A stretch of 43,467 bases of DNA from Crocinitomicaceae bacterium (GTDB lineage Bacteria > Bacteroidota > Bacteroidia > Flavobacteriales_D > Crocinitomicaceae), in assembly GCA_022448165.1 (NCBI GenBank), contig JAKVAS010000010.1:1-43467 (forward strand), written 5' to 3'. Positions 1 to 43,467 of this stretch are shown piece after piece. Positions within the stretch are counted from its first letter, which is position 1; each line of letters begins with the position of its first letter. A program made the translations under genes and the position numbers. Below the pieces are notes generated by a model. That model ran no database searches. It was not told the DNA's origin and saw nothing but the letters and a program-made list of their open reading frames with translations.

Positions 1-62
1 AGGTAGTTAGGTTATTAGTACATTTAAAAACATGTGACTCTGTCATGCACTTATTATAATAT

Positions 63-704
63 ATGAAAATATTCTCGTTCCTCACTTGTCTTTTATTCGC
101 TGGATTTGCTTTTTCGCAGAACTCCTATTATTTCACTAATCCTGTTTTATCCATGTTCACAACAACAACGGTTGATGCACAATATTACGGAACTTACACA
201 GATGATCGTACTTCATTGAACTATGAATTTACCAGTGAAGGTGTTTTTGTGGTTTCAATTTCAATTTCTTCTATCAGTAAAAAATCTGTTCGTGAAACTA
301 GTACCTACTCCGTTCGCAACGGTCTTATTTTTGGTGTTGTAAAAGATGATTCAATTCCATGCATTCTTGAAAACGGTTATTATTATTTTGGCATTAAAAG
401 CAAAGAGGCTCTTGCCCCAAAGCACATACTTAGTCGCATTGATGCTTCGCATTATCTTATCAATTATAAAGATGGAAACACCTACACTCCTTCGCTTGTT
501 ACTTTTTCAAACAAAGGCATGACAATTCAAGATTTCGATTACGACATAGAAAGTGATGAATTCACATACATAGCGCAGCGTTCGAGCATCCCAAAAGGTA
601 AACAACACGTTATTTTACTTTCTCCAACGGACGAAGAGACGAAAGTGTTTTTAGAAAAAAAACCTTTTGGAAATGCTACTAATTTTGTGAAAAAAGACAC
701 GTGA
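63..704 (+). CDS. Secreted hypothetical protein
   Basis: This 213-residue protein is not a family I recognise. It opens with a clear Sec signal peptide: Lys-2, a hydrophobic stretch, and a probable cleavage site after Ala-Phe-Ser-Gln at about residue 19. The mature part is rich in Ser, Thr, Tyr and Phe with alternating polar and hydrophobic residues, which suggests a beta-rich periplasmic or surface protein. There is no lipobox cysteine and no C-terminal T9SS sorting domain. It starts with ATG directly after an AT-rich leader. It converges on the helicase gene, with about 107 bases between their stops. Being a gene is likely; the function is unknown. Confidence 0.7.
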   Translation: MKIFSFLTCLLFAGFAFSQNSYYFTNPVLSMFTTTTVDAQYYGTYTDDRTSLNYEFTSEGVFVVSISISSISKKSVRETSTYSVRNGLIFGVVKDDSIPCILENGYYYFGIKSKEALAPKHILSRIDASHYLINYKDGNTYTPSLVTFSNKGMTIQDFDYDIESDEFTYIAQRSSIPKGKQHVILLSPTDEETKVFLEKKPFGNATNFVKKDT

Positions 705-811
705 TTGTTTATTATTTAGATTCTTCACAAGGCCAACATTTAAAACAATAGTCAGGTTGTTAAATAACAATTATCTATCAAAATCAATTTCCTAAAATAG
801 TTGGGCATATA

Positions 812-3106
812 TTATCCCACTTGTAATGATGCCTGATATAATTTGAGTTCTTCCCAAGAAAACTTATTTCCGACTCTTTCTTTTAACTCCCCTAATGATC
901 CGCCGTCATAATCATCAAACACATCTGAAAGAGCATTTTTCCGATCAGCTGACATCACATGCTGAAGTTCAATTTTTTCTTCCCTAATTAGACGTACGCA
1001 ATGAGTATAAATCGTTCCAACTCCCAATTGGCGTTCCTTCGCTATATCGGCAATTTCCATTCCATCTTTAATCATTCCTAAGGTAGTCTCGTAAGTTGTG
1101 CCTTTCTTTTTCTTCTTCGTGGTCTTTTTTCGTTCCGATTTCGTTTTCACATCGATGAAATCTGTCTCAAAATCAAAGGTAGAATTCGCTTGTCTCAACT
1201 CTTGTTTCACACGTTCAATTTGACTTAATTTAAACGTTTTAATTTCCTTAGTCCAAACGATGTCTTTCTCAATATTTTTCCCCTCTGCAATCGCCTGCGT
1301 AAGCACCAGTGCTTTCTTCAATCGAATGAGTGTTTCCGTCAATAGCTGATCTAAGGTTTCAAGCTCCTCATTATATTGCTTTGTATTCCTCTTTTGTTGA
1401 AGCTCCCCCATTTTCTTCAAGCATGAATACATCACGCCTTCCAACGATTTAATAAAATATCCATGTGCAGCTTTAACACGCTCTAGTACATGATCAAATT
1501 TTGCATCTTCTCCACAAATACGTATCAATTGCCCTCGAAATTTTCGAGCTGGTTCAATCGTAGAAGTAAGAATTTGCACCTGTTGAGTAACCCATGACCT
1601 ATTGACTCCTTTTAGCGACTTAGAACCATGGTCCTTATAAGTTACCTCGTGAGATTTCCAAGCATTGTACATTTCTAACCAATCAAAAGCATTAATCAAT
1701 GTATTTCGCAAAAAAGTCAATGTTCCGTCTCTCAATTTTCCTTCATAGTCAATGTCTTCCTCATGCTCCTTTGCATATGCCGTAACATGCTGATCATTCT
1801 TTAAACCATTTATATTTATGGGATTCCTAAGAATCAACCCTTCTAATGATCTCAATCGAGAAAGGGCAACATAGGCTTGTCCTGGAACAAACACTTTAGA
1901 AACATCGACAATTGCCTTATCAAATGTTAATCCTTGACTTTTATGTACAGTTATTGCCCATGCTAATTTTATTGGATAGTGAACGAATGTACCCAGTACT
2001 TTTTCATCCACTTCTCCCGTTGAGGCGTTTAATGTGTACTTGATATTATTCCATTCGTAACGCTCGACAGAAATAATCTTTTTCTCCTCAGGAAATCTAA
2101 CTTTAATCTCATCTCCATCAATATCAATTATACGGCCCATTTTTCCATTATAGAACTGTTTATCCAATGAAACATCGTTCTTCACAAACATAATTTGCGC
2201 CCCGATTTTTAATGTCAATGTCGCATCCAACGGATACAAATGTTCTGGAAACTCTCCTGTAACCTCAGTTTCAAAATGATATTCCTTTCCTTCTAGATCG
2301 TTTAATGCCCTCTGGTTTATTTCATCAGCATCTCGATTATGAGTTGTTAAAGTGACATAATCATCTTTAGTACTCACCCCTACTTCAACACGTTCATTAA
2401 GAATTGAAACTTGCTCGGGAGAAATCGTATTATTTCTTAAGTTATTCAGTAACTCGACAAACGTTTGATTTTTCTGTCGATATACTTTTTCCAACTCAAC
2501 ATATATCGGTGGCTGTTGACGAACGGCATGAGCATAGAAAAAGAACATTCCTTGGTAGTAATTTCGCAAATGATTCCATTCATCATGTTTCACCACTGGA
2601 GGTAGCTGAAACAAATCACCAATAAACAGTACTTGAACTCCTCCAAAAGGAACATTATTGTTTCGAACATTTCGAAGCGTCCAATCAATTGCATCGAGTA
2701 AATCTGCACGCAACATACTCACTTCGTCAATAATCAACAATTCAAGATTCCTAATAATTGCCTTTCTTCTCGAATTCATTCGAAAATGGCGCATCAAGGT
2801 CTTCTTTGTTTCGATCTTACTACTTCCGTAGGAGTCCATTTTATAATCAAAATCTGGAATAAACGCCCCAAACGGTAATTGGAAAAATGAATGTATTGTA
2901 ACTCCTCCCGCATTTAACGCCGCAATTCCAGTAGGAGCAACTATTACTGTCTGTTTATAAGTAGAAGTAACTATTTTCTGAAGCAAGGTCGTTTTTCCTG
3001 TTCCAGCTTTTCCCGTTAGAAATATAGATTGATCCGTTTGGTTAATTAACCTCTCTACAAATTCAGCAACTTCGTTGGTTTCATTTTCGTTGTTCATTGG
3101 TCCCAT
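812..3106 (-). CDS. Pif1-like ATP-dependent DNA helicase with C-terminal helix-turn-helix
   Basis: Superfamily 1B helicase of the Pif1/RecD2 type (764 aa), probably acting on replication or repair intermediates in the cytoplasm. Walker A is GKAGTGKTT at residues 32-40. The Walker B-like segment reads LLIIDEVSML, followed by a GDLFQLPPV motif. The late motifs are TVHKSQGLTF and AYVALSRLRSLEGL, typical of Pif1 motifs V and VI. After the helicase core come a charged helical region and a Lys-rich linker (KKTTKKKKKG). The C-terminal helix-turn-helix segment (GMEIADIAKERQLGVGTIYTH) resembles the HTH_40-type domain fused to many Bacteroidota helicases. Two ATGs three codons apart (3106 and 3097) are both plausible starts. 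The family is certain; the exact in vivo role is not visible. Confidence 0.93.
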   Translation of the reverse strand: MGPMNNENETNEVAEFVERLINQTDQSIFLTGKAGTGKTTLLQKIVTSTYKQTVIVAPTGIAALNAGGVTIHSFFQLPFGAFIPDFDYKMDSYGSSKIETKKTLMRHFRMNSRRKAIIRNLELLIIDEVSMLRADLLDAIDWTLRNVRNNNVPFGGVQVLFIGDLFQLPPVVKHDEWNHLRNYYQGMFFFYAHAVRQQPPIYVELEKVYRQKNQTFVELLNNLRNNTISPEQVSILNERVEVGVSTKDDYVTLTTHNRDADEINQRALNDLEGKEYHFETEVTGEFPEHLYPLDATLTLKIGAQIMFVKNDVSLDKQFYNGKMGRIIDIDGDEIKVRFPEEKKIISVERYEWNNIKYTLNASTGEVDEKVLGTFVHYPIKLAWAITVHKSQGLTFDKAIVDVSKVFVPGQAYVALSRLRSLEGLILRNPININGLKNDQHVTAYAKEHEEDIDYEGKLRDGTLTFLRNTLINAFDWLEMYNAWKSHEVTYKDHGSKSLKGVNRSWVTQQVQILTSTIEPARKFRGQLIRICGEDAKFDHVLERVKAAHGYFIKSLEGVMYSCLKKMGELQQKRNTKQYNEELETLDQLLTETLIRLKKALVLTQAIAEGKNIEKDIVWTKEIKTFKLSQIERVKQELRQANSTFDFETDFIDVKTKSERKKTTKKKKKGTTYETTLGMIKDGMEIADIAKERQLGVGTIYTHCVRLIREEKIELQHVMSADRKNALSDVFDDYDGGSLGELKERVGNKFSWEELKLYQASLQVG

Positions 3107-3224
3107 CTATATATAAGTTAATCAAAAAGATCAATTGAGGTGAGACATTCGCAAACATTTTCACCAGGCCACGAAGTTATGCAGTTAAAGTAATATTACG
3201 ACCCAATTGAACATTCATTTAGAA

Positions 3225-5603
3225 CTAAAACGTAATTCTATACTGGAAAACTGGTATAAATCCATTCTGATAAATCGTTCTGACCTGACCAGCATATGGA
3301 TTGTACTGCTGATAAAAAATGTTATCACGATCCGTAAAGTTTTGTAGATCCAACGCCCATTCTTGCGTTGTATTTCTTCCAATTAATTTGTAAGCGATCC
3401 TAAAGTTTCCTTTCAAGTAATCTTGGTACTTTTTAGCAAAAGCATTAGAAACATCTCTTACTTCCTTATTTGCAGCAATGCTTTCTGGGATAAGAATTTC
3501 CGTATAACGACCTCCACCGTTCCAAGTGAATTTAAAATCGATACTCAACGCTGAATAGTATTTCTTTTCTTCTTTCGATTTCTTACCGAAACGGAATTCA
3601 TAACCTATCAATGTATTCAAAGTGTGATTACCATTAAATGCAGTATTTCTCCAAACGTCATCACTTCCTTTGTATTTTGATTCAAACAATGAAGCAGTAA
3701 CCAAAAAATAGAATCCCTTATCCAGGAATTTTTCTAAGGTTAATTCTATTCCATAATTTCTCCCCTCTCCACCATTATGAATAGAATCAGGTATAGAAGT
3801 ATTAAATGTAGCTCCAAAATTCAGTAATGAATACGCACTACTTTTTTGTTCTATAGGGACATTAGTTAAATACTGACCATACACCTCTGCCTTCAACTTA
3901 ATACCGTGTTTAAATCGCTTCTCATATCCCGCAATCAAATGATGACTATTTGTAAATCCCAATTCTGTATTGGGAGTTGTATAACTTCCATCCAAATTTT
4001 GAATTTGCGCAAAATATAATTCAATTGGAGCCATTTGACTATGCAAACCATATCCTGCGTTAATTGACTGGTTTTTATTCAATTGAACATTCAATCCGAT
4101 GCGAGGTTCTACAGACCATTGTTTTCCAAGAGTAAGAAATTGAGAATAAACCCCACTTACCAATGTTAGATTTTCATTTAAACGATAGCGATGTTGAAAA
4201 TGTGAACGAATCAAACTTGTTGCCCCCTCAAAATCTCGAAGACTTGCAAAAGCTACTGCAGAAGGCACATACACAGAATCGTTGAGTGAGAGAAGATAAA
4301 CATCATTGATAATTCCTGCTTTAATTAAATGCCTACTCGACAATTTATTCTGATAATTTACTACAATGGTTTGTTTTCCATTAGTCGCTTCCGAATTAAA
4401 CGTTGTAAACGGATTCAATCCATTAAAATCTAACGAATCATTACGCGCGTTATTATAAGCTCCTTGCATCCCAAGCAAAACTTCAAAAAAGGAGTTTGAA
4501 TTGATTCTATGCTTATGGGTTAGACCAACCATTCCAGTATTAGAAGTGAAATAGATATCATTTCCTGCATTTCCCCAAATATCATTTTGATCTTCTACAT
4601 TCGAAGAAAGAATATTAATATTACTTAATCCTCCTAATCCGAAAACTTGTGTAAGTCCATTTTTCGTTGGAAAATTCAGCTTAAAGCTGATGTCCTGATA
4701 TTTTGGCAAAGCTGAAGTTCCAAACTCCAATCCGATAAGTTGAAATAGCTCCAACGTTGAATAGCGATAGTTAACTAAAAAAGAAGACTTTTTCTTTCTG
4801 GAAATTGGTCCTTCAGCCATCCCCTCTACTCCGTTGAAGCCTATCTGACCCATGAATTCAAATTTCTCATTATTCCCACTTCTCATTCGGAGATCAAACA
4901 CACTTGCCAAGGCATTTCCATATTCAGCAGGAAAAGCACCTGTAAAGAAATCTGAATTGGCTAGAACATTATTATTAAGTATTGAAATTGGTCCACCAGT
5001 AGTTCCAAATCGTGCAAAGTGATTCGGATTTGGGATGTCAATTCCTTCCATCCTATACAACACACCAGATGGCGAATTACCACGTACAATAATATCATTT
5101 CTTGAATCATCTGCACCTTGAACTCCCGCAAAATTTTGTGCCATACGTGCCACATCATTTAAACTACCTGCATATCTTTGACTTTCTTCAATTGAGAATG
5201 TTCGAGCGCTCACAGTTGCTAATCTATTAACTGTCTCACCTTTTCCTCTTGCGGCAACCTTAACCTCCCCAATCACCTGCACTTTTTCTGTCATTTTCAG
5301 GTTAAGAACTAACTCTTTAGAACTAGTCAACTCAAGATTCGACATTACAACTTCTTCATAACTTGTATATGTTGCAACAAGAGTATATCTGCCTACAGGA
5401 ACATTTTCAAAACGAAAACTACCGTCAACATCTGACTTTCGTCGGAGAGAGTCATTAATTCCGAAAAGAAAAACCTTAGCGTCAGGGATCAACTCTTCCG
5501 AGTATCTATCCATAACTTTCCCTCTAATAGTCTGAGTAATTTGAGTATAGCCCGTAGTTACCATACACGAACAAATAAAAGCCAATAGAGTTAGTTTTTT
5601 CAT
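3225..5603 (-). CDS. TonB-dependent outer-membrane receptor
   Basis: Outer-membrane beta-barrel receptor of 792 aa. Residues 1-20 form a signal peptide ending near Gly-Tyr-Thr-Gln. A carboxypeptidase-regulatory-like beta-sandwich follows (IRGKVMDRYSEELIPDAKV, about 25-110), then a plug domain (about 125-240) with the motif DIIVRGNSPSGVLYRMEGID. The rest is alternating strands of a barrel ending in the aromatic C-terminus YRITF. This architecture is typical of Bacteroidota TonB-dependent transporters. There is no SusD partner beside it, so polysaccharide-utilisation-type uptake is not suggested and the substrate cannot be named. A TATTTTTG promoter element lies 17 bases upstream of the start codon, so it is probably transcribed alone. 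Confidence 0.92.
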   Translation of the reverse strand: MKKLTLLAFICSCMVTTGYTQITQTIRGKVMDRYSEELIPDAKVFLFGINDSLRRKSDVDGSFRFENVPVGRYTLVATYTSYEEVVMSNLELTSSKELVLNLKMTEKVQVIGEVKVAARGKGETVNRLATVSARTFSIEESQRYAGSLNDVARMAQNFAGVQGADDSRNDIIVRGNSPSGVLYRMEGIDIPNPNHFARFGTTGGPISILNNNVLANSDFFTGAFPAEYGNALASVFDLRMRSGNNEKFEFMGQIGFNGVEGMAEGPISRKKKSSFLVNYRYSTLELFQLIGLEFGTSALPKYQDISFKLNFPTKNGLTQVFGLGGLSNINILSSNVEDQNDIWGNAGNDIYFTSNTGMVGLTHKHRINSNSFFEVLLGMQGAYNNARNDSLDFNGLNPFTTFNSEATNGKQTIVVNYQNKLSSRHLIKAGIINDVYLLSLNDSVYVPSAVAFASLRDFEGATSLIRSHFQHRYRLNENLTLVSGVYSQFLTLGKQWSVEPRIGLNVQLNKNQSINAGYGLHSQMAPIELYFAQIQNLDGSYTTPNTELGFTNSHHLIAGYEKRFKHGIKLKAEVYGQYLTNVPIEQKSSAYSLLNFGATFNTSIPDSIHNGGEGRNYGIELTLEKFLDKGFYFLVTASLFESKYKGSDDVWRNTAFNGNHTLNTLIGYEFRFGKKSKEEKKYYSALSIDFKFTWNGGGRYTEILIPESIAANKEVRDVSNAFAKKYQDYLKGNFRIAYKLIGRNTTQEWALDLQNFTDRDNIFYQQYNPYAGQVRTIYQNGFIPVFQYRITF

Positions 5604-5619
5604 CTAAATGTTTTTTTGT

Positions 5620-5627
5620 CAAAAATA
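5620..5627 (-). promoter_or_regulatory. Bacteroidota -7 promoter element for the TonB receptor
   Basis: The minus strand reads TATTTTTG, an exact match to the Bacteroidota -7 consensus TAnnTTTG. It lies 17 bases before the receptor ATG. No clear -33 TTG was found at the expected distance. Confidence 0.5.
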
Positions 5628-5935
5628 CATCAGACCGGTATAAAAATCTTCGCTTAATCGGATGAATGGAATAATTTCAGGACAAACAACCGTTCATAAA
5701 TTGTACGAAATGATTTTAATCATAAAACTCTATCGAAATAAATAGCGCTCAAAACCACTTTGGATTAAATTTTAGATAATTGAAAGACTTTACCTTCTCT
5801 CAAACCATAAACACACTGAATTACAGCTGTCTTTACTCTATCGATCATCCCTGTCCTGTCCTGCTTTATGTTACAAATCTCTGAAAACAGCTTGATAAAA
5901 CAAGTAAAATCGAACGCTACTCCCTTGATAATCCC

Positions 5936-5943
5936 TACATTTG
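5936..5943 (+). promoter_or_regulatory. Bacteroidota -7 promoter element for gpsA
   Basis: TACATTTG matches TAnnTTTG exactly and ends six bases before the gpsA ATG at 5950. Transcription would start almost at the start codon, so the mRNA may be leaderless. The same placement argues against the upstream TTG codon at 5941 as the start, because that codon lies inside the promoter element. Confidence 0.5.
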
Positions 5944-5949
5944 TTCTTG

Positions 5950-6948
5950 ATGTTTTCGGAAAAAAAGATTGCGGTAATTGGTGGCGGAAGTTGGGCAACA
6001 GCTCTCGTAAAAATCTTGTGTAACAACGTTACATTAGTGAACTGGTACATGCGAAATGAGCAGGCAGTAGAACATATCCATAAATTTCGTCATAATCCAA
6101 ATTACCTTCAATCGGTTGAATTCGATTTGAATAAAATTAATGTAAGTACGGACTTAACTGAGATTATTGGGAATTCAGACACAGTAATTATTGCGACACC
6201 TTCTGCTTTTCTAGATAAATTATTCAAAGGATTTCCAATTGATTTATTTGAAGGAAAATCTATTTTTTCAGCGGTAAAAGGGATCATTCCTGAATACAAT
6301 TCAATTCCTGCACGATTTATTCATAAAACTTTCGGTACTCCTTACGACAACATTGGAATTATTTGTGGCCCTTGCCATGCCGAAGAAGTTGCTCTTGAAA
6401 GGCTATCGTATTTAACCATCGCTTGTCAAGATGAGGACACGTCAGAAGAAATGGCCGCCCTTCTCTCTTGTAGATATATTAAAACAACTGTTTCCGATGA
6501 TTTATTCGGTACAGAGTTATCCGCAGTATTAAAGAATGTCTATGCAATTGCATCAGGCGTATGTGCTGGACTCGGCTATGGTGATAATTTTCAATCTGTT
6601 TTAATCTCAAATGCAATACAAGAAATTGAGAACTTTATTGATGAAGTAAGCCCAATTCACAGAGATGTTAAATCTTCTGCTTATTTAGGCGATTTATTAG
6701 TTACAGCTTATTCGAAATTCTCTCGAAACAGAACCTTCGGATTCATGATTGGAAAAGGCTACTCAGTAAAAACAGCGCAACTTGAGATGGACATGGTAGC
6801 TGAAGGTTATTATGCTACCAAAAGTGTCATGGCTATCAAAAATAAATTTCAGGTAGAAATGCCAATTGTTGAGGCAGTAAATAACATCATATACGAAAAG
6901 ATATCGCCTGTTATAGAAATGCGCATCCTCACAGATAAGCTATCTTAG
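5950..6948 (+). CDS. gpsA: NAD(P)-dependent glycerol-3-phosphate dehydrogenase
   Basis: Cytoplasmic enzyme reducing dihydroxyacetone phosphate to sn-glycerol 3-phosphate, the backbone for phospholipid synthesis. It is 332 aa, the usual family length. The N-terminal Rossmann fold carries GGGSWAT at residues 11-17. The AVKGI and GPCHAEEVA segments are characteristic, and the catalytic lysine is Lys195 in VLKNVYAIASG. The substrate-binding region contains SSAYLGDLLVTAYSKFSRNR. I chose the ATG at 5950; the open frame extends to a TTG at 5941, but that overlaps the promoter element. The gene converges with the downstream membrane-protein gene, with 27 bases between the stop codons. Confidence 0.95.
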   Translation: MFSEKKIAVIGGGSWATALVKILCNNVTLVNWYMRNEQAVEHIHKFRHNPNYLQSVEFDLNKINVSTDLTEIIGNSDTVIIATPSAFLDKLFKGFPIDLFEGKSIFSAVKGIIPEYNSIPARFIHKTFGTPYDNIGIICGPCHAEEVALERLSYLTIACQDEDTSEEMAALLSCRYIKTTVSDDLFGTELSAVLKNVYAIASGVCAGLGYGDNFQSVLISNAIQEIENFIDEVSPIHRDVKSSAYLGDLLVTAYSKFSRNRTFGFMIGKGYSVKTAQLEMDMVAEGYYATKSVMAIKNKFQVEMPIVEAVNNIIYEKISPVIEMRILTDKLS

Positions 6949-6975
6949 TCAGAAAGTGGAACATTTTTCTTGATA

Positions 6976-8490
6976 TTACTTAACAAATAATTCCTGGTAT
7001 GCGTTGGCGTCAGCATAATTCCAATCCAACCACCCCTTCTTCTCCATCTTCTCCTTAAAAATCTGTTTTCGAATAGCGATTCTATAGGTATAATCATCTG
7101 GAGTTGCGTACAGCCTAAAATCTCTAGAAAACGAAAACATTCTTTTCTGTTGAGCATTCATTCCTTTGAGCTCCTCCTCTGGAACATCCAAATACGGTAA
7201 TGAACTATCTGATAAGTTCATCATGAAGTTAAGATGAACAAATGATTTATTAGCATGCGCAAAGTTATATCGAGCTATGATTCTGTCCCAGTTAAAACAA
7301 GTTGATAAAGTGAGCACCAAAAGCCAAGCCATGGCAGTTTTTCGTATCAGGAAAAATCCTGATTTCCCATATCGCACCTTTTGGTAAACCAAAAACAAGC
7401 CATAAATGGTAAGAAACAAGAAAAATATAATTGCTATTCTCTTATAAGCCAACGCATAATATTGAATATAATACCAATTTCTCATCCCTACGGAAATTGA
7501 GAGAATCATATTCTGCGCTAACCAAACATAAACCAGGGCTTTTAAGAAACTATTCTTTGAATAGAAATGTAAATTCTTTCGAAAGAAATATAAAACTAAC
7601 ACAATAGAAATCATGATAGCGATAACTAACAAATATGTCCCTTGATGTACATAATGGCTCAAGTACTGACCTTGCCACTCAAAATTAAACCAAACATGAT
7701 TAATGTCTAAGATATTTAACAGCAACAACAAAAGATTTAATGAAATAAATAGAAAAACTCCAGCCTTCAACTCATATTTTAAACCAAGGTTATTCGTAAA
7801 CCTCTTATTTTTCATTCGAATACGTTTCACATCATCAGATTCCTCCAGATCACCCTCGATCAAAGATGATTTTCTCACTCGATAAATCAAGAAAACACTC
7901 AACGAAAAACCCAATGTTAAAACAATCACCAAAGAAATACTGATCGATGCAAAAAAGGATACAATGCCATCAAGAATAAAATCCGTCATTCCCTCAAAAA
8001 TTGCATTAAACTTCGGGTTAGACCAGCTATAGATTAAAATGAAAGTAAAAACAATTCCTGCTGGTATGATAAAGATACCAAGTTTCCGCATTCTTCCCTT
8101 AGTCATTTTTGGATTTTCAACATCATCTCCAGCCCCGAACAGCCTACCATGTGCCATAAAAAATGTAACCACTGAATGCGCAAAACCATTTATTATCGAT
8201 CTTATCTCAGAAGCATTCACCAAGCCTACTAAAATGAAAAAGGACAAGAAATTAATGAGATAGCTTAATGTAGAATGATGCAACACCGTCATTAACAGCG
8301 ATATTAATACACACATCGAAACCATCAAGTGATTTAGATTTCTAAGAATTAACTGTTTCGTTAATGTAAGCCAAGAAAGGATGATTATTTCATAAATCAA
8401 CACATTTAAACCAAGCAGATGATCATAGAATAGAAATGTAAATATGAGTGTACTCAGCAGTACAAATGAGAGTTTTTTGCTAATAGTCAT
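6976..8490 (-). CDS. Polytopic membrane protein, DUF4153/DUF4173-like
   Basis: Integral membrane protein of 504 aa with about ten or more hydrophobic segments. A short charged cytoplasmic loop (SSLIEGDLEESDDVKRIRMKNKR) sits near the middle. The C-terminal tail of about 100 residues is soluble and ends in a segment containing KKGWLDWNYADANAYQ, which I associate with DUF4153-type proteins of Bacteroidota. No biochemical function is established for these. The gene stands alone, convergent with gpsA and divergent from the aspartate kinase gene. The family assignment comes from memory of motifs and is moderate; the membrane nature is certain. Confidence 0.75.
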   Translation of the reverse strand: MTISKKLSFVLLSTLIFTFLFYDHLLGLNVLIYEIIILSWLTLTKQLILRNLNHLMVSMCVLISLLMTVLHHSTLSYLINFLSFFILVGLVNASEIRSIINGFAHSVVTFFMAHGRLFGAGDDVENPKMTKGRMRKLGIFIIPAGIVFTFILIYSWSNPKFNAIFEGMTDFILDGIVSFFASISISLVIVLTLGFSLSVFLIYRVRKSSLIEGDLEESDDVKRIRMKNKRFTNNLGLKYELKAGVFLFISLNLLLLLLNILDINHVWFNFEWQGQYLSHYVHQGTYLLVIAIMISIVLVLYFFRKNLHFYSKNSFLKALVYVWLAQNMILSISVGMRNWYYIQYYALAYKRIAIIFFLFLTIYGLFLVYQKVRYGKSGFFLIRKTAMAWLLVLTLSTCFNWDRIIARYNFAHANKSFVHLNFMMNLSDSSLPYLDVPEEELKGMNAQQKRMFSFSRDFRLYATPDDYTYRIAIRKQIFKEKMEKKGWLDWNYADANAYQELFVK

Positions 8491-8596
8491 AGAATTAGTT
8501 TTGGTTAGGATAAAACGAATTTCAGAATTCTATATTATGAGTGCAACCAACATTTAACAATCATTATGACCTGCCCGAAATACAAACGCCTTCCAA

Positions 8597-8614
8597 TTGT
8601 TTAATTTTAAACAA
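8597..8614. repeat. AT-rich dyad in the aspartate kinase upstream region
   Basis: TTGTTTAA, two bases, then TTAAACAA: a perfect 8-bp inverted repeat in the 193-base divergent spacer. It could be an operator, but AT-rich DNA produces such dyads readily and there is no second copy nearby. Confidence 0.3.
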
Positions 8615-8660
8615 AAAGTTAATTTAATTAATTTATCTATTAATTACAGCCCGAATTTTC

Positions 8661-8669
8661 TACCTTTGC
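8661..8669 (+). promoter_or_regulatory. Bacteroidota -7 promoter element for aspartate kinase
   Basis: TACCTTTGC matches the extended Bacteroidota -7 element TAnnTTTGC, 14 bases before the aspartate kinase ATG at 8684. It is the best-matching promoter element in the window. No convincing -33 TTG was located. Confidence 0.6.
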
Positions 8670-8683
8670 AAAAAAAATAAGTA

Positions 8684-9964
8684 ATGAAAGTTTTCAAATT
8701 TGGCGGAGCATCTGTTAAGGATGCCAATGCGGTTAAAAATGTAGCAAAGATTGTTCGTCTCTTCGAAGGAGAGAAGTTAGGCATTGTTATTTCCGCAATG
8801 GGTAAAACAACCAATGCTATGGAGTCAATTGTTGATGCACTCTGCAAACGAGATGAAGAAAGCTTCCATGCTCTAGTTTCGGAAAGAAAATCATTTCATT
8901 TAACTATTATGAATGAACTTTTCGGTGACAAAACATTGAACATATTTGATGAAGTTAATACCGTTTTTTCCGAGCTTAGTGCCAAATTCTCTGATCCCAT
9001 TCCGGATAATTTTGACTTTGAATATGATCAAATCGTTTCTCTAGGAGAGGTTCTTTCAACAAAAATTGTTACGGCCTTCTTAAATACTTCAGGATTGAAA
9101 GCTGGTTGGGCTGATGCTCGGACATTAATCAAAACAGACAGAAAGTATAGAGAAGCCGAAGTAGACTGGACAACAACCGAAGAACGCTTCCACACGGATT
9201 TTTTACCTAGGCTGGAACAAAAAGACATGTTAATCACCCAAGGGTTTATGGGATATACCTCAGAAGGTTTTACCACAACTCTAGGAAGGGAAGGATCCGA
9301 TTTTACCGCTGGAATATTAGCATATTGTTGTAATGCAGAAAGTGTCACCATTTGGAAGGATGTTCCAGGAATGTTAAATGCTGATCCTAAATGGTTCGAC
9401 AACACCATTAAGTTGGACAAAATTTCGTTTAAAGAAGCAATAGAACTTTCCTATTACGGAGCTTCTGTGATTCACCCTAAAACACTTAAACCATTAAAGA
9501 ACAAAAGTATTCCACTTTACGTGAAATCCTTCATTCATCCAGAAAACGACGGAACAATGATCCAATCATCCACTTCTCAAGACCATTTAATCCCATCATT
9601 CATTTTTAAGATGGATCAAATATTATTCTCCTTCACCCCGAAAGACTTCTCCTTCATTGTAGAAAAAAACCTGAGTGATATATTCGATCGCTTAGCAAAA
9701 GTAGATGCAAAAATAAACTTAATGCAAAACACTGCATTGAACTTTTCCATTCTGCTAGATGAGAAAAAAGTGGATGTTGACGCTATTCTAGAATTATTCG
9801 AGGATTCATATGAAATCCGTTACAACGCAGGATTAGAATTGGTAACTATTCGCCATTACGATCAACAAACCATTGAACGTGTTACCGTAGATAAAGAAGT
9901 TTTACTTGAGCAAAAAACCAGAGAAACCGCCCGTTTAATCGTTCGTCAAAATGTAGCAATTTGA
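8684..9964 (+). CDS. Aspartate kinase (monofunctional)
   Basis: Phosphorylates aspartate, the first step toward lysine, threonine, methionine and isoleucine. It is 426 aa. The N-terminal motif KFGGASV is at residues 5-11 and FTTTLGREGSDFTA follows, both hallmarks of the amino-acid kinase fold. VTIWKDVPGMLNADP and YYGASVIHPKTLKP complete the core. The C-terminal 120 residues are ACT-like but poorly conserved, and the protein is shorter than typical lysC products of about 450 aa. There is no fused homoserine dehydrogenase. Which end product inhibits it cannot be read from the sequence, so I give no gene symbol. Confidence 0.93.
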   Translation: MKVFKFGGASVKDANAVKNVAKIVRLFEGEKLGIVISAMGKTTNAMESIVDALCKRDEESFHALVSERKSFHLTIMNELFGDKTLNIFDEVNTVFSELSAKFSDPIPDNFDFEYDQIVSLGEVLSTKIVTAFLNTSGLKAGWADARTLIKTDRKYREAEVDWTTTEERFHTDFLPRLEQKDMLITQGFMGYTSEGFTTTLGREGSDFTAGILAYCCNAESVTIWKDVPGMLNADPKWFDNTIKLDKISFKEAIELSYYGASVIHPKTLKPLKNKSIPLYVKSFIHPENDGTMIQSSTSQDHLIPSFIFKMDQILFSFTPKDFSFIVEKNLSDIFDRLAKVDAKINLMQNTALNFSILLDEKKVDVDAILELFEDSYEIRYNAGLELVTIRHYDQQTIERVTVDKEVLLEQKTRETARLIVRQNVAI

Positions 9965-10005
9965 AATACCTTTAAAATGGGAGTGATTAATTGATATACT
10001 TGAAG

Positions 10006-10013
10006 TACTTTTG
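10006..10013 (+). promoter_or_regulatory. Bacteroidota -7 promoter element for the feo operon
   Basis: TACTTTTG matches TAnnTTTG and ends eight bases before the feoA ATG. The predicted transcript would have only a few untranslated bases. No Fur-box-like palindrome is obvious. Confidence 0.5.
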
Positions 10014-10021
10014 TACTTGGT

Positions 10022-10273
10022 ATGAAATCATCTCTTTCGTCTATAGCGAACGGAACAAAAGTTATCGTTCAATCAATTACTGAATCGCAATTGCGAGTTA
10101 AGCTTATGGAAATGGGACTAACAAAAGGCAAAGTTATTGAGGTTCTATACCGCGCTCCACTAGGCGATCCAATGGCCATTGACATTAATGGTTATGTTCT
10201 TTCGCTGAGAAAAGACGAGGCTTCTTTAATTCAAGTTGATCTTTTTGAGCAAAAAACTACTGAAAAAGTATGA
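10022..10273 (+). CDS. feoA: Ferrous iron transport protein A
   Basis: Small cytoplasmic SH3-like protein (83 aa) that supports FeoB-mediated Fe(II) uptake. The family pattern is visible in LMEMGLTKGKVIEVLYRAPLGDPMAI and the following YVLSLRKDEA segment. The length is typical for a standalone FeoA. Its stop overlaps the feoB start in ATGA (10270-10273), so translation is coupled. The function is inferred from family and context, which agree well. Confidence 0.93.
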   Translation: MKSSLSSIANGTKVIVQSITESQLRVKLMEMGLTKGKVIEVLYRAPLGDPMAIDINGYVLSLRKDEASLIQVDLFEQKTTEKV

Positions 10274-12222
10274 AAATAGCGTTACTTGGTAATCCAAATA
10301 CGGGGAAAAGTTCGATTTTCAACTTGTTAACTGGCATGCGTCAGCACGTTGGTAACTTTCCAGGAGTTACCGTTGATAAAAAAACAGGTACATTAAACAT
10401 CGACAAAGAGCAGCATGAGTTAGTCGATTTCCCAGGAACATATAGTTTATACCCTAGATCAAAGGATGAAGAAGTTGTATATAACGTTCTTTCGGACAAA
10501 AACAACGATAATTACCCCGACCTTGCCTTAGTGGTTGTTGACGCATCCAATTTAGAGCGCAATTTGTTGCTTTTTTCTCAAGTTTATGATCTTCAGTTAC
10601 CTACGGTAATGGTCCTAAACATGACAGATTTAGCCTTGAAGAGAAATAAGAAGTATAACCTTGAAACACTTCAAAAAACGTTTCCTGATGCTACGATTGT
10701 AGAATCAAATGCAAGAGTCAAATCGGGAAAAGGACGAATAAATGATGCTATTTCAAATGTAAAAAAGCGCACAGGGCACTCCTTTTGTTCAGAACAATCA
10801 CTATGCGATATTGATGATATTACCTGTCAAGAAAATACTGTTTCAAAACGTTTTTCGAAAATAGAATCTATTGATTTCACCCAAAAAGAAAGTGAAGTCA
10901 ATGCTAAAACAACTTTAACGAGTAAGTTCGATAAAATATTAGTTCATAAAGTATGGGGATACCTCATCTTCGCCGTTGTCTTGATGGTCATCTTTCAGTT
11001 TATTTATGAATTTGCTGGTATCCCAATGGATATAATAGATAGTTCATTTTCTGATTTGAGCAGTTGGTTAGCTACACAATTACCCGCAGGTATATTTACA
11101 GACCTACTCACTCAAGGAATCGTCCCTGGAATCGGTGGTGTCGTTATTTTCATTCCTCAAATTGCTTTGTTATTCTTTTTCATTGCTGTTTTAGAAGAAA
11201 CAGGATATCTCTCACGTGTTGTTTTCATCATGGATCGTATTATGCGTCCTCTAGGTTTAAATGGCAAAAGCGTAGTCCCTCTTATCTCAAGTGTTGCATG
11301 TGCAATACCAGGAGTAATGGCTGCTAGAACAATTTCTGATCGTAAAGAACGTATGATAACAGTAATGGTTACTCCATTGATGAGTTGTAGTGCACGAATT
11401 CCTGTTTACACACTCTTAATTGCCCTAGTTATTCCAGAAGGTACTGTTGGTGGATTTATGAATCTACAAGGCTTGGTATTATTTGGTCTATATGCTCTTG
11501 GGACCATTAGCGCCTTGCTCGTTGCATGGGTTTTAAAAAAAATCATTAAAACGAACGAAAAAGGATTCCTCTTATTGGAAATGCCTTCCTATAAAATGCC
11601 ACGTTGGGGAAATATAGGAATTACAGTTTGGGAAAAAATTCGCGTTTTCATCTGGGACGCTGGTAAAGTAATTTTAGCGATTTCAATTATCCTTTGGGCC
11701 ATGGCGACTTATGGACCAAAAAATAATATGGAGCAAGCTGGCATTACAGCGGAAGCCAAAGCAATCCAATTAGGGCTAAATGAAGAAGATACAGATCAAT
11801 TAGTTGCCTCTGCAAAACTAGAGAACTCCTACATTGGAATCATGGGGAAAACTATCGAGCCTGCTATTAAACCATTAGGTTACGACTGGAAAATTGGTGT
11901 CTCCTTAATTACTTCATTTGCTGCACGAGAGGTCTTTGTTGGCTCCATGGCAACAATCTACGCTGTTCAAGACGATGGAGAAGAGAACATTCCACTCATT
12001 GACAAAATGCGTGCAGAAAAACGTAACGATGGTACACCTGTATTTACATTAGCTTCAGGACTAAGCTTGATGGTATTCTATGTTTTTGCTATGCAATGTA
12101 TGGCAACCTTGGCTGTTGTAAAGAGAGAAACAAAAAGCTGGAAATGGCCGATAATTCAGCTTGGGTATATGGGAGTTTTAGCATATCTTGCTGCTTGGAT
12201 AACATTTATTATTGCTAGTTAA
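10270..12222 (+). CDS. feoB: Ferrous iron transporter B
   Basis: Inner-membrane Fe(II) transporter with an N-terminal GTPase, 650 aa. G1 is GNPNTGKS at residues 7-14, G3 is the VDFPGTYSL segment, and G4 reads LNMTDLA. A short helical spacer leads to the membrane part, which holds two Gate domains and the central region with conserved cysteines (SSVACAIPGVMAARTISDRKERM and TPLMSCSARIPVYTLLI). It is shorter than the 770-residue E. coli protein, mainly in the spacer and C-terminus. It overlaps feoA by four bases, and its TAA shares one base with the start of the next small gene. Confidence 0.96.
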   Translation: MKIALLGNPNTGKSSIFNLLTGMRQHVGNFPGVTVDKKTGTLNIDKEQHELVDFPGTYSLYPRSKDEEVVYNVLSDKNNDNYPDLALVVVDASNLERNLLLFSQVYDLQLPTVMVLNMTDLALKRNKKYNLETLQKTFPDATIVESNARVKSGKGRINDAISNVKKRTGHSFCSEQSLCDIDDITCQENTVSKRFSKIESIDFTQKESEVNAKTTLTSKFDKILVHKVWGYLIFAVVLMVIFQFIYEFAGIPMDIIDSSFSDLSSWLATQLPAGIFTDLLTQGIVPGIGGVVIFIPQIALLFFFIAVLEETGYLSRVVFIMDRIMRPLGLNGKSVVPLISSVACAIPGVMAARTISDRKERMITVMVTPLMSCSARIPVYTLLIALVIPEGTVGGFMNLQGLVLFGLYALGTISALLVAWVLKKIIKTNEKGFLLLEMPSYKMPRWGNIGITVWEKIRVFIWDAGKVILAISIILWAMATYGPKNNMEQAGITAEAKAIQLGLNEEDTDQLVASAKLENSYIGIMGKTIEPAIKPLGYDWKIGVSLITSFAAREVFVGSMATIYAVQDDGEENIPLIDKMRAEKRNDGTPVFTLASGLSLMVFYVFAMQCMATLAVVKRETKSWKWPIIQLGYMGVLAYLAAWITFIIAS

Positions 12223-12356
12223 TGATTCAAACTATTCTTACCATATCAACCATTTGTTTGGCGTTTGTGTTTATAGGTACTCGCGTTTACAAACGTTTCT
12301 TTACGAAGAAACATGGGTGCGATGGATGCGCAGTTTCTCAAATTAAGGTGGAATAA
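12222..12356 (+). CDS. FeoB-associated Cys-rich membrane protein
   Basis: A 44-codon gene whose ATG overlaps the last base of the feoB stop (TAATG). The product has one N-terminal transmembrane helix (about residues 4-20), a basic stretch (RVYKRFFTKK), and a short cytoplasmic tail with Cys-Asp-Gly-Cys at residues 33-36. This is the layout of the small FeoB-associated Cys-rich proteins (Pfam FeoB_associated) that often occupy the FeoC position. The CxxC could bind iron or sense redox state; that is inference. The position, translational coupling and motif make it a credible gene. Confidence 0.8.
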   Translation: MIQTILTISTICLAFVFIGTRVYKRFFTKKHGCDGCAVSQIKVE

Positions 12357-12429
12357 AGCTTTACTGAAAGGCCCTATCTTCAACTTTCATAAAATAAGGA
12401 AGCTCGATTAAGCAAGATTTTAGTAACTA

Positions 12430-13461
12430 TTACTTACCCTTTGGAACATGTTTCGATGTAAATCGTTCTGCAGTAGTATTCCACTTATCAATTGCCTCTG
12501 AACGATCTCTATTGGACACTTCGTTCAATTCATTATATTCCTTTACCGAGCTATTTACCGCATTCACGCCATTGTTAAATTCTTCAACGTCTTCCTTTGT
12601 TCGATCCTTAGGTTTCTTCTTATCAAATGCCATTTTCATCTTAGCGAAACTTTCATTCTGCTCAATAAAATTTAAAATGATATCCACACCATTTTCCGCT
12701 TCATCTTTGTAAAATGCCAGCAAAGCTTCCGTCGCTTCAATCATTGAGTTATCATCTTCGAACAATTCAATACTTTGAAGTTTAAGCAATCCTTCTTCAG
12801 CTGTTTCAAGAAGTGCATTTCTATTTTGTTCAATTGCGCTTACGTCCTTTCGTTCGATTGCTTCCAACAAATACAACTCTTGTTTATACGATTTAAAGAA
12901 AATCAAATAAACTTCATTGTAATGATCATAAACCATATCGGCAATTTCCATTTTCTTAGAAAGATCCGAATCATCCTCAATAATTGTGATATTATGTCCT
13001 TCGGCAAAAGTACGCTGCTCACGACTAATCATCTTACTTGCTGCTTTCATTTTTTCTCCAGCCTGATCACGAGCCATCATGTATGCCTCCATAAGGTCGT
13101 ATGATTGCTCGGCTATTTCTTCCATATCAACAATCTCCGCATAATCCTCACGCAAAACTTTTCCTAATAATTCGAAGTACTCAACAACCGAATCTCGATA
13201 TGATGCGTTACCTTCAAATTCTTTTGCACCTTTTGCCTTATTTAGCGCTGCACTAGAAGACTGAATCAATTCAACACGCTTTTTCTCAACTTTGCGAGCA
13301 CTTCTTCCGTGCGAAACAGATTTGGTATAATCCCATGAATCTTTCTGAATTTTCGTATACTCTGCAGTAAAATAATCCATATACTCCACTGCACTAGTTG
13401 TGCTTTGAGAATACGAAAAAATAGAAATTAACAAGGATAAAGGTAATAGGAGGTTTTTCAT
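12430..13461 (-). CDS. Secreted helical hypothetical protein
   Basis: A 343-residue protein with a signal peptide ending at Ser-Tyr-Ser-Gln (about residue 19). The mature part is almost entirely charged, predicted helical and rich in Glu and Lys, with no cysteine and no T9SS tail. It vaguely recalls the LIC11966-type surface proteins first named in Leptospira, but I cannot confirm that. It likely resides in the periplasm or on the surface. It converges with the feo operon and is followed upstream by an AT-rich 194-base spacer. A TAATTTTA sequence, one mismatch from the -7 consensus, lies about 25 bases before the ATG. The function is unknown. Confidence 0.75.
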   Translation of the reverse strand: MKNLLLPLSLLISIFSYSQSTTSAVEYMDYFTAEYTKIQKDSWDYTKSVSHGRSARKVEKKRVELIQSSSAALNKAKGAKEFEGNASYRDSVVEYFELLGKVLREDYAEIVDMEEIAEQSYDLMEAYMMARDQAGEKMKAASKMISREQRTFAEGHNITIIEDDSDLSKKMEIADMVYDHYNEVYLIFFKSYKQELYLLEAIERKDVSAIEQNRNALLETAEEGLLKLQSIELFEDDNSMIEATEALLAFYKDEAENGVDIILNFIEQNESFAKMKMAFDKKKPKDRTKEDVEEFNNGVNAVNSSVKEYNELNEVSNRDRSEAIDKWNTTAERFTSKHVPKGK

Positions 13462-13655
13462 GATTCGGTTATTAAGTTGCCGTAAAATTAGTCATTTTAA
13501 CTGAATTAATTCAAACATTAAGCCTCTTCTAAAGCAACTGATTTTACAAAATAATAGTAACCACCAATCAGTTAAATATCTCAATTTTCCAGCCAAAAAC
13601 CTCGAATCGCAAGAAATCAAACCCGAAAATAAAGGGATATTTATTCCAAAGAATA

Positions 13656-15698
13656 CTAATTATAGTGCTCAATAAGTGATTCCATAATTTTAAATGTTTC
13701 ATTCAATTCTATATCCTTAGACAATTCATTTAAGAAACGATCGTTATAATTTTTCAGGTAAGGAGAAAGGTTCAAAAGCACTTTCTTAAACTGCATAGAT
13801 TCAGGAGTATAACCAAAATCCACAGCTTCAACTAACGACTGATAATCATTCTCCAACTTAACCTGTAATTGATGATATTCAAAGCACTTATACAAATCCA
13901 AACTTTTCTTAGATAGTTGAGATATTAATATTAGAGAATCTGACTTCTCTTGCATTTCAGCAATTTTCATTTCTTTCTTCTCAGAGTAACCAGATATCAG
14001 TTCATTAATTGGAAAAGGCAATTTTGGCGTGAAATACACCTTTTTCACAACACTATCAAGCCTTATTGAGTGTGGAAGATCGACTTCATGGTTTAGTGCA
14101 TGACTAGACGCTAAATCCAATTCAATATCTGGAATTACCCCAACTTGTTGTGCTGATTTCTTAGTTAATCGATATAGTCCAATATTCGTGATCTTTACAT
14201 ATCCCCAAGATGCATCTTCTATGAATCCAGAGCCATTTTCAATTGCTGGATCTAAAGACACAATCACCTGACCTGTAGCTTTTCCGAAGGTGGATTTCCC
14301 AACAATTAAAGCTCGGTTGTAATCTTGTAATGATCCAGCTACAATTTCAGATGCTGACGCCGATTCACTATCCACCATAATAATCAATGGCCCTCGATAA
14401 ATCGCTCCACGATTAAAATCTTTATATGTATGTACATTGCCCTCATAACTCTCCTCAATGCTCACAGGTCCATAATTAATAAAGATCCCAACTAAATCAA
14501 TCGCCTCCTTAATCGAACCACCTCCATTTCCTCGAAGATCTAAAATCAATCCATCGATACTTTCGCGCCTCATCTTCAACAACGATTTAGCAATATCATT
14601 TGCACAACCGAGTGCTGAAGTGTCAGTCCAATTCGTATAAAAATCCGGTAACGAAATATATCCAACCGCTATTTTTCCTTTCAAGAGTGCTGACTTAATA
14701 GCATCCTCATCACTATAGACCCTTCCTCGCGTTAATTCAACATTCTTCTCCCCTTTATTATTTTTCACATCGAGTACAATTACATCCGTCTGATCTAAAA
14801 ATTTAGAGAATACTTCTATATCTGCCTTGGTAACATCCAGTGATTCTCCATTAGGTGTGCTTACCCTAGTAATTATATCACCTTCTTCTATAGATTTTGA
14901 AAACCAAGCAGAACTTCCAGGAATTATCGATGTTATTTCAATTTCACCAGAAACTCTAGTGCTTGTATTAATTCCAAAAATCTCTCGTTCCGCAGAAAGC
15001 TCTTCTGTAAACTCTCTCTTCATTTCAGTATTAAAGTAACTCGAATGTGGATCATAACAATGTGCAATTGCATTCAAGTACATCAATTCAAAATAATCTT
15101 CCGTTTTACATCTTCTTTCAATGAAATTATTAAGTTTCAGAAGAGCTGTTTGTCGAATCGACGCTTCTTCACTCTTAATTTTTCCTAAATTAAACTCACC
15201 ATCGCTGCTAGCAATCTTAAGTAAATCTAATTGTACAACTTTATTGAAATAATTTGTCCAACGATTATTTAATTCATCTTGAGTTTTTGCAAACTCCTCC
15301 ATTTCGATCATATTTCCGGATAAGCCAATAACGGAAAGATTCTCTTTTGCTAAGGATTCCCAAAAATCTCTACAGTCGATTAAACGCTGCATGAGTAATT
15401 TTTCAGCAGTCTCTAAATAATTTATACTTGCCTCTCGCACCTCATCATCCAACCCTTTAGACATAGCCTCTAACTGATCTACGTCGGATTGTAACAAAAA
15501 GACATGTTTATTATCAAGATATTCAATTAACTCACGATGTAAATCTACGCCGAAATCATCGTTCATTTCTCTTGGCTTTAGATGATTGTGAGCAAAATAA
15601 GTAACCAATCGTTGTGCCCGCACTCCAATCTGATCACCGTTAAGGCCCACTGCATTTAAAGCAATAAAAAAGGCTATATAGGTAGTTATTTTTGTCAT
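13656..15698 (-). CDS. Carboxy-terminal processing protease (S41 family)
   Basis: Tail-specific periplasmic protease of the Prc/Tsp type, 680 aa. A signal peptide is followed by an N-terminal helical domain (about 25-230), a PDZ domain (about 240-330) and the S41 catalytic core. By alignment to E. coli Tsp, the catalytic serine is Ser448 in SASASEI and the lysine is Lys473 in GKSTFGKATGQ, with Asp459 in LQDYNRA. The core also contains LILDLRGNGGGS. It probably cleaves proteins from their C-termini in envelope quality control. Its ATG lies nine bases after the stop of the sugar permease gene, so the two are probably co-transcribed. Why they are paired is not evident. Confidence 0.93.
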   Translation of the reverse strand: MTKITTYIAFFIALNAVGLNGDQIGVRAQRLVTYFAHNHLKPREMNDDFGVDLHRELIEYLDNKHVFLLQSDVDQLEAMSKGLDDEVREASINYLETAEKLLMQRLIDCRDFWESLAKENLSVIGLSGNMIEMEEFAKTQDELNNRWTNYFNKVVQLDLLKIASSDGEFNLGKIKSEEASIRQTALLKLNNFIERRCKTEDYFELMYLNAIAHCYDPHSSYFNTEMKREFTEELSAEREIFGINTSTRVSGEIEITSIIPGSSAWFSKSIEEGDIITRVSTPNGESLDVTKADIEVFSKFLDQTDVIVLDVKNNKGEKNVELTRGRVYSDEDAIKSALLKGKIAVGYISLPDFYTNWTDTSALGCANDIAKSLLKMRRESIDGLILDLRGNGGGSIKEAIDLVGIFINYGPVSIEESYEGNVHTYKDFNRGAIYRGPLIIMVDSESASASEIVAGSLQDYNRALIVGKSTFGKATGQVIVSLDPAIENGSGFIEDASWGYVKITNIGLYRLTKKSAQQVGVIPDIELDLASSHALNHEVDLPHSIRLDSVVKKVYFTPKLPFPINELISGYSEKKEMKIAEMQEKSDSLILISQLSKKSLDLYKCFEYHQLQVKLENDYQSLVEAVDFGYTPESMQFKKVLLNLSPYLKNYNDRFLNELSKDIELNETFKIMESLIEHYN

Positions 15699-15707
15699 TG
15701 ATTATTT

Positions 15708-17471
15708 TTAAGTCATCTTAACCCCTTGCTTATTCAATATCTTTCGGACGTACAAAGCAAAGAATGCTAGATAAGCGAAACACGCTGCTCCAACAACAAA
15801 AGAAGGTTGAATCCCAATAACGTCTGCCAATTTCCCTTGCAATGGAGGAATAATTGCACCTCCAAGAATCATCATTACCAAAAATGCAGAAGCCTGTGTT
15901 TGATACTTCCCTGTTCCCGCAATTGATAAAGAAAAAATACACGGCCACATAATTGAACAACACAACCCAGCTGCTAAGAATGCATATACAGCCACAATTC
16001 CAGTAGTTATTAGACCTACAACAATTGCAAATACTCCAAGTGCTCCAAAAACACTTAATGTAAGCGTTGGTTTATCATCCGTAATATAAAATGCTGCAAT
16101 TTGAATCAGAACACAAACAATATACCAATACAATGGTTGAACATCATACCCATAAAGCCAAGAAGCAAGTAGTACCACAGAAAATGCAACCAATGGTACA
16201 ACAAATCGTAAAACTTGCTTCATCATATTACTCATTTTAAACACACTAATTGCACCTGTCCACCTTCCGATCATCAAACTGCCCCAAAACATCGCCACAT
16301 AAGGAGCAATTTCAGAAGAACCTAACCCGCCAAATTCCTTTTGCTTCAAAAGTTCACTAATATTACTTCCCACAGTAACTTCTACTCCTACATAAACAAA
16401 TATTGCCAGCATCCCCAATGTTACCTGCGGATATTGCATTGCTCCCCACCCAATCTTTTCTTTCTTTCCTTTAGAATATGCAAAAAGTAAGCCCCCAAGA
16501 ATAACTAATAATCCACCCGAAAGCCATGCCATTCTTTTATTCTCTAATGGCACTTTGATTTGATCAATTTCCAATTGAAACATTGCAATTTGTTCAACAT
16601 CCGTAACCTCATCAAGTGTCGCCATTTTGTTTTCAATCTTTTCAATACTTTCCACTTCAACACTTCGATAACTACTAAAAACAGGAACGAAACACGTAAT
16701 AAGTAATCCTGTAACAACCAACAAAGTTACCATTGCATTTTTTGAAGACTCCGATTTTTGAAGTACATCTTGGTCAATTAAACCTTGCTCCTTCTTTTCT
16801 TTATCCGCTCGTATCTTCCCATCAGGAACTTTTTTCGAAAAGCCAAATAATGCCGCAATACCTAAAAACAATCCGCCAACACAACCATATAGAATCATTA
16901 CCTTGCTCAAACTCAAAGATTGTATCATTTCAGGGGTTAGAGAAGCCGTTGTTCCGAACAAAGCCAGTGAAACAATGAGAGGTCCAAGTGTAGTACCTAA
17001 ACTATTAATTCCCCCACCAAGATTAATTCTACTACTTCCAGTTGCCTCATCTCCTATTGAAACCATAAATGGATTTGCAGAAGTTTGTTGAATGGAAAAC
17101 CCTAAAGCGACAATAAACAATCCAAATAACATTCCTGAAAACACATTTAAGTAAACAGAGATAATCATTGCTCCGGCGCCTAATGTTGACAACAACAAAC
17201 CGTAAACAATACTCTTTTTGTATCCCCAAGATCCAACAAGATCTCTTCCTGTACTTGAACCAAAAACAAAAAGCGCTAATGCACCAAGATAATATGCACC
17301 ATAGAACGCGAAATCAATCAATTGACTTTGAAACTGGTCTAAACCAAAATAAGACTTACAAAAAGGTATAAAAACACTATTTCCAGCAGCAATGAAACCC
17401 CAGAAAAAAAACACTGTTGTTAAAATAGTTAGCGCTCCGTAATTCGTTTTAGAAGTTGTTGATTCCGACAT
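15708..17471 (-). CDS. MFS sugar permease (FHS/FucP-like) with long central insert
   Basis: Major facilitator transporter of the fucose/galactose/glucose-H+ symporter group. The opening TTVFFFWGFIAAGNSVFIPF and the motif GFSIQQTSANPF are typical of FucP/GluP-like permeases in Bacteroidota. It is 587 aa, well above the roughly 430 of FucP. The excess is a central region (about residues 215-340) holding a charged loop, an extra hydrophobic helix, an extracytoplasmic coiled segment and another helix. The second half resumes the MFS fold. The substrate is probably a hexose, but no catabolic genes are nearby to define it. It leads the transcription unit with the S41 protease. Confidence 0.88.
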   Translation of the reverse strand: MSESTTSKTNYGALTILTTVFFFWGFIAAGNSVFIPFCKSYFGLDQFQSQLIDFAFYGAYYLGALALFVFGSSTGRDLVGSWGYKKSIVYGLLLSTLGAGAMIISVYLNVFSGMLFGLFIVALGFSIQQTSANPFMVSIGDEATGSSRINLGGGINSLGTTLGPLIVSLALFGTTASLTPEMIQSLSLSKVMILYGCVGGLFLGIAALFGFSKKVPDGKIRADKEKKEQGLIDQDVLQKSESSKNAMVTLLVVTGLLITCFVPVFSSYRSVEVESIEKIENKMATLDEVTDVEQIAMFQLEIDQIKVPLENKRMAWLSGGLLVILGGLLFAYSKGKKEKIGWGAMQYPQVTLGMLAIFVYVGVEVTVGSNISELLKQKEFGGLGSSEIAPYVAMFWGSLMIGRWTGAISVFKMSNMMKQVLRFVVPLVAFSVVLLASWLYGYDVQPLYWYIVCVLIQIAAFYITDDKPTLTLSVFGALGVFAIVVGLITTGIVAVYAFLAAGLCCSIMWPCIFSLSIAGTGKYQTQASAFLVMMILGGAIIPPLQGKLADVIGIQPSFVVGAACFAYLAFFALYVRKILNKQGVKMT

Positions 17472-17633
17472 AAATTTAGTTTAGGATCCACAAAATAAGC
17501 AGAATTTCACTATATCCACACCTCACTTAATAGCTTTAGAGCATCAATATTTTATATATCTTCTATGGTACGGGGCAATAAAGTATCAGTATAAAAACCT
17601 ACTTTTAGCAAAAACAGTCATTTGAACTCTTCC

Positions 17634-18296
17634 ATGCTTACAGACATTATTCAGTGGGATACTCGAAATTGGGGGAAAGCAATTCCTTTTTGGGAACCTT
17701 TCTTGTCTTCAACGAGTGGTAAAAAAGCCGCTGCTTTTGGGGAACGAGAAGGAGGGCTTTCTCTTTGGCTCGCAACAAATGGATTTGAGGTTGAGTGTTC
17801 GGATTACGATGCTCCAGAAACGATTCCCTTTCCCTTACATATAGAACATTCCATTGTAGAGAAAATTAACTATTCTCAACAAGACATTACCCAAATCAAT
17901 TTTGAAGACAATCAGTTCGATATTGTAATTTTTAAATCTGTTATCGGAACTCTTGCCACGAAAAAACGTCAGCAAGAAGCATTGGATGAACTCTATAGAA
18001 TATTGAAGCCTGGAGGATACCTACTTTTTGCGGAAAATCTAGAAGCTACGGTGCTGCATCGATATGCAAGAAAGCGATTTACGAACTGGGGAAATCGATG
18101 GCGCTATATTCAATGGAAAGAAAAAGAAGAAATGTTATCAAAATTCACCACATCAACTGTGAAATCTCATGGCTTTCTAGCCACTTTTGGAAGATCTGAA
18201 GGTCAACGTAACTTCCTTTCTCGAATAGATCAAATATTTGCCCCCGTCACTCCAAAATCTTGGAAATATATCTTATTTGCCGCTTGTAGAAAGTAA
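17634..18296 (+). CDS. SAM-dependent methyltransferase (class I)
   Basis: 220-residue protein with a Methyltransf_11-like Rossmann core. AAAFGEREGGLSLWLA is the modified glycine-rich SAM loop, CSDYDAP the acidic residue region at the end of beta-2, and DNQFDIVIFKSVIGTL plus LYRILKPGGYLLFAEN are later motifs. The C-terminal 70 residues are basic and aromatic, probably for substrate recognition. A TTG at 17622 would add four residues, but ATG 17634 is the better start. TACTTTTAGC about 30 bases upstream is close to a -7 element. The 3' end overlaps the opposing oxidoreductase gene by 24 bases. The substrate is unknown. Confidence 0.85.
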   Translation: MLTDIIQWDTRNWGKAIPFWEPFLSSTSGKKAAAFGEREGGLSLWLATNGFEVECSDYDAPETIPFPLHIEHSIVEKINYSQQDITQINFEDNQFDIVIFKSVIGTLATKKRQQEALDELYRILKPGGYLLFAENLEATVLHRYARKRFTNWGNRWRYIQWKEKEEMLSKFTTSTVKSHGFLATFGRSEGQRNFLSRIDQIFAPVTPKSWKYILFAACRK

Positions 18297-19373
18297 TGAC
18301 CTATACTTTTCTAAATGGTTATAGAAAGAATATATGAAATTTGATGAACGCAAAACCTGAAGTCGTTCTGGATATTCCTTCGCAAGATCCTCCAACATAT
18401 TTCGATGTCCATAATAAGTAGGAAAGACATTCTTATTAAACGCCTTCACTTCAACTTGGTCAGTAAACAACCCATGACTAATTAAAGAAGTCAGCACCTC
18501 CTTTATTAGAGAATCATCATCATGTTTGTAATAGCTTCTTTCGTGAACACCAACGCATATTAACCGATCATTTTCCCCCAATTGATCAGCTACTTGAAAA
18601 GTCATATCACTCACTCGATGAATTAACGGGTCATCCATAAACCTGAAATAGGAAAACTTCTTTTTCATTCCACCTTTCAATATGAGGTGAACATGAATAT
18701 AATCCATTCTTTTAGCTTCCTTTGGGCAAACAATATCTTCTCCAATTTTAACTCTTTCAATTTCGGTAACAGAAGTTGTAACTAATTGTTTTGTCATAAG
18801 CACCTCACCAGATTTAAGAATGACTTTAACCAATTCCTTCTCTTTTCCCAATTGGAATTCAATTACCGATGCACCCAACTGAAGAGACAATCCATGTTTA
18901 TCAATTTTCTTCTCTACAGCAATTTTTAATGCTCTTGACCCTAATCTTGGATACAAATATTTATCAGGAAATAATGTAAAACGATTATGCGGAGATTTTA
19001 ACTCCTGCCTTAGCAGACCGAATTTAAGTTTTGCCGTTCTCTTCACAATTAATTTAGTAGTAGAAAGATTTACCTTCCAATCGTATGGAATTGAAAACGA
19101 TTTTTTAATAATTCTAGGCTGTGGTGTTAATGGCGTTAATGACAATCCATAAAATCTCTGAAGAAAGTCAGTAGTCTCTTTCTGAATTTCCCAGATATGA
19201 CAACCAATTTCAATTTCTGGCAAATTATCATATTTAATGGTCGTCCATGCCCCTCCAACTTCATCATGTTGATCTATGTTCAACACACTCTTACCCTGTG
19301 TCTTTTGATATACAGCCTCTGCAATTGCCAAAGGGCTTGTTCCAATAATGATTACATCATATTCCTTTTCCAC
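18273..19373 (-). CDS. FAD/NAD(P)-binding oxidoreductase-like protein
   Basis: About 366 residues beginning with a dinucleotide-binding fold. YDVIIIGTSPLAIAEA replaces the canonical GxGxxG with GTSPLA. It is followed by VGGAWTTI (like the GG doublet of FAD amine oxidases) and IEIGCHIWEI. The C-terminal half is less conserved but keeps strand-helix alternation. It is probably a flavoprotein of the amine-oxidase/NAD-binding_8 group; the substrate is unknown. I chose GTG 19373. The frame extends to a TTG at 19406, but that lies in a sequence (AACCTTTG) resembling a -7 element. The altered first glycine motif leaves some doubt about cofactor binding. Confidence 0.72.
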   Translation of the reverse strand: MEKEYDVIIIGTSPLAIAEAVYQKTQGKSVLNIDQHDEVGGAWTTIKYDNLPEIEIGCHIWEIQKETTDFLQRFYGLSLTPLTPQPRIIKKSFSIPYDWKVNLSTTKLIVKRTAKLKFGLLRQELKSPHNRFTLFPDKYLYPRLGSRALKIAVEKKIDKHGLSLQLGASVIEFQLGKEKELVKVILKSGEVLMTKQLVTTSVTEIERVKIGEDIVCPKEAKRMDYIHVHLILKGGMKKKFSYFRFMDDPLIHRVSDMTFQVADQLGENDRLICVGVHERSYYKHDDDSLIKEVLTSLISHGLFTDQVEVKAFNKNVFPTYYGHRNMLEDLAKEYPERLQVLRSSNFIYSFYNHLEKYRSLLSTSGK

Positions 19374-19555
19374 AGCATAAAAGTAACCATTCAGGATCAA
19401 GCACAAAGGTTAAAAAAGAAAAACCAATAAGTCTAATTCGTAAATTCACTAATCAAAAATTCGTATCAAGCATGATACTTTATTAATTGCCATAGAATTC
19501 CTCTAAGGAAATTATTATTCTTTTCTTAACTTGTACACTCATAATCCTATGAACA

Positions 19556-20164
19556 ATGAAAACTGCTCTCCCTCTTCTTTTTTTATGGATATTTTATGCC
19601 TGTAATTCTGAGAAACAAAAAATACAGAATGACGTACCAATACTCTCTATTTCTGAATCCTTTAACCAAGGAAAAAGTACTACACCAAAGCACTATTTTT
19701 ACGGAATTTTATCTGAAATCATTGAAATCGATCTTTTACACAGAGAAATTGAAATGTTAGATGAACAAAATGGAGATCAATCACACATTGATTCGAGAAT
19801 CGATTCGTGTCAAATTAGAATTAGACGAACTAAGAAAACTTTAAAATATTATTCTGAAAAAAAATGGTCTCATCATTCAGAATTTCAATCGTTAACCCGA
19901 CAATGGTTGAAACAAATGGATGTTGTTCTTGAAAAATTAAAACCACTTTCTAATCCTTTCTCAAGGGCCGACTCCTCTTGGACACAAAGAGATTATCAGC
20001 TATTCGATTTTTATTCAACTGCCTTAGACAGTCTAACGGTTATTGATCACAAATGGGTGAATTTTCAATATGATTATGCCAATGCAAATTCCTTTAAATT
20101 AGATACAGGATCTATTATAGATGTAACTGAATTAGCAAAGAAGGATTTATTAAAATCTCAATAG
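19556..20164 (+). CDS. Putative lipoprotein, unknown function
   Basis: 202 residues. A short signal sequence ends in Phe-Tyr-Ala-Cys with the Cys at about residue 16, followed by Asn-Ser, which fits a lipobox and export as a lipoprotein. The mature part is charged and mostly helical (about residues 50-120) with heptad-like spacing, so short coiled coils are likely. There is no recognisable domain. It converges with dxs, with nine bases between the stops. Confidence 0.65.
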   Translation: MKTALPLLFLWIFYACNSEKQKIQNDVPILSISESFNQGKSTTPKHYFYGILSEIIEIDLLHREIEMLDEQNGDQSHIDSRIDSCQIRIRRTKKTLKYYSEKKWSHHSEFQSLTRQWLKQMDVVLEKLKPLSNPFSRADSSWTQRDYQLFDFYSTALDSLTVIDHKWVNFQYDYANANSFKLDTGSIIDVTELAKKDLLKSQ

Positions 20165-20173
20165 CTTAAATAG

Positions 20174-22129
20174 CTAATGATTTACAGCTTTAGAAACACT
20201 CTCATCGGACTGCATGTTCAACATCTTTTTCACCGCTGCAACAATTGCTTTTGTATCAAAACCACAATCCGTCCAAAGCTCCTTTTGTGTTCCATGATGA
20301 ATATAAACATCTGGAATTCCCAAACGAATCAATTCTGCTGTGTATTGCTGATCAACCATAAATTCAATTACTGCTGATCCGAACCCCCCCATAACACACC
20401 CATCTTCAATCGTAATAACCTTATCAAACTTTGCAAACACTTCATGTAGCATCGTTTCATCAATTGGTTTTACAAAACGCATATCATAATGAGCAATAGA
20501 TGCCCCAGAAGTCTTTAACTCTTCAATCGCTTCTTGTGCGAAATTACCTGGGTGTCCAATCGTAAGAATCGCTATATCTTTTCCTGGTGTCAATCTACGG
20601 CCTGTTCCAATTTTTATCTTTTGAAAAGGCGTTTTCCATTCCTTCATTACTCCAGCACCCCTTGGATAACGAATAGAAAACGGCCCAACATTTTCTTGCT
20701 GCGCTGTAAACATTAAATTTCTAAGTTCAGACTCATTCATTGGCGCACTTACCGTCAACCCCGGAATACAGCGCATATAAGCCAAGTCGTATGCTCCATG
20801 ATGCGTTGCTCCATCAGCACCAACTAATCCAGCACGGTCTAAACAGAATACAACATTCAAGTTTTGTAATGCTACATCATGTAATACCTGATCAAATGCA
20901 CGCTGCATAAATGACGAATAAATATTACAAAATGGTACCAATCCTTGCGTCGCAAGGCCAGCCGAAAATGTCACGGCGTGTTGCTCGGCAATACCAACAT
21001 CATATGTGCGTTCAGGCATTGCCTTCATCATATATGTTAATGAGCACCCCGTCGGCATAGCTGGTGTCACTCCCATTACCTTTTTATTTCTTTCCGCCAG
21101 TTCCACTATAGTGTGTCCAAAAACATCTTGATATTTAGGCGGTTGAGGAGATTTAGGAACCACTTTAACAATTTCTCCCGTATCTTTATTGAATACACCT
21201 GGAGCATGCCATTTTGTAGGATTTCCTTCCTCAGAAAATTTATATCCCGCACCTTTTCGAGTAACACAGTGCAATATTTTTGGCCCAGGAATATCCTTTA
21301 AATCCTTCATCACTTTCGCCAAACCGATTACATCATGACCATCAACCGGACCGAAATAACGAAAATTAAGTGATTCAAATAAGTTACTCTGCCTCAACAA
21401 ACTTCCTTTTAATGCTGAAGATATCTTCGAAGCAATTGACTGTGCATCAGGACCAAATTTAGAAACCTTTCCGAGCAAATTCCATACCTCATCCTTCACT
21501 TTATTGTATGTGTGTGACGTCGTAATATCCGTCAAATACTCTTTCAGCGCTCCTACATTTGGATCAATTGACATACAATTATCATTTAAGATAACGAGCA
21601 AATTTGCATCTTTTTCAAATCCCGCATGATTCATTCCTTCGAATGCTAAACCAGCCGTCATTGCACCATCACCAATTACTGCAATATGATGTCTATCCTT
21701 TAATCCTTTATATTGATTTGCAACTGCCATTCCAAGCGCTGCAGAAATCGAAGTAGACGAATGACCTACACCAAATGTATCGTATTCACTTTCCGAACGT
21801 TTTGGAAATCCAGAAATTCCTCCTTTAATTCTATTGGAAGGAAACACATCCTTTCTTCCGGTAAGGATTTTATGTCCATAAGCTTGATGTCCAACATCCC
21901 ATACCAATTGATCCTCAGGTGTATTAAAAACATAATGCAATGCAACTGTCATTTCAACAACACCTAGACTTGCACCAAAGTGACTGTTACCTATTTCGGA
22001 AATAACATCAATAATATATTGTCTAACATCGTCAGAAACATTAGGGAGCTCCTCAATTGAGAACTTCTCTCTAAGGTCTTTCGGCAGATGAATCCGCTCC
22101 AAACACGATCCTGTTTTATATTTTTTCAT
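20174..22129 (-). CDS. dxs: 1-deoxy-D-xylulose-5-phosphate synthase
   Basis: Thiamine-diphosphate enzyme condensing pyruvate and glyceraldehyde 3-phosphate, the first step of the MEP isoprenoid pathway, cytoplasmic. The protein is about 651 aa from the chosen start. Family signatures include HFGASLGVVEMTVALHYVF, VWDVGHQAYGHKILTGR, the ThDP motif starting GDGAMTAGLAFEGMNHAGF and ending LNDN, and the catalytic-Glu region DVGIAEQHAVTFSAGLA. The frame extends 14 codons upstream to a TTG at 22171, but homologues begin near the KKYKTGSCLERIHLP region, so ATG 22129 is preferred. The gene is divergent from ileS. Confidence 0.96.
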   Translation of the reverse strand: MKKYKTGSCLERIHLPKDLREKFSIEELPNVSDDVRQYIIDVISEIGNSHFGASLGVVEMTVALHYVFNTPEDQLVWDVGHQAYGHKILTGRKDVFPSNRIKGGISGFPKRSESEYDTFGVGHSSTSISAALGMAVANQYKGLKDRHHIAVIGDGAMTAGLAFEGMNHAGFEKDANLLVILNDNCMSIDPNVGALKEYLTDITTSHTYNKVKDEVWNLLGKVSKFGPDAQSIASKISSALKGSLLRQSNLFESLNFRYFGPVDGHDVIGLAKVMKDLKDIPGPKILHCVTRKGAGYKFSEEGNPTKWHAPGVFNKDTGEIVKVVPKSPQPPKYQDVFGHTIVELAERNKKVMGVTPAMPTGCSLTYMMKAMPERTYDVGIAEQHAVTFSAGLATQGLVPFCNIYSSFMQRAFDQVLHDVALQNLNVVFCLDRAGLVGADGATHHGAYDLAYMRCIPGLTVSAPMNESELRNLMFTAQQENVGPFSIRYPRGAGVMKEWKTPFQKIKIGTGRRLTPGKDIAILTIGHPGNFAQEAIEELKTSGASIAHYDMRFVKPIDETMLHEVFAKFDKVITIEDGCVMGGFGSAVIEFMVDQQYTAELIRLGIPDVYIHHGTQKELWTDCGFDTKAIVAAVKKMLNMQSDESVSKAVNH

Positions 22130-22385
22130 AAACGTTAAACAAAATAAAAGTAATCCATCTCTTTCCTCCAAACAAATTATGAGAGCAATTATTTTACAAA
22201 TCTACGAATTTAACGTTTGTTAAGTCCGATTTCTCAAGGGATTCATTGTCATTTTTCTCGGAAAACCGTTCTTCAGATACTCTACTCATTCAGACAGATT
22301 TATCCTATTAATACATTGTTCACAAACGAACGCTATTATTCAGTAGGTATTTTCGTATCTTCGCGTCTTCAAAATTGTCAAAGAA

Positions 22386-25300
22386 ATGAGCGCAAAATAT
22401 CCTGCATACAATGGATTAAACCTTCCAAACGTCGCGAGCCGCGTATTGGAAAACTGGGAAAAAGATCAAGTTTTTGAAAAATCCATTTCAGAACGTGAAG
22501 GAAAAACCCCATTTATCTTCTTCGAGGGACCACCATCAGCAAATGGCCTTCCCGGAATTCACCATGCAATGGGGCGTTCAATTAAAGATATTTTTTGTCG
22601 TTACAAAACTTTAAAGGGATTTCAAGTAAAGCGAAAAGCAGGATGGGATACACATGGTTTACCCGTTGAGTTAAGTGTTGAAAAAAAGCTTGGAATTACC
22701 AAAGAAGATATTGGGAAAAAAATCTCTGTAGAGGAATACAATAAAGCTTGTAAAGAATCTGTGATGCAATACACAGATATTTGGAATGACCTCACCCAAA
22801 AGATGGGGTATTGGGTTGATATGGAAAACCCATATATCACTTATGATTCTAAGTATATGGAGTCTGTTTGGTGGTTGTTAGGACAATTATATAATAAGGA
22901 TCTTATCTACAAAGGGTATACAATTCAACCATATTCTCCAAAAGCTGGAACTGGATTGTCTTCACATGAAATCAATCAGCCAGGTTGTTATCGTGATGTG
23001 ACGGACACGACAGTCGTTGCTCAATTTAAACTGTCAGAAGGAGAAACTCTTACTTCATTTGGAAATCTATCTTCAGAAGAATTATCAAGAACTCACTTCT
23101 TAGCTTGGACAACAACTCCTTGGACGCTTCCTTCAAATACTGCGTTAACTGTTGGACCAAAAATTGAATATGTTTTGGTTAGCACATACAACCAATATAC
23201 ATTTGAAAAGATAAATGTTATTCTTGCCAAGAACTTGGTAGGATATCAGTTTAAGAAAAACTATGAAGCAGTAGCAGATGCCGATGCCTTAAATAATTAC
23301 AAAGCTGGTGATAAAAAGATTCCTTACTTTATCTTAGGTGAATGTCTAGGAAGCGAGTTATCCGGAACTCGGTACGAACAATTATTACCATTCGTACAAC
23401 CTTATGAAAACCCAGAAAATGCATTCCAAGTAATTACAGGTGATTTTGTTACCACGGAAGACGGGACTGGAATTGTACACACTGCTCCCACGTTTGGTGC
23501 GGATGATGCTAAAGTTGCCAATGATGCCGGTGTTCCTGGACTATTAATTTTGGATGAGAATCAAAATCCCGTACCACTAGTGGATTTACAAGGTCGTTTC
23601 CGTAAAGAAATGGGTGAATTTGCAGGAATGTATGTTAAAAATGAATATTACGACGATGGAGCCGCCCCTGATAAATCGGCAGATGTTCAATTAGCCATTA
23701 AACTGAAAATAGAAAACAAAGCCTTTAAAGTAGAAAAATACGTACATAGTTACCCACACTGCTGGAGAACGGATAAGCCGATTTTATATTATCCTTTGGA
23801 TTCATGGTTTGTGAAAACGACAGCAGTTAAAGATCGAATGATCGAATTGAACAAAACCATCAATTGGAAACCGGAGTCTACTGGATCTGGACGTTTTGGA
23901 AAATGGTTAGAAAATGTAAATGATTGGAACCTTTCTCGATCTCGATATTGGGGAATTCCTATTCCTATTTGGTCAACTGAAGATGGTGAAGAACGTATTT
24001 GCATTTCCTCCGCAGAAGAACTAAAAACAGAGTGCGAAAAAGCTGTTGCGGCTGGAGTTATGACAAAAAACCCTTTAGCTGATTTTACAGTGGGTGATAT
24101 GTCTAAAGAAAATTACGCAACTATTGACTTCCATAAAAACTATATGGATCAAGTTATCTTAGTATCTCCTTCTGGTAAGCCAATGTCTCGTGAGTCTGAT
24201 TTGATAGACGTTTGGTTTGATTCAGGATCAATGCCTTATGCGCAATGGCACTATCCATTTGAAAACAAAGAGATTATTGATAACAACGAAGGATATCCTG
24301 GAGATTTCATTGCAGAAGGAGTAGATCAAACGAGAGGTTGGTTCTATACACTACATGCAATTTCAACAATGGTATTCGATTCAGTAGCGTATAAAAATGT
24401 TGTTTCCAATGGACTTGTTTTAGACAAAAAAGGACAAAAAATGTCGAAACGATTGGGGAATGCAATTGACCCATTCAAGACACTTGAAAAATACGGTCCA
24501 GATGCTACGCGTTGGTACATGATTACAAACGCGCAACCGTGGGACAATCTGAAGTTTGATTTGGATGGTATTGCTGAAGTTCAACGTAAATTCTTTGGAA
24601 CACTCTACAATACTTATTCGTTCTTTGCACTCTACGCAAATATTGACGGGTATGATTCTATAAAACACGCAACAGATTACAAAACGGAAATTGACCGTTG
24701 GATTTTATCAAAGTTGAACACATTAATTAAAAATGTCGATTCGGCCTTTGAAGCCTATGAACCAACAAAAGCTGGTCGTTTGATCCAAGAGTTTGTGGGA
24801 GATCACCTTTCCAACTGGTATGTTCGACTTTGTCGTAAACGTTTCTGGGTTGGTGAGTTATCTGAAGATAAAAAAGCTGCGTATCAAACATTACACACTT
24901 GTTTACGCTCTATTTCCTTATTGAGTTCGCCAATTGCTCCATTTTTCACAGATCAATTATTCCAAGATTTAAATGGAACGAGTACTTCTGTTCACTTAGC
25001 GGATTTCCCTACAGTTGACGAAGCATTAATCGACCTAGAGTTAGAAGCTCAAATGGACATTGCTCAACGTACATCTTCCCTTGTTCTTGGGTTACGTAAG
25101 AAAATGAAGCTCCGTGTAAGACAGCCATTGCAAAAGATTATGGTGCCAGCTTTAGATAAAGCATTTGCAAATAACTTAATGCATGTAAAAGACTTAATTC
25201 TTTCTGAGGTTAACGTAAAAGAACTTGAACTCTTAGAAGAAGGAAACAGTGTACTTGTAAAAAGTATTAAGCCTAATTTTAAAACGATTGGTCCAAAATA

Positions 25301-25781
25301 TGGTAAACACATGAAGGCAATTGCTGGAATTGTAAATCAAATGACGGCTGATGATATTGCTTCTGTTGAAGCAGCAAACGGATGGAATGGAGAAGTAAAT
25401 GGAACAACGATTTCATTAGACATGACTGATTTTGAAATCACTGCTCAAGACATTCCTGGATGGACGGTTAGTTCCGAAGGAAACATAACTGTTGCTTTGG
25501 ACGTTACTTTAACGGAAGCATTAAAATCAGAAGGGATTGCTAGGGAACTAGTAAATCGTGTTCAAAACTTACGTAAAGACAGTGGTTTAGAAATCACGGA
25601 TCGTATTGTATTAACCGTAGAAACTTCAGAGGACATTAAACAAGCAATCGAAGCCAACATAGATTATGTTTGTAGTGAAGTTTTAGCAAACGGTGTTCAA
25701 TTCGACGCTACAAGTGGTGAGGCACTTATTACCGACTTGGCAACAGAAAGTGACACGAAAATTGATTTGATAAAAGCATAG
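22386..25781 (+). CDS. ileS: Isoleucyl-tRNA synthetase, type 2, with GXHH signature
   Basis: Charges tRNA-Ile in the cytoplasm; 1131 aa. The class I fold is clear: FFEGPPSANGLP precedes the signature, and GWDTHGLPVE follows it. The usual HXGH tetrad is replaced by Gly-Ile-His-His at residues 57-60. The KMSKS loop is KMSKR at 685-689. The editing domain includes LAWTTTPWTLPSNTA and GTGIVHTAPTFGADD. WFDSGSMPYAQWHYPFEN and the tRNA-binding C-terminal region are present. GXHH is reported for type 2 IleRS with extreme mupirocin resistance. A TATCTTCG element, one mismatch from the -7 consensus, is at 22356-22363. Strong transcription stop signals follow the gene. Confidence 0.97.
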   Translation: MSAKYPAYNGLNLPNVASRVLENWEKDQVFEKSISEREGKTPFIFFEGPPSANGLPGIHHAMGRSIKDIFCRYKTLKGFQVKRKAGWDTHGLPVELSVEKKLGITKEDIGKKISVEEYNKACKESVMQYTDIWNDLTQKMGYWVDMENPYITYDSKYMESVWWLLGQLYNKDLIYKGYTIQPYSPKAGTGLSSHEINQPGCYRDVTDTTVVAQFKLSEGETLTSFGNLSSEELSRTHFLAWTTTPWTLPSNTALTVGPKIEYVLVSTYNQYTFEKINVILAKNLVGYQFKKNYEAVADADALNNYKAGDKKIPYFILGECLGSELSGTRYEQLLPFVQPYENPENAFQVITGDFVTTEDGTGIVHTAPTFGADDAKVANDAGVPGLLILDENQNPVPLVDLQGRFRKEMGEFAGMYVKNEYYDDGAAPDKSADVQLAIKLKIENKAFKVEKYVHSYPHCWRTDKPILYYPLDSWFVKTTAVKDRMIELNKTINWKPESTGSGRFGKWLENVNDWNLSRSRYWGIPIPIWSTEDGEERICISSAEELKTECEKAVAAGVMTKNPLADFTVGDMSKENYATIDFHKNYMDQVILVSPSGKPMSRESDLIDVWFDSGSMPYAQWHYPFENKEIIDNNEGYPGDFIAEGVDQTRGWFYTLHAISTMVFDSVAYKNVVSNGLVLDKKGQKMSKRLGNAIDPFKTLEKYGPDATRWYMITNAQPWDNLKFDLDGIAEVQRKFFGTLYNTYSFFALYANIDGYDSIKHATDYKTEIDRWILSKLNTLIKNVDSAFEAYEPTKAGRLIQEFVGDHLSNWYVRLCRKRFWVGELSEDKKAAYQTLHTCLRSISLLSSPIAPFFTDQLFQDLNGTSTSVHLADFPTVDEALIDLELEAQMDIAQRTSSLVLGLRKKMKLRVRQPLQKIMVPALDKAFANNLMHVKDLILSEVNVKELELLEEGNSVLVKSIKPNFKTIGPKYGKHMKAIAGIVNQMTADDIASVEAANGWNGEVNGTTISLDMTDFEITAQDIPGWTVSSEGNITVALDVTLTEALKSEGIARELVNRVQNLRKDSGLEITDRIVLTVETSEDIKQAIEANIDYVCSEVLANGVQFDATSGEALITDLATESDTKIDLIKA

Positions 25782-25795
25782 AAACAATACTTCAA

Positions 25796-25826
25796 AAAGA
25801 GGAGTGATTTATTATCATTCCTCTTT
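25796..25826 (+). terminator. Terminator hairpin after ileS
   Basis: A 13-bp stem (25796-25808 with 25814-25826) contains one G-U pair and has a TTATT loop. It lies 15 bases after the ileS stop. The U-tract is short (TTT), so efficiency is uncertain, but the A-rich 5' flank and T-rich 3' flank fit a terminator. Confidence 0.7.
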
Positions 25827-25872
25827 CCTACAATGCTAGTTTATAGCAAAAGACAATATAACATTAAAACCT

Positions 25873-26397
25873 ATGCTAGATACCAACATTAATCAATACG
25901 AATTGAATGATCAATCCTTGATTATAAATCCTCCCAAATCTGCTATTGTCCCTCGCTTTTTAATGTACTTCTTCGCCTTTATCTCATTCATCACTCCTGT
26001 TTTTGCACTTATTTCGACAGCTTCGAGCGGTTCAGGACTTCACATTGGAAACTTTATTTCAATTCTTATTTTCGGATTAATTGGCTTCTATTTACTTCGT
26101 GTCGCTCTTTGGAATACGTATGGAAAAGAATCCATGTACTTCCACAAAGAAACGATCTCTTACGAAGCAGATTATGGATGGTTCAAGGATAAAGTGAAAA
26201 AAATTCCGACCAAGGGTTTAACACTCTCCTTTCAGGTCGTTGGTTACGAAGAAGAAAATAAAGGCGTACTCGTATTAACGCAGAACAATCAAAGCATAAA
26301 ATGTGCCTCAAAAATGCCAATTGATGAAATTGAAATTTTAATTTCGGAATTAAACAAACACATCCAATTTACCTCTTTAACATCACAACAAAAATAA
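25873..26397 (+). CDS. Small membrane protein, unknown function
   Basis: 174 residues with two adjacent transmembrane helices (about 27-53 and 60-80) and a C-terminal soluble domain of about 90 residues. The soluble part alternates strands and ends in a helix (IDEIEILISELNKHIQF), resembling bacterial PH-like domains that follow two membrane helices. No catalytic motif is seen. It lies after the ileS terminator and so has its own transcription, and it converges with asnA. Confidence 0.7.
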   Translation: MLDTNINQYELNDQSLIINPPKSAIVPRFLMYFFAFISFITPVFALISTASSGSGLHIGNFISILIFGLIGFYLLRVALWNTYGKESMYFHKETISYEADYGWFKDKVKKIPTKGLTLSFQVVGYEEENKGVLVLTQNNQSIKCASKMPIDEIEILISELNKHIQFTSLTSQQK

Positions 26398-26482
26398 CTA
26401 CAACCTAACTTTTCTGAGGAAATAAGAGAGCACGAAACAAAACCATTACGCACTCTCCATATTTTATATGAATTCAATTATA

Positions 26483-27427
26483 TCATGCCTCAAAAATAGG
26501 TTGTACTTCTACTATTTCTGACTTTTGTAACAAGAACATTATCATTCTACTTTGTCCAATTCCTCCGCCAATTGTATAAGGCAATTTACCTTTAAGAATA
26601 GCTTCATGAAAGGGTAATGCAACTCGAGTTTGATTTCCAGTTAACTCAAGTTGTTTTACCAAAACACTTTCATCCACACGAACCCCCATAGAACTAAGCT
26701 CCAAACTCGCTTCTGTCGCAGGATTCCATACCAAAATGTCAGCGTTCAATCCTGGTTTGCCATCTTCGTCGCAGGTACTCCAATCATCATAATCTGGAGC
26801 CCGCAAATCGTGCTGCTTACCATTCGATAACATCCCTCCTATTCCCAACAGAAGTACAAACCCAAATTTCTTAGTAATGGCATCCTCTCTCTCCTTAGCA
26901 GTTAGATTAGGATATAACTGTAACAAATCTTCAGAATGGATCACCTTCATTTTTTCGGGAAGAATAGGCCCTCGATGGTATAAATCACTCATCTTTAATT
27001 CCACTATTTTCAAGGCCTTAAAGATTTTACTCCCATGATCAATCAACGTATTCAGTGATCGATCCTCCTTTCTAACAACTTTTTCCCAATCCCATTGATC
27101 GACTAAATTTGAATGTATATTCGTTTGCTGTTCATCTGTACGAATGGCAACCATATTTGCCACAATGCCTTCCCCTGGGCTCGTTTTTAGCTCACCCAGA
27201 TACCAGCGTTTCCATTTTGCCAATGAGTGGACTACCTGATACTCTCTATTTTCTATAAAAAAAGTAACTGGTTTTTCGATCCCGTTCAGGTTATCATTCA
27301 ATCCAGAGTTGGTAGGAACATACAAAGGCGCAACCACTTTTGTTAAATTAAGCTGCTTCATTAATTCCTGTTCTACAATTTCTTTAATTTCTGAGATCTG
27401 CTTTTCTGTTTCCAGTTTTCGTTCCAT
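26483..27427 (-). CDS. asnA: Aspartate-ammonia ligase (asparagine synthetase A)
   Basis: Makes asparagine from aspartate, ammonia and ATP (AMP-forming). It is 314 aa versus about 330 in E. coli. The fold is that of class II aspartyl-tRNA synthetase. Recognisable stretches are VTFFIENREYQVVHSLAKWKR, VDQWDWEKVV, HDLRAPDYDDWS, LNADILVWNP, SSMGVRVDE and the final GGGIGQSRMIMFLL (motif 3-like). It uses ammonia, not glutamine, so there is no amidotransferase domain. It is transcribed divergently from an Lrp/AsnC-type regulator gene, the same arrangement as asnA-asnC in E. coli. A TAATTTTG promoter element lies 29 bases upstream. Confidence 0.96.
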   Translation of the reverse strand: MERKLETEKQISEIKEIVEQELMKQLNLTKVVAPLYVPTNSGLNDNLNGIEKPVTFFIENREYQVVHSLAKWKRWYLGELKTSPGEGIVANMVAIRTDEQQTNIHSNLVDQWDWEKVVRKEDRSLNTLIDHGSKIFKALKIVELKMSDLYHRGPILPEKMKVIHSEDLLQLYPNLTAKEREDAITKKFGFVLLLGIGGMLSNGKQHDLRAPDYDDWSTCDEDGKPGLNADILVWNPATEASLELSSMGVRVDESVLVKQLELTGNQTRVALPFHEAILKGKLPYTIGGGIGQSRMIMFLLQKSEIVEVQPIFEA

Positions 27428-27455
27428 GATACTTTATTTATTCATTTATATCGAT

Positions 27456-27463
27456 CAAAATTA
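27456..27463 (-). promoter_or_regulatory. Bacteroidota -7 promoter element for asnA
   Basis: The minus strand reads TAATTTTG, an exact TAnnTTTG match, 29 bases before the asnA ATG in the 165-base spacer shared with the divergent regulator gene. This spacer is where the regulator would be expected to bind. Confidence 0.5.
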
Positions 27464-27592
27464 TATCTAAACAAAACCAAAACCACACTTAAACTATACT
27501 TTTTCACAGCTTTTATGTATATTGCTTTATTTTTTATACAAGACCAGTATAAAAACACTCATTCCACTAATTTTAATTCAAAAAGAAGACAT

Positions 27593-28048
27593 ATGAGCTT
27601 TCATTTAGATACCACTGATCGGAAAATTCTTAAATACCTGAGTCGTGATGCTCGAATCAAAGTAGTTGACATTGCAGAAAGACTTGGTGTTACAAGTGCA
27701 GCTATACATCAACGAATAGCAAAAATTAAAAAAGCTAACATTGTTAAAGCCTTCACTCTTCGATTAAATGAAAAAGCACTAGGTTATGCCACTTGTGCAT
27801 TTGTTGGAGTATTTACCGATATGCAAGGACGCTATGATGAAGTCATTGAACGACTAAGAAATATCGAACAAGTAGTAGAAGTACATTATACAACTGGACA
27901 ATATGGCTTATTCATAAAGTTATACGCAAAAGACAATGACCATTTAATGAAAGTCTTACGTGACGAAGTTCAACAAATCCCAGGAGTTAATCGAACAGAA
28001 ACCTTAATTTCTTTAGATGAGCCCATTAATAGAAACATCGCATTTTAA
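27593..28048 (+). CDS. Lrp/AsnC-family transcriptional regulator
   Basis: 151 residues from ATG 27593, the normal family length. The frame runs 26 codons further upstream to 27515, but that extension does not fit the family. The N-terminal winged helix-turn-helix reads DRKILKYLSRDARIKVVDIAER then VTSAAIHQRIAKIKKANIVKAF. The RAM (amino-acid-binding) domain follows, with VGVFTD and VVEVHYTTGQYGLFIKLYAKD, ending near IPGVNRTETLISLD. Its divergent placement suggests it controls asnA, possibly in response to asparagine. That is inference from the E. coli parallel, so I give no asnC symbol. Confidence 0.93.
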   Translation: MSFHLDTTDRKILKYLSRDARIKVVDIAERLGVTSAAIHQRIAKIKKANIVKAFTLRLNEKALGYATCAFVGVFTDMQGRYDEVIERLRNIEQVVEVHYTTGQYGLFIKLYAKDNDHLMKVLRDEVQQIPGVNRTETLISLDEPINRNIAF

Positions 28049-28076
28049 ACGAGCCCTTCTTCAGTAGCACGTATAA

Positions 28077-31000
28077 TCAATCAGTTCTTGGGAGTATAAT
28101 CTCGAATGTAGTTCCTTCTCCTATTTTTGTATCGAAGAAAATAGAGCCTTTATGATTTTCTATAATTTGCTTTACCATAGCTAATCCTAGTCCTGTACCT
28201 GTACTTTTTGTTGTAAAATAAGGCACGAAAATTTTACTCCGTTTTGATTCATCAATTCCCACTCCATTATCAGAGATCTTCACAACAACCTTATCTTTCT
28301 CCGTTAACATTGTTATTCCAATAATTCCTTTACGATCACTTGGAATCGCTTGCATAGCATTCTTTACTAAATTATTAAATACCCGAACAAATTGGTTTTT
28401 ATCAGCCATAACATAGATTTCTTCTTGACTCGAAGAAACAGTAATCTTAGATCTAGTATCACCAGTAAAAACCTCCGTTGTACTTTTTACCAACGCTACT
28501 AAATTGATTTTTTGTTCGCTTGGATTTGGCATTTTTGCAAAACTGGAAAACTCATTCGCAATTTTTGTCAACGAATCAATCTGCTCAATAATAGAATTAG
28601 ATACTTTTTTAAGTTTGTCACCACTCTTTGGATCCATAGGATCATACGTTCGTAACAAGTGTTGTACACTTAATTTCATTGGAGTAAGTGGATTCTTAAT
28701 CTCGTGAGCTACTTGCTTTGCCATTTCCCTCCAAGCAGATTCACGTTCACTTTTTGCCAGCTGTTGCGCTGTAAACTCAAGCTCTTCCAATTTTTGATTA
28801 TAATCCTTTACTAGTGCTCCAATCTCATCTTCCTTGTCATAAGATATTTGTTCATTGTGCTTTCCAAACTTTACACCGGCAAAGCTTTCTTGGAGAATTC
28901 GTAACGGAGAAGTTAACCAGTTAGAGATAAAAATTGCCAAAACAATAGAAATCGCTAAAAGCAAAATAAACACATTTATAATTGCCACTAAAAATTTCTG
29001 AATCTGATTCTCAAAACCGCGTTGTTGTCCAAAATGCTGTAAATTAATGAACCCCATTCGATCACCATTATTATTATAGAAAGGTAAATATGCAGAAGAA
29101 TAGTCAAGTGAACCAATACTCTCATCATGCACAAACTCACTCTTTTGACTATACTTCATGTATTTGTATGCCAATGGGTTCATTTGCTCACTTAACAACC
29201 CAGAATTGAATACTTTTGGTCGAGAAGTCGCTAATAGATATCCATCATTATCATACATGTTAATATCCGTAAAGAAAACCTTCGCAAACTTCTTCAGGAT
29301 ATACTGCATGTAATTTCCATTATCACTAATCGACAAATGTTCAAAATGCCCCAATTTAGCACGCACTTCCGTTTGAACAGAATTTAGTTTTTCACGAATA
29401 ACTTCATCCGTATATTGATTGTATTGATTACTCACAAAGACTCCACTTCCCCAACCAAAAGCCAAAAGCGAAAGAAAAACCAGAGAAATCAATACTACTT
29501 GAATTTTCATTGCTAAACTCAAGGTACGTCTAAAACGCCCTCTAGAATTGAGTCTAAACATCAATGGAAGCAGTAATAGGCCATAAAAAGAAAAAAGGTA
29601 TGAGAAGCTCGTTATCAAATCGATAACACGAAAATTTCTTGTCGATAACACGACAGCATCTTTACTCGTTTTCTTAAGAATGTAATGATTAAAATCCCCG
29701 TAATCGAAAAAACCTTGTCTTCTCAGGCCCTTCGGAATCATTGCTCCCAAAGAAGATGGATAGTTGAACCCTCCATAATCTGCAATTAGGTCATCGTTAT
29801 GAAACTTAGCAATTGAGTAGTTTTCAAGCGGTTCAAGCACATTTGTTGTGCTAGAAATCAATAATCTAGGGAAACCAATTTCTTCTGGAATTTTCTTCGA
29901 TTTCAAAGTACAAAATAACATCGCTTCATTCTCGCCATTCTTCCCCAATACTCTTTGACGAATAATATAACTGTATTGGTCCGAATAATCCTGAATATAA
30001 AATATATTCGAATCAATTTCGGAAACCACTCCAGATCGATTAATAATACCCTGTAACTCATCGTACAACCCACCAGTATCCTTTCTATCTTCAATCATTA
30101 GATTATGCGCAGCATCAAAAAGGCTTATTTTCATTTCATATCGTTCCCAATATTTTTTGAATAGTCTTCGTTCCATCCCTTCCTGGAAATCAGAGACACT
30201 AATTGGTTGTGGTGAACTAATGAACTTTTGTAAGAACTTATCCTCTAACAACTTTGGCGCAAGGCTTGCATACTCAATTTCAGTAACAACATCCTTTTCT
30301 GTTGCTAATTGATTCGCATACAATTCTCGCTCTTCACGCTCTTTTCTTCGGTTAAATTCACCTATATTAATCGCCGTAACAATAGAAAAAAGCAATAGTA
30401 AAATCAGCCCAGCCCCCAACTGTTGAACCTTTCTTCTTCTATACACCAGAAAGAATACTAATCCATATAAAATCATTGGAAATACACCGCCGAAAAATAA
30501 GCTATACCCATAGTTCACTTCATATAGCAAGAAGCCACAACTCATAAAAAAAGTAACCATTGCCACTTGAGTTGGTTTAATTTCAACCTCTTTACAGGCC
30601 TCAAAAATTCCACGAATGAATAAATAGTAGGCAAAAAAGTAAGCTCCAAAACTTGTTATTGCAAAAATTGAATATACGTTCAATGAGAACAGTTTATCAA
30701 TGATTAGCGGAATCGATGAATTCTCAATAAGGCTTTTGTTCAGATATAAAAATAGGCTCCATACTCCGAAAGAAGTAATTAGCATGCCAACCGTAATGAC
30801 AGCTTTAAAAACTGATTGTTCCAAACCTTTTAAGAACTGTGTTAGCTCATACATCAAGTAAACAATGATGGCCACGTTTAACAAGTATGCAAAGAAATTG
30901 GGGAACCAATGATTCGTTGCATAAAGACTGGGGTCATAAGTATCCAAAACACTCATGAAAGAGAGCCATTCAAAGTGAAGCGCTAACGCTTGTAATCCAA

Positions 31001-31715
31001 TTACAACAATCGGAATTAGCCAACGTAGCCTAGAAATCAATCTAACTCTTGTTTTCACACACCAAACGAGCCAAAGAATAAACGTTGCAAGAAACAGCAT
31101 CATCAATAACACCGATTGCGTATGACTCAGGTCTTGAAGTTCGTCAGGAACAATTGATAGTACAAAATCACCATTTCCGTCCTTTATTTGGTACCCGATC
31201 TCTTCCTCTAAAGAAATTGATGCTGAAAACGGCAAACTGAATGGTGCACTGAACTGATTAACAAGTTCTTTATTTTCATAGGTATAATCATGTTTTAAAA
31301 TAAACGAGGCGCAAATTAAAAAATCATCTATTTCAAGAATCTTCGCATAGTACCAACCATTCTGCAAATGCAAAATTCCTTCTGCCGGGTAGTGAATATC
31401 CGCAAATCGAATAATTGGCAATTGGTTAGTATTCCAAAAAACAAGCGAATCATTACTATATACATGTAAGTTAACATCACTTCCCCCTTCAATTCTAGTC
31501 CAAAATTCATCCAGTCCTTTTTTCCGAATATCATCCTTTCGATACCTTAGAACTTCTTCTAAATGTTTCTCTTTCGCTAAAAAAGTTGAATTAAAAAAAG
31601 ATGTTTCACTTGAGTAATTTTCCGATAAAATCGAGAAAAATGTTCCAACAAAGAGCAACGTGCAAACAATTGCTGCAATTAAAAACTTATATCTCTTGAA
31701 AACCTTTATAATCAT
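28077..31715 (-). CDS. Large multi-pass sensor histidine kinase
   Basis: 1212 residues. A first transmembrane helix (about 10-30) is followed by an extracytoplasmic region. A block of seven or so helices lies roughly at 200-460, then a second soluble region, a helix pair near 700-755, another extracytoplasmic sensor region, a final helix near 910-935 and a HAMP domain. The DHp domain has phosphoacceptor His1004 in VAHEIKNPLTP. The CA domain has NLVKNAMQAI, DNGVGID and GTGLGLAMVKQI. The late half resembles NtrY-type kinases. No response regulator gene is adjacent. Its ATG overlaps the uridine kinase stop by four bases. Confidence 0.93.
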   Translation of the reverse strand: MIIKVFKRYKFLIAAIVCTLLFVGTFFSILSENYSSETSFFNSTFLAKEKHLEEVLRYRKDDIRKKGLDEFWTRIEGGSDVNLHVYSNDSLVFWNTNQLPIIRFADIHYPAEGILHLQNGWYYAKILEIDDFLICASFILKHDYTYENKELVNQFSAPFSLPFSASISLEEEIGYQIKDGNGDFVLSIVPDELQDLSHTQSVLLMMLFLATFILWLVWCVKTRVRLISRLRWLIPIVVIGLQALALHFEWLSFMSVLDTYDPSLYATNHWFPNFFAYLLNVAIIVYLMYELTQFLKGLEQSVFKAVITVGMLITSFGVWSLFLYLNKSLIENSSIPLIIDKLFSLNVYSIFAITSFGAYFFAYYLFIRGIFEACKEVEIKPTQVAMVTFFMSCGFLLYEVNYGYSLFFGGVFPMILYGLVFFLVYRRRKVQQLGAGLILLLLFSIVTAINIGEFNRRKEREERELYANQLATEKDVVTEIEYASLAPKLLEDKFLQKFISSPQPISVSDFQEGMERRLFKKYWERYEMKISLFDAAHNLMIEDRKDTGGLYDELQGIINRSGVVSEIDSNIFYIQDYSDQYSYIIRQRVLGKNGENEAMLFCTLKSKKIPEEIGFPRLLISSTTNVLEPLENYSIAKFHNDDLIADYGGFNYPSSLGAMIPKGLRRQGFFDYGDFNHYILKKTSKDAVVLSTRNFRVIDLITSFSYLFSFYGLLLLPLMFRLNSRGRFRRTLSLAMKIQVVLISLVFLSLLAFGWGSGVFVSNQYNQYTDEVIREKLNSVQTEVRAKLGHFEHLSISDNGNYMQYILKKFAKVFFTDINMYDNDGYLLATSRPKVFNSGLLSEQMNPLAYKYMKYSQKSEFVHDESIGSLDYSSAYLPFYNNNGDRMGFINLQHFGQQRGFENQIQKFLVAIINVFILLLAISIVLAIFISNWLTSPLRILQESFAGVKFGKHNEQISYDKEDEIGALVKDYNQKLEELEFTAQQLAKSERESAWREMAKQVAHEIKNPLTPMKLSVQHLLRTYDPMDPKSGDKLKKVSNSIIEQIDSLTKIANEFSSFAKMPNPSEQKINLVALVKSTTEVFTGDTRSKITVSSSQEEIYVMADKNQFVRVFNNLVKNAMQAIPSDRKGIIGITMLTEKDKVVVKISDNGVGIDESKRSKIFVPYFTTKSTGTGLGLAMVKQIIENHKGSIFFDTKIGEGTTFEIILPRTD

Positions 31716-32329
31716 GCTTTTTGCTCCTGCATCTGCAGCGAAATCTCCTTCATAAGACGTTCAAAATCGGCATCTGAATTTCCGTCATTTCTAAAGTGAA
31801 AGTTCGCATTCTTACGGTAAGGTAGCAAATAATTCTCATAGCAAGGAGTGACATGATTTTCCCACTGGTATAAAATTGATTCGCGCGAATATCCTCTTGT
31901 TTCTTGATCTCTGTATAGTCGACGATCCAACTGAATTTTTGGATCAACATCAATAAATATTGAATAATCCAATGTCTTACTAACTTCAAGATATTCAAAT
32001 AAAAACAATCCCTCCACAATAATTAAAGGAGAAGGGTCAATTGTGATTAGCACATGTTTATCGGGAGGTGAGTTAAAATGGTACTCTTTTACAATAATAG
32101 ACTCTCCCTTCAATAACTTCTGAAGATCATCTGTTAATTTTTTTTGATCAAGTGCTGTTGGAAGGTCAAAGTTAATCTCACCATTTCTATCCCGCTGCTG
32201 CTCTTCAATCGGACGATAATAATTATCCATGGAAAACACACTTGGTTTTACTTCACTGTAATGATTCACAATACGCGATAGTAGAGTTGTTTTACCTGAT
32301 CCACTTCCACCACAAATTCCTATAACCAT
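31712..32329 (-). CDS. udk: Uridine kinase
   Basis: P-loop kinase phosphorylating uridine and cytidine in the pyrimidine salvage pathway, 205 aa, the usual size. Walker A is GGSGSGKT at residues 7-14. The SMDNYYRP segment and the INFDLPTALD segment (normally NFDHP) are the nucleoside-binding landmarks. IIVEGLFLFEY is the Walker B-like segment, and DRRLYRDQETRGYS is the lid region. The His-to-Leu change in NFDLP is minor but worth noting. The stop codon overlaps the histidine kinase start (31712-31715). A promoter element is found upstream. Confidence 0.88.
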   Translation of the reverse strand: MVIGICGGSGSGKTTLLSRIVNHYSEVKPSVFSMDNYYRPIEEQQRDRNGEINFDLPTALDQKKLTDDLQKLLKGESIIVKEYHFNSPPDKHVLITIDPSPLIIVEGLFLFEYLEVSKTLDYSIFIDVDPKIQLDRRLYRDQETRGYSRESILYQWENHVTPCYENYLLPYRKNANFHFRNDGNSDADFERLMKEISLQMQEQKA

Positions 32330-32356
32330 TGTACTTTACCTTCTATTATTGATGCT

Positions 32357-32364
32357 CAAAACTA
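32357..32364 (-). promoter_or_regulatory. Bacteroidota -7 promoter element for udk and the histidine kinase
   Basis: The minus strand reads TAGTTTTG, an exact TAnnTTTG match, 28 bases before the uridine kinase ATG. It would serve the two-gene unit. Confidence 0.45.
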
Positions 32365-32509
32365 TGCTTTAGCAGAAAATTCCCATTTCTGCGCGGTAAA
32401 GTTACGCTAAAATCCCTTCACACGGTGCATAAAACCCACAGTCAAACATCACTACTTATCTCTTCCTATTTAAAAATCAGAACAACCTGATTACTTAAAC
32501 GTTTTACTG

Positions 32510-33736
32510 CTATTTTTTTGCTCTATGCTCAAAAATAACCGATCCTCCTTTCCCTAATTGAGAAGTGTCAAATGCAAGAATTTTATCCGTCAATCGTACA
32601 ATAAATTCAGCTTTCTTTTTTGGGTAAAAAACGCTACTTGGATTAGCCACCGTTCTATCAGAAAATTCGTTGTGAGCAGGATTCTCCCTTCCATCAAACC
32701 GCACCATACTAACTTTGTTATAGCCATTATGATCTAAGTGATACCCTAATCCTTCATTCATCGGGAAAATTCCAAGTTTCAAGTTCTTTTTTTCAATAAA
32801 GTAATTTAAGTTAATCGAGTTTACTTCATTCCATTCTTCTTCCTTCCACTCAAATAAAATAAGTTCAGCTCCCGCGTCTCGACGCTGTCCCCCCATCAAA
32901 TAAAACTTCCCATTAATTTGAGTCAAAAGCCCTGTTTCAGTAGTTGTTTTATCTTTCAAATAATGCTTACCTGTTGTACCAAAACCAATATTTTCTATTG
33001 TCAATAAATCTTTCGGAGCTTTAATAAAAGTTCCTTCTAACTCCTTTCCTTTACTCGAGTATTGCTTTACAGACCACCCACGCGATTTACTAACATAATC
33101 TCTAACTGCAAAAAAGACCTTGTCACCAGTAAAACCAACATAATTCCATTGCCCATACTTATTATCTTTCAAAGCATCGGTTTTAACAGCGCCAAGTTCA
33201 ACGGCATAACATAAAAAATTATGATGGGTTGTAAACGTCGCAAATTCACGAATACTCTTATCTTTCTTGTCTTCGTATCTAAAATGGTGAACCAACGCCT
33301 TATCCGTTACTACAACATCTATCAATTCAAGTTTATTGTAATCATAATTACCCAATTTCTTAATCGCTGTGCCAATCGCCACAGAAGTTGACTTTACATT
33401 TCCAGCCGAATTCAATTGACTAAAATACGCCTTTCCATTCTCCAATTCGAGATTGTCTAAGAAATAAACATACCTAGCATTTTCACTTGAAATAAAGTAG
33501 AAATCAGTCGTTTTTGGATTAAACTTCTGATCCCATACACTTGTTTTATCATTTCCAACAAGTGTAATATTTATTTGCTTCGTATTTCCATTTGGGTCTT
33601 TACTTAACAAAAGACCTCCATATCCTTTCCATTCAAGAATATCATAATATGGGTTTTTCTTAGTTGGAACCTCAAACTCTTGAGCACTTCCATAAAATCC
33701 CAGTATAACGGTATATAAAAATAACAGTTTATTCAT
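32510..33736 (-). CDS. Secreted hypothetical protein, probably beta-rich
   Basis: 408 residues with a signal peptide ending at Gly-Ser-Ala-Gln (about residue 19). The mature protein has many short strands and aromatic residues with repeating turns (for example GKFYLMGGQRRDAGAELILF), suggesting a beta-propeller. I cannot name the family. There is no lipobox and no T9SS tail. It is divergent from the thioredoxin-like gene, with 58 bases between the starts containing a short dyad. Confidence 0.7.
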   Translation of the reverse strand: MNKLLFLYTVILGFYGSAQEFEVPTKKNPYYDILEWKGYGGLLLSKDPNGNTKQINITLVGNDKTSVWDQKFNPKTTDFYFISSENARYVYFLDNLELENGKAYFSQLNSAGNVKSTSVAIGTAIKKLGNYDYNKLELIDVVVTDKALVHHFRYEDKKDKSIREFATFTTHHNFLCYAVELGAVKTDALKDNKYGQWNYVGFTGDKVFFAVRDYVSKSRGWSVKQYSSKGKELEGTFIKAPKDLLTIENIGFGTTGKHYLKDKTTTETGLLTQINGKFYLMGGQRRDAGAELILFEWKEEEWNEVNSINLNYFIEKKNLKLGIFPMNEGLGYHLDHNGYNKVSMVRFDGRENPAHNEFSDRTVANPSSVFYPKKKAEFIVRLTDKILAFDTSQLGKGGSVIFEHRAKK

Positions 33737-33754
33737 AATTTTGTATTTTGCCTA

Positions 33755-33773
33755 ACATTGCGACGCACAATGT
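33755..33773. repeat. Dyad in the divergent spacer
   Basis: ACATTG, seven bases, then CAATGT. A TGCG-A-CGCA palindrome is nested inside the same 19 bases. The dyad lies between two divergent genes and could be an operator; no second copy was found. Confidence 0.3.
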
Positions 33774-33794
33774 ATCACGCTAAAATTAAAGTTA

Positions 33795-34454
33795 ATGATT
33801 GCAATCTCAAAACGTCAAATAATAAAAAAACTAATTGGTTTTGGAATTTTCCTCCCAACCTTATTGTTTATTGGAGCGTCTTCTATTAACAGTGATAAAT
33901 CTGGGTTAGCTATTGGTTCTGAAATTCCTATGATTGATAAAAAAATGGAAAGTATCAATAACTCCTCATACAATTTAAAAGAACTCTCACGGGAAAATGG
34001 AATTATGGTTGTTTTTTCTTGCAACACATGTCCGTTCGTAGTTGGAAATGGAAAATTTGAAGGATGGGAGAAACAATACAATAGCCTCTATGAAATGGCT
34101 GGTAATAATGGTGTTGGATTTGTTTTGATTAATTCAAATGCCGCAAAGAGAGATAATGTCGATTCAAAAGACGAAATGAAAAAACATGCTAGCTCTCAAA
34201 AATATAAGATGAATTACCTAGTGGATGAAAATGCTTCTCTTGCAGACGCTTTTGGAGCAAAAACAACACCGCATGTATTTATTTTTAATGGAAAAAATAA
34301 ACTTGTTTACAAGGGAAGTATCGACAACTCCTGGGATTCAAGTAACAAAAATATAGAAAAATATGCTTCCAATGCTCTAAGAGCATTGGGGTTAGGTAAA
34401 ACAATAAAAACCACTACATCACAACCTCGTGGGTGCAGTATTAAACGAAAATAA
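33795..34454 (+). CDS. Thioredoxin-like (AhpC/TSA-type) envelope protein
   Basis: 219 residues with an N-terminal hydrophobic segment (about 11-28) serving as signal or anchor. The thioredoxin fold carries SCNTCPFV, so the redox motif is Cys-Asn-Thr-Cys. A cis-proline segment, KTTPHVFIF, follows. The C-terminal QPRGCSIK tail is typical of the thioredoxin-family proteins in which a third cysteine ends the domain. It probably acts in the periplasm as a thiol oxidoreductase or peroxiredoxin-like protein. The substrate is unknown. The secreted proteases downstream contain several cysteines, but a link is speculative. Confidence 0.88.
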   Translation: MIAISKRQIIKKLIGFGIFLPTLLFIGASSINSDKSGLAIGSEIPMIDKKMESINNSSYNLKELSRENGIMVVFSCNTCPFVVGNGKFEGWEKQYNSLYEMAGNNGVGFVLINSNAAKRDNVDSKDEMKKHASSQKYKMNYLVDENASLADAFGAKTTPHVFIFNGKNKLVYKGSIDNSWDSSNKNIEKYASNALRALGLGKTIKTTTSQPRGCSIKRK

Positions 34455-34483
34455 CCAGCAAACTAGATGCTAAAACTATAATT

Positions 34484-36124
34484 ATGAAAACAACACTACT
34501 CCTAACATGTTCTCTCTTTCTAACGGGAATATCAACCTCTCAAACAACAGATCTTGGTGGCCCCATAAGTTGGAGGCAGGATTTTGATTCAAAATCTATT
34601 ATTCCTTCCGTACAAATGGAAGCCTTTGACTTAACCACAGTTCAAGCAGAAGATGTAATTAATGATGCTGAGAAATCAGCACCATGGCGATTTGGATATA
34701 AATATGATACTGATTTCAACATTGATAATTCAGGAAACTGGGAAAACCTATCAAGTGGGGGGCGAATCTGGAGAATGGAAATAAAATCCCCAGGTGCAAT
34801 CACAATGAACTTTCTTTTAAAAGATCTTACTATTCCAGAGGGAGCTCAACTATACTTTCATGATGCATCGAACACGAATCGTGTTGGCGCCTATACTTCT
34901 AGAAACAATCGTGAAGATGGTTTGTTAGGAACGGAGCTTGTTTTTGGAGATGATATTATTGTTGAGTATTACGAACCTTCTTCTGTAATCGGTCAAGGCT
35001 TCTTTACCATTGAAAATGTAATTCATGGATACAGAACCTTAGATGCTGTTCAAGACAATTTATTGAAATCACTAAATAGCTCAGGTGCCTGTAATATCGA
35101 TGTACATTGTCCACTTGGAGATATCTGGTGGAATCAAATTCGTTCGGTTGCATTGATCGTAGTCGGTGGAAACGGTGCATGTACAGGAGCTCTAATTAAC
35201 AACACTTGTGATGATGGAACGCCATACTTTCTTACAGCAAACCATTGTCTAGGAGGAAGTACTGGAAACTGGGCATTTAGATTTAACTGGCAAAGTCCTG
35301 AAGGAACTGAATCTTGTGCAACAAGTGCTAATTCTTCAACTTCTTCATACGATCAAACAGCCAACGGAGCAACTGTTTTGGTTAGTGGATCTCAAGCAGA
35401 TCACGCTTTATTGGAAATTGACAACATGACAGAAGCAGACGCTGTATCCTACGGAGCATTTTACGCTGGATGGAACAGTAACGATTCTGAATCGGGTGTA
35501 ACAAGTGCAATTGGAATTCATCATCCTTCCGGAGATGTTAAAAAGATTTGTGCGGAAAACGATGCCCCTTTTCATCAAAATGCAGGTGGTGCATCTGTTT
35601 GGTATATCAATGAATGGGAAGAAGGTGTTACTGAGCCAGGATCTTCAGGCTCACCTTTATTTGATCAAGAAGGCCGTATTATTGGACAATTATATGGTGG
35701 GGCTGCTGCTTGCTCAGGAACAAATAATAATGGTGCATATGACTTCTACGGACGATTGGGTGTTTCATGGGGATTAGGGATTGACGATTATTTGAACCCT
35801 GCGTCTTGTGGTCCAACTACAACAACTAATTATGGATATGATCCAAATCCTGCAACTGCTGGAATTGCTCCAGTATTAACTTTAGATTTTGCTATTAGTC
35901 CAAATCCAAGCAATGGTCTTTTTACAGTAAGTTTAGTAAACGGCGAGTCCTTAACAGGTTCTATTACCGTTACTGACATGACTGGTCGTGTGGTTTATTC
36001 TAAAGATGCGAACAAAATGATCACTGAAACAGTAGACATTTCAAATGTTCAAAATGGATCATATATCCTACAAGTAGTTTCCGCAGGTAGAATCATGAAT
36101 AAAACAATCGTAGTGAATCACTAA
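34484..36124 (+). CDS. Secreted Lys-C-like serine protease with T9SS sorting domain
   Basis: 546 residues. A signal peptide ends near Thr-Ser-Gln (about residue 20). An N-terminal domain of about 180 residues precedes a trypsin-like (S1) domain. The likely triad is His254 (LTANHCLGG), Asp306 (QADHALLEID) and Ser388 (EPGSSGSPLFD). This arrangement matches lysyl-endopeptidase-like enzymes of Bacteroidota. The C-terminus (about 470-546) is a T9SS type A sorting domain, beginning ISPNPSNGLFTVSL and containing DMTGRVVYSKD. It is probably exported to the surface or medium. The specificity is not proven. It is paralogous to the next gene. Confidence 0.92.
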   Translation: MKTTLLLTCSLFLTGISTSQTTDLGGPISWRQDFDSKSIIPSVQMEAFDLTTVQAEDVINDAEKSAPWRFGYKYDTDFNIDNSGNWENLSSGGRIWRMEIKSPGAITMNFLLKDLTIPEGAQLYFHDASNTNRVGAYTSRNNREDGLLGTELVFGDDIIVEYYEPSSVIGQGFFTIENVIHGYRTLDAVQDNLLKSLNSSGACNIDVHCPLGDIWWNQIRSVALIVVGGNGACTGALINNTCDDGTPYFLTANHCLGGSTGNWAFRFNWQSPEGTESCATSANSSTSSYDQTANGATVLVSGSQADHALLEIDNMTEADAVSYGAFYAGWNSNDSESGVTSAIGIHHPSGDVKKICAENDAPFHQNAGGASVWYINEWEEGVTEPGSSGSPLFDQEGRIIGQLYGGAAACSGTNNNGAYDFYGRLGVSWGLGIDDYLNPASCGPTTTTNYGYDPNPATAGIAPVLTLDFAISPNPSNGLFTVSLVNGESLTGSITVTDMTGRVVYSKDANKMITETVDISNVQNGSYILQVVSAGRIMNKTIVVNH

Positions 36125-36148
36125 GTACATACTAATCAAATAGTTATT

Positions 36149-36180
36149 AAAAGGGTTGGCTTTGCTGACCCTTTTTTTTT
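36149..36180 (+). terminator. Strong intrinsic terminator between the two proteases
   Basis: A 12-bp stem (36149-36160 with 36164-36175), including two G-U pairs, has a three-base loop and a nine-T run (36172-36180). It lies 24 bases after the first protease stop and so separates the two paralogues into independent transcripts. Confidence 0.88.
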
Positions 36181-36266
36181 ATACTGCGTTAATAAGTTGC
36201 AATAATTCATTGAAATATGTTAGTTTTATGAAATAGGGTATACCCTTTTTGCTAAAACTAAAAACT

Positions 36267-39113
36267 ATGAAAAGAAAACTATTTACTGTCGCTACGGCGT
36301 TGATGTTCTGCTGGACATCTATTGCCCAAACCACGGACCTTGGAGGTCCAATCAGTTGGAAAGGAAAACTAAAAGCTCACACGGTTATTCCATTAGAAGT
36401 AATGCCTGGATTTGATCTCTCCACAATTCAAGCAGAAGATGCAATCGATGATCAGACGAAAGCTGCTCCTTGGAGATTTGGTTACAAGTATGATACAGAT
36501 TTAACCTTAACAAACAGTGGAGCTTGGACAACACTTCCTAACGGAAATCGTTTATGGAGAACTGAAATTGTTTCAGATGGAGCAATGACTATGAACTTGC
36601 TTTTTGAAAACCTATACATTCCTGAAGGAGGGCGCATTTATCTTTTTGACAAAGATGAAACGAATCGAATTGGAGCCTACACTTCAAGAAACAACCGTGA
36701 AGATGGACAGTTAGGAACGGAATTGGTAATTGGAAGTCATATTGTGGTTGAATACTACGAACCAGCCAATGTTCAGGGGCAAGGACATTTCAAAATCGCA
36801 AATGTAATTCATGGATACAGAAGTTTAAACATCGTTCAGGATGACCTTTTAAAAGGATTAAATAGTTCTGGAAATTGTAATATTGACGCTCGTTGCCCTC
36901 TAGGTAATGGTTGGGACGATCAAATTAGATCTGTAGCAATGATTGTTGTAAATGGAAACGGAATCTGTACTGGAGCCTTAATCAATAACAATTGTAATGA
37001 CGGTACTCCATATTTTCTAACTGCAAATCACTGTTTAGGTGGTGGTACTGGAAACTGGGCTTTCCGTTTTAACTGGGAAGTTGCCTCTGGAGATCCGACT
37101 CTTTCGTGTGCTTCTACAACGCAAACAGCAAGTTCATATAATAATGCAGGAAGTTGGGATCAGAGTGCAAATGGAGCAACAATACTCGTTAGTGGTACAC
37201 AAGCAGATCATGCTCTTTTACAAATTGACAATATGACAGTTACCGATGCTCAAAACTGGGGATGTTTTTACGCTGGTTGGAACAATGATGAAACCGAAAG
37301 TGCTATAACACAAGTTACAGGAATCCATCATCCGGCAGGCGATATTAAGAAGATTTGCCAAGCTGATGACGCAGCTGGAGGAGGAATTATTCAGAATAAC
37401 TCGGCAGGTGCCGAAGTTTGGTACATCGATAACTGGGAACAAGGAGTTACTGAACCAGGGTCTTCTGGATCGCCTTTATTCGATCAAAATGGTCGAATCA
37501 TTGGTCAATTGTATGGTGGTTCAGCCGCATGTTCAGGAACAGGAACAAACGGTGGATTTGACTATTATGGTAGACTAGGCGTTTCTTGGGGACTTGGTAT
37601 TGATGCATACTTGACAGCTTCTTGTGGGACGAGCGTTACAAATGATGGATGGGATCCTAACCAACCAACTCTACCAGACGACGCAAGCATATCATCTATC
37701 GTAAGCCCAACAGGAATATACTGTACTGGAGATTTCACTCCAGAAGTAGTTCTTAAAAATATTGGGACTAATAACCTAACATCGGTTACAATTAATTATG
37801 ACCTTGACGGTGGTACAAATAACGTGTATAACTGGACAGGAAACTTAGCTCCCAATGCCACAGAAAACATTGTACTAGCACCGATGACAACAATAACAGG
37901 TCCACATGTCTTTAATTCATCTACCTCTTCACCAAATGGAGGAACAGATAGCAACCCAGCAAATGATGCAGCTTCATCTAACTTCACAACAACTGTTGGT
38001 GGACAACCCGTTAACCTAACTTTGACAACAGACTGTTGGGGATACGAAACTTACTGGGAAGTTGTTGACGTAACAAATACTGTTGTAGCATCAGGAGGAA
38101 ATACTACCGGAATTCCCCCAGGTGGTGCACAAACAGCTTCTCCTGGAGATGCTGGAGCATATGGAGATGAAACTACGATTAACGAAACATTATGTTTGGC
38201 TGATGGATGTTACGACTTTAGAATTTTTGATGATTATGGCGATGGACTAGATGGTATCGCGTCAGGATGTGGAACTAATGGTAATTACATAATCACCGAT
38301 AGTTCTGGAACTACTTTAGTTTCTATGGTAGATGCCGCCTTTGGAAACTCAGACACAGTGAACTTCTGCTTGTCAGCACCATGCGTAGCTACTTTTGATG
38401 TTACCACAGTTGAAGAAGATTGCTTCGGAGATAATGATGGGTCTGTTACCGTAAACTTCCTTACTGGAAATGCTTCAGGTGCAACATTTGATATTGGAAG
38501 CGGAACACAAGTTTCTAACACATTCGGTAGTTTACCTCAGGGAGGATACACTATTACCGTTATTGATGGAGATGCATGTACATCTTATGTAACAGCAACA
38601 CTTGGTGGTCCTAGTTCAGCTCTTTCTGCTACAGCAGGTACAATTTCTCCAGAAACACTTGGAAACGATGGCTCTGTTGACATTACTGCAGCTGGTGGAT
38701 CAGGAGGAAACACATTTGCTTGGACAGGACCAAATGGATATACAAGCACGGATGAAGACCCTAATAATATGCCAGGAGGCTCATATGATGTAACCATTAC
38801 AGATGCCAACGGGTGTACGGCTACAATTTCAGGAATTGTTGTTCCTTCCGTATTAAGTATAGATGAATTAACTCTTGGTGGATTTGTTTTGTATCCAAAT
38901 CCAAGCGCTGGTGCATTCACCATTGAAATGACGAACGCCTTAACTACTAACTATAAAGTAACAATTCTTGACGTTACGGGGCGTGTAGTTTATGAAGCGG
39001 ACGTTAATGCAATGAAACACTTAGTAAATGTATCCGATGCTTCAAAAGGAACATACTTTGTAAATATTCAATCAAATGAAGCAAATGTTACCAAAACAAT
39101 TGTAAAAAAATAA
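36267..39113 (+). CDS. Large secreted Lys-C-like serine protease with extra domains and T9SS tail
   Basis: 948 residues from ATG 36267; the frame extends to a TTG at 36249, which I reject because a CTTTTTGC promoter-like stretch lies there. The first 470 residues parallel the upstream protease: signal peptide, a pro-domain starting TTDLGGPISW, and a catalytic triad His255, Asp314 and Ser400 (EPGSSGSPLFD). Next come a CARDB-like domain (about 475-580) and a Cys-containing domain with FRIFDDYGDGLDG (about 585-710). Two short SprB-like repeat stretches follow (FDVTTVEEDCFGDNDGSVTV and GSYDVTITDANGCTA). The tail is a T9SS sorting domain (YPNPSAGAFTIEM to the end). It is probably surface-bound or released. 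Confidence 0.92.
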   Translation: MKRKLFTVATALMFCWTSIAQTTDLGGPISWKGKLKAHTVIPLEVMPGFDLSTIQAEDAIDDQTKAAPWRFGYKYDTDLTLTNSGAWTTLPNGNRLWRTEIVSDGAMTMNLLFENLYIPEGGRIYLFDKDETNRIGAYTSRNNREDGQLGTELVIGSHIVVEYYEPANVQGQGHFKIANVIHGYRSLNIVQDDLLKGLNSSGNCNIDARCPLGNGWDDQIRSVAMIVVNGNGICTGALINNNCNDGTPYFLTANHCLGGGTGNWAFRFNWEVASGDPTLSCASTTQTASSYNNAGSWDQSANGATILVSGTQADHALLQIDNMTVTDAQNWGCFYAGWNNDETESAITQVTGIHHPAGDIKKICQADDAAGGGIIQNNSAGAEVWYIDNWEQGVTEPGSSGSPLFDQNGRIIGQLYGGSAACSGTGTNGGFDYYGRLGVSWGLGIDAYLTASCGTSVTNDGWDPNQPTLPDDASISSIVSPTGIYCTGDFTPEVVLKNIGTNNLTSVTINYDLDGGTNNVYNWTGNLAPNATENIVLAPMTTITGPHVFNSSTSSPNGGTDSNPANDAASSNFTTTVGGQPVNLTLTTDCWGYETYWEVVDVTNTVVASGGNTTGIPPGGAQTASPGDAGAYGDETTINETLCLADGCYDFRIFDDYGDGLDGIASGCGTNGNYIITDSSGTTLVSMVDAAFGNSDTVNFCLSAPCVATFDVTTVEEDCFGDNDGSVTVNFLTGNASGATFDIGSGTQVSNTFGSLPQGGYTITVIDGDACTSYVTATLGGPSSALSATAGTISPETLGNDGSVDITAAGGSGGNTFAWTGPNGYTSTDEDPNNMPGGSYDVTITDANGCTATISGIVVPSVLSIDELTLGGFVLYPNPSAGAFTIEMTNALTTNYKVTILDVTGRVVYEADVNAMKHLVNVSDASKGTYFVNIQSNEANVTKTIVKK

Positions 39114-39132
39114 TCATTCACTTTATAAAAGG

Positions 39133-39169
39133 AAATCGTCTGGGACTTATTTATCTCAGGCGATTTTTT
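39133..39169 (+). terminator. Intrinsic terminator after the second protease
   Basis: A 13-bp stem (39133-39145 with 39154-39166) has two G-U pairs and an eight-base loop, and leads into a six-T tract (39164-39169). It lies 20 bases after the stop codon. Confidence 0.85.
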
Positions 39170-39285
39170 ATAAAAAGCTCTCAGAGAAATCAAGTAACCT
39201 TTTGACAAGAACAATATTTTCTAGAAATTCATATCTTGCCGTAAATATCTCCTGAGATGATAAAGTTCAATTCACAATCATATAA

Positions 39286-40209
39286 TTGACAAAGGCCTTA
39301 CTATATTGCACGATTCTGTTTCTTGGATCCTTTGCTATGCAAAGGCAAGAACCAACTATATTGAAACTTCCTCCACCTGAACAAAAGGATGTAGACGATA
39401 CATTGCGTTATATATTTATGGGTCATACATATGATTGGCAATCAGTGAATCACCATGTGGATCCTAGGATTCAGGAAATTCGCTTTTCTGATTATGCCCG
39501 TACTTGGTTAGGTGGCGACATTTCCAGCGAAGCCCTGTTAAAACGTTCAACCATTTTACACATTGATTCCGTTTTTGATCTTTCTGCAGCCACGACTCAA
39601 TATGCACTTGGTAATCACGATGTTAGAAACGGAAACATGCAATATTACTGGGAAGCAACTGGTAGAAAAAGCTACAACATGCATTCGGAAAATGGTGTAG
39701 TATCCATCTGCTTGAACACCCAACTCAACCCATCACTTTGTGAAGATCTCAACAATCAATTTGATTTAATCAAGAATGTTTGCGATACGATTCAATCTTC
39801 AAGTCATCTATTTTTGTTCATGCACAGCGGGATTTTTGGCAATGTGCCAAACCTTCCCCCCTCAGAAAATTATGCTCACACCAACTTCAGTTATTGGAAT
39901 GCCAACTGCTCCGGTCCATCCGCAACCTTTGTCTCGGCAATTTATCCCTTACTAGAGCAAGTTAAAGCAAGAGGAATTATTGTCTACTGTATTTTAGGAG
40001 ATACTGGTGCTGTACACAAACAATTCCATGCGGAAGTTGCTGATTCTATTCATTTCTTTGCCAACGGCATCAATAATTCCAAGTATACCGACCCTGTTAT
40101 TTTAGCCCAGCAAGAAAAAGATAGGGTTCTTATCTTTGAACACGTTCTCCCTACTGATGAAATCACATGGAAATTTAAAGATTTGGATTCACTACTTCTT
40201 GTCCAATAA
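39286..40209 (+). CDS. Calcineurin-like metallophosphoesterase
   Basis: 307 residues with metal-ligand motifs in order: MGHTYD (about 45), GGDIS (about 76), GNHD (about 109) and MHSG (about 180). This order matches the metallophosphoesterase fold, with GHxYD in place of the usual DxH. The substrate is unknown. Start choice: an in-frame stop directly precedes TTG 39286, which gives a signal-peptide-like N-terminus (TKALLYCTILFLGSFA). The next in-frame ATG (39337) would remove it, so I prefer TTG. An out-of-frame ATG at 39257 ends before the gene. Confidence is good for the family, moderate for the start. Confidence 0.8.
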   Translation: MTKALLYCTILFLGSFAMQRQEPTILKLPPPEQKDVDDTLRYIFMGHTYDWQSVNHHVDPRIQEIRFSDYARTWLGGDISSEALLKRSTILHIDSVFDLSAATTQYALGNHDVRNGNMQYYWEATGRKSYNMHSENGVVSICLNTQLNPSLCEDLNNQFDLIKNVCDTIQSSSHLFLFMHSGIFGNVPNLPPSENYAHTNFSYWNANCSGPSATFVSAIYPLLEQVKARGIIVYCILGDTGAVHKQFHAEVADSIHFFANGINNSKYTDPVILAQQEKDRVLIFEHVLPTDEITWKFKDLDSLLLVQ

Positions 40210-40359
40210 CGCTATTAACCACCTAGATAATTCACTCTCAACCTATATAGTTATACCTCTAATTACATCTAAAATTCTTGAGGCATTAACAATATTATAC
40301 AAACAATTGTTTTACTAATCAGATATCATTTAAGAGCTAAAAAAAAGGAAAATATTAAT

Positions 40360-41805
40360 CTATTTCTTCCAAAATTTACTTCGATACTGAGAAAAGTCGC
40401 ATAAAGACGTCACACGAACCAAATAGACTCCAGACGAATACTTAGAAACATCCAAACACAACGATGTAATTGATTTGTCTGTAGCATATACCACACGTCC
40501 TGTTTCGTCTATCACCTCATAAGTATACTTCAAACAATCACGGTCATCATTAACTTCAAACGTAATGAAGTCTGCCGTGGGATTTGGATAAACGTAAAAC
40601 TTTTCATTCAACGGGGTTTTCAACAATATAACCTCTCCTTCACTACTTAATCGTAAAAGAAACATGTCTTCTCCCCCATTTCCAAAAGAACATGTTGATC
40701 CAACAACTACGCAGCCTCCATCCTTCAATGCTCTTACTTTGTATGCATACTCCGATTCTTCACCTCCAAAATAATACGACCAAATCTCAGATCCATTTAA
40801 ATCCGTTTTAATTATTCTGACATCCGTTTTATTAGAATTTGTGTCTAAATTAACACTTCCAGCAAGGAACAAATAATCTCCAAAACGATCAATTGACCTC
40901 CCATAATCAAAACCAGTTCCTCCAAATGTAGCACTTGACAATTCATTTCCTTGATCATCTAATTGCAATAAATACATGTCAAAACTACCTGCCCCAAAAC
41001 TTTGCGTAGAACCTATTACAGCAATTCCACCATCAGGCATTTCAACAGATTCATAAGCCAACTCATTCCCGACCCCTCCATAATAATTTTGCCATATCAC
41101 GGTTCCATCAGCATCCAACGACACAATAAACACATCTGAATCAGGATGTTTAAATTCAAAGGTAGAATATCCATGAAACCCCGATTTTTCTCCGGTAATT
41201 AGATAATTCCCCATAGCTAACTCCTGAACATCAAAAGCATAATCTTTACCGAAATCACCTAATTTCCTTTCCCATTGGATCACTCCTGATAAGTCCACTT
41301 TAACAACATATAGCTGACCAACATCCGTTCCAATATCAGACTTCGTAAATCCAGTCATCACAAATCCGTTATCAGACGTTTGTTTTACGCAAAAACCTTC
41401 ATCACGATGGTTACCACCGTAATAATTATCCCATTCGATCTCGCCATCCTTGTTAAGCTTTAACAAATACATGTCTGACCTTCCATATCCTAAATCCCAC
41501 CTAGTTCCAGTAACAATGTATCCTCCATCAGCTGTCTTTTCAATATGCTCAGCAACTTCATGGTGAGGACCATCAATCACCGTTTTCCAAATCGTATTTC
41601 CATAGAGAGAAATATTCATCACAACAATTCGTTCCGAGCTATCAGCAGCATACCGTTCAGATCCAGCTAGTACATAACCTCCCTTTCCGTTAAGAGCAAC
41701 AGAATAAGCACGATCATCATTGGAATGTCCATGGACGTAACTTACCTGTTGTGAATAACAAGTTGTAACAAATAGGAGTGTGAAAAAGATAATTATACGT
41801 GTCAC
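40360..41805 (-). CDS. Secreted repeat protein with T9SS sorting domain
   Basis: 481 residues. A signal peptide ends at Cys-Tyr-Ser-Gln (residue 19). It is followed by about seven repeats of roughly 50-55 residues built around patterns such as DGGYVLAGS, DGGYIVTGT, DNGFVMTGF and DGGIAVIGS, each with a TDMYLLKL-like strand. They probably form a beta-propeller. The last 75 residues (FYVYPNPTADFITFEV onward) are a T9SS type A sorting domain. It starts with GTG at 41805 behind a TATATTTG element. The binding partner or function is unknown. Confidence 0.88.
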   Translation of the reverse strand: MTRIIIFFTLLFVTTCYSQQVSYVHGHSNDDRAYSVALNGKGGYVLAGSERYAADSSERIVVMNISLYGNTIWKTVIDGPHHEVAEHIEKTADGGYIVTGTRWDLGYGRSDMYLLKLNKDGEIEWDNYYGGNHRDEGFCVKQTSDNGFVMTGFTKSDIGTDVGQLYVVKVDLSGVIQWERKLGDFGKDYAFDVQELAMGNYLITGEKSGFHGYSTFEFKHPDSDVFIVSLDADGTVIWQNYYGGVGNELAYESVEMPDGGIAVIGSTQSFGAGSFDMYLLQLDDQGNELSSATFGGTGFDYGRSIDRFGDYLFLAGSVNLDTNSNKTDVRIIKTDLNGSEIWSYYFGGEESEYAYKVRALKDGGCVVVGSTCSFGNGGEDMFLLRLSSEGEVILLKTPLNEKFYVYPNPTADFITFEVNDDRDCLKYTYEVIDETGRVVYATDKSITSLCLDVSKYSSGVYLVRVTSLCDFSQYRSKFWKK

Positions 41806-41809
41806 GTAA

Positions 41810-41817
41810 CAAATATA
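41810..41817 (-). promoter_or_regulatory. Bacteroidota -7 promoter element for the T9SS repeat protein
   Basis: The minus strand reads TATATTTG, ending only four bases before the GTG start at 41805. Transcription would begin at or very near the start codon, suggesting a leaderless mRNA, or alternatively a later start. Confidence 0.5.
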
Positions 41818-41841
41818 AGTGCTTTTCCATCAGAATTAAAA

Positions 41842-42075
41842 TTAACTCAACAAATCAATTCGGCTAATCCAATTCGAGTCCTTTTCAGTGAGACAATTAC
41901 TATCATGTGTCGTAATTTCCAATAATAGTTTGTTACAATCTGATACAATCATATTCGCATGATGATCTAACTCATCTGATGCCTTAGCTACTTTCAATAC
42001 AAACTCCGCTAGATCCGTTTGCGTTTTAAAAGAATACGAGCGTTGCATCGCTCCATCTATCTCTTCCCAATTCAT
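41842..42075 (-). CDS. phhB: Pterin-4a-carbinolamine dehydratase
   Basis: Regenerates the tetrahydropterin cofactor by dehydrating 4a-hydroxytetrahydropterin formed by phenylalanine hydroxylase. It is 77 aa, shorter than the usual 95-105, mainly at the N-terminus. The domain signature is visible: His38-His39 in ELDHHANM, then LLLEITTHDSNCLTEKD. The ATG overlaps the phhA stop in a four-base overlap (42072-42075), so translation is coupled. The pairing with phhA strongly supports the assignment. Confidence 0.93.
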   Translation of the reverse strand: MNWEEIDGAMQRSYSFKTQTDLAEFVLKVAKASDELDHHANMIVSDCNKLLLEITTHDSNCLTEKDSNWISRIDLLS

Positions 42076-42794
42076 ACTGTTTCTAATTTAGTCCATTTTT
42101 CAGTGAGTGTTTCAATCGACAAAAACAACTCATCAAAATTCTCAATAACGAAATATTTTGTTTGTACTTCATCATTCTTAAATGCCGTATTCAAGACTAT
42201 TTCAATGTCAAAATCAATTCTCTCGGCATCTCCAAACAAAGAAGAATTCGATTCTCCAAACGAAGAAGCTATTCCTGCCCCATAAATCTTCATTCCCGAT
42301 TCTTTTATTAATCCAAATTCAATTGTAAACCAGTACAAACGTTGCAACTGAATCAGTCGATGTTCATCATGAAGGAATAATTTTCCAAGTTCTCCAAAGG
42401 CTACCATAAATGCAGAGAAAACTGGATTTGAAAGCAAAGGAACATGTCCAAAAATATCATGAAACATATCAGGTTCCTCAAGATAATCTAATTGATCCAT
42501 TCTCCTTAGCCAAGTTGACGACGGAAATTTACGATCCGCAAGCAGACAAAAGAATTTATCAACCGAGATTAATCCTGGAACACATTCTATCTCCCAATTT
42601 GTATTCTCAACAAACCACTCATTAAGCTCAGTAAACTTAGGAACTTGATTCGAATTCAATACAGGTGCCATTGTTTCCAAGGCATCTAAATAAGCTTGGC
42701 ATGCTTTATCCTTTAGATTCTCTGCCTGACGCTCGAACAAAATATTCCAAACCTTGTGATCTTGTTCCGTGTACTTTTCAAATTGTTGTTTCAT
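42072..42794 (-). CDS. phhA: Phenylalanine 4-monooxygenase
   Basis: Pterin- and Fe(II)-dependent hydroxylase converting phenylalanine to tyrosine, cytoplasmic, 240 aa, the typical bacterial catalytic-domain length. The iron ligands are His112 and His117 (PDMFHDIFGHVPLL) and Glu159 (YWFTIEFGL). There is no N-terminal ACT domain, so feedback by Phe is not expected as in animals. The stop overlaps phhB. Immediately upstream is a perfect terminator and a Tyr-rich leader ORF, indicating attenuation control by tyrosine. Confidence 0.96.
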   Translation of the reverse strand: MKQQFEKYTEQDHKVWNILFERQAENLKDKACQAYLDALETMAPVLNSNQVPKFTELNEWFVENTNWEIECVPGLISVDKFFCLLADRKFPSSTWLRRMDQLDYLEEPDMFHDIFGHVPLLSNPVFSAFMVAFGELGKLFLHDEHRLIQLQRLYWFTIEFGLIKESGMKIYGAGIASSFGESNSSLFGDAERIDFDIEIVLNTAFKNDEVQTKYFVIENFDELFLSIETLTEKWTKLETV

Positions 42795-42802
42795 AATTGA
42801 TC

Positions 42803-42839
42803 AAAAAAAAAGCCCGATTCCAAAAATTGGAATCGGGCT
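42803..42839 (-). terminator. Attenuator terminator upstream of phhA
   Basis: Perfect 13-bp inverted repeat (42811-42823 with 42827-42839) with a three-base loop, followed on the minus strand by nine T residues (42811-42803). It lies nine bases before the phhA start codon and after the leader ORF, so it can only act to prevent transcription of phhA-phhB. Confidence 0.93.
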
Positions 42840-42864
42840 GCATATTTTATATTATCACAATAAA

Positions 42865-42927
42865 TTACACGTCGAGTCCAAAAATTTGGTTCGAATACGC
42901 ATAATAATATGTGTGCTGTTTCATCAT
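42865..42927 (-). CDS. phhA leader peptide, Tyr-rich
   Basis: A 20-codon ORF with two ATGs (42927 and 42924) and a TAA stop. The product begins Met-Met-Lys-Gln-His-Thr and continues Tyr-Tyr-Tyr-Ala-Tyr, with one Phe later. The four Tyr codons are all TAT. It lies between an exact promoter element and a terminator, directly upstream of the gene for a tyrosine-forming enzyme. This is the arrangement of an amino-acid leader peptide, so the peptide itself probably has no other function. Confidence 0.8.
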   Translation of the reverse strand: MMKQHTYYYAYSNQIFGLDV

Positions 42928-42933
42928 TTAGTT

Positions 42934-42941
42934 CAAATATA
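42934..42941 (-). promoter_or_regulatory. Bacteroidota -7 promoter element for the phhA leader
   Basis: The minus strand reads TATATTTG, an exact TAnnTTTG match. It ends six bases before the leader-peptide ATG, so the leader RNA would start at or just before its first codon. The element sits two bases after the aldehyde dehydrogenase stop codon. Confidence 0.65.
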
Positions 42942-42943
42942 AA

Positions 42944-43467
42944 CTAATATTTTACAAATACATTCTTTGCTTCCGTAAAAAATCGTAATGCCTCCCATCC
43001 ACCTTCTCTTCCAACACCTGATGCTTTAACACCTCCAAACGGTGTGCGAAGGTCCCTAACAAGCCACGAATTAATCCATACGATACCTGCATCTATAACA
43101 TCAGCCATCCTATGTGCTCGTTTGATATTAGACGTCCACAAAGTTGCACTTAATCCGTACTGTGTAGAATTTGCCATCATTAACACTTCTTCTTCTGTAT
43201 CAAATGGAGTTATTGTAACAACCGGTCCAAAAATTTCTTCTTGATTAGTTCTACAATCGTATGTAAGACCTTCAAAAACAGTTGGCGTTATGTAATAACC
43301 TTTATCATAGGGAGGCGCCAACTGAACTTGTTTACCCCCAACCAATAATGTTCCTCCTTCTTGTTTGGCTAATTCGATGTAAGCCAATACCTTTTCCATA
43401 TGAGGTCTTGAAACTAGTGCTCCTAAATTACTTTCAAGAGACTCTGGTGGTCCTACTTTTAATTGTT
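42944..43467 (-). CDS. Aldehyde dehydrogenase, 3' part (2-aminomuconate/2-hydroxymuconate semialdehyde type)
   Basis: Partial: the 5' end lies beyond the window and the frame is open to the last base. The visible 173 codons include GPPESLESNLGALVS, EEIFGPVVTITPF (the conserved C-terminal ALDH motif) and NSWLVRDLRTPFGGVKASG, then GREGGWEALRFFTEAKNV. The WLVRDLR and GREGGWEALRFFTE segments resemble 2-aminomuconate semialdehyde dehydrogenase of the kynurenine pathway and 2-hydroxymuconate semialdehyde dehydrogenases. It would oxidise the semialdehyde with NAD. The catalytic Cys lies outside the window, so the subgroup is provisional. The stop is TAG at 42944. Confidence 0.85.
   Translation of the reverse strand, partial: QLKVGPPESLESNLGALVSRPHMEKVLAYIELAKQEGGTLLVGGKQVQLAPPYDKGYYITPTVFEGLTYDCRTNQEEIFGPVVTITPFDTEEEVLMMANSTQYGLSATLWTSNIKRAHRMADVIDAGIVWINSWLVRDLRTPFGGVKASGVGREGGWEALRFFTEAKNVFVKY

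Follow-up and report, generated by a model that had tools for sequence, protein, structure and literature searches.

Among the closest described relatives of the RNA examined here is the pheA attenuator of Escherichia coli (pheL), in which an open reading frame (ORF) rich in one aromatic residue precedes a terminator ahead of the gene and control is exerted through charged tRNA, as summarized in PMC11802643. That leader carries Phe codons instead of Tyr codons, and the enzyme it controls belongs to the shikimate branch instead of being a hydroxylase. The aroR-aroF leader of Corynebacterium glutamicum similarly encodes Phe-Tyr-Phe and operates by ribosome stalling, but tyrosine availability is without effect according to PMC11802643, whereas the run in the phhA leader described below is composed of Tyr codons. 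Within the phylum of our source organism, “strong clues” of leader-peptide attenuation before amino-acid biosynthesis operons are reported for Flavobacterium psychrophilum in a study whose main text does not mention tyrosine or phenylalanine (PMC9723704). In Table 7 of PMC1173090, attenuation is predicted for several tyrA operons, including Bacteroides thetaiotaomicron pheA-hisHb-aroA-aroQ-tyrA, but the text around these predictions mentions neither a Tyr leader peptide nor a phhA attenuator. Our search of the open-access literature found no Tyr-specific leader attenuator and no phhA attenuator, in agreement with the original prediction for this locus, which knew of no tyrosine attenuator described on phhA. 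In design, the phhA leader would be a known type of attenuator with a new amino acid (Tyr) and a new target (phhA).

The leader is located on the minus strand of a 43,467-nucleotide stretch of DNA from a Crocinitomicaceae bacterium, which was analysed as a whole and which we call the window. It lies between an aldehyde dehydrogenase gene, which is on the same strand and has its stop at 42944, and phhA (Table 1). As in leaders of the trp/his/phe class, there is a short ORF with a run of codons for one amino acid, and a candidate terminator separates this ORF from the gene. Direct reading of the minus strand bore out the 20-codon Tyr leader, the 13-bp terminator with its nine U residues and the segment coordinates given by the original prediction. 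It also upheld the claim that the stretch containing segment 2 copies the 3′ arm of the terminator, in that the 12-mer at 42884-42873 matches 42826-42815 at 11 of 12 positions. Two details had to be amended. The gap from the T run to the phhA ATG is 8 nt rather than nine, and of the promoter only the -7 element is exact; upstream of it, the nearest TTTG occupies roughly positions -29 to -26 relative to the predicted start.

Table 1. Predicted features of the phhA leader and the genes it precedes; positions are those of the window.
Feature	Position	Strand	Basis
Promoter -7 box TATATTTG (TAnnTTTG)	42941-42934	-	read from sequence
Predicted transcription start	near 42929	-	box-to-start offset as given in PMC9723704
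Leader ORF MMKQHTYYYAYSNQIFGLDV, 20 codons	42927-42865	-	sequence; recurs 5′ of phhA in relatives
Putative regulatory Tyr codons TAT TAT TAT GCG TAT (Tyr at 42909-42901 and 42897-42895)	42909-42895	-	sequence, read directly, and conservation
Predicted protector hairpin, would hold segment 2 without ribosome	42913-42856	-	predicted fold
Segment 1 TCGAACCAA	42894-42886	-	fold and sequence
Segment 2 TTGGACTCG, putative antiterminator arm	42881-42873	-	duplex tests, stall geometry, fold
Segment 3 CGATTCCAA, portion of terminator 5′ arm pairing with segment 2	42835-42827	-	duplex test, fold
Predicted intrinsic terminator, perfect 13-bp stem with 3-nt loop (42839-42811) and nine T (42811-42803, counting the last stem base)	42839-42803	-	terminator scan, fold, stem covariation
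phhA, phenylalanine 4-monooxygenase	42794-42072 (ATG at 42794)	-	NF008877, PF00351
phhB-like pterin-4a-carbinolamine dehydratase, overlaps phhA	42075-41842	-	PF01329

In profile searches, phhA scores 258.8 bits with NF008877 (cut-off 247) and falls slightly below the TIGR01267 cut-off, and the phhB-like gene scores 49.5 bits with PF01329 (cut-off 26) and is under the NCBIfam cut-offs. The 139-nt leader RNA folds with a z score of -5.2, and none of 200 shuffled sequences folds equally well. When both strands of 42000-43467 were scanned for terminators, four sites were found against a shuffle mean of 0.7, two of the four being the phhA-leader stem read on either strand. Four Rfam matches at E values up to 1 (PyrG_leader, Trp_leader, Qrr and MESTIT1_3) were returned for the same interval, all below their gathering scores, with no T-box and no riboswitch. 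The match to Trp_leader (RF00513), a family that senses Trp, covers 42804-42886 with 22 bits, below the gathering score of 41. We also considered the Tyr-run motif TAYTAYTAYNNNTAY as a stand-alone signal and rejected it, since it is not rare in the genome and, with 21 matches, rarer than its own reversed control with 54. The weight of the case, as read from sequence, is in the arrangement of the parts and the conservation of this arrangement, and not in the Tyr-run motif alone.

We consider it highly probable, with a likelihood of roughly nine in ten, that this RNA is a ribosome-mediated transcription attenuator, responsive to charged tRNA-Tyr, for phhA and probably also phhB. Sequence and comparison show which parts are there, that they recur, that they can pair in alternative ways and how far apart they lie. 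From this we infer that the leader would be translated, that transcription would terminate ahead of phhA, and that the outcome would respond to tyrosine. Transcription would begin almost at the leader ATG, with the ribosome trailing the polymerase. When charged tRNA-Tyr is scarce, the ribosome would stall on the Tyr codons and open the protector hairpin, and the freed segment 2 would pair with the 5′ arm of the terminator before the 3′ arm exists, allowing transcription to continue into phhA. With ample tyrosine, the ribosome would reach the stop codon and cover segment 2, allowing the terminator to form. If no ribosome is present, the protector hairpin would hide most of segment 2 and the terminator would again be favoured.

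For comparison we assembled phhA relatives from the best 80 of at least 575 confirmed loci. To these we joined the relatives present in 52 of the 200 genomes of the family and in 69 of the 395 sampled across the phylum, along with further upstream stretches. The family is probably Crocinitomicaceae, as the upstreams of named loci L003 and L004 are identical to those of family genomes L084 and L085. Five upstreams with less than 200 nt and all duplicates with an identical last 100 nt were dropped, leaving 164 unique upstreams from 196. In 77 of the 164, a terminator ends no more than 130 nt before phhA. A Tyr leader was defined as an ATG-initiated ORF with at least three Tyr in five codons inside the 120 nt before the terminator. 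Such an ORF is found in 64 of the 77 terminator-bearing upstreams, whereas 100 rounds of shuffling average 0.96 and never exceed 3, with the caveat that the related sequences compared are statistically non-independent. The same test with other amino acids gives at most 6 of the 77 upstreams (Asn), followed by Leu and Arg with 4 each, and only 2 of the 87 phhA upstreams without a close terminator carry a Tyr ORF. Ten of the 13 terminator-bearing upstreams that fail are near misses (e.g. VINTNIYYYYYPLLNFRIG, GTG start), and three (L045, L136 and L197) hold no near miss. Shuffling preserved dinucleotides in the ORF, duplex and leader-fold tests, and base composition only in the nascent-chain and promoter/codon tests.

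When three Tyr in six codons within 420 nt are required, 39 of the 43 family phhA upstreams that could be used pass. The four failures comprise one with none (L090), two with two consecutive Tyr codons (L098 and L188) and one with a GTG start (L194). This count began with 45 places (30 loci and 15 fetched), two of which had insufficient upstream sequence. It left out places under about 200 bits, which are paralogues, fragments or decayed genes, and it included L192 despite the break that divides its gene into two pieces. Of the 69 phhA genomes sampled across the phylum, five pass, and all five are among the 17 from the class of the window, its own genome included; L115 passes solely with a GTG start. 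Some phhA leaders mix Tyr with His and are followed by a terminator (L078, L123, L124, L125 and L127, e.g. TYVHHSYHF and TYHSYSHYH; assigned by eye for L123-L125 and L127). Two loci carry decayed phhA genes with internal stops, of which L196 retains the Tyr leader MLLKTSTSYYYSSH and a terminator, and L197 retains a terminator-like stem only.

Homologous phhA leaders without Tyr codons, which the original prediction had named as evidence against itself, do occur in parts of the tree. First, no Tyr leader was found in any of the 52 phhA genomes from other classes of the phylum. Second, where phhA lies right behind hppD, the Tyr leader is present in none of five loci (L077, L081, L131, L132 and L134; hppD identified in L131 by TIGR01263 with 438 bits and in the other four by similarity), and L065, with hppD further upstream of phhA, has no Tyr leader either. 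Third, one paralogue type in one genus, that of genome G364, lacks it. In this genus, 32 of 41 genomes have a match, and 10 of those hold two copies within about 5 kb. By our own sorting, the copies nearer to the source PhhA have leaders such as RYYAYAYYA in 10 of 12 cases, whereas the other type, with 17 copies, shares a conserved ORF of its own in which no Tyr run occurs; here too there is a terminator, and segment 2 is similar. In these second-type copies (L136, L137, L235-L237, L244-L248, L250-L255 and L257) the ORF, such as MMNQTAKCFCLNIRPVVDGVGLYCRYGS, has a TAnnTTTG box just 5′ of it and a terminator after it.

Beyond the Tyr codons, the alignment of phhA upstreams that had been proposed as a check shows that the terminator and the 2:3 pairing also recur in relatives. 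We assessed pairing in 68 loci whose leader and terminator are 10-80 nt apart, a set that retains L036 and L106, where the script picked an ORF other than the evident leader; both are absent from the alignment used for covariation. The region from the last Tyr codon to 9 nt past the stop pairs with the terminator 5′ arm with a mean z score of -2.1 against its own shuffles, and the 2:3 duplex is at or under 5 of 100 shuffles in 44 of the 68 loci, the other 24 being individually non-significant. True 2:3 partners reach -11.15 kcal/mol, versus -8.64 (sd 0.19) kcal/mol for partners swapped between loci, and a control linker further downstream gives no excess pairing (z -0.05, 62 loci). The Tyr region and the post-stop region also pair in excess of shuffles (mean z -1.77; 31 of 68 loci). 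The distance from the last Tyr codon to the start of segment 2, with a median of 14 nt and quartiles of 13-16, fits a ribosome footprint, which agrees with the original proposal that Tyr codons and segments are placed for stall-dependent switching.

We then modelled the nascent chain, halted in the terminator loop, with the ribosome at the Tyr codons, absent, or at the stop codon. Across the 68 loci, the terminator 5′ arm is predicted to be paired upstream with a probability of 0.70 in the stalled state, 0.43 in the free state and 0.20 with the ribosome at the stop, and the corresponding values for the source-genome leader are 0.65, 0.16 and 0.01. The stalled value exceeds the stop value in 65 of 68 loci and the free value in 66. 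Since more RNA lies upstream in the stalled state, a shuffled linker makes for a fairer comparison; it gives 0.42 when stalled and is exceeded in 67 of 68 loci. In free leaders, 0.755 of segment 2 is predicted to be paired (fold mean z -2.55), mainly with the stretch directly after the Tyr codons (mean 0.52). The modelling thus points to a protector hairpin between segments 1 and 2 and to a stall geometry of the kind expected of an attenuator. At the source locus the terminator is the more stable predicted fold even with a stalled ribosome, and kinetics, or the order of synthesis, must therefore decide between them. In known attenuators it is the order of synthesis that decides the outcome.

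Compensatory changes are strong in the terminator stem and modest in the columns of the 2:3 helix. In the latter, of 300 swaps, 4 reach the observed score, 6 the observed paired count and 11 the observed double changes, and helices displaced by a single column show no fewer double changes (19 and 21 versus 18). Column covariation understates 2:3 pairing, however, since several alignment rows have segment 2 displaced by one base, and it is best read next to the duplex test above, which needs no alignment. Covariation is plain in one individual locus, that of Echinicola arenosa (L078): its segment 2 GGATTAGG pairs fully with arm CCTAATCC, and both depart from the consensus. Overall, the comparison supports an antiterminator that would exclude the terminator.

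The terminator stem itself also bears on the possibility that the leader acts not on termination but on phhA translation, by way of coupling or of how accessible the start is. Although phhA begins just past the T run and Bacteroidota initiate translation without relying on Shine-Dalgarno sites (PMC9723704), the stem and T run are conserved with compensatory changes, and 97% of the stem cells in the 47-sequence alignment are paired, a level reached by 0 of 300 swaps. We judge this alternative very unlikely. Slightly less probable still is an arrangement in which the nascent peptide would itself halt the ribosome, as a sensor of free tyrosine or of some other ligand. Regulators of this TnaC-like kind have a conserved peptide sequence at the stall site. 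The phhA leader peptides, compared by eye, appear to share little besides the Tyr run, and the neighbouring residues that do repeat (e.g. RIG or GTE) overlie segment 2. An arrest peptide would nevertheless be compatible with leaders that are short and begin almost at the 5′ end, and with the conserved ORF without a Tyr run in the second paralogue type. Least likely of all, and already contradicted by the comparative data, is the view that the terminator merely ends the transcript of the upstream aldehyde dehydrogenase gene and that the Tyr-rich ORF arose by chance in AT-rich DNA, for although that gene is in the right orientation and Tyr-run motifs are not rare genome-wide, Tyr ORFs far exceed the shuffled expectation (64 of 77 upstreams) and aldehyde dehydrogenase flanks just 11 of the 139 loci (database covering L001-L197), indicating that the leader travels with phhA.

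In 52 of the 68 loci a TAnnTTTG box occurs no more than 80 nt 5′ of the Tyr run (shuffle mean 3.3), and its position implies a transcription start 5 nt after the box, by the offset given in PMC9723704. Counted from this predicted start, the first in-frame start codon comes after 0-6 nt in 48 of the 51 loci and at -1, 10 and 11 in the others, L106 having no in-frame start codon, although choosing the first in-frame start at or near the predicted point biases these values toward short 5′ UTRs. For the source-genome leader the predicted 5′ UTR is 2 nt, and phhA leader mRNA is thus probably near-leaderless; the 5′ UTR of E. coli pheL is longer and includes a Shine-Dalgarno site. This property is not clearly special to phhA leaders. 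In pheA leaders the distance from box to ATG, measured by eye, is 19-28 nt in L212, L225 and L228, and 5-8 nt in L213 and L233.

The original prediction held that PhhA serves as a tyrosine source, and both gene content and published fitness data favour this role. The source genome, which is 86.5% complete, has pheA (prephenate dehydratase), and no prephenate or arogenate dehydrogenase (tyrA) was detected in it. At this completeness tyrA could be missed; yet a prephenate dehydrogenase scores over the cut-off in only 3 of 200 family genomes, with weak matches below the cut-off in 11 more. One of the three, G087, has phhA too. Prephenate dehydratase is over the cut-off in 27 of the 200 and hppD in 192, and the family appears to have widely lost aromatic synthesis and retained tyrosine breakdown. 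GapMind (PMC7311316) reports that phenylalanine hydroxylase (PAH) matters for the fitness of Echinicola vietnamensis in some defined media and proposes that the enzyme makes tyrosine there beside prephenate dehydrogenase; its congener E. arenosa has a Tyr leader before phhA. Two simpler accounts of the distribution were rejected. The leader does not mark only genomes lacking tyrA, which is over the cut-off in 54 of 68 phylum phhA genomes and coexists with a Tyr leader in G553 and G251, and missing tyrosine catabolism does not explain it, given the hppD count above, which is likewise over the cut-off.

The pheA gene of the source genome, which lies outside the window, also has an attenuator-like Phe/Tyr leader, MYRNNFTYYFFFGVSSHWNLLRI, with a terminator (L112 1339-1463, G000:C90). 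After this pheA comes a gene resembling DAHP synthase, whose 163.8 bits fall below the curated cut-offs. Aromatic-rich leaders, defined by at least five aromatic residues in seven codons, precede 15 of the 27 family pheA genes; L217 (FFYY) has four and is excluded. Tyr outnumbers Phe in 67 of 68 phhA leaders, and Phe outnumbers Tyr in 14 of 15 pheA leaders. The codons in these putative leaders thus follow the product of the controlled enzyme, with Tyr for phhA and Phe for pheA.

These observations raise the possibility, to which we give about even odds, of a two-level aromatic RNA circuit in bacteria that, like mammals, would make tyrosine only from phenylalanine. Ribosome stalling would operate at both levels, on Phe and Tyr codons in the pheA leader and on Tyr codons in the phhA leader, and the phhA transcript would be near-leaderless (predicted 5′ UTR 0-6 nt), with ribosomes loading at its very 5′ end without a Shine-Dalgarno site. 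The phhA leader would then be the first Tyr-specific attenuator of the trp/his/phe type. An attenuator of phhA would bring tyrosine into the set of amino acids sensed through leader peptides, and it would link phenylalanine hydroxylase, which is frequently treated as catabolic, with tyrosine synthesis in Bacteroidota. The predicted near-leaderless layout would make these bacteria useful for studying attenuation without Shine-Dalgarno initiation. The leader would also explain, at the level of regulation, what the Echinicola fitness data in PMC7311316 suggested, namely that PAH matters when tyrosine is missing. Finally, given the five hppD-adjacent phhA genes without it, the presence of the leader may allow biosynthetic and catabolic use of phhA to be told apart from the genome sequence.
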